Positions 1 through 64,000 of a stretch of DNA of 64,000 nt are shown here, piece after piece. Under the pieces are notes generated by a model, which was not told the origin of the DNA, did no database searches, and saw only the letters and a program-made list of their open reading frames with translations. This stretch comes from Verrucomicrobiia bacterium (lineage in GTDB: Bacteria > Verrucomicrobiota > Verrucomicrobiia > Verrucomicrobiales > DEV007). The translations under genes and the position numbers were made by a program. The stretch is taken from contig JAUICH010000010.1 in NCBI GenBank assembly GCA_030427505.1, positions 1-64,000 of the forward strand. Reading direction: 5' to 3'. How positions within the stretch are numbered: position 1 is the stretch's first letter; every line of letters begins with the position of its first letter.

Positions 1-674
1 TCTTCGTTGCTCTTCAGTCAGTTATGATTCACATAGCCTCCTTCATCGCGCCTTGCCCCCAGCCAAAAATCCTCGCCAATCACCCATCATCTTAAGGCGG
101 TCAGAGCACTAGAGTCACCGAGAGGCAAAGGTGGAACGCGATCTCCGAGCGCGTTCTCGAAGGCAGAACCAGCGGACCTTTCATCTTTATTTGGACATCG
201 ATTCCACCAGCGCAGGGCCGCCGGGGACGCTCAGACTTTACGCCAGTCCTTCGCCGCCACCAATCGGTAGCCCGGTTCGCGAGTTCCTCGCCCAGAGGTC
301 GAGGACCACCTTCCAGCATCTTATTCTCCAGGCAATTCCGTTGGTAGCCGAGACTTCCGCCACATTTGGTGGCCATGGCGGATACAATTTCCGGCTAAAG
401 TTTTTCGGAAACGGCTCTAGAAGCCATCTCATAGATACGCAAAACCGCACCCTTTTCCCTAAACATGAAGCGGTGGAGAAAGCGAGCCAGCTCAAGGTCG
501 TCCTCTTGGACTGCCGCCGCGCTCAACGCGTGATGTTTCCGGCAAGGCATTTTCCTTGGGGAAGGTCGACGCGCGCTATGCAAATGGCTTCCAATGCGTG
601 CTGAAGGTGGAGCCACGCAATTGTGCGCCACTTCATGCTCTAATCGAGAATAGAGCGCGGTGCTCTGCCCAACC
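1..674. other. No supportable gene
   Basis: The open frames here are short (under about 160 codons), overlap on both strands and match no family I recognise. A small inverted repeat (AGAGC / GCTCT, about 653-667) lies just beyond the stop of the neighbouring minus-strand gene but has no T-tract. The stretch may be a decayed gene or the 3' flank of that gene. Confidence 0.5.
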
Positions 675-2486
675 TCAGGGGTTGCTGGGTTCCACCGCGA
701 CGCGGAAGCCGGTGTCGTCCCGGGAGGAACGGGGGTGATCGCGGTCGCGGGCCGCGGACCGGATAAAGATTTCGGTATAGGAAGACCAGCCGCAGCCGCG
801 AACCACTCGCATGTGCGTAACGCCGTCGCTGGAAATCTCCCTCTCCAGAGACGGTATTTCCTGGAGGGTGTCCGCGCTGTTCATCGTGGCGAGGTATTCG
901 TCCTCGCACCACTCTTTCACATTGCCGCCCAGGTCGAAGAAGCCGAAGCGGTTCATCTTGAAGTTGGCCACCGGCGCCGTGTTCCAGAAGCCGTCATTGC
1001 GGTCATAGACGGTGGACCAGCCGGTTCCGGGCAGGGCTTCGTTTTTCTCCTCTCCCGGGTAGTTTCCCACGCCGTCTGGCGGCGGCCATTCGTTGCCCCA
1101 GGGGTACTTGCCCAGGGAGCCCACTGCCGCGCTCCATTCCGTGTCCTTGGGCAGACGATAGGTCAGGCCAGGTTCCTGAGCGGAAAGCCATTCGCAAAAT
1201 TCACGGGCCCGTTCCCAGTTCACGCAGACCACGGGGTGGTCGTCCGTCTGGGGAAAACCGGGGTTGTCCCAGCCGGCGTCCGATATCAGCTGCCACTCGA
1301 TGGTGTGAGTGCCGTCGTCATTTTTGATAACCTCCATGGTATTGGACCCACCCTGATCGCCGAGGCCCACGTTCTCCGCGTAGGCACGGAAGTCGCGCAC
1401 CCGAGTCTCGGTCCGGCACAGGTAAACGTCCGGCTTCCCCGGCACGGGCACAAACTCCATACCCAGAGAGTTCACGAACGGCTGGTTCACGGTGGCGGCG
1501 CGCAGCCGGTCCACGGCGGTCACGCGGGAAGGGAAAGACATGACGGTGCTCCCGCCCTGGCCGGGCAGGAAGGCGAAGTTCAGTCCACCCGGTTCCAGCT
1601 TGCTGTATTCAGCAGGTTCGTGCAGCACGCCGCGGCCCGTGCGCTGCATTTCCGTGGAGCGTTCGCGGACTTGGGTCCGCGTCTGGGCAAAGACCTGCAT
1701 GATGCTCAGGCCGGGCTTCTTCAACGTTTCGGCAAAGACGGGGGTAAAGAGGCCGTCATTGGCCTGCTGCCCGGCGTCCGCGCTATAGGAAATGAGCATA
1801 CCACTGGGCGCGGTGACACGGCCCAGGCCACCTTTCGAACCCACCACCGCGCGGGTACCGCCGGCGGTCTGGGCTTCCAGTGGGTTGTCCCGGCAGGCGT
1901 CCAGGATCACCAGCTTCAGGTTCGCGCCGGTGTCGCCCAGGTCCTCGATGATCTTTCGCAAGGGCAGGGCCTGATAATACAGCCGCTCCTTCATGCGCTG
2001 CACGCTGTCGTCCTGGCTCTCGACCTCCGTATCCCGGCAGAGCAGGTAGTTTTCACCGAAATACTCGATGCCGTGCCCCGCGAAGTAAATCAGCGCGCAC
2101 TCCGCGTCGCGCGCATCGCGGGTGAACTTGCTCAAAGCGATGGAGCAGGCCTCCCGGGTCGGGTTTTTCAGTGTGGTAACTTGGAACGCCGGGCTCAGGC
2201 CGGTCAGGGTATCGCTAAGCAATTCCGCGTCCCTTACTGCCACGGCCAGTTGGCCGGAGGCGGGCAGATGGTCGTATTTGTCGCCCCCAATGACCAGGGC
2301 CACGCGGTCCGCCGCGTGCAGAGAAACCGGCGCGAAAAATCCTGACACGACGACTAAAAGCGCTATGGCCAAGTGGGCCAGGAACTTTGCGGCTGTGGGG
2401 CTGGCGGCGCGGCGGAAGCCGGGACGGGACGGTGGATGGGTTTCCGGGTGCATGGCGAATTCAGTCTGGTTCATCGGAAAAGTCAT
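675..2486 (-). CDS. Exported caspase-like peptidase fused to FGE-type domain (copy 1)
   Basis: About 603 aa. An export signal (hydrophobic run ending near SLHAAD) is followed by a caspase-like C14 domain opening RVALVIGG. The catalytic pair is visible: His near residue 138 in YFAGHG and Cys near residue 198 in LDACRDNP. The C-terminal half (about 334-600) is a formylglycine-generating-enzyme (SUMF1/FGE) fold, with GMEFVPVPG, YPWGNEWPPP, DLGGNVKEW and a GFRV ending. The two copper-binding cysteines of true FGE are replaced (Ser and Phe after RGCGW), so the domain probably binds ligand rather than oxidising cysteine. The frame is open to 2654, but the conserved upstream element ends at 2509, so ATG 2486, 2474 or 2453 is the start. 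Expected location is periplasm or outside. The substrate is unknown. Confidence 0.85.
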   Translation of the reverse strand: MTFPMNQTEFAMHPETHPPSRPGFRRAASPTAAKFLAHLAIALLVVVSGFFAPVSLHAADRVALVIGGDKYDHLPASGQLAVAVRDAELLSDTLTGLSPAFQVTTLKNPTREACSIALSKFTRDARDAECALIYFAGHGIEYFGENYLLCRDTEVESQDDSVQRMKERLYYQALPLRKIIEDLGDTGANLKLVILDACRDNPLEAQTAGGTRAVVGSKGGLGRVTAPSGMLISYSADAGQQANDGLFTPVFAETLKKPGLSIMQVFAQTRTQVRERSTEMQRTGRGVLHEPAEYSKLEPGGLNFAFLPGQGGSTVMSFPSRVTAVDRLRAATVNQPFVNSLGMEFVPVPGKPDVYLCRTETRVRDFRAYAENVGLGDQGGSNTMEVIKNDDGTHTIEWQLISDAGWDNPGFPQTDDHPVVCVNWERAREFCEWLSAQEPGLTYRLPKDTEWSAAVGSLGKYPWGNEWPPPDGVGNYPGEEKNEALPGTGWSTVYDRNDGFWNTAPVANFKMNRFGFFDLGGNVKEWCEDEYLATMNSADTLQEIPSLEREISSDGVTHMRVVRGCGWSSYTEIFIRSAARDRDHPRSSRDDTGFRVAVEPSNP

Positions 2487-2508
2487 TCCGGCAGGAGACG
2501 GTTTCTTT

Positions 2509-2542
2509 GCAAGGTTATCGATAGGAATACCAAAATTCCTGC
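2509..2542 (-). promoter_or_regulatory. Conserved 34-nt upstream element, copy 1
   Basis: Read on the minus strand it opens GCAGGAATTTT and, 22 nt from its first base, has CGATA, ending CTTGC. The same layout at identical spacing precedes the other two caspase/FGE genes. A GGAAT block followed by CGATA about 14 nt later resembles an ECF-sigma promoter, though the spacer is short. It could instead be an operator. It ends 23 nt before ATG 2486. Confidence 0.5.
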
Positions 2543-2712
2543 GGAGACAGGAAATTTTTTTCGGACAGAATCCAGCCAGCCACTGGGCGCGGCGGAAAGG
2601 GAGGGTGAAAGCGATGCCGAATCTGACTTTGTTAGTCACGTCAGGGAAGCGCATCTTTGGCCCTCCTGAGGAAAGCCGTCTTCCCTCAGCCGCGGTTGCT
2701 TCTTGTCTGGTC

Positions 2713-4479
2713 TCAGTTACCGGACGTCGCTTCCACGATTACGCGAAAGCCCGTGCCGGTATGGCTGGCCCGGGGGTGATCGTAGTTGTGAGTCATCGAC
2801 GATATGAAGGTTTGTGTGTAGTGGTTCCAGTTGGCGCCCCGCAACACCCGGTAGGGAGTCTCGCCGTCCTTGGAGATCTCCCGCTCGAAGGAGGGGTATT
2901 CCTCCAACACCTCCCGGCTGTTCATGGAGGCGCGGTATTCGTCTTCACACCATTCCGCGACATTGCCGCCCAGATCGAAAAAGCCGAAGCGGTTCATCTT
3001 GAAACTAGCCACGGGGGCGGTGTTCCAGTAGCCATCGTCGTAGTCATAGGCCGTGGACCATCCGGTCCCGGGCAGGACTTCATTCTTCTCCCCTCCGGCG
3101 TAGTTTCCCGAGCCTTTCGGAGGCGGCCATTCGTTGCCCCAGGGGTATTTGCTTAGAGAACCCACCGCGGCGCTCCACTCTTTGGCCGTGGGCAAGCGGT
3201 ATTGGAGCCCGGATTCTTTCGCGGAGAGCCATTCGCAGAATTTCTTTGCTTCCTCCCAGTTCACGCCCACCACGGGGTGATTTTCCGTTTGGGAAAAGCC
3301 GGGGTTGTCCCAGTCATAGTTTTCGTCCAGCTCAAACTTGGTGCTGTAGGAGCCGTTTTCATTTTCGACCACCTTCTGGACATTGATGCCGGGGTAGGGT
3401 TTGTATCCCGTCGCGTCCACATAGGCCTGGTAGTCGCGCACCCGCGTCTCCGTCCGGCACAGCAGGACACCTTGCCGGCCCGGCACGGGAACGAACTCCA
3501 TTTCCAGGGAGTTTACGAAAGGCCGCTCCACGCTGGCCGCGCGCAGGCGGTCGGCGTGTGAAGACACCGGGAGCGAGCCCAGCATGCCCGTTCCGTTGCT
3601 GCTCCCCGGCACGAAGGCAAAGCCCAGTCCAGAGGGCTCCAGCTTGCTGTATTCCGCTGGCTCGTGCTGCACGCCGCGGCCCGTGCGCTGCATCTCCGTG
3701 GAGCGTTCCCGCACGGTGGTGCGGGTTTGAGCGAACACTTGCATCAGGCTCAGGCCCGGTTCCTTGAGCGTCTCCGCCAACACGGGCGTAAAGAGGCCGT
3801 CATTGGCCTGCTGCCCCGCGTCCGCGCTGTAGGAAATGAGCATACCGCTGGGCGCGGTCACCCGGCCCAGGCCGCCTTTCGTGCCGACCACGGCGCGGGA
3901 GCCGGTGGAGGTCTTTACTTCCAGCGGATTGTCCCGGCAGGCGTCCAGAATCACCAGTTTCAGGTTTGCCTGGGTGTCGTCCAGATCGTCGATGAGTTTC
4001 CGCAGCGGTAGGGCTTCGTAGTAGAGGCGTTCCTTCATGCGCTGCACGCTTTCGTTCTGAGATTCAACTTCCGTGTCCCGGCACAGCAGGTAGTTCTCGC
4101 CAAAGTATTCGATGCCGTGCCCGGCAAAGTAGATCAGCGCGCACTCCGCGCCCTTGGCCTGGGTGGTGAAATTGTCCAGCGCCCGGGAGCAATCTTCCCG
4201 CGTGGGGTTCTTCAGGGTGGTGACCTGAAAGCTGGGAGAAAGCGAGCTCAGCGTCTTGGAAAGCAGTTCCGCGTCCCGGACTGCCACGGCCAGTTGGCCG
4301 GAGGCCGGCAGGTGGTCGTAGTTGTCACCCCCGATAATCAACGCCACGCGGTCCGCGGCATGGAGCGAGAGCGGGGCGGTGGAGCAGAGAAATCCAGCTA
4401 GGGAAAACACCAGACCGAAAGCGGAGCGGGCAATGGAGCGGCGGATGGGACTACAGGCTGGGAATCTTTCCGTTTTCAT
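2713..4479 (-). CDS. Exported caspase-like peptidase fused to FGE-type domain (copy 2)
   Basis: 588 aa, the closest paralogue of the downstream copy, with long identical runs through the peptidase half. The signal peptide ends near LSLHAAD. The catalytic pair is His121 (YFAGHG) and Cys181 (LDACRDNP). The FGE-type domain runs from about 318 to 585 with YPWGNEWPPP and DLGGNVAEW. At the FGE copper-cysteine positions it has His and Phe (RGANWNHY...F), so FGE catalysis is not expected. It has its own copy of the upstream element, so it is probably transcribed separately although the three genes are head to tail. The peptidase halves resemble each other more than the C-terminal ends do, which fits a shared activity with diverging recognition domains. 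Confidence 0.88.
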   Translation of the reverse strand: MKTERFPACSPIRRSIARSAFGLVFSLAGFLCSTAPLSLHAADRVALIIGGDNYDHLPASGQLAVAVRDAELLSKTLSSLSPSFQVTTLKNPTREDCSRALDNFTTQAKGAECALIYFAGHGIEYFGENYLLCRDTEVESQNESVQRMKERLYYEALPLRKLIDDLDDTQANLKLVILDACRDNPLEVKTSTGSRAVVGTKGGLGRVTAPSGMLISYSADAGQQANDGLFTPVLAETLKEPGLSLMQVFAQTRTTVRERSTEMQRTGRGVQHEPAEYSKLEPSGLGFAFVPGSSNGTGMLGSLPVSSHADRLRAASVERPFVNSLEMEFVPVPGRQGVLLCRTETRVRDYQAYVDATGYKPYPGINVQKVVENENGSYSTKFELDENYDWDNPGFSQTENHPVVGVNWEEAKKFCEWLSAKESGLQYRLPTAKEWSAAVGSLSKYPWGNEWPPPKGSGNYAGGEKNEVLPGTGWSTAYDYDDGYWNTAPVASFKMNRFGFFDLGGNVAEWCEDEYRASMNSREVLEEYPSFEREISKDGETPYRVLRGANWNHYTQTFISSMTHNYDHPRASHTGTGFRVIVEATSGN

Positions 4480-4515
4480 CGTCGTGGTTGAGTCTTCAAA
4501 AATTAGGGCTTCTTC

Positions 4516-4549
4516 GCAAGCCTATCGTCCCGAAAAGCAGAATTCTTGC
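4516..4549 (-). promoter_or_regulatory. Conserved 34-nt upstream element, copy 2
   Basis: The minus strand opens GCAAGAATTCT, has CGATAG 22 nt from its first base, and ends CTTGC. Length and spacing equal those of copies 1 and 3. It lies 37 nt before ATG 4479. Confidence 0.5.
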
Positions 4550-4589
4550 ACGCGAGTTGAATTTCTCGGCCGAAAGTGGTTTTCCCGCC

Positions 4590-6371
4590 TCATCCTCCCG
4601 GCGCGGCTTCCACCACCACGCGGAAACCGGTGTTACTGCCCCGGGACTGAGGGGATACTTTGTCCCGCAGGGAGGTGCGCAGGTAAGTTTCCGGATAGTC
4701 ATACCACGAGCCACCCCGCCGGATTCGATAGATCCTGTCTCCTTCGGCTGGATCCATTTTCAGATGGGGAAAGGATTCCAGGACCATGGCTTCGTTCATG
4801 GACTCACGGTAACGGTCGATACAGTATTCCCAGACGTTGCCGCCCAGGTCCCACAAGCCATGGGGATTTTTCTGGTAGCTGGCCACCCTGGCCGTTGTCC
4901 AGTTTCCGTCGCTATGGCCGTAGGCGATGGTCCATCCGTTCCCAGGGAGGGAGGTCCGTTTCTCCAGGCCCGCGTAGTTTCCCACCCCTTTTGGTGGAGG
5001 CCACTCGTTGCCCCAGGGGTAGCGGTGAGAAGTTCCCGCCGCGGAGGTCCACTCCTCGTCCAGCGGCAGGCGGTAGCTCAGCCCCGGTTCCTGGCCGGTC
5101 AGCCAGTGGCAAAAGGTATTGGCCTCGTCCCAGGTCACACAGACCACGGGGTGATCTTCCGATTGGTCGAAGCCGGGCCTCTCCCACGTCGCGGTGGAGT
5201 CCATCCGCCACGTCGTCATGTAACCCCGGCCCACGACTTCCTCTACCTTGGCCACATATGCGCCGCCACTCTGGGTAAAGCCCGTGGCCTGGGCATAGGC
5301 CCGGAAGTCGCGCACGCGGGTTTCCGTCTGGCAGATGTAAACGCCCTCGTTCCCTGGCAGAGGCACAAAGGACATGCCCAGAGAATTGACGAAGGGCCGC
5401 GACACCGTGGCGGCGCGCAGTTTCCGCGCGGCGGCGTTTTCTTCGGAGCCTGGTGGGACGGCCGGAACGGGGGGAATGGGAGACATTTGCGGTCCCAGAC
5501 CGGCGGCGGCGCCGGGACTGGCGCCCGTGGCGAAAAAGCTCCGCTCGCGAAAGATCCGGCCAGAGCCGTCGAATTTCATCCAGGGAATCTGGCGGCGGGC
5601 GGTGGTTTCCTGAACGCGATCGCTGACGGCAAAGAAGGTCTCCATCAGGTTGTCGCTGCTGTTTGGCAGCACCTCCAGCAGAGCCTGGGTAAAGGGGCCG
5701 TGGCCCCTGCTGCCGTCGCTGGCGGCACGGCTGGGGGACGCGGCCAGCATCATGAGGGTATCGGCGGGAATGCGCTCGTCCGTGTAGGCCGCCATGCCGC
5801 CCCCGGCGCGGGGATCGCCACCCCGTCCCGCGGGCCGCTGGCGGCAGCAGTCCATGAGGAAGACCTTTGCCCCCTGGCTTGCCCCGGCGAGATCCGTGGA
5901 CAACGTGAGCAGGTTGATCCCGGTGGCCCGGAGCGCGGCTTCGGATTCCGCGGCCCGTGCCGCGTCCGCGTCCCGCGGCAGGAGAAAGTTTTCCTTTCCG
6001 TCCAGGCTCTCCATGCCGTGTCCGGCATAGTAGACCAACACCACTTCCGCTCCGGCGGAGAGCTTCTTCAGGGTCTCGAACTTCTCGTAAAAAGTGATGC
6101 GATCCGGATTCTCCGTGTAAACGATGGAGGACTCTGGAAAGCCGAGATCGCCGCGCAACAGATCGCGCACCGCCGCCGCGTCCTTGACTGCGTTCTTCAA
6201 CGGGTGAGAAGGGTAGTCATCGATGCCAATGACCAGCGCCACGCGTTCCGCGGCCAGCGTGGGCAGGGGAGTCGCGGCAAATAGTCCCCAGGTTATGAAA
6301 AGGACCACGCTAACGGCGGTCCAGATTCTTTGAGCCACGGGCCAGGATATCGGGTAGAAAAGGGAGTTCAT
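4590..6371 (-). CDS. Exported caspase-like peptidase fused to FGE-type domain (copy 3, divergent)
   Basis: 593 aa from ATG 6371. The frame continues to 6431, but that upstream Met lies inside the conserved element, so the later ATG is preferred. One hydrophobic export segment (ISWPVAQRIWTAVSVVLF) precedes AAERVALVIG. The caspase dyad is His118 (YYAGHG) and Cys176 (MDCCRQRP). A Pro/Gly/Ala linker of about 30 residues leads to the FGE-type domain (about 325-590: HPVVCVTW, YRLPLDEEW, YPWGNEWPPP, GGNVWEYC, RRGGSW). The FGE copper cysteines are Asp and Tyr here. It is the most diverged of the three and, by transcription direction, the first. The domain order is the same, so the family probably arose by tandem duplication. 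Confidence 0.87.
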   Translation of the reverse strand: MNSLFYPISWPVAQRIWTAVSVVLFITWGLFAATPLPTLAAERVALVIGIDDYPSHPLKNAVKDAAAVRDLLRGDLGFPESSIVYTENPDRITFYEKFETLKKLSAGAEVVLVYYAGHGMESLDGKENFLLPRDADAARAAESEAALRATGINLLTLSTDLAGASQGAKVFLMDCCRQRPAGRGGDPRAGGGMAAYTDERIPADTLMMLAASPSRAASDGSRGHGPFTQALLEVLPNSSDNLMETFFAVSDRVQETTARRQIPWMKFDGSGRIFRERSFFATGASPGAAAGLGPQMSPIPPVPAVPPGSEENAAARKLRAATVSRPFVNSLGMSFVPLPGNEGVYICQTETRVRDFRAYAQATGFTQSGGAYVAKVEEVVGRGYMTTWRMDSTATWERPGFDQSEDHPVVCVTWDEANTFCHWLTGQEPGLSYRLPLDEEWTSAAGTSHRYPWGNEWPPPKGVGNYAGLEKRTSLPGNGWTIAYGHSDGNWTTARVASYQKNPHGLWDLGGNVWEYCIDRYRESMNEAMVLESFPHLKMDPAEGDRIYRIRRGGSWYDYPETYLRTSLRDKVSPQSRGSNTGFRVVVEAAPGG

Positions 6372-6428
6372 GTCAAGTCTTGCATCTTCCGGCCAGGATT
6401 CCCGGCTAGCACCATCACCAGCCTTTCC

Positions 6429-6462
6429 CAAAGGCTATCGTTCGGGGAAGGAAAATTCCTGC
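6429..6462 (-). promoter_or_regulatory. Conserved 34-nt upstream element, copy 3
   Basis: The minus strand opens GCAGGAATTTT, has CGATAG 22 nt from its first base, then CCTTTG. It lies 58 nt before ATG 6371. Together with the other copies it defines GCArGAATT-N13-CGAT. Confidence 0.5.
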
Positions 6463-6527
6463 AAGTAGGGTAACTTTTTTTCTCCAAATGGGCTCGGGGA
6501 ACGGCGCCGCTGGCATGAAATAAATAG

Positions 6528-6560
6528 AAAGAGCGGGCGCCCCACGCGCCCGCTCTTTTT
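6528..6560 (-). terminator. Rho-independent terminator after the DUF1501 gene
   Basis: A perfect 13-bp stem (6528-6540 with 6546-6558, core GAGCGGGCGC / GCGCCCGCTC) encloses a 5-nt loop. On the minus strand it is followed by a T-rich tail (TTTCTATTTATTTC) and sits 59 nt past the stop of the 6617-8029 gene. It separates that gene from the caspase/FGE group. Confidence 0.8.
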
Positions 6561-6616
6561 CCCCGTTTTGTAAATTCCCTCCAGAAGACAGAGAGAAAGC
6601 TGTAGATCGATTCCGG

Positions 6617-8029
6617 TCAGGCCATGACGCCTTTCACTACGTCGCCATAGACGTCAGTCAGGCGGAAGTCGCGGCCGGCGTAGCGGTAGGTGAGTCTTTC
6701 GTGGTCCAGACCCATCAGGTGCAAAATGGTGGCGTGCCAGTCGTGGATGTGGACCTTTCCGTCCACCGCTTCGTAGCCAAACTCGTCCGTGCTGCCGTAG
6801 GTGGTGCCGCCGCGCACGCCGCCGCCCGCCATCCACAGGGAGAAACCCTTGTTATTGTGATCGCGCCCATCGGTGCCCTGAGCGTGCGGAGTGCGGCCGA
6901 ATTCACCGGCCCAGATGACGAGCGTGTCCTTCAGCATGTCGCGCTGTTTCAGGTCGGTCAGCAGGGCGTGAATGGGCTGGTCGGTTTGAGCGGCATTATT
7001 CGTCAGCGACGCTTTCAAATTGCGGTGGTGATCCCAGTTGCCTTGGGAAATCTCGATGAATCGCACCCCGGCCTCGGCGAAGCGGCGGGCCAGCAGGCAC
7101 TGGCGGCCAAAGTCGTCCGTGGTGTCATTGCCGATGCCATACATCTCCTGGATCTTCTGGGGTTCCTTGGAGAGGTCCATCACCTTCGGCACTTCGTCCT
7201 GCATGCGGAACGCCAGCTCGTAGGATTCGATGACGCCTTCTACTTCCGGTTGATAGGATTCGCGCGCCAGTTTCTCGCGGTTGAGGGACTGTACCAGGTC
7301 CAACTGGATGCGCTGCAAATCGGACGAAAGCCGGGAGTTCGAAATGTTCGGGACCTTGGCGCTCCGCAGGGAGCGGCGCTCCTGACCGATGGCGGTGCCT
7401 TGATAGATCGCGGGCAGGAAGCCGCTGCCGTAGTTCTGCGCTCCACCAAAGCCGATGGAGGGATTGATGGTGATGAAGCCGGGCAGGTTCTCGTTCACCG
7501 TGCCCAGTCCGTAGAGCGTCCACGCGCCCAGGGAAGGGCGGACGAACTGGAAGTTCCCCGTGTGCATCTGGACAACGGCCTGCGGGTGGTTCGGCAGGTC
7601 CGTGGCCATGCTGTTCACAATGCACAGGTCGTCGGCGTGCTCCGCCACCTTGGAATACAGCTCGGAAATGTGGAGACCGCTCTTGCCGGAGGGCTTGAAC
7701 TCAAAGGGCGATCCGAGCAGCTTAGCGCCGCCGCGGGCGCCATATTTGCCGGGCTCTCCGCTGTGTTTCTTGAGCTCCGGCTTGTAGTCAAAGGTGTCCA
7801 GGTGCGAAGGACCGCCGCGCATGCAGAGGAAGATCACCCGCTTCGCCCGGGGTTGGAAGTGAGGCGCTTTGGGGGCCAGGGGGCTTTGCGCTTTCTCGGC
7901 GGCCATGGTGCTCAGCCCGGCAAAGGCCAGGTAGCCAAAGCCGCTGGAAAGGCTTTTCAAAGCCGCGCGCCGGGACATGCCGAGTCCGTCCGGCAGGGCA
8001 ACACGATTGGGTGAGCGATGAAGTTTCAT
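6617..8029 (-). CDS. DUF1501 family exported protein
   Basis: 470 aa. A twin-arginine-like signal (MSRRAALKSLSSGFGYLAFAG) is followed by a full DUF1501 domain with an alkaline-phosphatase/sulfatase-like core: VIFLCMRGGPSHLDTFDYKP near the start, LVIWAGEFGRTP and RDHNNKGFSLWMAGGGV in the middle, and a GRDFRLTDVYGDVVK ending. The family is abundant in planctomycetes and verrucomicrobia and is nearly always encoded next to a PSD1/cytochrome gene, as here, where it lies 52 nt downstream of one. Biochemistry is not established. A role in degrading complex, possibly sulfated, polysaccharide is inferred from context in the phylum. Confidence 0.9.
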   Translation of the reverse strand: MKLHRSPNRVALPDGLGMSRRAALKSLSSGFGYLAFAGLSTMAAEKAQSPLAPKAPHFQPRAKRVIFLCMRGGPSHLDTFDYKPELKKHSGEPGKYGARGGAKLLGSPFEFKPSGKSGLHISELYSKVAEHADDLCIVNSMATDLPNHPQAVVQMHTGNFQFVRPSLGAWTLYGLGTVNENLPGFITINPSIGFGGAQNYGSGFLPAIYQGTAIGQERRSLRSAKVPNISNSRLSSDLQRIQLDLVQSLNREKLARESYQPEVEGVIESYELAFRMQDEVPKVMDLSKEPQKIQEMYGIGNDTTDDFGRQCLLARRFAEAGVRFIEISQGNWDHHRNLKASLTNNAAQTDQPIHALLTDLKQRDMLKDTLVIWAGEFGRTPHAQGTDGRDHNNKGFSLWMAGGGVRGGTTYGSTDEFGYEAVDGKVHIHDWHATILHLMGLDHERLTYRYAGRDFRLTDVYGDVVKGVMA

Positions 8030-8081
8030 GGCGGTGACGATGCTGGTTTTGGTGGCTTGTTAGGGGGTGGAAGGTGGCTGA

Positions 8082-10580
8082 TTAGTTCAGGTAGCGGAAT
8101 TCGGCGGAGCCATACAGCGCCTGACAGAACGCGCTGACCGCCAGGTCCCGTGCGGCATCCAGGTCTTTGCCCTCCGCTTCGGCGGCGGCGATGAAGCGCT
8201 TGAAGTAGGCCAGGGTGGTCTTCATCTCTCCCTCGGTGGGCATACGGCTCATCGTCAGGGCGTAGGCGAGGGTGATGCGGTCGATCGGTTTTTCTTTCTC
8301 CGCCACGATGCGTTTCGCCAGCGCATCCGCCTGGGAGATGACGAAGGGGTTATTCATCATGTAGAGCGCCTGGGAAGGAACATTGGTGATCTCCCGCGTT
8401 CCGGACACCATGCCTGGGTCCGCGAAGTCAAAGACGTCCAGAGACTCCGGCAGCAGGTCGCGAATCACCGGCAGATAAACGGAGCGGTAGTCCTTCTCTT
8501 TTTCGACGATGCTTTCGTCAATGGTGCGGCCCACCAGGCCATTGCCCGCGCTGGCTACCACGGACCCGTGGGGCGGTTGGGTATCCAGTTTCCCGCTGGC
8601 CGCCAGCATGGCATCCCGGAGAGATTCCGCATCCAGGCGGCGGGGAGACATCCGCCACAGCAGCGCGTTGTCCGCGTCAGCCAGAAAGGCTTCCTTGTCG
8701 AAGTCCGAGCTCTGGCGGTAGGTGCTGCTCAGGACAATCTCGCGGATCAGTGTCTTGATGGACCAGCCTTCCTTCTGGAAGCGCAGGGCCAGATAATCCA
8801 GTAGCTCGGGATGGCTGGGCGCCTGGCCCGTGGTGCCGAAGTTGTCTACGCTGGTGACCAGGCCTTTTCCAAAGAGGTAGTGCCATACCCGGTTTACCAT
8901 GACCCGGGCGGTGAGGGGATTCGCGTCATCGGTTATCCATTGCGCCAGTTCCAGGCGTCCGCTCTGGTTGTCGGGAATGGCCGGCGCTTCGCCGGTGTAA
9001 AGCACCTGCACGAAGCCACGGGGCACTTGGTCCGTTGGCTGGTCGATGTCTCCCCGCACCAGCACGTTTGCGTCAGCGGGGGTCAGCTTGTCCATTACGC
9101 CCATGACGAAGGGGCGCGGCTGGCCCTCGTCATCGACGCTGGCGATCTTGCTTTGTAGGTCAGAGATGCGGCTGTTCAAGGCCAGCAATTGCAGCCGGAT
9201 ATTACCCGGGTCGTCACCAGCGCGCTGCATTTCCCTTGCTTGACTCTGCAATTCCTTCTGCCGCTCGGTTTGCTGGTACAGTTGATACTCCATGTCGATG
9301 ATTTCTCCCAGGGTGTAGGATGGCGCGGTGGGGTTCTTGTCTTTCACCGGCAATACCATCAGATCGGAGCCCCTGCGCACGCCCAGAGAGTTCACGGTGC
9401 CGTAGTAGGTGTCCGTGCTCAGGAAAATTCCGGCCAGGGAGTAGTAGTCTTTAGTGGGGATGGGATCGAACTTGTGGTCGTGACAGCGCGCGCAGGCCAC
9501 CGTGGTCGCCAGGACCGCTTGGGTCACGGTGTCGATCTGTTCATCGACTTGGTCCATGGTGAATTGGCGCAGGTTACCCTCGTTCAAGGACTTCGGACCC
9601 ATGGCCAGGAAACCCGTCGCGATTAGGTTTTCCGCCCGCTCCTCCGGGCTGTCGCTGTGCAGGAGGTCGCCCGCGATCTGCTCGGTCAGGAATTCGTCAT
9701 AGGGTTTGTCCGCGTTGAAAGAATCGATCACGTAATCCCGGTAACGCCAGGCGAAGGGATAGGTCAGGTTCGCTTCCTTTCCGCTGGACTCCGCGTAGCG
9801 GGCCACGTCCAGCCAGTGGCGGCCCCAGCGTTCGCCGAAGTGCTCGGACTCCAGCAGGCGGTCCACCACTTTCTCGTAAGCCTTCGGATCTTCGTCCTTC
9901 AGGAAGCCGCGCACTTCTTCAATGGTGGGTGGCAGACCGGCCAGGTCGAAATACACGCGGCGCAGCAGCGTCATCTTGTCCGCTTCCGCGGAGGGTTGCA
10001 GGCCTTTCTCTTCCAGTTCAGCCAGGACAAAGCGGTCAATTTTGGAGGACGGCCACTCCGTCTGTTTGACTTCCGGCAGGTCCGGCATCTTGGGCGCTTG
10101 ATAGGCCCAGTGTTCGCGGCCGGCTTCGATGTCGATGGTGAGGGAGGTGATGGGCATCACTTTGTCAGCCTTGCGTGGGTCCGGCGCGCCCATCAGGATC
10201 CACTTTTCAAAGTCCGCGATCACCGCTTCCGGCAGCTTCCGCTTCGGCGGCATTTCGTAGTCTTCATCCGCGTAGGTAATGGCGGTGAAGAGCAGGCTCT
10301 CCTGGAGGTTTCCCGGTACCACGGCGTGGCCGCTGTTCCCTCCTCGTAGTATCGCGTCGCGATTGTCCAGCAACAGGCCGCCCTTGATCTTGTCGCCCTC
10401 CTCGGAGTGACATTTGAAACACTGCTCCACCAGCACGGGACGGATTTTCTTTTCAAAAAAGGCAATGCCCTCGGCGTCAGCGTTTGGGTCCGTTTCTTCA
10501 GCCTGAGTGATCGCTGGAAACACGGCGCAGACCAGCACAATGGCTAAAGATACTTGGGCGTTCTTGGTGAATTGAATCAT
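8082..10580 (-). CDS. PSD1 and planctomycete cytochrome C domain protein
   Basis: 832 aa. The signal peptide ends near ITQAEE. The N-terminal planctomycete cytochrome domain has one heme c motif, CFKCH at residues 54-58. After it come DUF1549 (PSCyt2; FVLAELEEKGLQPS...RRVYFDLAGLPPT) and DUF1553 (PSD1; LAQWITDDANPLTARVMVNRVW, then ALYMMNNPF) through to the end. The family is thought to be a periplasmic redox partner of exported degradative enzymes, but no reaction is proven. It lies 52 nt upstream of the DUF1501 gene in the same direction, so the two probably form an operon. Confidence 0.92.
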   Translation of the reverse strand: MIQFTKNAQVSLAIVLVCAVFPAITQAEETDPNADAEGIAFFEKKIRPVLVEQCFKCHSEEGDKIKGGLLLDNRDAILRGGNSGHAVVPGNLQESLLFTAITYADEDYEMPPKRKLPEAVIADFEKWILMGAPDPRKADKVMPITSLTIDIEAGREHWAYQAPKMPDLPEVKQTEWPSSKIDRFVLAELEEKGLQPSAEADKMTLLRRVYFDLAGLPPTIEEVRGFLKDEDPKAYEKVVDRLLESEHFGERWGRHWLDVARYAESSGKEANLTYPFAWRYRDYVIDSFNADKPYDEFLTEQIAGDLLHSDSPEERAENLIATGFLAMGPKSLNEGNLRQFTMDQVDEQIDTVTQAVLATTVACARCHDHKFDPIPTKDYYSLAGIFLSTDTYYGTVNSLGVRRGSDLMVLPVKDKNPTAPSYTLGEIIDMEYQLYQQTERQKELQSQAREMQRAGDDPGNIRLQLLALNSRISDLQSKIASVDDEGQPRPFVMGVMDKLTPADANVLVRGDIDQPTDQVPRGFVQVLYTGEAPAIPDNQSGRLELAQWITDDANPLTARVMVNRVWHYLFGKGLVTSVDNFGTTGQAPSHPELLDYLALRFQKEGWSIKTLIREIVLSSTYRQSSDFDKEAFLADADNALLWRMSPRRLDAESLRDAMLAASGKLDTQPPHGSVVASAGNGLVGRTIDESIVEKEKDYRSVYLPVIRDLLPESLDVFDFADPGMVSGTREITNVPSQALYMMNNPFVISQADALAKRIVAEKEKPIDRITLAYALTMSRMPTEGEMKTTLAYFKRFIAAAEAEGKDLDAARDLAVSAFCQALYGSAEFRYLN

Positions 10581-10825
10581 GGCGGCGGTGATGTTGCTCC
10601 TGTTCGAATCAACCCCGCGTCCCCCAGGAGGTTTTGCGGAAATTTCTTCAGTGGTGGAATGCCGCCGAAAACTGCCGCTGTTGGAGAAAGAATTGGAGAG
10701 ACAATCTCCCAGCCATTTCGGCCTGGGAATGCAAAGGTCCGGCAGGCTAGAAAACCGGGAGTGAAATGGTCACTGAGAAGTTAACCATATACTTGGGAAA
10801 TATCGGGTATGGGCCGGTTCGGGAG

Positions 10826-12352
10826 TCAGGGCGCCGCCGCCCGCAAGTCGTAGCACAATACCCGTGGCGGCGTGCCATCCACGGGAGAAGATTCGTGTTG
10901 TACGATGTAGAGCAGGCCCCGGCACACCACCGGTAGCGACCAGGTGGAAGGCGCCAGGAACAACTGGGAGTTTACTTTGATGGACGCTCCCTCCGGCGTC
11001 AGATCCAGGATCGCGAAGCTGCCGCTTTCGCCTTGGGCATAGAACCGGTCATCCGCCCACAGCAGGCTGCCGCGTAGAAAGCTCATTCCGAAGTCGCGCC
11101 CGTTCACCGTAAGGTTCCATTCAAACTCTTCCCGCCATTGCTCGTTGCCGTCTTCCAAGCGGTAACCGGCCAGCCAGGCGTCAAAGGTCTTGTATCCGCG
11201 AAACCCATAGAGATACCCATCGTGCGCCACTGGCGTCATCCAGTGCATGCCGAAGTCCGGCGCTTTCCAGACTTCCCGCCATTTCAGGTCTTTGCTTAGC
11301 TCCAGAAGCACACCGCCTTTTTGGTAGCATTCCGAAACGAACACCCGGTCGCCGTCCACCACCACGGGGGAAGAAGCGTTCACCGATTCGCGGCGCTCGG
11401 CGCGCCAGGGATAGGCATCGAACAGTTCGCCGGTTTCAGGATCGATACACATCAGGCCGCCAAAGGTGGGATCGCTCTCGCCTCCGGCAAAAACCAGCAA
11501 CCGGTCCTTGCCTTGGAGGGGCTTCACCACTGGCGAGGCATAACTGGACCGCCACTCGTGACGCGTGCCCCAAAGCATTTTGCCGTTCATGGCGTCAAAG
11601 GCGGCCACGCTGAGGTTGTCCGGGCTGCCCATGTTGACGATCACCTTGCCCTGATAGACCAGTGGGCAACTGCCGTGGCCGAAGAAATACTGCGGCACCC
11701 CAAACTCGCTTTGCAGGTCACGCTGCCAGATCGCCATGCCGGTTTTTAGATCTAGGCAGGTGAGTATGCTGGTTACGCCCAGTGTATAGACCCGGCCGTC
11801 CGCGAGCACCGCGCTGGCGCGAGGGCCGCTGTTAAATCCGTAGCGGTCCCGGTAGTCAGTGGGATAGGAGTAGGACCAGTAGCGTTTTCCTGTCTCAGGG
11901 TGCAGGCACTCGACGGTTTCGGCTCCATCCAGCCGGTGAAAGTATACGAGATGAGCGCCCTGGATGACGGGCGCGGTGTAGCTGTCGCCCTTTTCCATTT
12001 CCCAGACCAGGGCGGGTCCGGTTTCAGGAAAGGTGTTCAGTAGCCGTGTCTCCGGAGTGGTGCCGTCGTCATTCGGTCCCAGGAAGCGCGGCCAGTCCGC
12101 CGTTACCGCGTCCGCCGCCAGCGGCTTCGGCGCCCCGTGAAAGGTCAGACGGTCAAAGGACTGGGGCTCGGGACTCTCCGCGCCGGCGGGCACTTCATGC
12201 ACCTCCGGGGGCGCCGGGTCCGTGAATTCGCCCCTTTCCGTTTGTGCTTCGCTTTGGAAGGGCGAGAAGGCCGAAACAACCAATGCAAAGAGAAACGCTA
12301 GATGACTGGTCAGACCGTGGTGGGGGGTGGGGGAAGAGTGGAGGAAGCGCAT
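10826..12352 (-). CDS. Exported PQQ-like beta-propeller protein
   Basis: 508 aa. A signal peptide (LAFLFALVVSAFSPFQSEAQ) precedes a WD/PQQ-type propeller with repeated YTLGVTSILTCLDLKTG-, VIVNMGSPDN- and FDAMNGKMLW-like blades. It resembles outer-membrane PQQ-binding-like proteins common in this phylum. Catalytic quinoprotein dehydrogenase residues were not recognised, so a structural or binding role is as likely as an enzyme. A 245-nt gap separates it from the next minus-strand gene, so it may have its own transcript. Confidence 0.8.
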   Translation of the reverse strand: MRFLHSSPTPHHGLTSHLAFLFALVVSAFSPFQSEAQTERGEFTDPAPPEVHEVPAGAESPEPQSFDRLTFHGAPKPLAADAVTADWPRFLGPNDDGTTPETRLLNTFPETGPALVWEMEKGDSYTAPVIQGAHLVYFHRLDGAETVECLHPETGKRYWSYSYPTDYRDRYGFNSGPRASAVLADGRVYTLGVTSILTCLDLKTGMAIWQRDLQSEFGVPQYFFGHGSCPLVYQGKVIVNMGSPDNLSVAAFDAMNGKMLWGTRHEWRSSYASPVVKPLQGKDRLLVFAGGESDPTFGGLMCIDPETGELFDAYPWRAERRESVNASSPVVVDGDRVFVSECYQKGGVLLELSKDLKWREVWKAPDFGMHWMTPVAHDGYLYGFRGYKTFDAWLAGYRLEDGNEQWREEFEWNLTVNGRDFGMSFLRGSLLWADDRFYAQGESGSFAILDLTPEGASIKVNSQLFLAPSTWSLPVVCRGLLYIVQHESSPVDGTPPRVLCYDLRAAAP

Positions 12353-12521
12353 GAATTCAGTCGTTGAAGGGTAGGGGAGAGATCAAGGCGAATCAATCCG
12401 CGCGGGTGAACCTGGATGACATCATGAAGGTCCCCTGGCCCAAAGGCAAAAATTCATTCGCACCGGCTCTCTGCTTCGGTTACAAATTGGAGCATATCCG
12501 TTTAACTATTCCGTATTCGCA

Positions 12522-12902
12522 TTGGCAGAAAAAGAACTCACCGCACTTGAGACGGCTCAGGCCTGCGCCCGTTACGCAGACGACATCCAGGCCGAAGACA
12601 TCGTGATCCTGGATCTTCGGGGTCTGTCTTCCATCACGGACTATTTCGTGATTTGCACGGGGACGTCCCAGCCGCACCTGAAAGCCATTCGCCGCGAGAT
12701 CAGCGATCACATGCGCGAAGACCACGGCCTGAAGCCCCGCTCCAAGGAGGGCGACGCGGAAAGCCAGTGGCTGGTGCTCGACTACTACGACGTCATCGTG
12801 CACATCTTCCACCAGGAAAAGCGGTCGCTCTATTCCCTGGAGGATCTCTGGTCCGACGCCCCGCGTGTGGAGTTGGAGCTTCCCGTCCCGCCCGGACGCT
12901 GA
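12522..12902 (+). CDS. rsfS: Ribosome silencing factor RsfS
   Basis: 126 aa from a TTG start. The whole protein is the RsfS/Iojap domain: ARYADDIQAEDIVILDLRG, ITDYFVICTGTSQPHLKAI and the closing WLVLDYYDVIVHIFHQEKR. RsfS binds ribosomal protein L14 on the 50S subunit and blocks joining with 30S in nutrient-poor conditions. No ATG fits the conserved N-terminus, which supports the TTG. cinA begins 73 nt downstream in the same direction. Confidence 0.93.
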   Translation: MAEKELTALETAQACARYADDIQAEDIVILDLRGLSSITDYFVICTGTSQPHLKAIRREISDHMREDHGLKPRSKEGDAESQWLVLDYYDVIVHIFHQEKRSLYSLEDLWSDAPRVELELPVPPGR

Positions 12903-12975
12903 CCTCCGCCAAGCTCATACCCGCCAAAATGTAAGGACGGCTTGCGCCCCACGACTCCTCCCCGAACGAACACGG

Positions 12976-14211
12976 ATGAATCTGGAGGTCATCAATACCG
13001 GTACCGAGCTTCTGCTCGGGCGGGTCATCAATACCAATCTCGGCTACTTCGGCGAAAAACTCTTCGAACTGGGCCTCCGGATCCAGCGCCAGACCTGCGT
13101 GCCTGATGGCGATGACATTCGCACCGCGCTGGTGGAAGCCTTTCCACGGTCCGAAGTCATCCTGGTGACCGGTGGCCTCGGTCCCACCAGCGACGACATC
13201 ACCCGCGAAGTCGTCGCTGAAATGCTGGAACGGGAACTGGTGCTGAACGAAGGAATACTGGCGGAGCTAGAGCGGTTCTTCCTCTCGCGGGGTTCGCGGA
13301 TGAACCCCAACAACCGCCGCCAGGCCATGGTGCCGCGGGGCGGGGTGGTGCTGGACAACCCCAATGGTACCGCCCCCGGTCTCTACCTGCCCGCCGTGCC
13401 GGGCAGCTCGCCACACCTGTTCCTCCTGCCCGGACCGCCCCGCGAGCTGAAGCCCATGTTTGAAAACCTGGTCATGCCCCGCCTGCGAGACCTGCTGGGT
13501 GCGGACGCCGCGCCGGAGTGCCGGAACCTCGCCGTGTTTGGCGTTGGCGAATCGACCGTGGCGGCACGGGTGGAAGACGACCTGGCCGCCATGGAGGGCC
13601 TGGAATACGGTTACTGCCACCGCATTGGCGAGGTGGACATCCGCGTCATCGGTCCCACGGCCTTGGTGGACGCCGCCGCCGCCATCATTCGCGCCAAGTT
13701 CGAAAACGAACTCTTTTCGGAAGAAGGGGAGTCGTTGGAAGAAGTGGTCATCGGTCTTCTCGCCGCCTCCGGCGCGACCGTTTCCACGGCGGAGTCCTGC
13801 ACTGGCGGGCTCATCGCCAGCACCTTGACCGATGTCTCCGGTTCCTCGGCGGTCTTTCATCGCGGCTACATCACTTACGCTGATGAGGCCAAGACAGAGC
13901 TGCTCGGCGTGCCCGAAGCGCTTTTGGCCGAAAACGGGGCCGTAAGCGAACCAGTCGCCCGCGCCATGGCGGAAGGTTGTCGCATGCGTAGCGGCGCCAC
14001 TCATGCCCTGGCCGTGTCTGGCATCGCTGGTCCCACCGGCGGCACGGATGAAAAACCCGTCGGCACCGTTTACATCGCCCTCGCCAGCGATGACGCGGAA
14101 ACCTTCTGCAAGCGCTTCTTCTTCCCTTCCGGCCGCGCCATGTTCAAACAGCGCACCGCCCGCGCCGCCATCGATCTGCTCCGGCGCAGGTTGCAGGGGA
14201 AGGGGCTGTAG
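12976..14211 (+). CDS. cinA: CinA family protein (nicotinamide-nucleotide amidase)
   Basis: 411 aa. The N-terminal MoCF/COG1058 domain starts EVINTGTELLLGRVINTN and has LVTGGLGPTSDDITRE. The C-terminal CinA amidohydrolase domain holds VSTAESCTGGLIASTLTDVSG and AVSGIAGPTGGTDEKPVGTV. It deamidates NMN to NaMN in pyridine nucleotide salvage, and the N-terminal half is an ADP-ribose pyrophosphatase-like module in homologues. The frame opens at 12865, but that would overlap rsfS and add 37 non-conserved residues, so ATG 12976 is used. Confidence 0.93.
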   Translation: MNLEVINTGTELLLGRVINTNLGYFGEKLFELGLRIQRQTCVPDGDDIRTALVEAFPRSEVILVTGGLGPTSDDITREVVAEMLERELVLNEGILAELERFFLSRGSRMNPNNRRQAMVPRGGVVLDNPNGTAPGLYLPAVPGSSPHLFLLPGPPRELKPMFENLVMPRLRDLLGADAAPECRNLAVFGVGESTVAARVEDDLAAMEGLEYGYCHRIGEVDIRVIGPTALVDAAAAIIRAKFENELFSEEGESLEEVVIGLLAASGATVSTAESCTGGLIASTLTDVSGSSAVFHRGYITYADEAKTELLGVPEALLAENGAVSEPVARAMAEGCRMRSGATHALAVSGIAGPTGGTDEKPVGTVYIALASDDAETFCKRFFFPSGRAMFKQRTARAAIDLLRRRLQGKGL

Positions 14212-14331
14212 TCATCTGGGAACCTCCGGGGTTGGGGGGAGTCATTACTTTTGTCGCCTGGGGCCGCCGGCTCCAACGCATGCCGCATTCCGGTGACTGA
14301 GGATCGAGGCCAACCCGTGTTTGCTTTCACT

Positions 14332-14360
14332 TTGACTTATATAAAAACCATAAATATAGT
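14332..14360 (+). promoter_or_regulatory. Sigma-70-type promoter for the thioredoxin-fold gene
   Basis: TTGACT, a 17-bp A/T-rich spacer, then TATAGT: five of six matches in each box. The predicted start, near 14367, is about 14 nt before ATG 14381. The A/T-rich block stands out from the GC-rich surroundings. Confidence 0.75.
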
Positions 14361-14380
14361 ATCTATTAGCTATCGGGTTC

Positions 14381-14854
14381 ATGTTTAAGGCTGTCCTCTT
14401 CATCGTCATTGCCATCATCGGCGTCCGGATCTATTTCGCGGTCAATGCCTCCACGGAACCGGAGACTACCATCACGGAATTGCAGGCCGCGGAGTCTTCA
14501 GGCAGCGCCGCCGCCGCGGCGAATACCGGCCAGGTAAAATTCACCGACCGCAAAGTCATCCTGATCACCGGCACCAGTTGGTGCCCCGCCTGCAAGATGC
14601 TGGAGCGCGACGTTATTCGTTCGGCGCAATGGCGCCGTTTCGCGGGCGGATCGGTCCGGTTTGAAGTGTACAACTACCCCAGAGACAATAGCCGCGTGTC
14701 CGCGACTCAGCTTCAGTTGCTGGAGAAGTACCGGATCTCTGGTTTCCCCACCATGTTGCTGTGCGATCTCGAAGGCCGGGAGATCGGCCGCAAGGTGGGC
14801 GTTCAAGGTTCCGCCAATGACTACATCGATTGGATCAGCAGTGCCCGGATGTAG
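14381..14854 (+). CDS. Membrane-anchored thioredoxin-fold protein
   Basis: 157 aa. A single N-terminal membrane segment or uncleaved signal (AVLFIVIAIIGVRIYF) is followed by a thioredoxin fold with active site WCPAC (residues 67-71), cis-Pro region SGFPTMLL and GREIGRKVG near the end. Likely a periplasm-facing thiol-disulfide oxidoreductase. Cys-Pro-Ala-Cys is typical of this role, and the substrate is unknown. A strong promoter lies directly upstream and the SulP gene follows 114 nt later. Confidence 0.82.
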   Translation: MFKAVLFIVIAIIGVRIYFAVNASTEPETTITELQAAESSGSAAAAANTGQVKFTDRKVILITGTSWCPACKMLERDVIRSAQWRRFAGGSVRFEVYNYPRDNSRVSATQLQLLEKYRISGFPTMLLCDLEGREIGRKVGVQGSANDYIDWISSARM

Positions 14855-14968
14855 GAAGATTTCACTTCCAATTGTTGGGAAACACGTCAGGGAGAGCAAT
14901 GCTTTTGGCTTTGCCCTTGTCAGCCGGGAGTGCTCACGCGAAGGTGAGTTCTCGTGTGGTGCTGATAA

Positions 14969-16801
14969 ATGAATCGAGCCGGGACGTTAATTCGCAATGC
15001 ATGGCGTGGTCTTAGAGGCTACCTGGCGGAAAACTGGCTCGATCCGCTGCCCATCCGGCATGGCTTTGGAGACTACTCGGGAACGAAGCTGGGGCGGGAT
15101 TCGCTGGCTGGACTGAACGTGGCCCTGCTGGCCTTCCCGCAAGGCATGGCCTACGCGGTCATCGCGGATCTGCCCATCTACTACGGCATCATTACGGCCG
15201 CGGTCGCGGCCATGATCGCGCCCCTGTTTTCCGGTTCGCGGCACACCATCCTGGGGCCCACCAATGCCACCGCCTTCATGATTTTCAGTTCCCTGGCCAT
15301 GTCCCAGGCGGAGAAAACCCGTCTCATGCCGCTCCTTCTCATCATGATCGGTGGCATGCTGATCCTGGGTGCCTACTTAAAAGTCGCGGACCTCATCCAA
15401 TACGTCAGCCGCAGTGTCATCGTGGGTTACCTCACCGGCGCGGCGGTCCTGATCATGGCCAATCAGTTCCGTCACGTACTAGGCGTGGAGTTTCCCGCGG
15501 CCACGGGGAGTGAAGCGCCGCGTACTTTTTTCACCATCCTCCAGGCCCTGGTGGGTGAGATACCGCATACCCGCTGGGAGCCTGTCTTCCTCGCCACCAT
15601 CACCCTGGTCATCTGGATACTCATGCGGCGCTACACGCGGGGACTCCCGGTGTTTGCCTTTGTGTTGGTGCTCGTCACGGCGATCTATGCGGGGCTGAAC
15701 CACTTTACCGGTTTTGAGGCGGCGACATTTTCGGGCTTTTCGCTCGCGAATCTGAAGCCTGCTTGGCCCGACTTTACCTACGGCGGAGTGTTTCATGACA
15801 TGAGCCGCCTCTTTGGCTCCGCCTTTGCCGTGGCCTTCCTTGCCGCCCTGGAAAACTCCGTCATGTCAAAGACCCTGGCCAGCCGCAGCGGCGACCGGCC
15901 AGACATGAACCAGGACATGCTCAGCGTCGGCATGGCAAACCTGTCCGTGGCTTTCCTGGGCGGCATGCCCGCCTCCGGCTCGCCCACCCGTTGCGCGCTG
16001 AATTTCAACAGCGGCGCGGAGTCCCGCCTTTCCAGCATCATCAGCGGGGTGCTCTGCGGCCTGGGGGCCTTGGTCCTGGGCAATGTCATCCACTTCGTGC
16101 CCAAGAGCTGCCTGGCCACCCTCATCATCTGCATCGCCCTGTCGCTCTTCAATCCCCGCCACATCCGCATCGCGCTGTATGCCACCAAGTCGGATGCCGC
16201 CGTCCTACTGACCACCTTCATCGCCGCGCTGGTCATGCAGTTGGACGTGGCCATTTTCCTGGGGGTGGGGGTTTCCATCATGCTCTACCTGCGCAAGGCC
16301 AGCCAACCCTACCTGACGGAGTATGAATTCCTCGACGACGGGCAACTCGCCGAACGCGCCAGCCAGAAGCGTCACATCCCGGAAATTTCCATCGTGCACG
16401 TGGAAGGGGAGTTGTTCTTTGGCGCCGCCGATCTCTTCCGCACCCAGATTCAGCGGACCTGCAACGACCCCAACCTGAAGATCATCATCCTCCGCCTGAA
16501 AAACGCTCGTCACCTGGACGCCACCAGCGTCATGGCGCTGGAAGAACTCGTCCATTTCCTGCGGGCCAACGATCGCGATATCATTATCAGCGGCGCGACC
16601 AAGGACGTCTATCGCGTGCTGAAGAACAGCGGATTGATTGAAATCATCGGCCGGAAAAACATCCACCTGAATTCTCCACGGAATCCTAACAAGTCCACCC
16701 GAAATGCCCTGCTCCGGGCCCAGGAACTCCTCGGCACCACCAAAGCCGATGTGAGAATCTTTTTCGATCCCACTAAGCAGCGCGCGGAGAACAACCAGTA
16801 A
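14969..16801 (+). CDS. SulP (SLC26) family anion permease with STAS domain
   Basis: 610 aa. It has about ten to twelve hydrophobic segments from residue 45 to 440, including the SulP signatures AGLNVALLAFPQGMAYAVIADLPIYYGI and GGMPASGSPTRCALNFNSGAES. A cytoplasmic STAS domain follows (about 470-570: ISIVHVEGELFFGAADLF, ILRLKNARHLDATSVMALE). SulP proteins move sulfate, bicarbonate or other anions. The ion cannot be told from the sequence, and no sulfate-assimilation or carbonic anhydrase gene is adjacent. Confidence 0.9.
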   Translation: MNRAGTLIRNAWRGLRGYLAENWLDPLPIRHGFGDYSGTKLGRDSLAGLNVALLAFPQGMAYAVIADLPIYYGIITAAVAAMIAPLFSGSRHTILGPTNATAFMIFSSLAMSQAEKTRLMPLLLIMIGGMLILGAYLKVADLIQYVSRSVIVGYLTGAAVLIMANQFRHVLGVEFPAATGSEAPRTFFTILQALVGEIPHTRWEPVFLATITLVIWILMRRYTRGLPVFAFVLVLVTAIYAGLNHFTGFEAATFSGFSLANLKPAWPDFTYGGVFHDMSRLFGSAFAVAFLAALENSVMSKTLASRSGDRPDMNQDMLSVGMANLSVAFLGGMPASGSPTRCALNFNSGAESRLSSIISGVLCGLGALVLGNVIHFVPKSCLATLIICIALSLFNPRHIRIALYATKSDAAVLLTTFIAALVMQLDVAIFLGVGVSIMLYLRKASQPYLTEYEFLDDGQLAERASQKRHIPEISIVHVEGELFFGAADLFRTQIQRTCNDPNLKIIILRLKNARHLDATSVMALEELVHFLRANDRDIIISGATKDVYRVLKNSGLIEIIGRKNIHLNSPRNPNKSTRNALLRAQELLGTTKADVRIFFDPTKQRAENNQ

Positions 16802-16859
16802 CTCAGTGGCTTAAAAGGGGGGGAGCTCCGACAATGCCGTAGCTGACCTGCCCGGCTTG

Positions 16860-18716
16860 CTACACCCAGTACTCCTCCCGCCACACTTGCAGGACCAGCA
16901 GTGCCATGATCATGCGGTCGTTCACTTCCTGACCGGCGCCTTTTTCATCCGTCAGCCGGAAAAGGGCGTCGCGCCGGATCCAGGGCAGCAGATCGGATTC
17001 GCACAGCCGCTCCTGAATCTGCACCCGCAGATTCGACGCAAACCACTTTCCGGTCGGCACCGGGAACCCCATTTTCTTCCGGTAGATGATCTCTTCCGGC
17101 AGCAAGCCTTCCAGGGATTTTTTCAGAATCCATTTTCCCTGTCCATCGTTCATCTTGAGCCCAGCGGGAAGAGACGCCGCGAACTCGACTACATGGTGAT
17201 CCAGGAACGGCACCCGCAGTTCCACGGAGGCGGCCATCGTCATCTTGTCCGCCTTGAGCAGCAGGTCGTCCGGCAGCCAGGTCTTGGAATCGACATACTG
17301 CATCTGTGCCAGAGGATCCTTCAGGTGCGACACGCGGTTGAAGTGCTTGTTGAAGGCATTCTCCAAATAGTCGCCATGATCCCGGGCGAAGTCCTCTTTG
17401 TAGAAACGCTGGCGCAGGGAGGGGGTCAAATTAGCCGAGGTGCCTTGATAGGAGCGTCTTAGCGTGGTGGTTATCCAGTCCAGGTATTTGAGCTGCTTAT
17501 CTCCCAGGCGCCTTTTCAGGGTGGAGGGAATCGCGTCACCGGTGCCCTGGGGAATGCGCGAGCGCCAGCGGTTTAGCTGCAACATTCGCCGGTAGAGACC
17601 GTAGCCCGCGAAGACCTCGTCGCTGCCTTCGCCGGAAAGGAGCACTGTGACTTCCGACCGCGCCAGCTTGGCCAGGTGATAGAGCGCGATCGCGGCGGGT
17701 TCCACCACCGGTTCCTCCGCCTGAAGCACCAGCGTTTTCAGAGAGTCCATGAACGCTCCCGATTCCAGGTGGTGAACAAAATGCCGGCACCGGTACTGCG
17801 CGGCCACGGTCCGGGCGTAACCTTCCTCTGAATTCTCCCCCGCGTTGCGAAAGCCGGCGGTAAACGAGTTGATGGGATCGACTCCGCTCCGGTCCATCAG
17901 GGCGACCATGGCGCTGGAATCCAAGCCTCCGCTGAGAAAGACCCCCAGCGGCACGTCGCTGATCAGGTACTCCTTGGTGGTGCGGGAAAGAAGCTCCAAC
18001 AGGCGTTCCCGGGCTTCGTCTTCGCCGATCTCGAGCGGTTCGACATTGCAGAAGTCCCAATACCGTGTCTCGCGGATGCCGGATTCGGTGACTTCCAGGA
18101 AGCAACCGGGCTCCAGCTTGCGGACCCCTTGGAACATCGTTTCCGGGGCGGGCACGTAGCCGAGTGTCAGGTAGGCATCCACCACCTTTTCGTTGAACTC
18201 GCGGGGGAACAGATCCAGCGCGAACAGCGGTTTGATCTCAGAGGCGCAAGCGAACTGCCCCTTGTCGCTCCAGTAGTAGAGCGGCTTGATGCCCATGCGG
18301 TCCCGCACCACCCAGAGCCGCCGCATCTGGCGGTCCCACAGGGCAAAGGCGAACATGCCGTTGAAATGCTCCACGCAGTCCGTGTCCCATTCCCGGTAGG
18401 CGCGGAGGATGACCTCCGTGTCGCAGCGCGTCTTGAAAGTGTGGCCGAGCTTCTCCAGCCGCTCGCGGATCTCGAGAAAATTGTAAATCTCCCCGTTATA
18501 GACCAGGGCCAGGTCGCCCGTTTCGTCGAACATGGGTTGTTGCCCGGAGTCCAGGTCGATGATGCTGAGGCGGCGGTGCCCCAGGGCAATGGGGCCTTCC
18601 ACATGTACCCCACCGCCGTCCGGACCGCGGTGCATCATCTGCGCCGTGGCGGTTTCCACGAGGTCTTGCCGGCCCTCAAGACCGGCGGGTTGGTACCATG
18701 CCAGGATGCCGCACAT
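16860..18716 (-). CDS. asnB: Asparagine synthase (glutamine-hydrolysing)
   Basis: 618 aa. The N-terminal Ntn glutaminase starts MCGILAW with nucleophile Cys2 and has RGPDGGG and LVYNGEIYN. The synthetase domain has PP-loop SGGLDSS (262-268) and LSGEGSDEVFAGYG. In general it makes asparagine from aspartate, glutamine and ATP. It starts 6 nt after the GT4 gene stops, so the two are one transcript. Such pairs commonly belong to surface-polysaccharide loci, where AsnB-like enzymes amidate sugar carboxyls, so a polysaccharide role is a real alternative to amino-acid synthesis. Confidence 0.9.
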   Translation of the reverse strand: MCGILAWYQPAGLEGRQDLVETATAQMMHRGPDGGGVHVEGPIALGHRRLSIIDLDSGQQPMFDETGDLALVYNGEIYNFLEIRERLEKLGHTFKTRCDTEVILRAYREWDTDCVEHFNGMFAFALWDRQMRRLWVVRDRMGIKPLYYWSDKGQFACASEIKPLFALDLFPREFNEKVVDAYLTLGYVPAPETMFQGVRKLEPGCFLEVTESGIRETRYWDFCNVEPLEIGEDEARERLLELLSRTTKEYLISDVPLGVFLSGGLDSSAMVALMDRSGVDPINSFTAGFRNAGENSEEGYARTVAAQYRCRHFVHHLESGAFMDSLKTLVLQAEEPVVEPAAIALYHLAKLARSEVTVLLSGEGSDEVFAGYGLYRRMLQLNRWRSRIPQGTGDAIPSTLKRRLGDKQLKYLDWITTTLRRSYQGTSANLTPSLRQRFYKEDFARDHGDYLENAFNKHFNRVSHLKDPLAQMQYVDSKTWLPDDLLLKADKMTMAASVELRVPFLDHHVVEFAASLPAGLKMNDGQGKWILKKSLEGLLPEEIIYRKKMGFPVPTGKWFASNLRVQIQERLCESDLLPWIRRDALFRLTDEKGAGQEVNDRMIMALLVLQVWREEYWV

Positions 18717-18722
18717 AGACTT

Positions 18723-19886
18723 CTAAGCAGAGGAGGTTCCTTCGAGCACGTTCTCGTAGAGGGCAATGGTCTGTTCGGCCACCTTGTCCCAAGTCTGGAG
18801 AGCGCCGGCTTTCGCGATGGCGTTCCGGTCCCAGTCCCGGTTCAGGGCGGATTCGATGGCGTCGCTGAAAGCCGCGGCGTCATCCGGTTCGCAAAGCAGG
18901 CCGCATTCCGGGCCGAGTCCTCCCATGACGTCGGGGACCGCGCCCACCCGGGTGGAGACGATGGGCAGCCCGCAGGCCAGCGCTTCATGAATGACCACCG
19001 GGCACCCTTCATGCGCCGAGGGCAGGCAGAAAAGGTCCGCGGCGAAGTACCAGTCGGCCACCTTGTCATGCATGACGGGGCCCTCCAGATGAATCCGGTT
19101 CTCGAGACCCCGCGCCACGATCTTGTCTTGAATCTGCTCCTTAAGCGGACCGCCCCCCGCGAGGTAGACCAGAAAATCCTGTGACGGGCATTTGGACACG
19201 GCGTCCACCAGCATCTCGATCCGCTTTTCCGTGGAAAGCCGGGCCACCGTCAGCACGATACGCTGGTTCTGGGGCAGGCCCAGATTGCGGCGGGCGTCTT
19301 CCTTTGAGCGGGTCTCGAAGATCTCCGGATCGATGCCGTTGTGAAGGATGGAAATCTTTTCCGGCGAAACGCCAAAGTCATTCACCATCAAGTCTTTCAG
19401 CTCTGAACTTACGGAAATCAGGTGAGCCGCCTTTTGCAGGGCCTCGGCGATCAAAGGCGTCTCGATACCACCGATTCCCAAGCCGATAGCGGCATGCCCA
19501 TGTACCGTGGCCACCACCGGTTTGTCTCCGGCCAGCAGCGTCGCGGCATAGGTATCCGGGTAAATCCAGTGCGTGTGGATCACGTCCGCGTCAGGTAGCT
19601 TTTCTTCAAACAAAGGTTGGATAGCTTTCGCAAAGAAGCGCCAGCGGTGGTCGTTCAAGGCTTTCGGCAGCGCCAGGTAGCGGGGATAACTCACCGGTGT
19701 CTTTCCCAACCGGGCCTTCTCCGGAATCTGCCCGGCCTTGCGGAGGAGGGGAAAAGTGGAAATCGGCGCAATGACTTCCGTCTTGGCGTGACTCGACAGC
19801 GCTTTGACCAGTTTCCCAACAAAAACACCGTTCACCGGTGCTTCGGGGTTGGGAAACAGATGGCTGAGCGTAAGGACCTTAATCAC
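18723..19886 (-). CDS. Glycosyltransferase family 4
   Basis: About 387 aa from GTG 19886 (IKVLTLSHLFPNP, the usual GT4 opening). The donor half has ILTVARLSTEKRIEMLVDA, GGGPLKEQIQDK and the EX7E motif in EGCPVVIHE. It probably transfers an activated sugar to a glycan or lipid carrier at the cytoplasmic face. The open frame extends to 20108, but the extra residues do not look like GT4. No ATG sits at the conserved start, so GTG 19886 or TTG 19901 is likely, and the 5' end is uncertain. It is tightly coupled to asnB. Confidence 0.85.
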   Translation of the reverse strand: MIKVLTLSHLFPNPEAPVNGVFVGKLVKALSSHAKTEVIAPISTFPLLRKAGQIPEKARLGKTPVSYPRYLALPKALNDHRWRFFAKAIQPLFEEKLPDADVIHTHWIYPDTYAATLLAGDKPVVATVHGHAAIGLGIGGIETPLIAEALQKAAHLISVSSELKDLMVNDFGVSPEKISILHNGIDPEIFETRSKEDARRNLGLPQNQRIVLTVARLSTEKRIEMLVDAVSKCPSQDFLVYLAGGGPLKEQIQDKIVARGLENRIHLEGPVMHDKVADWYFAADLFCLPSAHEGCPVVIHEALACGLPIVSTRVGAVPDVMGGLGPECGLLCEPDDAAAFSDAIESALNRDWDRNAIAKAGALQTWDKVAEQTIALYENVLEGTSSA

Positions 19887-20156
19887 GTGACGAGTCGTCA
19901 ATTGGTCATGCTTATCCGTCAATGCAAACGGATTGTCCGGCACACGGCGGGCACTCGCGGCTGACAAACCTCCTGAACGCAGGAAACAGGCCGGTTCCAA
20001 AAGAATCCAGGTTTGAACCATTCGCCCGGCATCGTTCTCCTTTTTGAGCATTGTCTCCCGCTTCCTTTGGACGGTATTCTGAACGGATGGGCCGGAATGC
20101 CGGTCCAATTTGTTTGGTAAATCTCAAACCCTAAACTCCCTAAAACCCTCCCACTT

Positions 20157-21446
20157 ATGGACTCACCATCACCCGCCCAGCCGCGCCGTCATTTTCTCAA
20201 GCAATCCCTTGTCGCCTCCATGGGGGCCGCCGCCGTGGGGCCAAACCTGCTGCTGGGCCAGGCCAAAGGGGCGAACGAACGTGTCCGGGTGGGGGTCATG
20301 GGCCTGGGCCGGGGGCGCGGCCACATCAAGGCCCTGGTGGAAGTGCCGAACGCCGAGGTGGCCTACGTCTGTGACGTAGACAGCAATCGCCTGGAAACCG
20401 GACTTCAGACCATCGCGGACAAGCAGGAAAAACTGCCCGAGAAGGTGGGGGACTTCCGCCGCATCCTGGACGATCCAAATATTGACGCCATCACCATCGC
20501 CGCGCCGAACTACTGGCACACCCCAGCCGCCATCCTGGCCTGCCAGGCGGGAAAACACGTCTATGTGGAAAAACCCGGCAGCCACAATGCCTATGAAGCG
20601 CTGAAGCTGGTGGAAGTGGCCAAGGCCACGGACCGCCGCGTCCAGCTCGGTACCCAGCGCCGCAGCTACTCCGGCATGATCGAAGGCATGCAAAAACTGC
20701 GGGAAGGCGCTATCGGCACCCTGCGCTACGCCCGCTGTTGGTACGCCAGCACCCGGGACACCATTGGAACGGGCAAGCCCGCGCCCGTCCCGCCGGAGCT
20801 TGACTACACTCTCTGGCAGGGCCCCTTGCCGGAGCGTCCCTACATCGACAACCTGGTGCACTACAACTGGCACTGGCGCTGGTTCTACGGCGGCGGGGAA
20901 CTCGCTAACAATGGGGTACACTCCCTGGACGTGGCCCGCTGGGCCATGGGGGTGGACTTTCCCCAGCGCGTAACCTGCGAAGGCGGCCGCTACCATTTCG
21001 ATGACGACCAGGAGACCCCGGACTCCTGCTATGCCAGCTATGACTTCGGTACCAGCGGCATCAACTGGTCCGGCAGCAGTTGTCACAAACGCAAATCGGA
21101 CGACCTGCCTTTCGTGTCCGTTTACGGCGACGGCGGTACCATGGAGTTCAGCAGTGCGAACTACGTGATCTACGACGAAAAAGGCGTGGAAGTGTCCCGG
21201 AACAAAGACAATCCCAGTGACGTGCCACACTTCACCAACTTCGTGAATGCCATTCGCGAGGGCGAAGCGCTGAACGCGAACATTGCCGACTCCTACAAGA
21301 GTTCGCTGCTTTGTCACCTGGGGAACATCGCCTACCGCACCTCTGGAGCGGTGAAAGTAAATCCGGCGGACGGCACCTTGGTCGAAAACCCAGAGGCGCA
21401 GAAACTCTGGAAACGCGAAGAATACCGCAAAGGGTGGGAGATCTAA
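20157..21446 (+). CDS. Tat-exported Gfo/Idh/MocA family oxidoreductase
   Basis: 429 aa. A Tat signal (RRHFLKQSLVASMGAAAVGP) precedes a Rossmann domain (VGVMGLGRGRGHIKAL, CDVDSNR) and the EKPGSHN dehydrogenase motif. The C-terminal half (about 170-400) is the GFO_IDH substrate domain. Members use a tightly held NAD(P) to oxidise or epimerise sugars. Export with cofactor is typical of the phylum's many secreted paralogues. The substrate is unknown. Confidence 0.9.
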   Translation: MDSPSPAQPRRHFLKQSLVASMGAAAVGPNLLLGQAKGANERVRVGVMGLGRGRGHIKALVEVPNAEVAYVCDVDSNRLETGLQTIADKQEKLPEKVGDFRRILDDPNIDAITIAAPNYWHTPAAILACQAGKHVYVEKPGSHNAYEALKLVEVAKATDRRVQLGTQRRSYSGMIEGMQKLREGAIGTLRYARCWYASTRDTIGTGKPAPVPPELDYTLWQGPLPERPYIDNLVHYNWHWRWFYGGGELANNGVHSLDVARWAMGVDFPQRVTCEGGRYHFDDDQETPDSCYASYDFGTSGINWSGSSCHKRKSDDLPFVSVYGDGGTMEFSSANYVIYDEKGVEVSRNKDNPSDVPHFTNFVNAIREGEALNANIADSYKSSLLCHLGNIAYRTSGAVKVNPADGTLVENPEAQKLWKREEYRKGWEI

Positions 21447-21573
21447 TCCCCGGTTCCTTTCTCATTACCCGTTCTCGTGACATAGGGATGTTCACGAGAA
21501 CGGGATGGCGGAAGTTCGAAGATTCAGCGTCCTGCCTGGAAGCTGAATGGTAGAAGGTCGCGGGAGTGGCCTT

Positions 21574-22092
21574 TCACTTCTTTACGTATTCCAGATCCAC
21601 TGCCTTCAGCAGCCGGACATAGTCAGCCAGGGCCGCTTCTGGAGCGATGGAACCCTGGTTGGAAGTTTCAATGTACAGGAAAGTCTTTCCGAACGGCCGG
21701 ACGGCCGCGGGCAGGCCATTTTTCTGGAAGGTCTTGATCACAATGCCGTCGTCGGTTTTCACGTCCGTGAAATCCGCGGCATCCACGCCGAGGGCCCGGC
21801 TCAGGTAGCTCATGCCTTCTTCCGCGTGGTCGTATTCCACGCCCAGGATCGCGATCAGCCGGTACTTGGCTTGCATGACTGCGGGTTCGATCGCGGTCCA
21901 GGTATCGCCACCCTGGACTTCGCCCGTCACTTTCCAATCGTGAATGCCGGACTTTCCGTCGATAAGGGTCGCTTTCTTAACCGTGACGCTAAGGGACGTG
22001 GTTACCAGCGCTTCCTCGGCGGAAACAGAGTGGGCCACCGGAAACAGCGTCAACAACGACAGCAGCAATACTCGTGGGGATGAAGTGATCAT
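21574..22092 (-). CDS. Exported protein of unknown function
   Basis: 172 aa. The signal peptide is SSPRVLLLSLLTLFPVAHSVSAEE. The mature part, about 147 aa, has no motif I recognise and no cysteines. It looks like a mixed alpha/beta domain (SLSVTVKKATLIDGKSG, then SRALGVDAADF). A consensus TTGACA promoter ends 8 nt before the ATG, which points to a nearly leaderless transcript. Confidence 0.65.
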   Translation of the reverse strand: MITSSPRVLLLSLLTLFPVAHSVSAEEALVTTSLSVTVKKATLIDGKSGIHDWKVTGEVQGGDTWTAIEPAVMQAKYRLIAILGVEYDHAEEGMSYLSRALGVDAADFTDVKTDDGIVIKTFQKNGLPAAVRPFGKTFLYIETSNQGSIAPEAALADYVRLLKAVDLEYVKK

Positions 22093-22100
22093 GGACGGCG

Positions 22101-22129
22101 ATAAAACGGCACGAAACAGACCCTGTCAA
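22101..22129 (-). promoter_or_regulatory. Sigma-70-type promoter with perfect -35 box
   Basis: On the minus strand: TTGACA (six of six), 17-bp spacer, TTTTAT (four of six). The predicted start falls within a few bases of ATG 22092. Confidence 0.6.
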
Positions 22130-22233
22130 TTGACGATCAAGGCCATGGGAGAAAACCCTGACAAAACACTATTCTTGCGTGGAAAGGCATGCCAGTCCTC
22201 CTCCTGCCTTCCGCTGATTCGGGTTTGAGCCAG

Positions 22234-22569
22234 TTAATCCTGGCTCGCGCCGGGCGAGGCGGCTCGTGAGCCGGACGGCTTTCCCGGGCTTCCATTGCCG
22301 CTGCCATTGCCATTGCCGGCCGTGCGTTCTTCAGCCGGAAAATGCTCCAACTTACCCCGCTTCAGACCGCCACAGTGGGGGCAGTGGATCAGGGTGTAGC
22401 TCACCGAACCCGTGGATCGTTTCTTCCAGCGGATGCCGCCGGCCTCCCACAGATTTTTCGTATGGCCGCAGGTGCAGCAGCGGATGACCCACTGCTGGCT
22501 TTCTTGGCGCATTTCCTCCGCGCGTTCCTTGGAGAGAACCGCGGAAAGGAATCTTTGGGTCGGTGTCAT
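22234..22569 (-). CDS. Small putative zinc-ribbon protein
   Basis: 111 aa. Two Cys pairs 35-40 residues apart (CCTCGH and CPHCGG) form a likely four-cysteine zinc ribbon. The last 35 residues are a disordered Gly/Asn/Ser/Pro tail. No signal peptide, so cytoplasmic. I do not recognise the family. It could bind nucleic acid or a protein. Confidence 0.6.
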   Translation of the reverse strand: MTPTQRFLSAVLSKERAEEMRQESQQWVIRCCTCGHTKNLWEAGGIRWKKRSTGSVSYTLIHCPHCGGLKRGKLEHFPAEERTAGNGNGSGNGSPGKPSGSRAASPGASQD

Positions 22570-22704
22570 TCGAACCGGGGAGAGGGAGGTTTAGGGAGCA
22601 AGCGTATAGAATCCAGAAACGGATTTCGACTACAATCGGCGCTAAATTTTCTATTTGCCTCGCCCCTCACTGAGCCCAGTAGCCTGGCCTAGTACAGTGG
22701 AGGC

Positions 22705-23967
22705 TCAGCTCGCGTCAGCGTCCGGGGCCAAGGCAGAGTCTCGCTCGCGCACGGGGGCCAGGACCTTGATCTTTCGCTTCCTACCCCGGACGGAAACTTC
22801 TCCAATCTCTTCGAAATCAATGAGATTCAGGATTTTTTCCGCCGTGACTTCGGAAACTAATATTTCCGGTTCGTGCTCTTTGGTCAACGCCTCCAGACGG
22901 GCCGCCACGTTCACGGTGTCGCCAATGACGGTGTATTCCCGGCGGTTTGGTGCGCCAATGCTGCCCACCACGGCGGTCCCGGTGTGTATGCCGATGCCGA
23001 TGGACAGCTCCGGAGCCCCGTCCCGAATCCGGCGCTCGTTCAGGCTGTCCAGTTGCCGCCGCATTTCCAGGGCCGCCCGCACTGCGTGGACCGCGTGGTC
23101 GGGGTGGGCCACCGGAGCGTTAAAGTAGGCCATCAGCCCGTCGCCCAGGTATTTGTCTAGCGTTCCGCCATAGTGGAATATGACCTCCACCATGTGACCG
23201 AAGAATTCATTCAGCATGCGCACCACGCGGGGGCTTTCCATGGACTCGATCAGGCTGGTGAAACCCCGGATGTCCAGAAACAGCACCGTGATCTGGCAGG
23301 ACTGGTCCTCTGACAGGCTGGCGCGGCTTTCGATGGCCTCCGCCACGTTCGGGGAAAAGTAGCGGGCCAGCAGGTCGCGGCGTTTCTGTTTCTCGGCGGC
23401 TTCAGTGATGATGTGGATCTGCCGTTTCGGCAGGTAGGAACAGAGAATGCCCGCCATGATGATGACCAGGCTGTCCGCCAGAATGGCGGTGGCGCTGCCG
23501 CCCGCCATCCGTTCCAGGATGAACTGACACACCACCGCCGCCGCGGTGGACACCCAGACCAGTTGCGAGACCATGGCCAGACTGGCCAGGACCGTCAGAA
23601 AGACAAAGAGCGCGGTCGAAAACGCCGCCACGGCTTCCGGATGCTCGGAGTGCCGCAGGTTGACGGCTTGTATCAGGAACAACATCGGCATGTCCACCAG
23701 AGGAATGGCCAGGCGGGTAAAGCGGCCCTTTAGACCGCCCTGGCGTCCCATCCACCAGATGATGGCCGCCATCGCGGCATAGGTCACCGCTACGCTCACG
23801 CTGGCCAGGTAGTCCGTGGTGGCTTCCAGGAACACCACCGCCACGGCGTAGTAACCGAGCAGAAACCCCATCGCCACCAGCCTCGCCCGGTTGATGTAGC
23901 GCGTGCTCTCCAGGCGCCCCCGGTTTACCGCCTCATCCAGGGGTTTTTGCCAGGGTTCTTCGGTCAT
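22705..23967 (-). CDS. Membrane class III adenylate/guanylate cyclase
   Basis: 420 aa. About six N-terminal membrane segments (residues 30-200) lead to a class III cyclase domain (about 220-390). Both metal aspartates are present (VLFLDIRGFTS and KYLGDGLMAYF). The lysine in LDKYLGD and aspartate in EYTVIGDTVNVAARLE are the pair that selects ATP, so cAMP synthesis is predicted. The membrane part resembles a six-helix sensor, but its signal is unknown. No cAMP receptor is adjacent. Confidence 0.88.
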   Translation of the reverse strand: MTEEPWQKPLDEAVNRGRLESTRYINRARLVAMGFLLGYYAVAVVFLEATTDYLASVSVAVTYAAMAAIIWWMGRQGGLKGRFTRLAIPLVDMPMLFLIQAVNLRHSEHPEAVAAFSTALFVFLTVLASLAMVSQLVWVSTAAAVVCQFILERMAGGSATAILADSLVIIMAGILCSYLPKRQIHIITEAAEKQKRRDLLARYFSPNVAEAIESRASLSEDQSCQITVLFLDIRGFTSLIESMESPRVVRMLNEFFGHMVEVIFHYGGTLDKYLGDGLMAYFNAPVAHPDHAVHAVRAALEMRRQLDSLNERRIRDGAPELSIGIGIHTGTAVVGSIGAPNRREYTVIGDTVNVAARLEALTKEHEPEILVSEVTAEKILNLIDFEEIGEVSVRGRKRKIKVLAPVRERDSALAPDADAS

Positions 23968-24247
23968 GAGCGTGGGCGGCGACAGAGAGTCACGTGGAAG
24001 TAATGGGTGCGGATCGCTCCCGAAAGGTTCGGGCCTGAAACCCTACCACGCTTTTCCCCGCGCATGAAAACTCTAACGATCCCGTTTCACTTGCACCCCT
24101 TATTCTCGGGCGAAAGCAAACGGGGGCTTCGGCCTTTCGGGCGGCGGACTCGCGGGCGGGGCGTTCAGATCAGGGGCGGCGGCGGTTTCATCAAACGGGC
24201 GAACGATGTCCCCAGCTTAGGCCAGGATCTCGCGTCCGGAATAGGTT

Positions 24248-25186
24248 CTATGCTCCCTGTTCCAACTCCTTCACCGCTCCCGTAAAGTCCGGGTAGCGAA
24301 ATTCATAACCCTCCTGGATCAATCGCGCCGGAACGACCCGCCGGCTTTTCAGGATCAGTTCCGTTTCCGTCCGCAATGCAAACGCGCCCATCTCCAGCAT
24401 CCAGCGCGTGGCGGGCAGGCCGATCGGGATGCCGGTCTCCCGTCGCAGAATGGCCATCATCTCCCGGTTCGGCAAGGGATCGGGCGCCGCCAGGTTGTAA
24501 ATGCCTGTGGCGGATTCCCGGGAGATCAACCACTCCACGATGGCGCAGAAGTCCGCGTCATGAAGCCAGGAGACATACTGGCGGCCATGGCCCATGCTCC
24601 CACCCAGGCCCAGTTTCACCAGCCGCCGCAGGGTTTCATAGACGCCGCCCGGCTCGTGGCCCATCACCATGGCGGTCCGCAGGATGATCTTTCGCGTGAC
24701 GGGACAGTCCGCCTCTTCAAAGGCGCGTTCCCATGCCTTGGCGATCTCCACGGAAAACGCGTCCTTCGCCTCCGGGTGAGGGCCAATCTTGCCGGTGAAT
24801 TCATCGTTCGGCGCGTCGTAGCGATGCTGGTAGATCGTGGCCGTACTGGAGTTTAGCCACACCTCGGGAGGCCGGGCGCAGGCGGCGATGGCTTGGCCGA
24901 GCACGACCGTGGAGTCCACCCGGGAGTTCATCATGTCCTGGCGGTTCGCCGGAGTGTAGCGGCAGTTCACGGAGCGGCCCGTCAAGTTGATCACCGCATG
25001 CGCGCTTTCCAGTTCGCGCGTCCAGTCTCCCAGTGTCTTGGCATCCCAGACGGCGGTTCGCGCGAAAGGCGCCTTGCCCGGAGAACGGCTGAAGACAACC
25101 ACCTCACAACCTAAGCCAGAGAAGAATGCCGCCAGCGTTCGTCCCAGAAATCCGGAGCCGCCAGGGAGGATGATCTTGCGGGGCAT
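24248..25186 (-). CDS. TIGR01777 family epimerase (SDR39U1-like)
   Basis: 312 aa. An NAD(P) Rossmann fold starts ILPGGSGFLGRTLA. NLTGRSVNCRYTPANRQDMMNSR and WLNSSTATIYQHRYD are hallmarks of this atypical SDR. The C-terminal DUF1731 ends ILKSRRVVPARLIQEGYEFRYPDF. Physiological substrate is not established for the family. The MBL-fold gene lies 92 nt downstream of nothing shared: it is upstream-independent, ending before this gene's own start region, and the 280 nt beyond this gene's stop hold no feature I can support. Confidence 0.9.
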   Translation of the reverse strand: MPRKIILPGGSGFLGRTLAAFFSGLGCEVVVFSRSPGKAPFARTAVWDAKTLGDWTRELESAHAVINLTGRSVNCRYTPANRQDMMNSRVDSTVVLGQAIAACARPPEVWLNSSTATIYQHRYDAPNDEFTGKIGPHPEAKDAFSVEIAKAWERAFEEADCPVTRKIILRTAMVMGHEPGGVYETLRRLVKLGLGGSMGHGRQYVSWLHDADFCAIVEWLISRESATGIYNLAAPDPLPNREMMAILRRETGIPIGLPATRWMLEMGAFALRTETELILKSRRVVPARLIQEGYEFRYPDFTGAVKELEQGA

Positions 25187-25278
25187 TTTGAAAGCGGGAG
25201 GGGGAGGACAGTTGCGCGGGGGCTTTCGTATTAACTACGTTATCGAATGGCATGAAGTTTCAGGAAAGACCGGTTCAG

Positions 25279-25980
25279 TTACGCGTTCTTATCTCGAAAT
25301 CGGCTTGCCAGCTTCCGCAAGTCTTCCAAGTGCAACGCCGGGGACTGATTCCGGCTGTGGTTGGGTAAGACACCTTCCAAATCCAGGGTCAGCGCTTTTT
25401 CAATGCTCTGGGGAATCATCGCGCCGTTTACGTTGAACCAGGGTGGGGGAAGGCGCGGCCAGCCACCTAGATAATTGGAAAACAGATCGCCACAGAGGAG
25501 GAGCTTCCTCGATGCGTTGTAGAACCCGCAGTGGTGCAGGGTGTGACCGGGAAGGCACACCGCCCGCAGGCCGCCCCAGAATTCCAGCTCGTCGCCATCG
25601 GAAAACCAAGTGTCCACCTCAGGTGGCTGGTAGTTCAGTATCATCCGGCCAAAGGCCTCCGCCAGACCGCAGAAGCGGGTAATGCCGCGATACGGATACC
25701 GCCCCGCGACGTGGGCCTCTTCACCCGCCGGAGCCAGGATCTTTGCCCCGCTGAGAGCTTTCAGTGGCCCCAGGTTGTGGGCGTGGTCCAAGTGACCATG
25801 TGTCAGGAGAATGGCCCGGATATCTTTCAGTCCACGCCCGATCCCAACCAAGGCCCGCTCCAGACGCGGGATGGCATGCAGAAACCCGCCGTCGATCAAG
25901 TAGACGCCCTCCTCGTCATACAAAGCGTGAAAATCGACAATCCATCCCCGGACGACGAGGTAACCAGAAGCGTCAGGCAT
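25279..25980 (-). CDS. MBL-fold metallohydrolase
   Basis: 233 aa. The metallo-beta-lactamase fold carries HGHLDHAHN as the zinc motif, with further likely ligands in LCLPGHTLHHCGF-like residues (VCLPGHTLHHC) and the C-terminal LPNHSRN. There is no signal peptide. The family includes thioesterases, lactonases and phosphodiesterases, and the substrate cannot be told. It diverges from the methyltransferase gene across about 120 nt. Confidence 0.82.
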   Translation of the reverse strand: MPDASGYLVVRGWIVDFHALYDEEGVYLIDGGFLHAIPRLERALVGIGRGLKDIRAILLTHGHLDHAHNLGPLKALSGAKILAPAGEEAHVAGRYPYRGITRFCGLAEAFGRMILNYQPPEVDTWFSDGDELEFWGGLRAVCLPGHTLHHCGFYNASRKLLLCGDLFSNYLGGWPRLPPPWFNVNGAMIPQSIEKALTLDLEGVLPNHSRNQSPALHLEDLRKLASRFRDKNA

Positions 25981-26102
25981 GCGGTAAGCAGGTTGGTGTA
26001 AAATGGATATTGGCCTTGAGCGCCGAATGGCAGGTTCTCTGGCTCGCCCTCAAGGATTACGTCCCGGGAATCTCGAAAGCCAGCACCGCCGTTGTTTATC
26101 TT

Positions 26103-26891
26103 GTGAGTACCTCCCTGAATGACGTCCAGAAAGCCTCTCAACAGCAGTTTGGCCGCCAGAGCACCCGTTACGGTAAGTCTCACATCCTGGCCGATGTGAG
26201 CGACGTCGAAGCCGCGCTGGAACGCGTGTCCCTTCCCGAACGGGCCAGAGTGCTGGATATCGCCACCGGCGCCGGACACACCGGACTCTGCCTCGCGGCG
26301 CGGGGATATGACGTCACCTGCTCCGACCTTACGGCGGAAATGCTGGAACGGGTTCGCGAAGCGGCGGCGGTACGCGGCCTGTCCGTGGAAACCCGCCAGC
26401 ATTCGGCGGAAGTCCTTCCCTACACGGACAGTTCTTTCGACCTCGTCACCTGCCGGGTGGCGGCCCATCATTTCAGTGACGTAACCGCTTTTGTCCGCGA
26501 AAGCGCCCGGGTCCTGGCGCCGGGGGGCTGGTTTCTTGTTATCGACGGTTCTGTTCAGGACGGCGCCCCGGAGGCCGAAGCCTGGACGCACCAGCTCGAA
26601 AAACTGCGGGATCCCAGCCATGGCCGGTTCGTCAAACCCAACGAATGGAAAGCCCTCTGCGTCCGGGCCGGCCTGGAAGTCACGGAGTGTTTCCTCGATC
26701 CTTTCAAGATGCCGGACCTGAAGTGGTATTTCGAAACCGCCGCCACCCCTGAAGCAAACCGGAAAGCCGTTCTGGACCTGGTGGCCAATGCTCCGGACGA
26801 AGTTCGCCAGATCTTCCGTCTGGGCGAGGAAGACGGCAAGATCGTCTGGTGGTGGCAAAGGATCACGCTGGTGGCGCGGAAACCGGATTGA
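26103..26891 (+). CDS. Class I SAM-dependent methyltransferase
   Basis: 262 aa from GTG 26103 (STSLNDVQKASQQQFGRQS; the frame opens much earlier at 25764 but that overlaps the divergent gene). Motif I is VLDIATGAGHTGLCLA, followed by CSDLTAEML and a methyltransferase-11 core (FDLVTCRVAAHHFSD, VLAPGGWFLVIDG). It resembles UbiE-like small-molecule methyltransferases, but the substrate is unknown. The start is inferred from where conservation begins. Confidence 0.85.
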   Translation: MSTSLNDVQKASQQQFGRQSTRYGKSHILADVSDVEAALERVSLPERARVLDIATGAGHTGLCLAARGYDVTCSDLTAEMLERVREAAAVRGLSVETRQHSAEVLPYTDSSFDLVTCRVAAHHFSDVTAFVRESARVLAPGGWFLVIDGSVQDGAPEAEAWTHQLEKLRDPSHGRFVKPNEWKALCVRAGLEVTECFLDPFKMPDLKWYFETAATPEANRKAVLDLVANAPDEVRQIFRLGEEDGKIVWWWQRITLVARKPD

Positions 26892-26959
26892 TCGCCAGGG
26901 GGCTTCAGCGGATAGTCCTCGAGACAAAGGGAACCTTTTGCGAGGCTTTCGTTCTGCCA

Positions 26960-27484
26960 ATGAAGGCCCATGACCGCCAGTATCTGCGCCGAAAGCGCTT
27001 CTTCAAAGTCAGTGCACACCAGTTTGCCAAGCTGCATTCCGTGGCTTGGCGCGCACAACAGGCTGATCACCTGGAAGTCTGTGGAATTGTCTTTTCGAAG
27101 GATGGTTTCCACCTTCATTTCAAGTTTCTGAGGAACGAAGTTTGTGGACCGGGTTCCTACAGGATCTCAGGCGAGACAATCGAGAATGCCGTGAGGGGCC
27201 TGGCTGATTTGGGTCATGAAGTTGTTGGATCGTTCCACTCTCATCCTGTCAGCAGCGCCTTGCCGGGAGACCGGGACAGGAAATCCGGGTTTCTCAGAGG
27301 CACTCAGTTTATCTATGACGTGTGCCTACGAGACTTGCGAGGTTGGCGACTTAGGAATCGCAAAAAGGACATTCTGTCGGAGATTCCAATCGATTGCGGC
27401 AAGCCGATGACCGAGATGGATGGCTATCAAAGTAAGCCGCAATGGTTTTCCTCAATTCAACTCCGGAATGTAACACCCCAGTGA
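26960..27484 (+). CDS. JAB/MPN (JAMM) metalloprotease-like protein
   Basis: 174 aa from ATG 26960. It carries a JAMM-type zinc site: Glu39 (HLEVCGIV), His93 and His95 in SFHSHP, and Asp106 in ALPGDRD. The Ser of the usual HxHP...PSxxD signature is Gly103. Bacterial JAB proteins cleave isopeptide or C-terminal extensions of ubiquitin-like or sulfur-carrier proteins, but no such carrier, E1 or E2 gene is adjacent. Base composition is low: four 60-base lines I counted average 50% G+C against 67% for a line in the neighbouring methyltransferase, so recent acquisition is likely. Its 3' end overlaps the convergent redoxin gene by 33 nt. Confidence 0.78.
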   Translation: MKAHDRQYLRRKRFFKVSAHQFAKLHSVAWRAQQADHLEVCGIVFSKDGFHLHFKFLRNEVCGPGSYRISGETIENAVRGLADLGHEVVGSFHSHPVSSALPGDRDRKSGFLRGTQFIYDVCLRDLRGWRLRNRKKDILSEIPIDCGKPMTEMDGYQSKPQWFSSIQLRNVTPQ

Positions 27485-28081
27485 CTCCACCCGGGCGTGT
27501 TCCACAGGTTTGCCCGCCAGGATGGCGTCCAGGGCATTGCGCAGATCGTGAACGCGGGCCTGATTGCGCCGGTCACCATAACCAGCGTACTGGTCGTCGA
27601 TCCGGCCCAGGTAAACCAACTGGCCCTTGGCGTCAAAGACGGCGGTTTCCGGGGTGACTTCCGCGCCCGTCGCGGCTACCAGCCGGTGCTTCCGGTCGAT
27701 CACCACTGGCGGTTCAATCCGGTATTCTTCCGCGTGCTTCACCGCTTCGTCCGTGGCCAGATCGGGGTCTACCTGGACCAGGGTCAGGGAAACGCCTTTT
27801 GGGGAGTATTCGGAAAAGATGCGATTGATCTCCGGCACATAGCCATTGGCGATCGGACAGTCCGTCGTCGTAAAGATCACCACGGCGGCCTTTCCGTCCG
27901 CCGGCGGAACCAGGGGTTTCACGGTCTTTCCCTGAATCGTGGCGAGCGAGATATCAGCGGGGGCCTCCGCGGTTGCCGCTGCCGCGGGGGAGGGATCTTC
28001 TGGGGTTCCCGAGATCGCGAATGGCATTGGCGCGCCCAAACAGAGAGCGGCGACAAAGAGAGGGAAGGTGGTTTTCGGCAT
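27452..28081 (-). CDS. Exported redoxin/thioredoxin-fold protein
   Basis: 209 aa. The signal peptide (LFVAALCLGAPMPFAISG) precedes a redoxin domain with a single catalytic-type cysteine in TTDCPIANGYVPEINRIF, then GAEVTPETAVFDAKG and LGRIDDQYAGYG. Only one Cys sits in the active-site loop, so peroxiredoxin-like or metal-delivery chemistry is more likely than a disulfide pair. It is downstream of the two heme/copper proteins in the same direction. In related bacteria this domain is, to my knowledge, often fused to the N-terminus of such proteins. Confidence 0.82.
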   Translation of the reverse strand: MPKTTFPLFVAALCLGAPMPFAISGTPEDPSPAAAATAEAPADISLATIQGKTVKPLVPPADGKAAVVIFTTTDCPIANGYVPEINRIFSEYSPKGVSLTLVQVDPDLATDEAVKHAEEYRIEPPVVIDRKHRLVAATGAEVTPETAVFDAKGQLVYLGRIDDQYAGYGDRRNQARVHDLRNALDAILAGKPVEHARVESLGCYIPELN

Positions 28082-28140
28082 GGGTCTTAGGGGCTTTGTC
28101 AGGGTTCGGGTTGTTGGAAAAGATGTAACGCGATGGGCGG

Positions 28141-29676
28141 TCAGCGCGGCTTTTTCTTCTTCGCCATCTCATCCAGGAAGGCGCCGTTCTTTTCAATCTC
28201 CGCCACGGTGACGGTCTTGCTGCCGTCCTGGTCTAGAAGGGTGAAAGGCACGGCGTATTCCGCGGGAACTTCGTCTTTGGAGAGCACGTCGTCCGCGTTC
28301 TCGTCCAGTCGCATGACCATGTAGGTGCGGATGGCGAGACGGCGGCGTTCTTCAAAGCGCTGCTTGGATTCCCGGGCCTGGGCATTCAGTCCCTGTGCCA
28401 ATTCCGCCTGACGGCCTTTTTCCGCGGCGACGCATTGGAAAATCAGGCTGCCCATTTCGTCCGTGGACTGCTCGCCCCAGTAGATTCGTTTGGGAGGCGT
28501 GTTAGGATTTGAGGAATTCTCCGCTGAATTGTCGTAGGTGATGCGGGCGTCGATCTGCGTGCCCTTGGGAAGCCTCAGCGGTTCTTCGTAAGCGTACTGG
28601 CCCTGCCAGTTGAAATCCCAACCGCCGATGCGGAAGAGGCGTTGCTTCGTTCCATCGGGCAGGGTCGCTTCCGCCTGCATGGAAGTGCAGACCTGGTGGG
28701 CATGCCCCCAGACGGAAATCAGGTCCGTGTCTTCCGGGATGATGAGGTGGTCTTCCACCACATACTCAGAATCACCCGGCGCGATGGTAATGCCCACCGG
28801 ACTCCCAAAGTTTGGCGGCACCTGGAACTCTAGCAGTCTTCGCTCCGGCGCGGTGTCAGCGAAGTATATGCCGATCCTGGTCTTTTCCCGCTCCACTTTC
28901 CCGGTGGGGTGAAAGTGTGTTTGCAAGACCAGGTCCGAGCCTTTGGGCAGCGGTCTCGCGTGACCTTCGGGCAGCTCCAGCGGTGTGCCGCCCACCGCCC
29001 AGCCACCCAGGGAGCCCGTGGCCTTAAAACCTTTCCCGCTAAAGCCCGCCGCTTTCTGGTCTTCCTGCTGTAGCGTCCGCGCCTTGCCGGTGTTGTCCAG
29101 GAAGAACAATACGTGGTGAACCACGGAGCGGACAGCGGGCCGGACTTCCACGGCGCGGACCCATTTGTCTTCGCTTAGGTTTAACGGCAACGCGAAATAG
29201 CGATAGATGTCATTGCCTTCCGCGTGAATCTCGAAGTCTTCATCCATCTCCACCACCAGGTCCGGTTTGCCGAGGTGCCAGCCCTCCGGAAACTCCGGCA
29301 GAGCGGGAGTGAGGGCGGGATCTCCCTCCGGAGCGCCAGCGGCTACCCAGCGGCCGATCAGGTCCTTTTGCTCGGGGGTGAGACGCCGCGTCCCACGAAA
29401 CTCGCCCCAGCCTTTCTCCGGGTGCCAGGGCGGCATGTAGCCTTCGTCGATGACCACCCGCTGAATGGTCCGGGCCCGGCGTTTCACCGAGTTGTAGTCC
29501 GTAAACGAAAAGGGCGCCGCCTCACCGGGCCGGTGACAGACGGTGCAGTTTTCATACACAATCGGCGCGATGTGCTCGGCAAAGGTGACCTCTTCCGAGG
29601 CGGAGACCGGAAAATTACTCGCGGCCAGGACGCCGGAACCGAATAGGACGAACAATCTGGAAGAATGGGGATTCAT
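28141..29676 (-). CDS. Exported heme c / copper type II monooxygenase-like protein with EF-hand (copy 2)
   Basis: 511 aa from ATG 29676 (frame open to 29805, but the signal peptide starts here). A heme c motif CTVCH (44-48) is followed by RPGEAAPFSF and MPPWHP. The middle is a two-domain copper monooxygenase (PHM/DBH-type) fold. All six copper ligands are visible: His187-His188 (SVVHHVLFF) and His254 (LQTHFHP) for the first copper, His325 and His327 (WGHAH) and Met407 (STDEM) for the second. The C-terminus has EF-hand-like loops (DENADDVLSKDE, DQDGSKTVTVAE). It probably acts in the periplasm as an oxygen-using hydroxylase or a copper redox protein, substrate unknown. Paralogue of the gene 82 nt upstream. 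Confidence 0.85.
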   Translation of the reverse strand: MNPHSSRLFVLFGSGVLAASNFPVSASEEVTFAEHIAPIVYENCTVCHRPGEAAPFSFTDYNSVKRRARTIQRVVIDEGYMPPWHPEKGWGEFRGTRRLTPEQKDLIGRWVAAGAPEGDPALTPALPEFPEGWHLGKPDLVVEMDEDFEIHAEGNDIYRYFALPLNLSEDKWVRAVEVRPAVRSVVHHVLFFLDNTGKARTLQQEDQKAAGFSGKGFKATGSLGGWAVGGTPLELPEGHARPLPKGSDLVLQTHFHPTGKVEREKTRIGIYFADTAPERRLLEFQVPPNFGSPVGITIAPGDSEYVVEDHLIIPEDTDLISVWGHAHQVCTSMQAEATLPDGTKQRLFRIGGWDFNWQGQYAYEEPLRLPKGTQIDARITYDNSAENSSNPNTPPKRIYWGEQSTDEMGSLIFQCVAAEKGRQAELAQGLNAQARESKQRFEERRRLAIRTYMVMRLDENADDVLSKDEVPAEYAVPFTLLDQDGSKTVTVAEIEKNGAFLDEMAKKKKPR

Positions 29677-29758
29677 GGTAAGGGCAGTAACCAGTGCCAA
29701 CATACTACAGGAGCGGTCCGCGATGCAAAACGCGCAAATGCGTGGGTACCGCCACGGA

Positions 29759-31366
29759 TTACCTGTTGCCGGGGGAGACCGAGGCTGTCTCGCCGCCGCT
29801 GGCACGGGCTTTCAGGCTGTCCAGAAAGTCGTGGAGGGTCTGCATCTCATCCGAGTCCAAAAAGTCATTTCCATCGCTGTTCAGCCGGTCGAACAGCCGG
29901 TTCTGGAGCCGGGGCGGCAGTTCGTCGCGTTGCAGGTTTCCGTCCTGGTTGGCATCCATGGAGTTCAGGATCTGGGGCAGGCGTTCCAGGAGCGCGCCGT
30001 TGCGCAGTTCCGAAGCCAGCTTACCCAGCACCGCGCCCTGGTTGCGCGCCGTGGCCATGGTCAGGCGCAGGCTGTCGCCGTCGTCCGCTGGGACCACCAT
30101 CAGGGTAATGCTGCCCATCTCGTCCGTCGATTCCCGGCCCCAGCGGACCCGGACCGGCGGGTAGTTCGGGTTGTCCGGATTGTCCTCTGAGTTGTCATAC
30201 CGCAGTTCGGATCTCAGCACCGTCCCGGCGGGTAGCCGGACGGGTTCCTTGAAGTAGTAGCGGTCCTGCCAGTCCAGGTCCCAGTCGGCGATGTAGAGCA
30301 AAGGTTTTTCCGTGCCGTCCGGCAGCGTGGCCGTCATTTTCATTTCCTGACAGATGTAGTGAGCGTGCCCGCCCACGCTGATGGCGTCCACGTCCACCGG
30401 CAGGGTGAAGGTGTCTTCAATTTTGTAGTTTGGTTCGCCCGCCGGAATATCGATCCCCATGCCGCGGCCGAAGGCGGGCGGGACCTGGATGCTGGCGATC
30501 TTCTTGCTGGATGGCTTGTCCGCGAAGTAAATGCCGACGGTGGTCTGCTCCACCTCCGCCTTTCCGGAAGGATGGAAGTGGGCGGACAGGATCAGATCGG
30601 AACCCTTCGGCAAAGGCAGCGCCAGGTCGCCCGGCAAGGGCAGGGTGGCGCTTCCTGGAATGTAGCCGCCCAGGCTGCCCGACCGGCGGAAGGCCATGCC
30701 GCGAAAGCCCGGCTGTCCGTCCTGACCGTCCAGCTTCCGTGCCGTGCCGGTGTCGTCCAGGAAGAACAGGACGTGGTGCACCACGGAGCGCGCGCTGGGG
30801 CGCAACTCCACGGCTTTGACCCATTTGTCTTCTTCCAGGTTCAGGGGCAGCACGAAGTTCCGATAGAGATCCGGCCCGTCAGCCGGGACGGAAAAGCCCG
30901 CCGGCATGGTCAGGACCAGGTCCGGTTCGCCCAGTTGCCAGCCCTCGGGGAAAGTCGGCGGGGTGGGGGCTTTGTCAGGATCTCCCTCCGGCCGGCCGGC
31001 TTCCACCCATTGGTTAAACAACGCGATGTCCGCGTCGCTCAGGCGCCGTTCGTGGGCAAACTCGCCGTAGCCCGGTTCCGGGTGCCAGGGCGGCATGTAG
31101 CGGTCGTTCATGACGCGCTTCATGGTGCCCGCTTTCTTAGAGACTTCCTCGAAGGAGATCAACGAGAACGGCGCGGCCTCGCCCGGACGGTGACAACTGG
31201 AGCAGTTATTGTGGATCAGCGGCGCAATCTGCTCGTTGAAGGTTGGAACCGCCGCGGCCTCCGGCTCCGGCGTGTTTCCAACATCGGGAGACGCCAGCAA
31301 CGGAACGACCCCAAGCCTCAGGGCGGCCAGGGAGCCGGCGGCGGTGAAAAGGATTCGATGTTTCAT
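29759..31366 (-). CDS. Exported heme c / copper type II monooxygenase-like protein with EF-hand (copy 1)
   Basis: 535 aa. The signal peptide is followed by heme c motif CSSCH (55-59), RPGEAAPFSL and MPPWHP. PHM-type copper ligands are His197-His198 (SVVHHVLFF), His263 (SAHFHP), His334 and His336 (GHAH) and Met417 (STDEM). A cluster of Asn/Pro (RYDNSEDNPDNPNYPP) precedes the Met as in PHM relatives. C-terminal EF-hand-like loops are DANQDGNLQRDE and NSDGNDFLDSDE. It is first in an apparent three-gene unit with its paralogue and a redoxin. The heme domain could feed electrons to the coppers in place of ascorbate (inference). Confidence 0.86.
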   Translation of the reverse strand: MKHRILFTAAGSLAALRLGVVPLLASPDVGNTPEPEAAAVPTFNEQIAPLIHNNCSSCHRPGEAAPFSLISFEEVSKKAGTMKRVMNDRYMPPWHPEPGYGEFAHERRLSDADIALFNQWVEAGRPEGDPDKAPTPPTFPEGWQLGEPDLVLTMPAGFSVPADGPDLYRNFVLPLNLEEDKWVKAVELRPSARSVVHHVLFFLDDTGTARKLDGQDGQPGFRGMAFRRSGSLGGYIPGSATLPLPGDLALPLPKGSDLILSAHFHPSGKAEVEQTTVGIYFADKPSSKKIASIQVPPAFGRGMGIDIPAGEPNYKIEDTFTLPVDVDAISVGGHAHYICQEMKMTATLPDGTEKPLLYIADWDLDWQDRYYFKEPVRLPAGTVLRSELRYDNSEDNPDNPNYPPVRVRWGRESTDEMGSITLMVVPADDGDSLRLTMATARNQGAVLGKLASELRNGALLERLPQILNSMDANQDGNLQRDELPPRLQNRLFDRLNSDGNDFLDSDEMQTLHDFLDSLKARASGGETASVSPGNR

Positions 31367-31623
31367 GACGGTGTGTGGTAGTCAAAATAGATCGGGAAAG
31401 GTGGCAGGTCGCGCGGGCAGAGTGATGTCTGATCTCGCCAGGTATCAATCAAACCCGGACCGTGTTCATGAGTTTCAGACGCCGGGTATTTCGGACCGGT
31501 TACAAAGTAGAATCCGGTCTCAGGCTTTCCCATTCTCCGAACTTGAACGAAACGCGCTGAGCGTGTTCAAATCTCCCGTCATCCAACCCCCTGAGTACAA
31601 ACCCTAAGCCCCAAAATTTTCGC

Positions 31624-33063
31624 ATGAGACTTACCGCCTCTCTGGCCGCCCTGTGTCTGGCGGCGTGCCCCGCCTTTGTTCACGCCCAAAAGAAACCTAA
31701 AGGGCCAGACCCCGCGCTGGTGGACGGCGAAAAGTCCCTGGCCATGGTGAATGCCTTGGAGGACTGGACCACGCTCTTCAACGGCAAGGACCTTACTGGC
31801 TGGGGGGGCGATACGGAAAACTACACCGTGGAAGATGGCGTGTTGGTTTGTCCCGCTGGCGCAAAGGTGCTCCACACGGAAAAAGAGTACGGCGACTTCG
31901 TCTTCAGCTTTCAGTTTAAAAACACTCCTTCCGGCAACAATGGCATCGGCATCCGCGCCCCGGCGGAAGGCAATGCCGCCTACGACGGCATGGAGATCCA
32001 GATCCTGGATCACGACGGCGACAAATACGGCAAAGTCGACGAAGAAACCGGGAAACGGCTTTCCTGGCTGAAGCCCTGGCAGGTGCATGGCTCTCTCTAC
32101 GGCCTCTACCCGGCCAAGACCGGGTACCTGAAGCCCGTGGGCGAATGGAACGAGGAAACCATCATCTGCATCAACGACCATGTGAAAGTCATCCTGAACG
32201 GCGCCGCCATTCTGGACGTTTATCTGGACCAACTGACCCCGCTGGACGGTCACGATCACCCCGGCATGAAGCGCGAGAAAGGTCACATCCTCCTGGCCGG
32301 ACACAGCGATCACGTCGAGTTCCGCGACCTGAAGGTGAAAGACCTCTCCGTCAGCCCGCCAAAGCCGGAGACGGACGCGGACAATACCCCGCCGGCTGGA
32401 TTCACCTCTCTCTTCAACGGTACGGACCTCACCGGCTGGAAAGGCTTGGCCCACAAGAACGCCTTGGAGCGCCGCGCTCTGGAAGGGGACGCCCTGAAGG
32501 AAGCCCAGGCCGCCGCCGATGAAGTCATGCGCGAACACTGGCGCGTGGAAGACGGGACCCTGGTCTACGACGGCCTGGGCCAGAGCCTCTGCACCGCCAA
32601 GGACTACGGCGATTTCGAACTTTACGTGGACTGGAAGATCCCGCCGGGAGCCGACTCCGGCCTCTACCTGCGCGGCACCCCGCAAGTGCAGATCTGGGAT
32701 CCCTGGGACAAACGCGCCAAAGAAGGCGAAGAGGTCAACACCCCGGAAGAATGGGTGACTGCTTACAAAAACGGCCGCAACCTGGGCTCCGGCGGCCTGT
32801 GGAATAACAAAAAGCACCGCAATTCCCCCCTGGTCCTGGCCGACAATCCTCCCAGCGAGTGGAATACCTTCTTTATCCGCATGGTCGGGGAAAAGGTGTC
32901 CATCTGGCTGAATGGCAAACTGATCGTCGATGACACGGTTCTCGAAAACTACTGGGACAAAACAGGGCTGACCCCCGTTTTCCGCGAAGATCAGATCGAA
33001 CTCCAGCACCATGGCAGCGAACTCTTCTTCAAGAACCTCTACCTGCGGGAACTGCCTTACTAG
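31624..33063 (+). CDS. Exported protein with two DUF1080 (3-keto-disaccharide hydrolase) domains
   Basis: 479 aa. The signal peptide is MRLTASLAALCLAACPAFVHA. Two DUF1080 domains follow, each opening with an LFNG.DLTGW motif: residues about 50-240 (TLFNGKDLTGWGG) and about 258-478 (SLFNGTDLTGWKG). Both are concanavalin-like beta sandwiches. Some family members hydrolyse 3-keto-glycosides and others bind glycans. The two halves differ clearly, so the duplication is old or one half is a binding domain. No promoter stands out in the 257 nt upstream. Confidence 0.9.
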   Translation: MRLTASLAALCLAACPAFVHAQKKPKGPDPALVDGEKSLAMVNALEDWTTLFNGKDLTGWGGDTENYTVEDGVLVCPAGAKVLHTEKEYGDFVFSFQFKNTPSGNNGIGIRAPAEGNAAYDGMEIQILDHDGDKYGKVDEETGKRLSWLKPWQVHGSLYGLYPAKTGYLKPVGEWNEETIICINDHVKVILNGAAILDVYLDQLTPLDGHDHPGMKREKGHILLAGHSDHVEFRDLKVKDLSVSPPKPETDADNTPPAGFTSLFNGTDLTGWKGLAHKNALERRALEGDALKEAQAAADEVMREHWRVEDGTLVYDGLGQSLCTAKDYGDFELYVDWKIPPGADSGLYLRGTPQVQIWDPWDKRAKEGEEVNTPEEWVTAYKNGRNLGSGGLWNNKKHRNSPLVLADNPPSEWNTFFIRMVGEKVSIWLNGKLIVDDTVLENYWDKTGLTPVFREDQIELQHHGSELFFKNLYLRELPY

Positions 33064-33083
33064 AGGTAGCTGTCTTGATGCCG

Positions 33084-33113
33084 GCGGAGACGTTGTGAAC
33101 CGGACGTCTCCGC
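33084..33113 (+). other. Hairpin after the DUF1080 gene
   Basis: A perfect 10-bp stem (GCGGAGACGT / ACGTCTCCGC) with a 10-nt loop lies 20 nt past the stop. There is no T-tract, so it may protect the mRNA 3' end rather than terminate. Confidence 0.5.
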
Positions 33114-33192
33114 ATATCTGCGTTGCTTCCAAGGCGCCTCTGCCGGGGGATTTCTGGCCGCTAAGTCTAACGAATCAAGAGCCGGAGAACAC

Positions 33193-33221
33193 GTGACTTC
33201 CGGGCCTTTCGGGCGTATATA
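33193..33221 (+). promoter_or_regulatory. Probable dps promoter
   Basis: GTGACT, a 17-bp spacer, then TATATA (followed by AA). The predicted start near 33229 leaves about 59 nt of leader before ATG 33288. No Fur- or OxyR-type site was recognised around it. Confidence 0.5.
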
Positions 33222-33287
33222 AAGGTAACTGAAAGCACCGCCGACCCGCCACCCGGAGGGGCTTACAACCTGAAAGAAAAACATAAC

Positions 33288-33770
33288 ATGAATGTAGTTG
33301 TCGAAAACAGTCCCGTACAGGAAACCGCTATCCCGGACATCGCAGCCGGACTCAATCAATTGGTGGCTGACTCCTATGGCCTCATGGCCCAGCTTCACCT
33401 GGCCCACTGGAACATCGAAGGAGCGGATTTTTTCCCGCTTCACGAAGCTTTTCAGGGCCAATACGAAGAGATGTTTGAAGCCATCGACGACATTGCCGAG
33501 CGGGTCCGTGCCCTGGATCACTATGCCGCGGGCGGCTTGAAAGCCTTGGCCAAAATGTCGACCATCGAGGAAGGCCCGTCCGAGGCGCCTTGCCCGGCGA
33601 AGGATTTTGTGTCTTCCCTGATCGTGGGCCACGAAAAGTGCCTGGAAACCGCTTTTTCCACCCGCATCCTAGCCGCCAAGAACGGCGACGCGGAAACGGA
33701 AGATCTCCTCATCGGCCGGATCAAATCTCACCAGAAAGCGCTCTGGATGCTGAATGCTTACCTGAAGTAA
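33288..33770 (+). CDS. dps: Dps family ferritin-like DNA-protection protein
   Basis: 160 aa, the usual Dps length. The four-helix bundle has HWNIEGADFFPLHEAF and AIDDIAERVRAL. Ferroxidase ligands by alignment to E. coli Dps are His40, His52, Asp67 and Glu71. The position of E. coli Asp67 is Gln56 here, a ligand change that may alter iron binding. Dps dodecamers oxidise and store iron with peroxide and can coat DNA. The N-terminal tail lacks lysines, so DNA binding is doubtful. It ends in its own strong terminator, so it is monocistronic. Confidence 0.9.
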   Translation: MNVVVENSPVQETAIPDIAAGLNQLVADSYGLMAQLHLAHWNIEGADFFPLHEAFQGQYEEMFEAIDDIAERVRALDHYAAGGLKALAKMSTIEEGPSEAPCPAKDFVSSLIVGHEKCLETAFSTRILAAKNGDAETEDLLIGRIKSHQKALWMLNAYLK

Positions 33771-33799
33771 GCCGAAGGAAACCTGCTTTGTCCAAACCG

Positions 33800-33835
33800 A
33801 AACGGCTGGTCTCCGGAAGGGGCCAGCCGTTTTTT
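33800..33835 (+). terminator. Rho-independent terminator of dps
   Basis: A 10-bp stem (AAACGGCTGG, 33800-33809, with CCAGCCGTTT, 33823-33832) with a 13-nt loop runs into six T. It starts 30 nt after the dps stop. Confidence 0.88.
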
Positions 33836-33892
33836 CGTACCAGTCATGTCTCCCTGGGCAAAAAGAGGAAAGCGTCAGGACCGGCAGCCGTG

Positions 33893-34132
33893 TCAGGCCA
33901 CCATCCGGTTTGGGTCGTCTTCCACCGCTGGAGTCTTGTCTCCGGCATGGAAGGGAACCGGCATCTTCACTCCAGCCGCGGCAAAGGTGGAGCCTTTGCA
34001 CAGGACCCGTTTGCAGTTCGCCACGCGGGCACACTTCCGGCAAAAATGAGTGGGCTGGTGGGTCAGCTCATAAAGCTGGTCCGCGTGCCGCTCCAAGTCT
34101 TTTTTGCTCCAGTCACAGAGAGTTTTAGCCAT
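33893..34132 (-). CDS. Small Cys-rich protein of unknown function
   Basis: 79 aa from ATG 34132. It opens MAKTLCDWSKKDLERHADQL and has a compact cysteine cluster CRKCARVANCKRVLC (four Cys in 15 residues) that could hold a metal or Fe-S cluster. The C-terminal 30 residues are Ala/Pro/Val-rich. No signal peptide. I do not recognise a named family. It diverges from the next gene across a Fur-box-like palindrome centred 24 nt upstream of its start, which suggests metal-responsive expression. Confidence 0.65.
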   Translation of the reverse strand: MAKTLCDWSKKDLERHADQLYELTHQPTHFCRKCARVANCKRVLCKGSTFAAAGVKMPVPFHAGDKTPAVEDDPNRMVA

Positions 34133-34148
34133 GATTTTTAGGGGAGAT

Positions 34149-34163
34149 TGAGACTCAGTCTCA
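34149..34163. promoter_or_regulatory. Fur-box-like 7-1-7 palindrome
   Basis: TGAGACTCAGTCTCA is a perfect inverted repeat of 7-bp arms around one base. It matches the 7-1-7 layout and TGA...TCA ends of Fur-family operators (TGATAATnATTATCA, with TGAGAAT variants). It lies in the 73-nt divergent promoter region, 17 nt before ATG 34132 and 43 nt before GTG 34206, so one dimer could control both genes. Confidence 0.6.
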
Positions 34164-34205
34164 GAAATATTTTGCACTCTCTCAAATCGTCTGCAAGTTA
34201 TTTCC

Positions 34206-34742
34206 GTGACCAAGTTTTCCCCTCAACTTTCCTGCTGTAGCGAGTGGAGTCACCAGTGCCGGGCCAACTGTGGCCCCGAAACGGTGGACATTCTCTTGAA
34301 GGATCGCCGTCTCCAGGAATTTCCCGAACAGCTGGACGCCCTACTGGAATTCCGCGCCAGTCTTCAGGGAGTTGGCGATCACTCCGGCACCGGAAACGCC
34401 GATGCCATCATTCGCCAATTCCTCAGCGCCCGGAAAGTGGCCGAGCGTCATTTTTACCTGACCTTTTACCGCCTGCGCCGCTGGCTGGAGAACCACTTCG
34501 AGGTGGAAGTTTCCGCGGAGTCCGTCTCAGGCACTGCGGGGGCCGTGCAGACTTACCCCCTGAATCTCGGTTTCCGGGAGTTCGACATCCTGCTCCGCGC
34601 CAGCCGTCACCAGTTCTTCGAACACACCGAAGACGGCATCCAGTTCGATCAAGTGAGTGCCCGCATCGTGCGGAAGGCTCCGGCCCCATGGGAACGGGAC
34701 ACTCAGCGCTCTGCCGAAATAGCGACTGCCGCGGAGGTTTAG
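34206..34742 (+). CDS. Unknown protein with N-terminal cysteine cluster
   Basis: 178 aa from a GTG start. The N-terminus has four Cys in about 14 residues (CCSEWSHQCRANC), a possible metal or redox site. A helical middle follows (VAERHFYLTFYRLRRWLENHF), with an alpha/beta end. No signal peptide or known domain recognised. It shares the divergent region and the Fur-like palindrome with the small Cys-rich gene, so iron or another metal is the likeliest link. Confidence 0.65.
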   Translation: MTKFSPQLSCCSEWSHQCRANCGPETVDILLKDRRLQEFPEQLDALLEFRASLQGVGDHSGTGNADAIIRQFLSARKVAERHFYLTFYRLRRWLENHFEVEVSAESVSGTAGAVQTYPLNLGFREFDILLRASRHQFFEHTEDGIQFDQVSARIVRKAPAPWERDTQRSAEIATAAEV

Positions 34743-34775
34743 TTTCCGCTCTGAATGAGGAGGGAGGGAGAGCCC

Positions 34776-35411
34776 TTACCCCATCACATAGTCCCGCATC
34801 GTCCCGATGATGATGCTGACACTGACGGCGCCCGCGTCGGGATGGCCGATGGAGCGGTCTCCCAGGGTGTGGGCGCGGCCCATCGTGGCGCGCATGGCGC
34901 TGCTGGCGTCTTTGCCCGCTTCGGCGGCCTCGGCCACGGCTTGAATCGCGTCGGGCAGGGAGGCGTCTTTCACTTCCTCCGCCTTATCGGCGGCGGGTTT
35001 CAGGGCGTCCACCATGGTCTTGTCGCCGGGTTTGGCGCCGCCCCGGGTCATCACGCCGTCCGCAGCGGCGGTGAGAAAGGTGGCCAGCTCGGGAGCGCCG
35101 AAAGAGTCCGCGTCGCCCAAGGCTTTCCCGCCGTTGCGGAAAAGGGTGCCGAACACCGCGCCGGAAGCGCCGCCCATGCTGGACATCATGGCCATGCCCA
35201 CGCTCATAAACTGCTTGCCCAGCGGCTCGCCTTCCGTGGTGTCCAGCTTCGCCTTGGCGGCGTTCATGCCGCGCTCCATGCCAATGCCGTGATCGCCGTC
35301 GCCAAGCTTCCGGTCGGCTTCGGACAGGATGGGTTCGGACTCGATGATTTTGTCCGCGACCTGGATCAACATTTCGCGGACTTCAGCGGCGTTCAGAGTT
35401 TCTTTGGGCAT
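34776..35411 (-). CDS. dhaL: Dihydroxyacetone kinase subunit DhaL
   Basis: 211 aa from ATG 35411 (a TTG five codons upstream is possible). It is the complete ADP/ATP-binding DhaL domain: KLGDGDHGIGMERG supplies the magnesium-binding aspartates, followed by SSMGGASGAVFGTLFRN and DASSAMRATMGRAHTLGDRSIGHPDAGA. With DhaK it phosphorylates dihydroxyacetone or a short ketose. No phosphotransferase subunit DhaM is nearby and ATP-type residues are kept, so ATP is the likely donor. It lies 60 nt downstream of dhaK. Confidence 0.92.
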   Translation of the reverse strand: MPKETLNAAEVREMLIQVADKIIESEPILSEADRKLGDGDHGIGMERGMNAAKAKLDTTEGEPLGKQFMSVGMAMMSSMGGASGAVFGTLFRNGGKALGDADSFGAPELATFLTAAADGVMTRGGAKPGDKTMVDALKPAADKAEEVKDASLPDAIQAVAEAAEAGKDASSAMRATMGRAHTLGDRSIGHPDAGAVSVSIIIGTMRDYVMG

Positions 35412-35471
35412 GGCCGGTAGAGACAAACGGTGTGGAAAATAAAGGAAGAAATAACGAGTGTGCTGGACCGG

Positions 35472-36515
35472 TCAACCGCCGTAACGGCCTTCCATCTTGC
35501 TGAAACAGACAGACTGGCAAGGCGCGTCCCAGTAGCGTTTCAGTTCGTCATCCATCTTGGTGATGGAAAAGGAGATGCCCGCCATTTCCTGGCAGGTCAC
35601 CAGCGGACCGACCATGACGTCATACACTTTGAGACCCTTGGCGGTGAGCAGTTCCTTCGCTTTGCGCAGGGCGATCAGGCACTCCATCATGGTGGTGGAG
35701 CCCAGGCTGTTCACGAAGAAGAGCACTTCGTCGCCCTCCTTCAGGGCTTCAATTTCCTCGTCGTCCTCGAAGTCCTTGAAGATCAGGTCCAGCATCATGG
35801 GCGTGAGTTCGTCCGCCGTGGTCATCGGGATTTCCGACACGCCCGGCTCGCCATGAATGCCCATGCCGAGGCCGATCTTGTCTTCGTCGATCTCGAAGGT
35901 CGGCTTACCCGTGGCGGGAATGGAGCCCGGAGACATGGACACGCCCACGGAGCGGGTGTGGAGTACGGCTTTCTTCGCGGCGGCTTCCAGTTCGTTCAGT
36001 GTCTTAGCTTCCTGAGAAGCGGCGCCCGCCAGTTTCACGATCGGCACCAGCCCAGCGATGCCGCGGCGCTTGTGCTTCTGCGTGGGCGGAGCGGAGCACA
36101 CGTCGTCCCAGATCAGCACGGTGCGCACGTCGATGCCCTCGTCGTCTTCGGCGAGTTCCGCGCCCATGTCGAAATTCATCACGTCCCCGGCGTAGTTGCC
36201 GTACAAATACAGCACGCCATTGCCCCGGTTCACGGCCTGGGTGGCTTCCAGCACGATGTCCGGCGGCGGGGCCGCGAAGATGTCGCCACAGGCCGCGCCG
36301 TCCGCGAGATTCCGGCCCACCAGGCCATGGTAAATCGGCTCGTGGCCGCTGCCGCCGCCCACCAGCAGGGCGACCTTGTTGTCGGGAATATTCTTCAGTG
36401 CCAGGGAGCGCTGACCCACATGGACGCACTCGCCATTGTAGGCTTCCACCAGGCCTTCGACCAGTTCGTCGGCGACTTTCAGCGGGTCGTTAATCAGTTT
36501 TCGGATCGAACTCAT
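35472..36515 (-). CDS. dhaK: Dihydroxyacetone kinase subunit DhaK
   Basis: 347 aa. The substrate-binding DhaK domain has VGGGSGHEPIYHG (His58) and the covalent-substrate histidine in GMGIHGEPG (His221), plus GNYAGDVMNFDM. It binds a ketone substrate as a hemiaminal and works with DhaL. The aldolase/dehydrogenase gene upstream makes DHAP-type products or uses ketose phosphates, so the kinase may supply the aldolase with a phosphorylated ketose or recover dihydroxyacetone. Confidence 0.93.
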   Translation of the reverse strand: MSSIRKLINDPLKVADELVEGLVEAYNGECVHVGQRSLALKNIPDNKVALLVGGGSGHEPIYHGLVGRNLADGAACGDIFAAPPPDIVLEATQAVNRGNGVLYLYGNYAGDVMNFDMGAELAEDDEGIDVRTVLIWDDVCSAPPTQKHKRRGIAGLVPIVKLAGAASQEAKTLNELEAAAKKAVLHTRSVGVSMSPGSIPATGKPTFEIDEDKIGLGMGIHGEPGVSEIPMTTADELTPMMLDLIFKDFEDDEEIEALKEGDEVLFFVNSLGSTTMMECLIALRKAKELLTAKGLKVYDVMVGPLVTCQEMAGISFSITKMDDELKRYWDAPCQSVCFSKMEGRYGG

Positions 36516-36541
36516 GGGTGTTTTTCTCGGGGAAAGAGTCT

Positions 36542-36570
36542 CTATTAAACGAAACGGGTAGGGGAGTCAA
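36542..36570 (-). promoter_or_regulatory. Possible dhaKL promoter
   Basis: On the minus strand: TTGACT, 17-bp spacer, TAATAG. The -35 box matches five of six bases; the -10 box is weaker. It lies 27 nt before ATG 36515, in the 263-nt gap after the aldolase gene, so dhaKL can be transcribed on its own. Confidence 0.5.
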
Positions 36571-36778
36571 AGGCCGCGTTGAACGAAACCATCCACCTCA
36601 TTTTTACCTCAACACATTAAATACTTCTCATCACTTCCATCGCTAAGCCCCATCCTTTCCTAGCCTGGCGTCCTCTCATTGTCTGAAAGTCTGATGGTCT
36701 CATTGTCATTGTCACGTCCGCCAAGCCTCGAAGCGTCCGCTTCCTCCCTCCGCGTCCGCCACTCTCTTCCCGCGCGCC

Positions 36779-38758
36779 TCAAATCACTCTATCATTTCCC
36801 CCATCCACCGGAATCTGCGCGCCAGTCGTTTTACCAAAGAGCGGGCTGGCCATGGCAGCCACCATCAGGCCCACGTCGCGGCTCTTGATTTCCGTCTTCA
36901 GGAGGTTGCGGGCCTTGTATTCTTCCACCGTCATGCCGTAGCGCTCGGCGGAACGGGCCAGGGCCTCCGGCGTCCACAGCTTGGTGTCGAAAACAGCGTC
37001 CGGGTGAATGATGTTGCAGCGCACGCCCTGGGGCGCCAGTTCCAGCGCCGCCACGCGGCAGAGCTGGGTGAGCCCCGCCTTGGCGCAGGAATAACTCGCG
37101 GCGCCCGCGCCCGGCGCGTTCACATTGCGCGAGCCCACCAGCACGATGGCCGGGTCGATCCCCAGCTTCAGGTAAGGAATGGTGTGCTTCAACAGCACTT
37201 GGTGGCTGGTCAGGTTTACCGCCATGGACTTGTCCCAGTTGCTCTGCTCCAAGTCTTCCAGGTGCGCCCCGGCGGTAAAGATGCCCGCGTTGCTTACCAG
37301 AATGTCCAGCCCGCCAAAGCGGCGCACGGTGTCATTGATGGCGGCGACGACTTTCTCTTCGTCCGTCAGGTTCACCACCATGCCCACGCCGCCGATACCG
37401 GCCATGGCTTCCTCGATCTCAGGATTCAGGTCCAGGCCAATGACCTTGGCCCCTTGCAGGGCCAGTTGCTCGGCGCAGGCAAAGCCGATGCCGGCGGCGG
37501 AGCCAGTGACGATGGCCACCTTGCCTTGGTGAACGGGTTTTGCCACGCCCGCCTTCTTCAGCTTGGCCTGCTCCAGTTCCCAGTATTCGATTTCGAAGAT
37601 ATCCTTCGCCGGCAGGGCTCGCCAGCCGCCCAGTGCGCCTTCCACCTGCTGGATGGTCTTCATCGTTTCGCTGGTAATGTCCGCGATGATCTGAGCCTCC
37701 GGCAGGGTGGACCCAAAGCTGATGGAGCCATAGCCAGGCCACACCGCCCAGCGCGGCGCGGTATCCAGCATGGTCTGGGAGCCATCCGTGTTGGCCTCGA
37801 AATATTTCCGGTAGTCTTCCTCAAACCCGGCCACGTCCGCCTCGGGTTCGGCACTCACGATCAAGGGCACACGCTTGGTGCGGATGACGTGGTCCGGGGT
37901 CAGCGGTCCCTGGTTGGCCACGGAACCCAGTCCATCCAGCAGAGAATATTCGATCGCGTTCTGATCGTGATTCCACAGGGCATAGACCGCGCCGCCGCGC
38001 TTTTCGGAAACGAGCTTCCGGACTTTCGCCAGGGTCTTGAGGTCCTCAGCGATCTCTTTAGACGCGGGCGGCTTCACTTCCGGGGCGCGCTCGGTAATGT
38101 AATTTTCCGCCAGGGACACCAGCTCGATCATCAACTCGTAACTGCGCCGGGCATCGTCGTGAAACGTGAAGATGCCGTGGTTCATCAGGATGATGCCGTC
38201 GATGCCGCTCAGGTCGCCTTTTTCCTTGAGGCGCTTGTTCACTTCCAGCGCCAGGATGAAGCCGGGCATCACGTAGGGAACCACGATCACGCGGCCGCCA
38301 TAGACTTCCTGGATGATCGCCTCGCCATTGGGGTTGTTTGTCAGGGCGATCACCGCGTTCGCGTGGGTGTGGTCCACGTATTTCGCGGGAATGACCGCGT
38401 GCAAAATAGCCTCGATAGACGGCGTGGGCGCGCTGGGGTTCAGCATGGCGGCGCGTTGCTGGGCCACCATGTCGGTGTCGCTCAGTTCCGTCATCTCCGC
38501 CATTTTGAGCAGGGCGCTCATCCGGACCGGCGCGAAACCCGCTTCTTCGATGGTGCCCAAGTCCCAGCCGCTGCCCTTCACGTAAAGGATGTCCGTCTCC
38601 TCACCGTAGAAGTCCTTTTCCCGCGCCTTGACGGAGGTGTTCCCGCCGCCGTGCAAGACCAGTTCCGGGTCGGCCCCCAGCAGGCGGGAGGTATAGACTC
38701 GCATGCCCAATTCACTGGGATACTTAGCGGCTTCCTGATCGTTCCAGAGACTCTTCAT
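36779..38758 (-). CDS. Bifunctional class II aldolase / short-chain dehydrogenase
   Basis: 659 aa from ATG 38758 (frame open to 39022, but the conserved N-terminus is MKSLWNDQEAAKYPSELG). Residues 1-400 are a class II aldolase/RhaD-like domain with GGGNTSVK, YVKGSGWDL and zinc histidines in DHTHANAVI. Residues about 420-655 are an SDR dehydrogenase: TGSAAGIGFA, VSNAGI and YSCAKAG (catalytic Tyr and Lys). The architecture matches the rhamnulose-1-phosphate aldolase/lactaldehyde dehydrogenase type, which splits a ketose phosphate to DHAP and an aldehyde and oxidises the aldehyde. Rhamnose or fucose use is inferred; no isomerase or kinase of that pathway is in the window. Confidence 0.88.
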   Translation of the reverse strand: MKSLWNDQEAAKYPSELGMRVYTSRLLGADPELVLHGGGNTSVKAREKDFYGEETDILYVKGSGWDLGTIEEAGFAPVRMSALLKMAEMTELSDTDMVAQQRAAMLNPSAPTPSIEAILHAVIPAKYVDHTHANAVIALTNNPNGEAIIQEVYGGRVIVVPYVMPGFILALEVNKRLKEKGDLSGIDGIILMNHGIFTFHDDARRSYELMIELVSLAENYITERAPEVKPPASKEIAEDLKTLAKVRKLVSEKRGGAVYALWNHDQNAIEYSLLDGLGSVANQGPLTPDHVIRTKRVPLIVSAEPEADVAGFEEDYRKYFEANTDGSQTMLDTAPRWAVWPGYGSISFGSTLPEAQIIADITSETMKTIQQVEGALGGWRALPAKDIFEIEYWELEQAKLKKAGVAKPVHQGKVAIVTGSAAGIGFACAEQLALQGAKVIGLDLNPEIEEAMAGIGGVGMVVNLTDEEKVVAAINDTVRRFGGLDILVSNAGIFTAGAHLEDLEQSNWDKSMAVNLTSHQVLLKHTIPYLKLGIDPAIVLVGSRNVNAPGAGAASYSCAKAGLTQLCRVAALELAPQGVRCNIIHPDAVFDTKLWTPEALARSAERYGMTVEEYKARNLLKTEIKSRDVGLMVAAMASPLFGKTTGAQIPVDGGNDRVI

Positions 38759-39228
38759 GGTAGGGTTGAAAAAACGAAAGGGGTATGATGGGGCATTCAG
38801 CCAAAGAATCCATCGTGAATCGAGGAAAAGGGGATGGGAATTTTGGAGCGGAGGTTGGGGAGCGTATTCGTGCTCTTGAGCAAACGAAACGAAGTTGGGA
38901 CAGACTTGGACGTGGAGCGAATTTGGACTGCGGTGGCAATGCGAAGCGCGACACCGCTTTGGGGGGCGTGAGAGTGCAGTATGTCGCGGGTGCTTCAGAG
39001 CGACTGGCGATCTTTTGGCCAACGATAGTGTGGCCCGGGTGGTGGTAAGGGCCTGCCATCAGGCCGCTTTCCGCGGAGTTCTTTTCAGGAGATGCGAACA
39101 CTTTCCCTCAAAGCGGTGTCGCCGGACAATCCTTTCGGCTTGTCCTCTGTCACCGCAGTCCAAATTCTCCTGGGGTGATTCCCCCAGTCTTGCGCAAGTT
39201 CGGCAATCTCAATAGCGTATTCAGGCTG
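38759..39228. other. Divergent intergenic region
   Basis: It separates the minus-strand aldolase gene from the plus-strand MoxR operon. I see no RNA gene, repeat or terminator. Promoters for both directions must lie here or just inside 39229-39290, but no clear sigma-70 pair was found. Confidence 0.5.
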
Positions 39229-41199
39229 ATGGTTTTGACCACTTTGCAGTTTGCCGGGGCAGGAATTCGGGTAGAATCTACGATTGCTGTGATTTTTCGC
39301 GTTTTCCCGACCCCCCGAACGCTGACCGCCAGTCTTCTGCTGGTGTTATTGAGTGGGCTCTTGGTCTCTCCGAACGCGCCCGCGGCGGACAGCGAATTTC
39401 CCCGGAAAATCGAAAGCATCCCTTCGGAGTTCGATCCCATCGCCGACCAGGAAGGGTATGCCTGGGTGTTGAACAAGGACGCTTCGGTCAAGTCGGGACG
39501 GATTTCCTATTTCCGGGCCGCCATGGCGCTGAAGCTGGAGGGCGAAGCGCCGCCGGTTACGGCGGTAGCGCAGCTTTCGGGAAATGAATACCGTTTCACC
39601 TTGGGGAAAGAGAGTGGCCCCCAATTCACTCGGGACGTATGGGTGGACCCGGAAAGGAGCGCGGCGCGCTTTTTGGACGTGCTCGAAAACCCAGGGGAGG
39701 AGGCCGTCAATCTCCGTGTGGAATACACCACCACCTACCAGGCTCAGTGGCAGGACCTGCACCTGGAAAGCGGGCAGATTTATTCCCAGCCTTCCGGTGG
39801 TATCCTGGGCGCCCGCCAATACGGGCTCGTGGCCCGCTTCGGACAGTTGGACGGACGGCACGACACCCTGTTTCTCCTGACCGGAGAGAAGGAGGAATTG
39901 AAACCCGCGGTGCGTTTCAGTTCCAACCAGCGTGAACTGGTCTTCGAGTATTCCCTGGAAATTCCGGCGGGGAAAAAGGTGGCCCTGCTGCACTGGGTCA
40001 TTCAGCGGAACCTGGCGGGGCCGGAGGATGCCGAGGACGAGTTCGAGGCTTTCTATCAGCGGCGGCAGCTGGTGTCCCCGAACGTCAGCAATGAAGTGGC
40101 CCTCCTGGTCCGGAACTTCAACGTTGAACCCCGGCCGGCGGGCGCCGCGCAACCCTTCGACAAAGCGGCGCTGGTGGCGGTGAACCGGCTGAGCGATTCC
40201 CTGGGCATCGAGCGCGGCCGGGACGATGTGCTGTGGATCACGGAAGAAAACCAGTTGGCCGGAAAGGTGGCAGAAGGCGCTACCCTGACTGCCGAGGGCA
40301 GGTGGGGAACCGCGACCGTGGGCGCCGCGCGGATCGCCGCCATCCAGGGCGGAAACGGCATCGGCCGGCAAGAGCGGATCTTTTTGCGGGACGGCCGGGT
40401 CCTGGCGGGTGAGCTAAGCGCGGAGAACCTGAAGATGACCGGCCCGGACGGCTGGGAAATGGATCTCGCCCCGGCGGATCTGGGCTTCGTCATTTCCGCC
40501 CTGGATGCCGCCGACGGTAAGCTGCCGGAAAACTCCGGGTCCTGCGTGGCATTGCGCTCGGGAGAAGTCCTGATTTCGGACGCCGCGGACGCGGCGGCCT
40601 CAATTACCGTGTTGTCTCCCTGGGGCGCTAAGACGGTGCCTCTTGGCGAGATTGTAGCCATGGACTACGCCAGCGCCATGGCTCCGAAGTTCCGCCTGAA
40701 CCTGGCGGATGGCTCCCGCCTCAGCGTGCTGCTGCTGGACGCGGAACTCACCGTGAAGCGCGTGCCGGAGGGCGATACCGTGACTTTCCCCGCCCGGGAC
40801 ATCGTCTCGGTCTGGAAAGCAGGCGATCCGCTGGGCGAGCCCGCCTTGGACGAAAGCGATCTCTGGCTGGCCCTGGAAGACCTCGGCGAGCCGGGGGATC
40901 TCGTCTATCCCGCCGCCCTTTTGAAGGGAAACAATCTGCTGCGCGCGGACTTGGCAACGGAATCGCTTCATTTGGTGGCCGGAAGCAGCGTGACGGAGGT
41001 GAAGCCGGCCGAAATGCTTTCTATTCGCCGGTCCGATGAATCAGAATTCGATGCGGTGCCGCTATTTGAAGTGGAGATGGCTTCCGGGGATACCCTGACC
41101 GGGCGCCTGAGGGAACGAACCCTGACACTCGCGACTGGCGATGATCGCTGGGACGTGCCGGTGCAGCATTTCCTGGAGTGGGTGAGGAACGAAGAGTGA
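39229..41199 (+). CDS. Large exported beta-rich protein, first gene of the MoxR operon
   Basis: About 656 aa from ATG 39229; GTG 39289 would give a tidier signal peptide (RTLTASLLLVLLSGLLVSPNAPAADS) and the 5' end is uncertain. The mature protein is beta-rich. Repeated modules have a short strand, W/F-G-T, then an Ile/Val pair (GRWGTATVGAARIAAIQGG, SPWGAKTVPLGEIVAM). The middle (FLRDGRVLAGELSAENLKM) aligns with the next protein (FLRDGQVFNGRVSAENLRF), so the two are paralogues. I know no family name. It is translationally coupled to the next gene by a 4-nt overlap. The operon suggests an envelope role. Confidence 0.75.
   Translation: MVLTTLQFAGAGIRVESTIAVIFRVFPTPRTLTASLLLVLLSGLLVSPNAPAADSEFPRKIESIPSEFDPIADQEGYAWVLNKDASVKSGRISYFRAAMALKLEGEAPPVTAVAQLSGNEYRFTLGKESGPQFTRDVWVDPERSAARFLDVLENPGEEAVNLRVEYTTTYQAQWQDLHLESGQIYSQPSGGILGARQYGLVARFGQLDGRHDTLFLLTGEKEELKPAVRFSSNQRELVFEYSLEIPAGKKVALLHWVIQRNLAGPEDAEDEFEAFYQRRQLVSPNVSNEVALLVRNFNVEPRPAGAAQPFDKAALVAVNRLSDSLGIERGRDDVLWITEENQLAGKVAEGATLTAEGRWGTATVGAARIAAIQGGNGIGRQERIFLRDGRVLAGELSAENLKMTGPDGWEMDLAPADLGFVISALDAADGKLPENSGSCVALRSGEVLISDAADAAASITVLSPWGAKTVPLGEIVAMDYASAMAPKFRLNLADGSRLSVLLLDAELTVKRVPEGDTVTFPARDIVSVWKAGDPLGEPALDESDLWLALEDLGEPGDLVYPAALLKGNNLLRADLATESLHLVAGSSVTEVKPAEMLSIRRSDESEFDAVPLFEVEMASGDTLTGRLRERTLTLATGDDRWDVPVQHFLEWVRNEE
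39259..39287 (+). promoter_or_regulatory. Element like those upstream of the caspase/FGE genes
   Basis: GCAGGAATT followed by CGAT at exactly the same spacing (22 nt between first bases) as in the three caspase/FGE elements. If it is a promoter, the ATG at 39229 is not used and translation starts further down. If ATG 39229 is correct, the match is coincidental. Confidence 0.35.
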
Positions 41200-43295
41200 G
41201 AGGAACTATCAACCAACGGCGGCGAACCCCCAGCCCGCGCAATGCCGCGGGATGGACGGTGGGCCTTGTTTTCGCAGCGACGGTTGCGGCTCTGACGGGA
41301 TTGCCGGCCCCGGCATCGGCCCAGAACGCCCCGGTCATTTCGGACCCGCTCGTGCCCGCCGCCATGGGCATCCGCACGGACCAGGCAGGTAACAGTTGGA
41401 ACATTGAACAAAACGGTTCCCTCGGGCGTGTTGGAAATTCGCTGGTAAACAGCGGGCTGAACCTGCTGATCAACAACCAGCAGTTCTACACCTACCAGCC
41501 GATGATGACTGCGGACGGCAAGGAGTACGTCCTGCACAACCGGCAAAACTCCTCCATCGCCGGGCTGGAAGTGCTTCGCCGCATCCGCATGATGGAGCAG
41601 GAGGGCATCGTCCGTTACCTGGAGATTCTGTCCAACGTCTCGGCCAACACGATCAACCTGAACGTCAGCCTGCGGACGAACTTCAGCGGCAATTACAAGA
41701 CCTACCTGACGGACCAGGGAAACGCGGACGTGGTCATGTTGGGTAACCGGGAGAGCGCCATCCTCGTCACGCCCGGCTCTACCCAGACAAACCGGGCCTT
41801 CGTTTTTGCGCTCTGCTCTCCGAAGAGCCAACTGAAGCCTTCCATCAGCAGCCAGAACAAGTATGCCCTGACTTTCCAGTATAACCTGACACTGGCGCCG
41901 GGGCAGACCGTCATCCTGGCCCATGCCGTGGGGCAGGTGCCCGTGCCGCGGAATTACGATCGCCGCTCTCTGGCCCAGTTGTTCCGCCCCTTTCAGTTGA
42001 ACCGCCTTCAAAGCTCCATTCCCAGCGACCTGAGAAAGCTGGTGGCGAATTACGAACGCTCCGGAGCTCCCGGAGGCGCGGCCCTGCTTTCCAGCACCAG
42101 CCTGGACGGCCTGGGCGTGGAACGGCTGAGGCGCGATGTGCTGGCCATGGGCGAAACCACCCGGCTGGTGGGGTCCGCGAGTTGCGGAAGACTTACCCTG
42201 TCTTCAGACTACGGAGACGCGGAGATCCCTTTTGAAAACGTCGCCGCCGTGGTGGGTGGAAATCGCGGCACCCGTGACGTGGCCCGGGTCTTTCTGCGGG
42301 ACGGGCAGGTCTTCAATGGCCGGGTATCGGCGGAGAATCTCCGCTTCGTCATGGCCAGCGGCGGAAAAATGAACCTGGACGTTTCAAATCTGGACCGCCT
42401 GGTGCGCGGCCAGAAGGAGAACGAAGGCGTGTGGGAAGAGGGCGTCGTGGCCCTGATCGAAACCTTCGGCGGCGACCGTCTGGCGGTTTACGGTGGCAAG
42501 GACTTCCAGATCAGCGCCGCCACCTCCTGGGGCAGCCTGCGTTTTTCACTGGATGACCTGCTCTGGCTCTCTCCCCAGGAAGACGAGCCGGTGGGCCATT
42601 ATATCGAGTTTAAGGACGGCACCCGCTGTTATGCCTACCTGTCAGGAGACACGGTTCCGGTTTACAGCGAACTGTTCGGCGAGCACGATCTGGAGGTCCG
42701 CCAGATCCGAGCCGTGGTGACCCGGGCCTCGGTGGAGCGGGCGGAGGAACTCCAGGATCGGGCGATAATTGAACCCGTCATCACTCAACCGAATCTAAGG
42801 CTGGCAGGAAACCAGCGCGTCGTCTGTCAGGTCATTACACCCTCTCTGAAAGTGCTGACCGGAACGGAAGCCCTCCTGATTTCCCCTGACGAGATCCGAA
42901 CCATGACCAATCCCCTGGAAGACTTCGCCAGCGAGCCTCAAGGGCCCGGCGGCCCGGAGTTCCGGATCGAACTCTGGGGCGGGGGCGTCATTACGGGACG
43001 CCTCGGCGATGCCTTTGTTCCAATCCGGGTCCGGGGCGAAGAGTGGAAGATTCCCGTGGGCGACATCGTAGCCTACGAGACACCGGTGCCGCGCCTGAAC
43101 GACGGCGCCCGGCAGGAGATCTCCGAACTCATCCGGAAACTGGGCTCGGACGATTGGGAAACGAGGGAAGTGGCGACGGAGGAACTAAACGGCTACGGTT
43201 ACCTGGCGAAAGCGATTTTGGAAAAGGAACTCAACACCAATCCCGACCCCGAAGTCCGGCGGCGGATCGAGCGGGTGCTGTCCGGAGTGGAGTGA
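41196..43295 (+). CDS. Large exported beta-rich protein, paralogue of the preceding gene
   Basis: 699 aa from GTG 41196, which overlaps the previous stop as GTGA and has GAGGA seven bases upstream: a clear coupled start. A signal peptide (GLVFAATVAALTGLPAPASA) leads to a domain of extended beta structure shared with the preceding protein (SYGDAEIPFENVAAVVGG-like modules; ATSWGSLRFSLDDLLWLS). The last 60 residues (LIRKLGSDDWETREVATEEL, PDPEVRRRIERVL) look like HEAT-type helical repeats. Probably a periplasmic or outer-surface partner of the vWA proteins. Function not known. Confidence 0.77.
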   Translation: MRGTINQRRRTPSPRNAAGWTVGLVFAATVAALTGLPAPASAQNAPVISDPLVPAAMGIRTDQAGNSWNIEQNGSLGRVGNSLVNSGLNLLINNQQFYTYQPMMTADGKEYVLHNRQNSSIAGLEVLRRIRMMEQEGIVRYLEILSNVSANTINLNVSLRTNFSGNYKTYLTDQGNADVVMLGNRESAILVTPGSTQTNRAFVFALCSPKSQLKPSISSQNKYALTFQYNLTLAPGQTVILAHAVGQVPVPRNYDRRSLAQLFRPFQLNRLQSSIPSDLRKLVANYERSGAPGGAALLSSTSLDGLGVERLRRDVLAMGETTRLVGSASCGRLTLSSDYGDAEIPFENVAAVVGGNRGTRDVARVFLRDGQVFNGRVSAENLRFVMASGGKMNLDVSNLDRLVRGQKENEGVWEEGVVALIETFGGDRLAVYGGKDFQISAATSWGSLRFSLDDLLWLSPQEDEPVGHYIEFKDGTRCYAYLSGDTVPVYSELFGEHDLEVRQIRAVVTRASVERAEELQDRAIIEPVITQPNLRLAGNQRVVCQVITPSLKVLTGTEALLISPDEIRTMTNPLEDFASEPQGPGGPEFRIELWGGGVITGRLGDAFVPIRVRGEEWKIPVGDIVAYETPVPRLNDGARQEISELIRKLGSDDWETREVATEELNGYGYLAKAILEKELNTNPDPEVRRRIERVLSGVE

Positions 43296-43337
43296 TTGGG
43301 TTCAATTGTTGGGTACAAGAAGGTTAGATAAGTTTTT

Positions 43338-45269
43338 ATGGAAGTTGCGTCATTGGAAAACGTGGGAAAACAGCGGGAAGCCTTCTCTCAGGCGGCGGAC
43401 ACGGTGCGCCGCCGGCTCGGTTGGCGTGACTTCCTGGGACTCCTGCGGGCAAGCCACCTGTGGGCGGGCGGCGCTGCCGTGTTGCTCGTCCTGATTCTCC
43501 GCCTCACTGGCAGCCGGGGCGGGGAATGGGTCTGGGTGCTGGCGCTTTGCGGGGCTTGGCTCCTGGGACTGTTGATTTGGGTCTGGACCCGGCGGCCTGG
43601 AGCCCTTCGTTCGCTGGCGGTGTGGGACGAAGCCTCGGACGCCAAGGACACCTATTCATCGGCCTACTTCTTTGCCTCCAAGCCCGAGATTGAGGAAGGG
43701 GAGAAACGCCATATCGCCCGGGCCCAGGAAAAGCTGCCCGCCGCGTTGAAGGGAATTTCCGCCGCGCTGCCAATGCCGGTCGTGAAATGGGCCTGGGTTG
43801 CGCCGCTCGTGGCCCTGGTGTTTGCGATCTCTCCCTTGTTCCGGGCCGGGATTGCCGTCGGGGACGCTCCGCTGACCCCGGACATGCAGGCCCAGGCCGA
43901 GGAAGAAGCCAAGGACGTGGAACGGCTGACCAAGGACATCGAGAAGATTAAAGCCCTGGCCGAGAATGCTGAAAAACGTGAGCTGGACGAACTCAAAGAG
44001 TCCCTGGAATCCATGGGCGAAGAGTTGGGGGAGGCCAGCGGAAAGACCGCCCGCGAAGTGCTCGCCGCGGTGGAAGCCCGCGCCCGCGCCGCGGAGAAGC
44101 TGGCGGAAAAGTTCAGCGCCGCCTCCGACGAATGGGCTTCGGAAGAAATGCTCCGCGAAATGAGTCAGCAAGCCGACACGGCAGACCTGGCGGCCGCCAT
44201 CAAGGACAAGGACGCAGACCTGACGGCGGACCAGGCGGACTTGGTAGCCAACAAGCTGCGCGATCCGGACATTACCGAAGAGATCGAGGGCCGGGTCAAC
44301 GTGGGCCTGCAGAAGACCATGGCCAAAGCTACGGACGACGACCGGCAAAAACCCGTGGGCGAGCGCGTCGGCAATGCCTCCCGCAAGATGGAAATGAAAC
44401 AGCCGAAGCCGGCGGGGAACGAGTTTGAAGAGTTGGCCAAGCATTTCCGCCGCGTCGCCCAGCGGGAAAAGGCGCAGGAAGAATTGCAGAAACTGGCCGA
44501 GCAACTGCGGGAATCCGGCAGCCAGATCAGTGGCGCGAAGCTGGAGCAGATGAAAAAGCTGGCAGGCAGCGCGGGCAAGCAGGCGCCCAAAGGGCTGGAA
44601 CCCCTCCAGCCAGGCAACGGCCAGGGCATGCAGAACATGCCGCAGGGCACCTTGGCGCAAACGCCCGCCGGGCAGCAGCCGGGCGCGGGCAGTCAATCGC
44701 TCCCCATGCCGGGCTTCCAGAACGCGCCCCAGGGCCAGCAGTCCCAGGGCCAGATGGGCGCGGCGCCCGTGCCCGGTTCGCAGGGCCAGCAGCCTTCCCA
44801 GCAGGGGAAACCCATGCAGGGCATGATGGCCTCCGGTAACCAGGGTCAGCAGGGCCAGCCCCAGGGCATGATGAGCGCGCCCATCCCCGGCATGAACCCT
44901 GGCAGCGGTTCGCCCAGCGCCGCGTTGGGCGGCCAAGGCGCGGCCTCCGCCTCGTCTCAAGCGGCGGGCCTGGGTGGTCAGGAAGCCGGGAATGGGACTA
45001 CCGGCCTTGGCAACGCGCAGACCGGCGCCATAAAGGCGGGCAAAGACGCCACCGTGGTGGCTCAGATCAACGAATCGGGAGAATCCACCATGCGCGCCGT
45101 GGAGGGCCAGACCCGCCAGGAACAGGCGCAGCGGGACCGGCAGGCCGCCGCCGTGGAGTTCATCAAAGTTCAGGAAGACGCGCTGGACGAACAATCGCTC
45201 CCGCTGTCCCGGCGCGAACACGTCATTCGCTATTTCTCCGCGTTGAAGGAACGGTTCGAGGAGAAATGA
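43338..45269 (+). CDS. Membrane protein with coiled coil and Gln/Gly/Met-rich segment
   Basis: 643 aa. Two membrane helices (about 40-90) and a third (about 150-168) anchor it. From about 180 to 400 is charged coiled coil (AEEEAKDVERLTKDIEKIKALAENAEKR-like heptads). From about 415 to 560 is low-complexity sequence rich in Gln, Gly, Pro, Met and Ser. A short helical end follows (EFIKVQEDALDEQSLPLSRREH, ending YFSALKERFEEK). Homologues in Bat/MoxR operons are often called DUF4175-like, an assignment I hold loosely. The disordered tail in a GC-rich gene may arise by repeat expansion. It sits 42 nt after the previous gene, so it is co-transcribed. Confidence 0.75.
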   Translation: MEVASLENVGKQREAFSQAADTVRRRLGWRDFLGLLRASHLWAGGAAVLLVLILRLTGSRGGEWVWVLALCGAWLLGLLIWVWTRRPGALRSLAVWDEASDAKDTYSSAYFFASKPEIEEGEKRHIARAQEKLPAALKGISAALPMPVVKWAWVAPLVALVFAISPLFRAGIAVGDAPLTPDMQAQAEEEAKDVERLTKDIEKIKALAENAEKRELDELKESLESMGEELGEASGKTAREVLAAVEARARAAEKLAEKFSAASDEWASEEMLREMSQQADTADLAAAIKDKDADLTADQADLVANKLRDPDITEEIEGRVNVGLQKTMAKATDDDRQKPVGERVGNASRKMEMKQPKPAGNEFEELAKHFRRVAQREKAQEELQKLAEQLRESGSQISGAKLEQMKKLAGSAGKQAPKGLEPLQPGNGQGMQNMPQGTLAQTPAGQQPGAGSQSLPMPGFQNAPQGQQSQGQMGAAPVPGSQGQQPSQQGKPMQGMMASGNQGQQGQPQGMMSAPIPGMNPGSGSPSAALGGQGAASASSQAAGLGGQEAGNGTTGLGNAQTGAIKAGKDATVVAQINESGESTMRAVEGQTRQEQAQRDRQAAAVEFIKVQEDALDEQSLPLSRREHVIRYFSALKERFEEK

Positions 45270-45380
45270 CATCACCCTTCGCCAGTTGCCGGGCCGCGTA
45301 ACCGCGTCAGGTTAGCCCTCCGTTTCCACTCGCCCGGGCCGTCTATTTTCAAACCAGCAAATTTTCCAAGCAGACTCTCC

Positions 45381-46394
45381 ATGATGAAGAACAGCACCGA
45401 AATCGAACAAGACCTGAGCGCGTTCAGCGCCAAATTTGAGGAACTGAAATCTGAAATCCAGCGGGCCATCGTCGGTTATGACGAATTGCTCACGGACACC
45501 CTGATCGCGATTTTTTCCCAGGGGCACGTCCTGCTGGAAGGGGTGCCGGGCCTGGGGAAAACCTTCCTCGTCCGCGTGCTGTCCAAGGCGCTGGGCGTGC
45601 AGCCGGGCCGCATTCAGTGCACGCCGGACCTGATGCCCGCCGACATCCTGGGCACTCAGATCGTGAGTGAAGATGACAACGGTCACCGTCACCTGCGCTT
45701 CGAGAAAGGCCCTGTTTTCGCGAACTTGGTACTGGTGGACGAGATCAACCGCGCCACGCCAAAGACCCAGGCCGCGCTGCTGGAAGTCATGCAGGAACAC
45801 GCCGTCACCACCGCCGGCGAACGCTACGAACTGCCGCTGCCGTTCTTCGTCATGGCCACGCAGAACCCCATGGAGATGGAGGGCACTTACCCGCTGCCGG
45901 AAGCGCAGCTCGACCGCTTCATGTTCAAATTGAAAGTGCCGTTTCCGAACAAGGAAGCCCTCGTGGAAATCTCCAAGCGCACCACCGGCTTCAAGGAGAT
46001 CGAGCTGAATTCCGTGATGTCCGGAGAAGCGCTGACCCAGATCCAGGAATCCCTGACCCATGTGCCGGTGGCGGACCACGTCATGGCCTACGCCGCTCAC
46101 CTGGTGCTGGCGACGCACCCCGACATGCCGGATTCGGTCGACCGCGTGAAGCGCTACGTCAGCTACGGCGCCAGCCCCCGCGGCATGCAGGCCCTCATCC
46201 GTGGCGCCCGAGTCCGTTGCGCGCTGGACAATCGCACCGCCGTTTCCGTGGACGACATCCGCGCCACCGCGCTGCCCGCCTTGCGCCACCGCGTCATCCT
46301 CAACTTCGAGGGCGAGGCCGAATCCATCGACGTGGACGCCATGATTCAGGATTTGTTGGACAGCGCTCCCACTCCGGCCAAGGAAGCCGCCTGA
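45381..46394 (+). CDS. moxR: MoxR family AAA+ ATPase
   Basis: 337 aa. Walker A is GVPGLGKT (54-61), Walker B is LVDEINRA (118-125), and FFVMATQNPMEMEGTYPLPEAQLDRF is the MoxR sensor-1 and insert signature. MoxR ATPases act as chaperones that mature or load partner proteins, usually through vWA-containing partners encoded alongside, here the DUF58 and two vWA proteins downstream. ATG 45381 is followed at once by a second ATG, so the exact start is uncertain by one codon. Confidence 0.95.
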   Translation: MMKNSTEIEQDLSAFSAKFEELKSEIQRAIVGYDELLTDTLIAIFSQGHVLLEGVPGLGKTFLVRVLSKALGVQPGRIQCTPDLMPADILGTQIVSEDDNGHRHLRFEKGPVFANLVLVDEINRATPKTQAALLEVMQEHAVTTAGERYELPLPFFVMATQNPMEMEGTYPLPEAQLDRFMFKLKVPFPNKEALVEISKRTTGFKEIELNSVMSGEALTQIQESLTHVPVADHVMAYAAHLVLATHPDMPDSVDRVKRYVSYGASPRGMQALIRGARVRCALDNRTAVSVDDIRATALPALRHRVILNFEGEAESIDVDAMIQDLLDSAPTPAKEAA

Positions 46395-46537
46395 GCACGG
46401 TAGGGGAAGGACCCTCCGGCCCTGTTTCATCGCTTTCCGAGTTTCCCGGTCATGCCCTGCACCGGAAGCGGAAACGGAAAGCGTCAGGACATGGAAGCGG
46501 AACGTTCTTACCCCGGTACGAGGTAGCAGCAGAAGGA

Positions 46538-49500
46538 ATGAGACACCGATCACCAGAGCGAAACGCCGGCCCGCCGCTGGCGCCGGGCGTTAGCCCTTGG
46601 CGCCGGGTATGGGTCGTGTTGCTCTGTGCTTGGTTGCTTGCGGCCGGAATGGCGCCGTTGCATTCTCAGGAAGCTAAGACTGAAGATTCCGCGTTCGAAA
46701 AAGAGTCGCTTGCCCTTCGCACCGCGCTGCATTACGACCCCGCGCTGGACGCCCCGCTGAAGCGTCTCGTGGAGCTTTACCGGGACTCCGAGCGCACGGA
46801 TGAATTGATCGGTCTCTACCGGGCCCACATTAGCGAGTATCCTGCGGATGCCGGGGCGAAAGTGGTATTCATCCGGGTGCTGAAGGCCCTGAACCGCAGC
46901 GAGGCGGGAGAGTACATCCAGACCGCCGCGGAGCAGCACAAAGACAATGCCGTCCTGCGCTACCTGCTCTATCAGCACCTGGAAGAGCGGGGCGATTCCC
47001 GGGCGCTGGAAGCCCTTTCCAAGGCCATCGAACTAGAGACTCACCAGAACCGGAAAGGCCTCTGGCTGGAGGAATACCTTGCCCAGGCGGAGACCGCCGA
47101 AGCCCGCGCCGCCGCTAAGGCCCAGCTCAAGGCCATGCGCCAATTACCGGGACACACCCCGGAAACGCTGCTCGCCCTGGCGCGGAAGATGGAGTCCTTC
47201 AACTTCAGCGCCCTGGCGCTGGAAACCCTGGGCCAGGCCAAGGCCCTGCGGCCGGACCCCGAAACCTCGGTGGAGATCGAGGTCTTGGCCGCCCGGAGCG
47301 AAGCCTCCCAGGGCAACCGCGAAGCCGCCGCGAAACGGATCGATGCCTTGCTGCAAAAGCTGGCCCCGGACTACTGGCGGCGTGGCGAGATCCTCAGCCT
47401 GCGCATCAATCTCATGACCTCCGACGCGGACCGGGAATCGCTCCTCGCCGCCGCGAAACAGCATTACGAAGCTAATCCCTTGAACGAAGCCGCCGTGCTG
47501 GACTTGGCGGAAATCTACCGGGCCAGCGAGTTGCGCCGGGACGCGCTGGACCTGCTGATGAAGGCGTCCCGCGAGTTGCCGAACTCTCAGGAGATAGAGA
47601 AGCAGGTGCTGGACCTGCTGGATCGTCTGGGAGCGGAACGCCAGGCGGTGAAGTTTCTCACGGATCGCGTGGCCGCTTTTCCGAAGCGGGCCGACCTGCG
47701 CTACCGGCTGGCCCAGGCGCTTTACCTGACCGGGGCGGGGGAGGAAGCCCGGAAGCAACTGGGTCTTGCCCTGGAAGGTCAGGAAGAGGAAGCTCGTACC
47801 GAGCGCCAGTTGGAAATGGCCCGCTACCTGCGCCGCATGAGCCAGACGAAAGACGCCGCGCCCTTGTTTGAAACGGTGCTCGAGTCCGCCCCCGCCCGTC
47901 TGGACGTGCGGCGGGAACTGGCGGAAACCTACCTGAACCTGGAGCGTCGCCACGATGCCGAGCAACTCATCCAGTCCCAAATGGCGGAAGGGGCCGCGGT
48001 GGAGAATTTCATGGACCTCGTCCAGTTCATGATTCAGAAAGAGTTTTACCAGGAGGCTAAGAACGCTCTGGAAAAACGCATCGCAAAGGCGGATGGCGAT
48101 GTCTTTGACCTGCGACTGATCTTGATCGAAGTGCTCGGGAAGCTGGGCGACCAGGACGCCGCGGAGTCCGCGCACCTGGCGGCCCGCGAGTCGGCGGACA
48201 CCCCGGCCCGCTACGGCCAGTGGCTGAACACCGGGATGAAGACCCACGAGATTTTCGGAAACTCGGAACGGTTCTTCGACGACGAGCAGTTCCGTTTCCT
48301 GGACGAAAAGCTGGAATGGACGAAGGAACGTTCGGAACGGTTTCTGAACCTCATCAACGCGGGCGAAGAGAGTCAGCTTAGTGATCGCGTTATGCAGACC
48401 CTGCGCACGCAGCTCGATTCGCCCGGCCTGCCGGAGAACCTGCGGGTGGGCCTGCGCCAGCTTTTGGTCAAGGCTCTGGAAAAAAGCCCGGACCGCGCCG
48501 TGGAAGTGGAGCAACAGCTACAACTCCTCGCCAAGGAAGACCCGGCTCACGCGGACGAATACAACCTGCGCCGGGCCCTGCTCTATCACACCGCCAACCG
48601 CCCCGACCTCGCCCAGAACGGACTGGAAGCCGTCAACGTCGCCAAGGTAGGGAATCCCGCCGTCCTGCGCGGGGCTTACATGGTCTTCCTGGAATACGGA
48701 ATGATCGGCGACGCGCGGCTCTGCCTGGACAAGCTGACCACCCTGGAGCCGAAAGACCTGAACCACTGGGACCGCCGTCTCAGCCTGTTGGCCGCCATGG
48801 GCGACGAAAGTGAACTGCGCAAGGCCCTGCGCGGACTGCTGGCGGGGATCGATCAGGTCACGCTGTCCGGAGACACGGTGCGGAGCGTGCGGCTTCACCT
48901 GTTGGATTCCTACTGGCGCTCGGTGTCGAGGTTGATCTCCACAGGCAAGGAAAACGGCTACCGCGAAGCCCTGCCGCTGCTGGACGCGCTGGACCGGGAG
49001 GTGGATTCCGATGAAGACCGCCTTTGGGCCTTGTGGGCCCGCGCCTTTGTCTTGAACGCGCTCAAGCGGCCCGACGGACGCGACCAGGCCCTTGACGCCT
49101 TGCGCCAGGTGTCCGCCCGCCAGGAGAAACCGGAAGCAGCGGAGGACGAAACCACCGCCAGTGCCCCGCCACTGATTCGTTTCCCGGATGGCCTGTCCAT
49201 CTCGCTTCCGGCGGCGGAAAAGATTCTTACCGCGCCGGTGACTGCCCCATCCGCTAAGCCGGCTCTTCCAGAGAGCCGGGGTCCCCTGAAGGGCATCGAA
49301 ATGGCCTGGGCCTTCGAAAGCGACAGCGGCACCGTGATCCGCGAACTCATCCCGCTGGCGGATGGCGCGCTGCTTGCGCTGGATGACCAGGGCACCGTTT
49401 ACCGAATCGACGGCGCCACGGGCAAGCTGATCTGGAGCGAGCGCTACGCCATCGGAACACAGCCGCCGGTTTCTCAATCGGGCTCCGGCGCGGGTGGTTC

Positions 49501-50998
49501 CATGACCGTCAGCAACGCCTACTTCCGCGTTCAGCAGACGGGGCTGAACATCACCGTTCAGCAATTGGTCGCGCCGTACAATGTCATTCAGTTAGGGCCC
49601 GGAGCTGGTAAGGGTCGAACAGACAAGGTAGCGGATGCCATGCTGGCGCAAGCCATGGCCTCGGACGGAGCGGGGCGGTTCTTCCTGGCCACGGTGGACG
49701 AGGTCCGTTGTTATGATGCGGCCGCGGGCAATCTGCTCTGGCAGGCGCCCCTGGAGGGCAAGCTGGAGGAAGATCCCCTGGCCGCGCTGAGCCGCCAGGG
49801 CCAGTCCGAAGAGGAAACCGCCGCGCCGGAAGTGTCCCTGCACGTGGAAGGCGAACGGCTCCTGGCCTTTGTGCCTGGAGGCGACGTGGCGGCCTGCTTC
49901 GATCTTCGCTCCGGGAAGCTGCTTTGGCGCGAAACGGTCGGTTCCCTGGAGCCAGACGCGGATGCCGTTGCGATGGCGGCAGACGCGCCGCTCTTCGGCT
50001 TGAACACCGGTGCGAGCGTTCACGGCGAACGCATGCTGGTCTATGGAAAGGAAGCCGCCATCCTGGACACCGCGAATGGCCAGACTCTGTGGCGCTTTGA
50101 TGGCGAATCCAGCCGGCGTTTCCCCTTAAACCTGTCAGTGGAACTTCCTCATGAAGAAAAGCCAGGTGTCTCCAGTTCAGACCTTTTCAAGACCTCCGCG
50201 ATACTTGCTACCGGCATAGAGTCGCGGGACTACCATCTGGAGAGCGACACGGAAGAGGTTCAGCGTTTTCTTCAGTATCCGGGAGCGCTCGTCGCCCCGG
50301 CGGCGCAGTGGTCGCTCCAGAGAACCCAGGGCGGGCGGCATGCCAGCATGGGCGTGATCGCCGGTGACCGGCTCCTGCTCATGGGAAAAGAAGATCTTCG
50401 TACCCTGAACCTGGATCTGCCGCTGTCGTCCCTGCGCATCCCTGCCCAGGCTACCTACCTCGGCCAGGTGGGAACACACCTCTGGTTCCTGGAGCCTCGC
50501 CGGCTCCTCGGCGTCGACCCGAGTGGGGGAGACTCACCGCTGACGGTCTCCTTGGATGCGCTTTGCGGAGACGAGGGCCAGGCTCGCGCGCTGGTCGCCG
50601 GTTCCCGTCTCTATGCCTTGGGTGACCAGGGGCTGCGAATCATCAACGGCCACAATGGCCAGCCCATCCTCCAAAGCCGCTGGCCAGACAAAATGGTGAG
50701 CTATACGGAAAAGCGTCCCGTGTCCGCCTACGCCCCAGAACCAGGCGCCTATGTCTGGCAGGGCATCGTGAAACGGCCCGCCGGCCGCCCCGCCTGGTGT
50801 CAGCCGGTGCGCGACTGTGTGGGCAATGGCTTCCTTTATGTCTTTACCGGCGACGGCTCCTTTGCTGCCTTGCGCGAACCCGTCGCGAAACCAGAGAAGA
50901 AGGCTCCGCAGGAACCCGCTCCGGTTCCCGCTTCTCCAAGACCGGATCCCAACGCGGCCCCGGCCACGGCTCCACCCACGGCGCCCACGGCCAATTGA
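46538..50998 (+). CDS. Giant exported TPR / PQQ-type propeller protein
   Basis: 1486 aa from ATG 46538 (frame open to 46217, inside moxR). A signal or anchor helix (VWVVLLCAWLLAAGMAPL) comes first. About residues 50-900 are tandem TPR-like helical pairs (RDALDLLMKASRELPNSQEIEKQVLDLLDRLG and similar). From about 950 to 1430 it is a PQQ/Trp-docking propeller (LLALDDQGTVYRIDGATGKLIW, CFDLRSGKLLWRE, ILDTANGQTLWRFDG). A Pro-rich tail ends it (PAPVPASPRPDPNAAPATAPP). The fusion looks like a scaffold that joins protein-protein contacts to a propeller and may dock the vWA partners. Its size is unusual for such operons. Confidence 0.85.
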   Translation: MRHRSPERNAGPPLAPGVSPWRRVWVVLLCAWLLAAGMAPLHSQEAKTEDSAFEKESLALRTALHYDPALDAPLKRLVELYRDSERTDELIGLYRAHISEYPADAGAKVVFIRVLKALNRSEAGEYIQTAAEQHKDNAVLRYLLYQHLEERGDSRALEALSKAIELETHQNRKGLWLEEYLAQAETAEARAAAKAQLKAMRQLPGHTPETLLALARKMESFNFSALALETLGQAKALRPDPETSVEIEVLAARSEASQGNREAAAKRIDALLQKLAPDYWRRGEILSLRINLMTSDADRESLLAAAKQHYEANPLNEAAVLDLAEIYRASELRRDALDLLMKASRELPNSQEIEKQVLDLLDRLGAERQAVKFLTDRVAAFPKRADLRYRLAQALYLTGAGEEARKQLGLALEGQEEEARTERQLEMARYLRRMSQTKDAAPLFETVLESAPARLDVRRELAETYLNLERRHDAEQLIQSQMAEGAAVENFMDLVQFMIQKEFYQEAKNALEKRIAKADGDVFDLRLILIEVLGKLGDQDAAESAHLAARESADTPARYGQWLNTGMKTHEIFGNSERFFDDEQFRFLDEKLEWTKERSERFLNLINAGEESQLSDRVMQTLRTQLDSPGLPENLRVGLRQLLVKALEKSPDRAVEVEQQLQLLAKEDPAHADEYNLRRALLYHTANRPDLAQNGLEAVNVAKVGNPAVLRGAYMVFLEYGMIGDARLCLDKLTTLEPKDLNHWDRRLSLLAAMGDESELRKALRGLLAGIDQVTLSGDTVRSVRLHLLDSYWRSVSRLISTGKENGYREALPLLDALDREVDSDEDRLWALWARAFVLNALKRPDGRDQALDALRQVSARQEKPEAAEDETTASAPPLIRFPDGLSISLPAAEKILTAPVTAPSAKPALPESRGPLKGIEMAWAFESDSGTVIRELIPLADGALLALDDQGTVYRIDGATGKLIWSERYAIGTQPPVSQSGSGAGGSMTVSNAYFRVQQTGLNITVQQLVAPYNVIQLGPGAGKGRTDKVADAMLAQAMASDGAGRFFLATVDEVRCYDAAAGNLLWQAPLEGKLEEDPLAALSRQGQSEEETAAPEVSLHVEGERLLAFVPGGDVAACFDLRSGKLLWRETVGSLEPDADAVAMAADAPLFGLNTGASVHGERMLVYGKEAAILDTANGQTLWRFDGESSRRFPLNLSVELPHEEKPGVSSSDLFKTSAILATGIESRDYHLESDTEEVQRFLQYPGALVAPAAQWSLQRTQGGRHASMGVIAGDRLLLMGKEDLRTLNLDLPLSSLRIPAQATYLGQVGTHLWFLEPRRLLGVDPSGGDSPLTVSLDALCGDEGQARALVAGSRLYALGDQGLRIINGHNGQPILQSRWPDKMVSYTEKRPVSAYAPEPGAYVWQGIVKRPAGRPAWCQPVRDCVGNGFLYVFTGDGSFAALREPVAKPEKKAPQEPAPVPASPRPDPNAAPATAPPTAPTAN

Positions 50999-51021
50999 CG
51001 ACGACTTTTTGACACGAACGG

Positions 51022-51945
51022 ATGGACTCCAGCTCGAACACCACCACCAACAGCGAACAGCTCTTCGACGCCGCCTTTCTCGACCGGCTCCGGGCGCTGT
51101 TCCTGAAGCTCCGCAAACGCCGTCAACTTCGGAAAAAGGGCATTCAGTCCACCCCGGCCACGGGCTTTACCCGCGAGTTCAAAGACTTCCGCCATTACAC
51201 GCCGGACGACGACTACCGCTCCATCGACTGGCGGGTCTATGCCCGCCTGGGCCGCCTTTTCATCCGCCTGTATGAGGAGATCCAGGAGTTTCACCTCCAC
51301 GTCGTGGTGGACACCAGTGCCTCCATGGCGAGGCCCTTTCCGGAAAAGCGCATCACCGCGCTGAAGATCGGCGTGGCGCTGTCGTACCTGGGCCTCATCG
51401 GTCAGCACCGGGTCAGTTTCTATTCCATGGGTACCCGCATCCGGGAAGATCTGCCGCCCTTGAAGGGGCAGGGGAACATCCAGCGTATCCTGGACTATGC
51501 GTCCCGCCTGGAGTTTGGCGGCGCCACCACCCTGCGCCGGGCCTTCCGGGAGTTCCGCCCCTCGCGCCGGCGTTATGGCATCATCTTCGTCATCTCCGAT
51601 TTCTACGGCGGGGCCGTGGGCGCGGCACAGAAGGCCGTGAAGTCAGCGGTCAGTTGGCCGGGAGAGACTCACTTCATCCACGTTCACCATCCGTGGGAGG
51701 AGAATCCTGAGCTGGACGGAGAAATCGAGCTCCTGGATGTGGAAACCAACGAGATGCGGCGGCTCTGGTTCACGAAAAAGGACCTCGAGAAGTATGTCGA
51801 AAACTACCGGGAGTTTCAGGAATCGCTGGAACGCGCCTGTATTTCCGGCCAAATGGACTATCAACGCTGGCGGACCGATCAACCTTTTGAAGACCTCTTC
51901 CTCGAAATGCTGTCGCGCGGTTCGGCGCTCGCCCACACCTCCTAG
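51022..51945 (+). CDS. DUF58 (vWA-like) protein
   Basis: 307 aa, cytoplasmic, no signal peptide. The DUF58 motif is YTPDDDYRSIDWRVYARLGRLFIRLYEE, followed by a vWA-like core with MIDAS-type DTSASM and RRRYGIIFVISDFYGG. DUF58 proteins are the usual MoxR partners and the two are nearly always encoded together. The previous gene ends 23 nt upstream and the next starts 35 nt downstream, so it is in the operon. Confidence 0.93.
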   Translation: MDSSSNTTTNSEQLFDAAFLDRLRALFLKLRKRRQLRKKGIQSTPATGFTREFKDFRHYTPDDDYRSIDWRVYARLGRLFIRLYEEIQEFHLHVVVDTSASMARPFPEKRITALKIGVALSYLGLIGQHRVSFYSMGTRIREDLPPLKGQGNIQRILDYASRLEFGGATTLRRAFREFRPSRRRYGIIFVISDFYGGAVGAAQKAVKSAVSWPGETHFIHVHHPWEENPELDGEIELLDVETNEMRRLWFTKKDLEKYVENYREFQESLERACISGQMDYQRWRTDQPFEDLFLEMLSRGSALAHTS

Positions 51946-51980
51946 AAGCCCCAGCCCCCACCTCGAGGAAATCCTTTAGC

Positions 51981-54005
51981 ATGCGAGTTCTCTTTCCGGC
52001 GTATCTACCTCTTCTGCTCCTGGGCCTGGTGCCGGTGGTGCTGTACTTCTTCCGGCGCAAGTCGCGGAAGGTGGATGTCAGTACCCTGCTGTTCTTCAAG
52101 GCCTTGGCCCGCGAGCACCAGGAGTCCGCCTGGCTGCGCCGCTTGAAAAAGCTGGTCTCCCTGTTGCTGACCCTGCTCATCCTGGCTGGCGCGGTTCTCG
52201 GGCTGGCGCGGGTCATCTTTTCGCCGAAGTCCGAAGACGTGCGCAACGTGGTGATCCTCCTGGACCGTTCCGCTTCCATGGGCGCGAAAGACGCTTCCGG
52301 CCGTTCCCGGTTGGACGTCGCCAAGGAAGCGATTAAGACCCGGCTGGAGGGATTGCCGGAGGAAGTGGGCGTCTCCCTGCTGACCTACGATTCCCGTCCC
52401 GAAGTGCTGGAGCCCCGCACCCTGAAGCGCCGCTCCCTGCTTTCCCGGCTAGAAGAGGTGGAAGTCCGGCCCGTGTCCCAGGAGCGGGAAGCCGCCCTGA
52501 ACGCGGCCCTCACTCTCGCCAAGCTGGAGACCCCGGCCATCATCTGGCACGTCACGGACTCACCCCGGGCGCCGGTCGAGCCCAAAGCGGCCGGCGCCGA
52601 TGCCAGTGAAACAGGCACCCCAGAAGAAGGCGATGCGGCCCCTGCGGCGGAAGCGGAGGAAAACGAAGCGCCCACACCCGCCGCCGCTTCCGTCCCCGAA
52701 GCGGAAGGCGAAGAGGATTCACCTGCTCTGCCCGAGGGCGTGCAGATCCAACTCGTGGACGTGGGACTCGAAAAAGCCCTGAACGTGGGCATCACCACTT
52801 TCCAGGTCCGGCCCGCGCCCCTGTCGCATTCGAAGTTCGAAGCCTACCTCAGCGTTTCCGTGAATGACGCGGCGGAAGAGGCCGTGCCGGTGAAATTGGA
52901 AGTCAGCCTCGGTGGCGTGCCGGTGCAATTGCGCGAGCTGGAGCTGGAGCCTGGCTCCAGCGAACGCCTCATCTTGCCGCTGGAAGGCGCCGAGGGTCAG
53001 ATGCTCCGGGTCGATGCCCGCGCGGAGGGCGATTGCTTTGCCGCGGACGATACCGTGGTGGAGCCACTACCCACCGTTCGCCCGATTGTGGCGGCGTGGA
53101 TCACGGAGGACAAGAACGCGGACCCTTTCACGGAACTCGCCCTCTCCGCCATCCAGAGCGAAGGCGAACTGGATCTCTGGAAAGGGACCAAGGACGTCTG
53201 GCCCCTGGGCGATCAGGTGGACGTCGTGATCTTCGACGGCTGGCTGCCGGAGACGTGGCCTGAAGACCTGCCCGTCATCGTCATCAACCCTCCTGGAAGC
53301 TCCGGTCCCATTCACGCGGCGCTGCTGGAAAACGGGGGAGTTCCCTATGACAGCATCCGGGTGGGGAACGAGCAGCACCCCGTGCTGTTCCGCGTTAGCA
53401 GCGGCCGGGTCGCGCTCACGCAGACCAGCGTGTTCGACGTGTCCGGTTCGCTGGAGCCCCTGTGGTTCGCGGGGAACGAGCCGGTCCTCGCGGCGGGCGA
53501 GGTGAAAGGGCAGCGTCTCGTCATCATGGGCTTCTCGCCCGCGTGGTCCGAGCAGTTACCCCTGATGGCCTCGTTTCCCATTTTGATGGGGAACGCCATC
53601 TTCTGGTGCGCGGAGACGGCTAAGACCGCCGCCGAGCGCATCCAGGAAAACCGCACCGGAGACGTGGTTTCCGTCGGCGCCGGAACTCTGACTTGGACGC
53701 AGTGGGACAAGGGCGCGCTGAAAAATACCCGCCAGACCGTGGAGTCCGACCTGATCGAGCTGGATCGCGTGGGCGTCTGGGAAAACGAAAGCGGGCGCAA
53801 GGGCGTGTCGCATCTTCTTTCCGGAAAAGAGACCAATATCGCGGTCCGGGCGGCGCCGGATTCGGATTCGGAAAAAATGGCGGCGGCTGAAAGCCGGACC
53901 CGATCCGGTCTCTTCACCGGCAACGTGACTTGGCTGATTCTGGCTGCACTGGTGTTCCTGTTGGTTATTGAAAGCTGGCTGTTCCACCGGCACGCCGTTT
54001 ACTGA
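51981..54005 (+). CDS. BatA-type membrane vWA protein
   Basis: 674 aa. Two N-terminal helices (PLLLLGLVPVVLYFF and LVSLLLTLLILAGAVLGLA) form the BatA N-terminal domain. A vWA domain follows with MIDAS DRSAS (95-99). A segment rich in Ala, Glu and Pro (about 200-260: PVEPKAAGADASETGTPEEG) is a likely flexible linker. The rest is Ig-like or beta-rich, with a C-terminal helix (VTWLILAALVFLLVIESWLF) giving a third membrane pass. The vWA part probably faces the periplasm, where it binds a metal-dependent ligand. Confidence 0.87.
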   Translation: MRVLFPAYLPLLLLGLVPVVLYFFRRKSRKVDVSTLLFFKALAREHQESAWLRRLKKLVSLLLTLLILAGAVLGLARVIFSPKSEDVRNVVILLDRSASMGAKDASGRSRLDVAKEAIKTRLEGLPEEVGVSLLTYDSRPEVLEPRTLKRRSLLSRLEEVEVRPVSQEREAALNAALTLAKLETPAIIWHVTDSPRAPVEPKAAGADASETGTPEEGDAAPAAEAEENEAPTPAAASVPEAEGEEDSPALPEGVQIQLVDVGLEKALNVGITTFQVRPAPLSHSKFEAYLSVSVNDAAEEAVPVKLEVSLGGVPVQLRELELEPGSSERLILPLEGAEGQMLRVDARAEGDCFAADDTVVEPLPTVRPIVAAWITEDKNADPFTELALSAIQSEGELDLWKGTKDVWPLGDQVDVVIFDGWLPETWPEDLPVIVINPPGSSGPIHAALLENGGVPYDSIRVGNEQHPVLFRVSSGRVALTQTSVFDVSGSLEPLWFAGNEPVLAAGEVKGQRLVIMGFSPAWSEQLPLMASFPILMGNAIFWCAETAKTAAERIQENRTGDVVSVGAGTLTWTQWDKGALKNTRQTVESDLIELDRVGVWENESGRKGVSHLLSGKETNIAVRAAPDSDSEKMAAAESRTRSGLFTGNVTWLILAALVFLLVIESWLFHRHAVY

Positions 54006-54019
54006 TTTTCTTTCATTCG

Positions 54020-56659
54020 ATGGATTGGCTTTACCCCACTGTCTTGTTGCTCGCGATCCCGCTGTTGGGCCTGTTGTTCTGGTTCGACAGCCGGTCCACG
54101 CATCCCATGTCCATGAGGCGCCGCCGCCTCCTCTTGATCGTGCGGTCGCTCATGATCCTCATCGGTCTGATCTGCCTGGCATCTCCGGCCCGCGTGGTGG
54201 AGAGCGACGAGCAGTCCGTCATCTTCGTGATGGACCACTCCCGCAGCGAGGGCGATGAAGGCCTGCAGCGAGTCTATGATACCGTTAGGACCCTGCGTGA
54301 GACGATTCCCAGCGACGTGGAAGTCGGTTACGTGTCCGCGGGACGCGAGGGCGTTGTGCTGGGCTATCCCGGCCTGGGAGAGGGGGAGGACCCCTTGGCC
54401 GAACCGCGTTTTGATCTGATGGACGACGACGGAACGGAGACGAACTTCGCCCGGTCCGTGCAGTTGGCCCGGGGCATTTTTTCCAGCGGCGTGGCGAAGC
54501 ACCTGGTGCTGGTAGCCGACGGTCAAGAAACCCACGGCAGTCTCGAACGCAGCGCGCGGGAGGCGGCGGTTTCCGGTATCAAGATTCACGCCATCGGCAT
54601 CGGTGGCGAAGCGCGTCCTGATGTGCGGGTGACGAAAGTGGTTAGCTCCCAGTCCCGCATTAACGAAGGCGCCAGTGTGGACTTGACCGCATCCATCGAG
54701 AGTTCCCTGGATGGCGAAGGGCTGGTGCGCCTCTTCGAGAACGGCCTGGAAGTGGACCGCCGGTCCCTGGAAGTGAAGGTAGGGCAGGAGCAGACCATCA
54801 CCTTCCGCCGCACGCCGGAGAAACGGAATGTCTATAACTACCGCGTGGTGCTGGAGGGCTTCTCCACCCGCGATTCCATTCCCGAAAACAACGAAGCCCT
54901 GACCATCGTGGACGTGCGCGGCAAGCCGTTGCTTCTCTACGTGGAAGGGGAGGAGGGCGAGGCCCACTACCTGGCCCAGGCCATGGCCCGGGAGGGCATC
55001 CGCCTGGACGTGCGCTCCGCTGATGGGCTGCCGGATTCCCTGCGCGAACTGGCGGGCTATGACGGCGTCATCCTTTCTGACGTGTCCGCGTCCGAGATCG
55101 GCGAAGGACGCATGACCGCTATTCGCGACTACGTGGACAAGCTGGGCGGCGGCTTCGTCATGGTGGGTGGAATGAATTCCTTTGGCGTGGGCGGTTACTA
55201 CCGCACCCCCATCGAGGAGATCCTGCCAGTGAAACTGAAAGCGCCCGACCAGGAAGAATACCAAAGCTCCGCTCTGGCCCTGGTGATCGACCGCTCCGGC
55301 TCTATGTCCGGCCAGAAGATAGAAATTTGTAAGTCCGCCGCCGCCGCCACGGCGGAACTGCTCAGCAGTAAGGACTACATCGGCGTTTACGCCTTCGACT
55401 CCGCCGTACACGTCGTGGTTCCCATGACGCGTGTTAGCAGTACGAGCACCATCGCGAATCAGATTTCCATGCTGTCGCCCGGCGGCGGCACAAACATCTA
55501 CCCCGGCATGAGCAAGGCGCGGGAGGAACTGGGCAAGGTGAAGGCCAAGATCAAGCACATGATCGTCCTGACCGACGGCCAGACCTCCGGGCAGGGCTAC
55601 CAGGCCCTGGCTTCGCAGTGCAACGCGGAGGGCATCACGATCTCCACCGTGGCCGTGGGCGCGGGAGCGCAGATCGGGCTGCTCCAGGCCATCGCGGCGG
55701 CGGGCGGCGGGCAGAGCTACATCACCATGGACCCGGCGGCCATCACCCGCATTTTCACCCAGGACACCATGGTCCACACCGGCCGGATGATCCGGGAGGA
55801 AGCTTTCCAGCCCGAGATGGTGGAGCGCCACCCCATGCTGCGCAGTTGGGAAAACGATCAAGCGCCGCCGCTGCTGGGCTATGTGAAGACCAATCGCAAG
55901 GCCACCGCCCAGGTACCCCTGGTGACCGATACGGGTGATCCGCTGCTGGCGCACTGGCGTTATGGTCTGGGGAAAGTAACGGCCTTTACCTCCGACTGTA
56001 AGAGCCGCTGGGGCGCCCTGTGGGTCAGCCAGTGGGACGGCTACAGCCAGCTCTGGGCCCAGGTGCTGCGCGAAACCGCCCGCCCCCCTCAGGGGCAGAA
56101 CATGGACCTCCGCCTGGAAAGCGAGGGCGAGGACGTGACGTGCTATGTCGATCTGCAGGAAGACGCCGGCACGCGAAAGAATGACGCGACAGTCGAAGTG
56201 GACGTCTACTTCGTCCCCGCCAATGCCCTGGGCACCAGCATGCAACTCCTGGAAACCAAGACCCTGGAACAGGAAGGCCCGGGCCTCTACCGTGGTAAGT
56301 TCCTGCCCGACCGGCCCGGCGTTTACCTGGCTCGGGCCCGTTCCGGCGCCCAGATGGTTTCCGCCGGATACGTGCACAATCCGTCCGCGGAAGTTTCCAC
56401 CGGCCAGGTCAATGAAGAGCTGCTGAAACGCGCCACCGAACTGACCGGCGGCCAGTTCCTGGAAAACACCAATCAGCCCCTCACCCTGGAAGGCTCCAGC
56501 GTTTCCCGCTACGAAGAGATCTGGCCCAGCCTTCTCAAACTCTTCCTCGCCCTCCTCCTCATCGACGTCGGCATCCGCCGTTGGGAAAACCTCCTCGGCC
56601 TCTGGGAACAGGTCTCCAAACCCTTCCAAAAGAAAAAGCGCACCACGCCCACGGCGTGA
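54020..56659 (+). CDS. Membrane vWA protein with GATase1-like module
   Basis: 879 aa. Two N-terminal helices (residues about 5-22 and 36-55) and a C-terminal helix (LFLALLLIDVGI) flank a long periplasmic part. It has an N-terminal degenerate vWA-like fold (VIFVMDHSRSEG) and a glutamine-amidotransferase-like module (about 310-400: LLYVEGEEGEAHYLAQAMAREG, GYDGVILSDVSA). A canonical vWA domain follows with MIDAS VIDRSGSMSG (Asp near 424). The GATase module shows no Cys-His-Glu triad at the usual spots, so it is probably structural. It starts 14 nt after the previous gene and ends the operon. Comparable proteins close many Bat-like operons. Confidence 0.85.
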   Translation: MDWLYPTVLLLAIPLLGLLFWFDSRSTHPMSMRRRRLLLIVRSLMILIGLICLASPARVVESDEQSVIFVMDHSRSEGDEGLQRVYDTVRTLRETIPSDVEVGYVSAGREGVVLGYPGLGEGEDPLAEPRFDLMDDDGTETNFARSVQLARGIFSSGVAKHLVLVADGQETHGSLERSAREAAVSGIKIHAIGIGGEARPDVRVTKVVSSQSRINEGASVDLTASIESSLDGEGLVRLFENGLEVDRRSLEVKVGQEQTITFRRTPEKRNVYNYRVVLEGFSTRDSIPENNEALTIVDVRGKPLLLYVEGEEGEAHYLAQAMAREGIRLDVRSADGLPDSLRELAGYDGVILSDVSASEIGEGRMTAIRDYVDKLGGGFVMVGGMNSFGVGGYYRTPIEEILPVKLKAPDQEEYQSSALALVIDRSGSMSGQKIEICKSAAAATAELLSSKDYIGVYAFDSAVHVVVPMTRVSSTSTIANQISMLSPGGGTNIYPGMSKAREELGKVKAKIKHMIVLTDGQTSGQGYQALASQCNAEGITISTVAVGAGAQIGLLQAIAAAGGGQSYITMDPAAITRIFTQDTMVHTGRMIREEAFQPEMVERHPMLRSWENDQAPPLLGYVKTNRKATAQVPLVTDTGDPLLAHWRYGLGKVTAFTSDCKSRWGALWVSQWDGYSQLWAQVLRETARPPQGQNMDLRLESEGEDVTCYVDLQEDAGTRKNDATVEVDVYFVPANALGTSMQLLETKTLEQEGPGLYRGKFLPDRPGVYLARARSGAQMVSAGYVHNPSAEVSTGQVNEELLKRATELTGGQFLENTNQPLTLEGSSVSRYEEIWPSLLKLFLALLLIDVGIRRWENLLGLWEQVSKPFQKKKRTTPTA

Positions 56660-56669
56660 TGCGCTCTTT
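56633..56669 (+). terminator. Operon terminator overlapping the last stop codon
   Basis: A 12-bp stem with one C-A mismatch (GCGCACCACGCC, 56638-56649, with GGCGTGATGCGC, 56653-56664) and a 3-nt loop includes the TGA stop inside its 3' arm. Flanking AAAAA and TCTTT extend the pairing, but the T-tail is short (TCTTT). The hairpin core is within the coding end of the 879-aa gene, so it has been fitted around the last codons. Confidence 0.65.
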
Positions 56670-56777
56670 GGTCAAAGTGGGTTTAAGGAGAGCTCTAAGA
56701 GAAACCGCGAGGCACCAACACTCTGTGTCCTCAGTGCTCTCTGTGGTCAGAAATCCCACGGAGAACGCGGCTTTCGC

Positions 56778-58169
56778 TCACATCTGCGGCTCCACCATGC
56801 TCGCCGGGTCCAGGGCAGCTTTCAGTTCGTCCGGCGGCAGCACTGCCTGCTCTTCGCAGAGCTGACGCACTGTCTTGCCGGTCTTCACGGATTCCTTGGC
56901 GATGGCGGCGGCGCGATCATAGCCGATCTTTGGCGCCAGGCTCGTCACCATGGACATGCTCAGTTCGATGAGTTCCGCGCAGCGTTCCGTCTTCGCCTCG
57001 ACGCCTTCCACGCAACGGGTACGGAACACCTTCGTCACGTTCGTCAGGAGGCGGATGCTTTCCAGGAGGTTCTGGGCCATTACTGGCATCATCACGTTCA
57101 GCTCGAAGTTTCCGTTCGCGCCGCACCAGGTGACCGTGGCGTCGTTGCCGATAACCTTGGCGCAGACCTGCATGAGGCTTTCGCTCATCACCGGATTCAC
57201 CTTGCCCGGCATGATGGAACTGCCCGGCTGAGTGGCCGGTAGCTGAATTTCGCCGATCCCGCAACGGGGGCCGCTGCTGAGCAGGCGGATGTCATTCGCC
57301 ACTTTGAAAAGGCCCGCCGCGATGGTCTTGAGCTGGCCGCTCACTTCCACCAGGGCGTCCTTGGCGGCCTGAGCTTCGAAGTGATCTTTCGCTTCGTGAA
57401 ATTCGATGCCCGTCTTCTCCGCGATGAAGGCAATGGCCTTGCCGGGAAACTCCGGGTGGCAGTTCAGCCCCGTGCCCACCGCCGTGCCGCCCAGAGGTAG
57501 CTCCAGGATGGCCTTCAGCGCCTTGTTGGCCCGCATGGCCGCCAGGTCCGCCTGCCGGGCATAGCCGCCAAATTCCTGGCCCAGCCGCACCGGGGTCGCG
57601 TCCATCAGGTGCGTCCGGCCAATCTTGAGCACGTCATGAAATTCCTGGGCTTTCGCGTCCAGCGAACCGCTCAGCGCCTCCAGGGAGGGAATGAGGTCTT
57701 CCTTCAGCGCCCGGCCCACGGCGATGTGCATGGCGGTGGGGAAGGTGTCGTTGGAGGATTGGCACTGGTTGACGTGATCGTTCGGATGCACCGGCTCCTT
57801 GGAACCGATGGCCGTCCCGGCGATCTGGGAACAGCGGTTCGCGATCACCTCATTGGCGTTCATGTTCGTGCTGGTGCCGGAACCGGTCTGGAAGACATCC
57901 ACCACAAAGTGCTCGTCCAGTTTGCCCTCGAAAACTTCCTGGGCCGCCTGGGATATCAGCGCCGTCTTGTCCTTGGGCACCACCCCCAGTTCGCCATTGG
58001 CCACCGCGCCGGCCCACTTGATCAGGCCGTAGGCGTGGATGACGCCCACGTCTAGAGGCTGGCCGCTGATGGGAAAGTTCAAAACCGCGCGCTGGGTGGA
58101 CGCGCCGTAGAGGGCCTCCGACGGCACCTCCATTTCACCCATGGTGTCCTTTTCGATTCGTGTGCTCAT
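56778..58169 (-). CDS. fumC: Fumarate hydratase, class II
   Basis: 463 aa, the typical FumC length. The fumarase signature GSSIMPGKVN lies at 316-325, with QTGSGTSTNMNANEV near 94 and GRTHLMDATPVRLGQEF near 184 (catalytic His187). It catalyses fumarate to malate in the citric acid cycle as a heat-stable, iron-free tetramer. The gene is isolated and convergent with the MoxR operon. The ATG at 58169 gives a standard N-terminus. Confidence 0.96.
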   Translation of the reverse strand: MSTRIEKDTMGEMEVPSEALYGASTQRAVLNFPISGQPLDVGVIHAYGLIKWAGAVANGELGVVPKDKTALISQAAQEVFEGKLDEHFVVDVFQTGSGTSTNMNANEVIANRCSQIAGTAIGSKEPVHPNDHVNQCQSSNDTFPTAMHIAVGRALKEDLIPSLEALSGSLDAKAQEFHDVLKIGRTHLMDATPVRLGQEFGGYARQADLAAMRANKALKAILELPLGGTAVGTGLNCHPEFPGKAIAFIAEKTGIEFHEAKDHFEAQAAKDALVEVSGQLKTIAAGLFKVANDIRLLSSGPRCGIGEIQLPATQPGSSIMPGKVNPVMSESLMQVCAKVIGNDATVTWCGANGNFELNVMMPVMAQNLLESIRLLTNVTKVFRTRCVEGVEAKTERCAELIELSMSMVTSLAPKIGYDRAAAIAKESVKTGKTVRQLCEEQAVLPPDELKAALDPASMVEPQM

Positions 58170-58924
58170 GCTGGCGCCAAGAATACCCGGGGTTGCTCCG
58201 CCGACAAGTCACGGAATGCGAGAGCTTTTGTGGAAAGAGATTGCGAGGCCGGAAAAAGTCGTTTCCGAAAGGTTCGAAGAACTCCGATCCACAAAACATT
58301 AGGCCTAACCCCAATAGAGTGAGCGGGAACAAAGCCAGGCGAATAATGGGCCGCGTCTCCAGGTATTGTCATGACACGGGCAGTAAACCCCTACGCCCAG
58401 ATCGGTCACGGCGGTTTCAACTCGGAAGGCACCAACATCTCGCGCGACGGCCGGACCAACACCACGGACGTAAACCTGTTGAACAACGGGCCGCTCTCCA
58501 TCGACCGGAGCCCGAACGTCCGTCAAGGCCGTTCCATCGCCCGCCGGCTCCGATTGCGGGCGACATCACTGTCCGCGCGGGGATCGATCCGACCACTGGC
58601 CTGCCGACCAGCTGCGCCGCCCCCGTCCTGCTCAACGCGGGCCCCATTTTTTTGGCTTGGAATCAAAGACCTCACCGCTACGTTGGGGTTTTTAGAGATC
58701 CCGGACCCACAAAATCCAGAGCGAAAACCGGTGCCGCGAACGGGGCGAACCCAACTTTATTCGGATTGGTTTATTTTTTTGTCGCTCTACGGAGGGTTTT
58801 TTGAGAAACAAGACTTGACCAGAATGTCTCTGCAGGAACAACATACGGGTTTTCAGAGAATTAGATAAGAGCCGCCGCTCCCCAAGGTGGAACGGCTCCC
58901 ACAGGTGTTTTTACCCTTTACACA
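58170..58924. other. Gap between fumC and the TpsB gene
   Basis: Apart from the exoprotein relic at 58377-58660 and a weak GAGCCG/CGGCTC hairpin near 58870-58900, it holds no gene I can support. A possible fumC promoter lies just upstream of its ATG (minus strand TTGTCG, 16-bp spacer, TATTCT). The tail after 58660 is A/T-rich and non-coding. Confidence 0.5.
58377..58660 (+). pseudogene. Relic of a two-partner-secretion (filamentous-haemagglutinin-like) exoprotein
   Basis: Translating from about 58380 gives NPYAQIGHGGFNSEG, a repeat typical of FHA-like TpsA passengers, then RTNTTDVNLLNNGPLSIDRS. After a shift to another frame near 58545 the text reads PIAGDITVRAGIDP, another repeat signature (GDITVRAG). 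The signal peptide, TPS domain and most of the passenger are missing, so it looks like the decayed end of a gene. It lies directly upstream of an intact TpsB gene, the usual order in such pairs. The two open frames here do not form one protein. Confidence 0.6.
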
Positions 58925-60967
58925 ATGAGATTATTTTCCACACGCGTCACGGGAACACTGGGCCGGAACCTGGCCTTCACGGCCACGGCGCTCTCCGCTT
59001 GTCTTTTTGCGGGCAGCGCGATGGGCCAGGAAGAAGCCGTGGTGGTGATGCCGGAAGCCGAAGTCGGACCGGCGACCTATTATCCCTACAACGGCCCCGC
59101 TCAGCGCCCCGAAACGCCCTCCGGCAAGCCTTTGCGCGCGTTCAGTTCCAAATCCCGATACGTGAAAGACGATCAGGTCGTTTACCAGGGAGACACCCCA
59201 TCCCGGGGAAGCGTGCACTGGATGAACCGCCTGGTGAATCCGAGCCGTGGCGAGCCCACCGGGGACAAGCTGGAGTGGAGCAATCCTTTCTACCCGCCGC
59301 ACACGCCCGATGCCACGGCGGAGCGCATTGGCGGTTCCCGCCCGGAAGAAGGCCTCGCGGCTGCTGCGGCGGATCCGAACGCGCCGAACCGGGACGAGCC
59401 GCTGATTGGTTCTCTCATGGGGATTCGCGTGGTGCCGCGCACCCTGGACGTGGAAAAGGACGGCATCACGAACCTGCAGGGCATCATGAACGAAGGCGTC
59501 GTTCTGCCTCCCAAAGTAGAGGCTTCCCTTGCGAAGTATCTGGGTCAGCCGCTTTCCCTGGCCACGCTGGACCAACTGGTCCGGGACGCCATTGTGGCTT
59601 ATCGCTCCAGTGACTTGCCAGTGGTGGACGTGCTGGTGCCTGAGCAGGAAATCAGTACCGGCGTGCTGCAACTGGTCGTCATCGAAGGCCGCGTCGGCAA
59701 TGTGAAGGTGGAAGGCGCCGAATACACGGACCCTCAATACTTGAAAGATCAGATCCGCCTGAGCCGGGGCGAGGTGGTGAAGGAAAGCGTGCTCCTGCGT
59801 GATATCTCCTGGATCAACCGCCATCCCTTCCGCCGGGTTAATCTGATCTATAGCCCTGGCGCCGACTACGGCACGACCGACCTGATCTTGCAGACTCAGG
59901 ATACCCGTCCGATCTCCTTTTACGTCGGCTATGAGAACTCCGGTAACGAGCTTCTGAACGAAGACCGCTTCATCGCCGGGGTGAACTTGAGCGGTCCGCT
60001 CTTCCTCAGCCCCGAGAACACCCTCAGCTACCAATACACCACGGACATGGAGTTTGACCGGGTTCAGGGGCATTCCGGGGTGTGGACCAGCTACTTGCCC
60101 TGGCGCCACTTCGTCACCTTCCTGGGCGCCTACGTCACCTCCGAAGCGGACGTGTTCGTGGATGGCGAGAAACTGGAAACCGGCGGCGAGAGCGAGCAAT
60201 TCAGCGTGCGCTATGCCATTCCGCTGGCGGGTCCCCGCTGGTGGTCTCATGAAATCGAGTTGGGCGGTGACTTCAAGTCCAGTAACAGCAACCTGGACTT
60301 CGGCGAGTTGGAAGTCTTCGACACCACCACGGAAGTCTTCCAGTTCAGCCTGGGTTACAACGTGACCCAGCGCGACCAGTTCGGCGCCACCCGGATCGAC
60401 TCGGAAGTGGTATGGAGCCCGGGCGGCATCACGTCTGACAACTCCGATGAAGTCTTTGAAACCCAACGGGCGGGAGCCACGGCGGACTACGTCTATGCCC
60501 GCGCCGCGCTGGAGCGTTCCGTCAACTTGCCGGCTGACTGGCAGTTGATCGGTCGCGTGGAAGGCCAGATCTCCACCAACAACCTGCTCGCATCCGAGAC
60601 ATTGGGCGCGGGCGGTTACGATACCGTGCGCGGTTACGAAATGCGTATCGTCCGCGGCGACCAAGGGGGCTTGGCCAGCGTGGAAGTTCGCACGCCCACC
60701 ATGTCTCCGGCCAACTGGATCGGCTACGCGAACATGCGCGACGGCATGCAGCTCCTGGCCTTCTACGACTACGGCTATCTTGAGAACGTGGATCCGCTCG
60801 AAGACGAGCCCGACAGCATCTCCCTGGGCAGCTTCGGGGTGGGGCTGCGCTATCAGTTCGAGGAAAACTTCAGCCTCCGCATGGACTACGGCTGGCAGAT
60901 CCACGAGGATGGCTTTAACGATGGCGAGACCGGCCGCTTCCACGCGGGCGCCCGCTTGAGCTTCTAA
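58925..60967 (+). CDS. TpsB/ShlB-FhaC family two-partner secretion transporter
   Basis: 680 aa. The signal peptide is followed by about 130 residues of linker, a POTRA_2-type domain (PLSLATLDQLVRDAIVAYRSSDLPVVDVLVPEQ, then LQLVVIEGRVGNVKVEGAEY), and a ShlB/FhaC 16-strand barrel. VRGYE (about 564) is the Omp85/TpsB loop-6 motif and the C-terminus ends FHAGARLSF, the usual outer-membrane closing Phe. It should export an exoprotein across the outer membrane. Its own exoprotein seems to be the decayed gene just upstream, so it may serve another passenger elsewhere or be an orphan. Confidence 0.9.
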   Translation: MRLFSTRVTGTLGRNLAFTATALSACLFAGSAMGQEEAVVVMPEAEVGPATYYPYNGPAQRPETPSGKPLRAFSSKSRYVKDDQVVYQGDTPSRGSVHWMNRLVNPSRGEPTGDKLEWSNPFYPPHTPDATAERIGGSRPEEGLAAAAADPNAPNRDEPLIGSLMGIRVVPRTLDVEKDGITNLQGIMNEGVVLPPKVEASLAKYLGQPLSLATLDQLVRDAIVAYRSSDLPVVDVLVPEQEISTGVLQLVVIEGRVGNVKVEGAEYTDPQYLKDQIRLSRGEVVKESVLLRDISWINRHPFRRVNLIYSPGADYGTTDLILQTQDTRPISFYVGYENSGNELLNEDRFIAGVNLSGPLFLSPENTLSYQYTTDMEFDRVQGHSGVWTSYLPWRHFVTFLGAYVTSEADVFVDGEKLETGGESEQFSVRYAIPLAGPRWWSHEIELGGDFKSSNSNLDFGELEVFDTTTEVFQFSLGYNVTQRDQFGATRIDSEVVWSPGGITSDNSDEVFETQRAGATADYVYARAALERSVNLPADWQLIGRVEGQISTNNLLASETLGAGGYDTVRGYEMRIVRGDQGGLASVEVRTPTMSPANWIGYANMRDGMQLLAFYDYGYLENVDPLEDEPDSISLGSFGVGLRYQFEENFSLRMDYGWQIHEDGFNDGETGRFHAGARLSF

Positions 60968-60998
60968 TCCCGCGGAAACTCTACCACCTCCTTTGTCA

Positions 60999-61027
60999 AA
61001 AGGGCGCTCGCGGAGAGCGCCCTTTTT
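60999..61027 (+). terminator. Bidirectional rho-independent terminator
   Basis: An 11-bp perfect stem (AAAGGGCGCTC, 60999-61009, with GAGCGCCCTTT, 61015-61025) with a 5-nt loop and TTTTTCTTT after it. It lies between two convergent genes and carries a T-rich flank on each strand, so it can serve both. Confidence 0.88.
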
Positions 61028-61051
61028 CTTTGGAAACCTGAGGAGCCGTTG

Positions 61052-61561
61052 CTACCAGACCAGGCCATCATGGGCCTTTTTCCACGCGGCGACGGCGGCG
61101 ATGAGAGCACCCTCTGCCCGGAGCAGGCCATCAGCTAGTTCGATGACCAGTTCATTGGGCCAGATGTAGCCGCTGCTGGCGCTTTCAGCCACCAGGCCCA
61201 TTGCCGCTTCGTAGTCGTGTTGGAGTGCCAGGATCGAAATGGCCACGCAGGCCACCGCGGGTGACCGGCTGATCCCGGCGTCACAGTGAACGATCAACTT
61301 TGTGGCGTCATTGAGTTCTTCAGAAGCGGCCTTTGCGTGAAGCCAATCAAACAACTGGACCATGGCCTTGGCCGTGGGGGCATCGGGTTCGGTGGGGGAC
61401 GTCACGTCTGAAAAACGCAGCAGCAGCCAATTGGTGTCTTTCACCAGTTTGGGCTTCAGGTCCGAAACATCGGCATACGAGTTCTGTACCGAAATCAGAA
61501 GCGTTTCAGCATCCGATTCATGTTCTTCCAGTTCGTGACGGGCGCAGATGGCGAGTTGCAT
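61052..61561 (-). CDS. Dual-specificity/tyrosine phosphatase-like protein
   Basis: 169 aa, no signal peptide. The phosphatase loop HCDAGISRS (92-100) gives nucleophile Cys93 and Arg99. A likely general-acid Asp sits in SDVTSPTEPDAP (about 52-60). Short, so a compact PTP/DSP fold. Substrate unknown; a phosphoprotein or phospholipid is possible. The gene stands alone and converges on the TpsB gene. Confidence 0.8.
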   Translation of the reverse strand: MQLAICARHELEEHESDAETLLISVQNSYADVSDLKPKLVKDTNWLLLRFSDVTSPTEPDAPTAKAMVQLFDWLHAKAASEELNDATKLIVHCDAGISRSPAVACVAISILALQHDYEAAMGLVAESASSGYIWPNELVIELADGLLRAEGALIAAVAAWKKAHDGLVW

Positions 61562-61687
61562 GCCGGGGGGGAAATGTCGATTCGGGAATTCTTGAAGAAT
61601 AACAGGCCGTGCTTGTCACGAAAAGCAGGTTTCCTCAGTGAGCTTTACCGGTAGAAAAGGTGCTGGGCTTCCCTTAGCTTCCGGTCC

Positions 61688-63115
61688 ATGGACGACTCCC
61701 GTTTTCCCCGCCGCCGTTTCATCCGGAGCTCCCTTGCTGGAGTGGCCGGTTTTACGGCCCTGTCCGCCACATCCTCTTCCGCGGAGGAGACCAGTCCGGA
61801 TCAGTTCCCAGAAGCGGCCCGTCAGCTTCCCCTGGATACCGATGCGGACGTTATCGTTTGCGGCGCGGGCCCGGCGGGAATCGCGGCGGCACTCTCCGCC
61901 GCCCGCGCGGGCGCCAAGACACGGCTCTTCGAAGTGCACGGTTGTCTTGGCGGTGTCTGGACCGCTGGCTTGCTAACCTACATTTTCGATTTCGACAAAC
62001 CGGGGCTGACCCGGGAGATCATCCGCATCCTGGACTCCCGCGACGCCCGCCGGAGCGAAAACCCCAGCCGATTTGTCTATGAGCCTGAGGAAATGAAGAT
62101 CCTCCTGGAGGAACTTTGCCTGGAGGCCGGCGTGCAAGTTCAGTTGTTCACCCGCGTTACCGCCGCCTACCGCGAGGGTAAGCGGCTGAACACCATCGTT
62201 ACCGAATCCAAAGCAGGCCGGCAGGCCTGGCGCGCGCCGGTTTTCATCGACGCCACGGGCGATGGCGACTTGGGCGCGCTGGCCGGTTGCGAATGGGAAA
62301 TCGGTCAGTCCGCTGACTGTCCCTGCCAGCCCATGACGATGAACGCCCTGGCCGTGGTGCGGGACACCGAGGCCCTCGGCAAATACATCTCCTTCAACGG
62401 CACTGATGCCTTTACCGGGGAAGGGGGGCACATCACCGCCGTGGAAGCCTTCAAGGGCGAGTTGAAAAGGGCGGGGGTGGAAGCCTCCTACGGGCATCCC
62501 ACCATCTTCCATGTCCGGGACGGCCTGGTGATGCTCATGCTGAACCATGAATACGGCATCAAACCCTGGGACGCCGCCGCCATTACCGAGGCCACCATGC
62601 GCTCCCGGGCCGAAGTCTTCCGCATCATGCGCGCCCTTCGCAAGCTGGGCGGGCCCTGGGAAGGGCTCCAGATTGCCGCTACCGCCGAGCAGATTGGCGT
62701 GCGTGACGGGCGGCGCATTCGCGGGCGCTACCAAGTTGTCAGGGAGGACCTCATTACCGGCGCCCGGTTTGATGACGCGGTAGCCAGGGTCACCTTTGGC
62801 GTCGATATCCATGCCCACAGCAAAGAGGCGAACCAGAAGGAAGCCATCACCCGGGCCGATACCAAGGCCCGGCCTTACGATATACCGCTCCGCGCCCTGA
62901 TCGCGAAGGACGTGGACGGTCTCCTGATGGCGGGCCGCTGCATCAGTGGAGATTTCGTGGCCCACGCCAGCTACCGCGTGACTGGAAATGCCGTCGCCAT
63001 GGGCGAGGCCGCCGGGGCCGTGGCCGCTATAGCCGCCCAGACGAAGCGTCTTCCGCATGAGATTGGCTGGAAGGAAGCCGCGCCTCTGTTGGAAAGCCTG
63101 CGCCGGACCGGATGA
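61688..63115 (+). CDS. Tat-exported FAD-dependent oxidoreductase
   Basis: 475 aa. A Tat signal (RRRFIRSSLAGVAGFTAL) precedes a FAD Rossmann fold (DADVIVCGAGPAGIAAALSAARAGAKTRLFE). CLGGVWTAGLLTYIF and FIDATGDGDLGALAGCEW are hallmarks of the FAD_oxidored family seen in sugar-degrading loci. The end has GLLMAGRCISGDFVAHASYRVTGNAVAMGEAAG. FAD must be inserted before Tat export. The substrate is not indicated by any neighbour. Confidence 0.88.
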   Translation: MDDSRFPRRRFIRSSLAGVAGFTALSATSSSAEETSPDQFPEAARQLPLDTDADVIVCGAGPAGIAAALSAARAGAKTRLFEVHGCLGGVWTAGLLTYIFDFDKPGLTREIIRILDSRDARRSENPSRFVYEPEEMKILLEELCLEAGVQVQLFTRVTAAYREGKRLNTIVTESKAGRQAWRAPVFIDATGDGDLGALAGCEWEIGQSADCPCQPMTMNALAVVRDTEALGKYISFNGTDAFTGEGGHITAVEAFKGELKRAGVEASYGHPTIFHVRDGLVMLMLNHEYGIKPWDAAAITEATMRSRAEVFRIMRALRKLGGPWEGLQIAATAEQIGVRDGRRIRGRYQVVREDLITGARFDDAVARVTFGVDIHAHSKEANQKEAITRADTKARPYDIPLRALIAKDVDGLLMAGRCISGDFVAHASYRVTGNAVAMGEAAGAVAAIAAQTKRLPHEIGWKEAAPLLESLRRTG

Positions 63116-63144
63116 TACGACGCGGGATTTCCCCGGAAAAACCG

Positions 63145-63173
63145 TTGGAATTGGACGAAGCTTGTGCTAGTTT
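63145..63173 (+). promoter_or_regulatory. Possible promoter of the cimA leader
   Basis: TTGGAA, 17-bp spacer, TAGTTT. The match is modest (four and three of six) but spacing is ideal. It would start transcription near 63180, a few bases before the leader-peptide ATG. Confidence 0.4.
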
Positions 63174-63184
63174 CCGGCCTTCTC

Positions 63185-63241
63185 ATGCAGCCCCACGGTC
63201 TGATTATTGACTCCATTATCATTGCAATCATCCATGCCTGA
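63185..63241 (+). CDS. Isoleucine-rich leader peptide
   Basis: 18 aa: MQPHGLIIDSIIIAIIHA, with seven Ile codons and one Leu. It ends in TGA and precedes cimA by 110 nt. This is the composition of a transcription-attenuation leader for isoleucine genes: scarce charged tRNA-Ile would stall the ribosome on the Ile codons. No clear Shine-Dalgarno sequence is present, as is common in this window. Confidence 0.7.
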   Translation: MQPHGLIIDSIIIAIIHA

Positions 63242-63276
63242 GCCTGGGCGGGTTTGATTGCGACCGTTTGTTTTTT
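63195..63276 (+). terminator. Candidate attenuator terminator of cimA
   Basis: The 3' arm 63255-63267 (TGATTGC then GACCGT) can pair with two upstream segments in the leader, GCAATCA (63224-63230, perfect) and ACGGTC (63195-63200, perfect), and is followed by TTGTTTTTT. The 5' arms lie within the leader-peptide codons, so a ribosome stalled on the Ile codons would keep the hairpin from forming. The bulge between the arms is 23 nt, so the fold is not a classic one and needs energy calculation. Confidence 0.5.
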
Positions 63277-63351
63277 CTTAACAAGCTGCATGTTCCTGAA
63301 CGGCTCGATCTTGCCCGCCATCCGGCACGGCGTTACTACCTCCTGTGTGCC

Positions 63352-64000
63352 ATGAACGACACCTCCACTGCCTCTTCTTTGAAGAGGGTGCAACTGTATG
63401 ACACCACCCTGCGTGACGGAACGCAGGGTGAAGGCGTGAGCTTCAGTTCGCTCGACAAGATCCGCATCGCGCGGAAACTGGACGAGTTCGGCATGGACTA
63501 CATTGAAGGCGGCTGGCCCGGTTCCAATCCGAAGGACGTCGAGTTCTTTAAAGAAGCCCGGAAACAGGAATGGCAGCACGCCAAGATCGCGGCATTCGGC
63601 AGCACTCGCCGGCACGACATGGCGGTCGAAGACGATCCGCAGATCGCCACCCTCTTGGCAGCCCAGACCCCGGTCATCACCTTCTTCGGCAAGAGCTGGA
63701 AGCTCCACGTCACCGAAGTGCTGCGCACCACGGTGGAGACGAACTTTGACATGATCCGCGATACGGCTTCCTACCTGAAAGAACAGGGTAAGGAAGTGGT
63801 TTACGATGCGGAGCACTTCTTCGACGGCTACAAAGACGATCCCGAGCATGGCCTGGCCACCCTTCAGGCCGCCAAGGAAGGCGGCGCGGTGATCCTGGTA
63901 CTCTGCGACACGAACGGCGGCACGTTGCCTGACGAAGTGGCGGACATCACACGCGTCGTCATAGAACGTCTCGACATGCCGGTGGGCATCCACACCCATG
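63352..64000 (+). CDS. cimA: Citramalate synthase, 5' part (runs off the window)
   Basis: 216 codons are visible from ATG 63352. The N-terminus YDTTLRDGTQGEGVSFSSLDK, the segment DYIEGGWPGSNPKDVEFF and VVYDAEHFFDGYKDDPEH are typical of CimA rather than LeuA or NifV. It condenses acetyl-CoA and pyruvate to citramalate, the first step of the threonine-independent isoleucine route. An Ile-rich leader upstream fits that role. The window ends at VGIHTH, inside the metal-binding HxH region of the TIM barrel. Confidence 0.93.
   Translation, partial: MNDTSTASSLKRVQLYDTTLRDGTQGEGVSFSSLDKIRIARKLDEFGMDYIEGGWPGSNPKDVEFFKEARKQEWQHAKIAAFGSTRRHDMAVEDDPQIATLLAAQTPVITFFGKSWKLHVTEVLRTTVETNFDMIRDTASYLKEQGKEVVYDAEHFFDGYKDDPEHGLATLQAAKEGGAVILVLCDTNGGTLPDEVADITRVVIERLDMPVGIHTH

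Follow-up and report, generated by a model that had tools for sequence, protein, structure and literature searches.

The copper monooxygenases PHM and DBH, which have been described mainly in animals, depend on ascorbate, and the path by which electrons cross the about 11 Å between their two coppers is still debated. Among secreted copper monooxygenases, LPMO receives its electrons from the cytochrome of cellobiose dehydrogenase. PHM (1opm, 3mll) consists of a two-domain beta-sandwich core in which six copper ligands follow one another in a fixed order. DBH (4zel) has the same copper ligand set, namely H262, H263 and H333 together with H412, H414 and M487, and carries an extra N-terminal DOMON domain with the fold of the cellobiose dehydrogenase cytochrome domain (PMC4846438).

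We analysed a window of 64,000 nucleotides from a Verrucomicrobiia bacterium (contig JAUICH010000010.1), in which three adjacent genes on the minus strand encode, in the order P1, P2 and redoxin, two proteins with this ligand set behind a heme c motif, followed by a redoxin. Our main reading, to which we assign a probability of roughly 0.68, takes P1 and P2 for PHM/DBH-type copper monooxygenases, periplasmic or secreted, that are equipped with their own electron-transfer cytochrome and with a redoxin partner. The features of the locus are the following.

29759-31366, minus strand: P1, 535 aa, with predicted signal peptide, heme c domain, PHM/DBH-type core, C-terminal helix and candidate EF-hand pair (translation; ligand invariance; profile; AlphaFold/Foldseek).
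P1 heme c domain: C55-x2-C58-H59, with M91 as the likely axial ligand.
P1 copper core: candidate CuH ligands H197, H198 and H263; candidate CuM ligands H334, H336 and M417.
P1, about residues 471-510: C-terminal candidate EF-hand pair.
29677-29758, minus strand: P1/P2 spacer, 82 bp, no terminator-like site (sequence; scan).
28141-29676, minus strand: P2, 511 aa, same architecture as P1 (alignment; weak Pfam Cu2_monooxygen and Cytochrome_CBB3 matches; tree).
28082-28140, minus strand: P2/redoxin spacer, 59 bp, no terminator-like site (sequence; scan).
27452-28081, minus strand: predicted secreted redoxin, 209 aa, with C75 (CPxx), C203 (C-terminal GCxI) and a TPE loop at 143-145 (Pfam Redoxin; Cys conservation; solved relatives).

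Since both spacers are short and the scan detected no terminator-like site in them, the three genes likely form a single transcript. For P2, the start is most likely the ATG at 29676, which gives 511 aa, and not the GTG at 29805 that opens a longer reading frame. N-terminal hydrophobic, signal-like segments are present in the sequences of P1, P2 and the redoxin, and P1 and P2 are predicted to be secreted or periplasmic. Divergently from P1 and 257 bp away, a plus-strand gene (31624-33063) encodes a two-domain protein of the 3-keto-disaccharide hydrolase family; neighbour clustering showed that it is not conserved beside the relatives.

The first-pass annotation of this DNA had recognised the HH, H, HxH and M motifs in the order of PHM in both proteins. 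Indeed, P1 and P2 each contain HH, H, HxH and EM in that order, and H197, H198, H263, H334, H336 and M417 do not vary among the 103 full-length relatives, a set that includes the window pair and that was picked by alignment coverage, not by motif. The distance between H336 and M417 is 81 residues in 84 of these sequences. Because the ligands, the CxxCH motif and Met91 are invariant in 103 relatives that were not selected for them, with near-fixed spacings, a chance origin of the ligand set is excluded.

The same annotation had called a PHM-type site complete. This stands for the ligands and the fold, but the Pfam copper models barely match P1 or P2, and a family profile or the fold is needed to recognise it. 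Scanned one by one with the Pfam and NCBIfam models, the sequences gave almost no copper-domain signal: the Pfam copper-monooxygenase models gave E = 0.018 and 0.24 with P2 and no match in P1, and P2 scored 15.6 and 11.3 bits, below the curated cut-offs of PF01082 and PF03712 (30 and 23 bits). PF03712 matches 41 of 77 relatives at E <= 0.01; the scores below cut-off reflect the detection limit of the models and not a loss of ligands. A genome search with PF03712 was empty even for its controls, so that the absence of a model match was not read as absence of the domain. P1 alone, compared with the PDB by phmmer, returned the EF-hand and chance matches only, and AlphaFold run from the single sequence was uninformative (pLDDT 32.5).

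We then collected relatives, aligned 77 of them and used the resulting family profile in an hmmsearch of the PDB, which retrieved rat PHM with E 4.7e-8 and human DBH with E 1.3e-7. In the alignment with PHM, HH falls on H107/H108, H263 on H172, HxH on H242/H244 and DEM on D312-E313-M314, and the CuH histidines described for PHM are the same ligand set (PMC6123673). Structure prediction compared with PHM, which the first-pass annotation had proposed as a check, agrees: the AlphaFold2 model made with the family alignment reached pLDDT 89.8 and pTM 0.82, and its first 31 Foldseek matches in the PDB were all DBH or PHM with probability 1.00, DBH (4zel) being the best, while the TM-score of the predicted model, normalised to PHM length, was up to 0.66 (3mll). 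As far as alignment and fold can tell, the His and Met residues would come together in two copper sites, and the predicted fold together with the six aligned ligands places P1 and P2 in the copper type II PHM/DBH superfamily. P1 shares with PHM the two-domain core and the order of the ligands at 12-16% identity in the fold alignment, but, apart from those of the heme motif, its only Cys is C339, and its core hence has no internal disulfide. C339 lies near the CuM motif and might have been an extra copper ligand; this idea was dropped, the position being Cys in 28 and Gly in 60 of the 103 relatives.

Besides the ligands, part of the second shell of PHM is retained, since Q367, Y370 and E416, which by position count along the PHM alignment are Q272, Y275 and E313 of PHM, are invariant (Q367 in 103/103). 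In PHM, Q272 belongs to a water network that runs H108-Q170-Q272-substrate (PMC6123673). At the position of Q170, P1 has Ser and P2 has Gln.

That PHM is the best profile match among solved structures could suggest that P1 and P2 are true peptidylglycine hydroxylases amidating secreted peptides, but we hold this to be very improbable and the least likely of the readings considered here. R240, N316 and Y318, which hold the peptide carboxylate in PHM, are replaced by G332, S419 and T421 in P1, and across the 103 relatives these positions are Arg in only 3, Asn in 1 and Tyr in 12. With these carboxylate-binding residues lost, peptide amidation by P1 or P2 appears unlikely, and homology gives no indication of the substrate. 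In addition, the PAL partner domain is missing, as Pfam detected no PAL-type domain in P1 or P2.

P1 and P2 further differ from PHM at both ends of the chain, by an N-terminal heme c and C-terminal candidate EF-hands. The N-terminal heme motif had also been noted at first pass, and we observed one CxxCH in each of the two proteins, with C55, C58, H59 and M91 identical in 103 of 103 relatives and C55 and M91 separated by 36 residues in 102 of them. The conservation of M91 was partly helped by the seed peptide of the search, YMPPWHP, a bias from which the relatives found by profile are free. This pattern fits an electron-transfer cytochrome of the mono-heme, class I-like kind with His/Met ligation, and the host genome has two matches above cut-off to the cytochrome-c assembly model Cytochrom_C_asm. 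From C55 to H197 the distance is 142 residues in 77 of the 103 relatives and 140-147 in all of them, across phyla. This near-constant heme-to-HH spacing suggests a fixed geometry between heme and copper, and makes it more likely that the cytochrome replaces ascorbate as the electron source, as we infer.

DBH also has an extra N-terminal domain, but this is a DOMON and not a heme c, and the enzyme uses ascorbate and has no redoxin. In the cellobiose dehydrogenase/LPMO system, as proposed for P1, a cytochrome supplies a copper monooxygenase, but there is only one copper, the heme is of type b, and cytochrome and copper enzyme are separate chains. As such, belonging to the PHM/DBH superfamily is nothing new; the built-in heme c and the dedicated redoxin are what differs.

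The redoxin matches Pfam Redoxin (PF08534) with E = 1.5e-10 and 41.4 bits for a cut-off of 26.6, and its C75 and C203 are invariant in our curated alignment. It contains no CxxC (the window protein has CPIA) and so is without the motif of the thioredoxin/ResA type; the full peroxiredoxin signature PxxxTxxC is absent as well. The closest solved relatives, 2ywi, 3u5r and 2cvb (E 5e-31 to 1e-25), match it nearly end to end and share the CP motif, and 2ywi and 3u5r also share the C-terminal GCxI, but they are stand-alone proteins, annotated as uncharacterised or probable thiol-disulfide, with no copper-enzyme partner known.

The first-pass annotation had mentioned redoxins fused to such proteins elsewhere. 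The fusion is real: among 96 non-redundant relatives the redoxin is in the same polypeptide in 25 and in a neighbouring gene in 56 (53 on the same strand, 3 on the opposite one), and the 15 relatives without a redoxin include some at contig ends. With only four strong redoxin-profile matches in the 6.4-Mb window genome, fusion or adjacency in 81 of 96 relatives is not due to chance. It is this frequency that argues for heme c, copper core and redoxin forming one unit, as had been proposed. For the fused proteins, a positional rule put the redoxin at the N-terminus in 18 and at the C-terminus in 7, and a first search, run with a single sequence on a set that differed slightly, assigned 23 to the N-terminus and 2 (L021 and L022) to the C-terminus; we trust the latter split more, as the former depends on the rule. 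On another contig of the window genome (locus L124 on C4, 955-2214, minus strand), a further member of this redoxin group carries a CxxC thioredoxin domain (FCAPC) in the same chain, and no copper protein was seen in the 3.5 kb examined there.

In the mechanism that we propose for P1 and P2, once loaded with copper and heme, a periplasmic donor would deliver electrons singly to the His/Met heme c, which would pass them to CuH (three His), and CuM (two His, one Met) would bind O2 and hydroxylate a C-H bond of a substrate other than peptidylglycine. The redoxin, in the same unit, would probably take part in thiol redox chemistry or in the handling of peroxide, by way of the Cys75/Cys203 pair.

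The consistent association with a Prx/thioredoxin-group redoxin, which has CP and no CxxC, together with the fact that some copper monooxygenases, the LPMOs, can use H2O2, would also fit a copper core driven by H2O2 as a peroxygenase or oxidase, with the redoxin supplying, sensing or removing peroxide and the heme priming Cu(I) once. We consider this unlikely, because the ligand set is typical of an enzyme that depends on O2 and two electrons, because a permanently attached heme suggests that electrons are needed in every cycle, and because the redoxin is without the full peroxiredoxin signature. Proteins of the TlpA/ResA/Sco type act in copper and cytochrome maturation, and the two invariant Cys of the redoxin and its weaker matches to ResA in the PDB could point to a role in loading the sites, as copper chaperone or thiol reductase, the PHM-like protein then storing, sensing or reducing copper or another acceptor without any hydroxylation. 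We regard such a redox or copper-handling unit as quite unlikely, given that a mere binding protein would have no need of the invariant Q272, Y275 and E313 equivalents and that no further conserved gene lies nearby. Neighbour clustering over the loci indeed gave no other widely conserved partner gene, and the substrate is therefore not guessable from gene context.

Returning to the monooxygenase reading, it may extend beyond this locus. At slightly less than even odds, P1 and P2 would represent widespread bacterial self-reducing two-copper monooxygenases, in which heme c feeds CuH, the redoxin completes the cycle and the substrate class lies beyond those of PHM and DBH. If true, this self-reducing class would be an ascorbate-independent branch of the PHM/DBH superfamily, and the joining of a heme visible by spectroscopy to the copper pair would make electron transfer directly followable.

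P1 and P2 are 48% identical in alignment, and the closest named relatives of P1, from verrucomicrobial MAGs, are at 61-66%. Besides these two, the 6.4-Mb genome contains no further full-length copy. In the tree, P1 belongs to a clade of 12 members (support 100/99) and P2 groups with two genomes of the same family (100/100), and we rejected a recent duplication on account of these separate supported clades. Moreover, the P1 type occurs elsewhere with its own redoxin (L007), as does the P2 type (L093), and for these two reasons the window joins two old paralogues beside one redoxin. Their adjacency and probable co-transcription with a single redoxin might suggest that P1 and P2 are the two subunits of a heteromer sharing that redoxin and not two enzymes; this we find improbable, as the occurrence of each type alone beside a redoxin implies that each can work alone. 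At an Armatimonadota locus (L061) there are two redoxin-fused copies.

The architecture is not unique to the window genome: it was found in at least five phyla, environmental bacteria included, and a phylum survey scored at least 17 of 289 genomes as positive, a lower bound, since at most six candidates were scored per genome and with a strict cut-off. No plasmid relative and no phage family was found. Our literature search found no study of the bacterial members, and, with most subscription papers beyond its reach, this is weak evidence of absence. With a family this common in environmental bacteria, oxidation of C-H bonds by secreted enzymes in soil and sea may still await assignment.

The C-terminal EF-hand-like loops reported at first pass were also seen, as two 12-residue loops in the sequence of each protein. 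Those of P1, DANQDGNLQRDE and NSDGNDFLDSDE, are canonical by eye and score below the Pfam cut-off (17.4 vs 25), and EF-hand models match 11-14 of the relatives. In acidobacterial and Puniceicoccaceae relatives (L046 5644-7965, L047 5299-8127 and L048 5911-8058), the copper core is followed by C-terminal TPR repeats.

Further away in the window, a PSCyt1-PSCyt2-PSD1 (DUF1549/DUF1553) protein and its DUF1501 partner (6617-10580, minus strand) correspond to a planctomycete/verrucomicrobial secreted cytochrome pair without assigned function. In the protein encoded at 2713-4479 on the minus strand, a caspase-like (Peptidase_C14) domain is joined to one that resembles formylglycine-generating enzyme.
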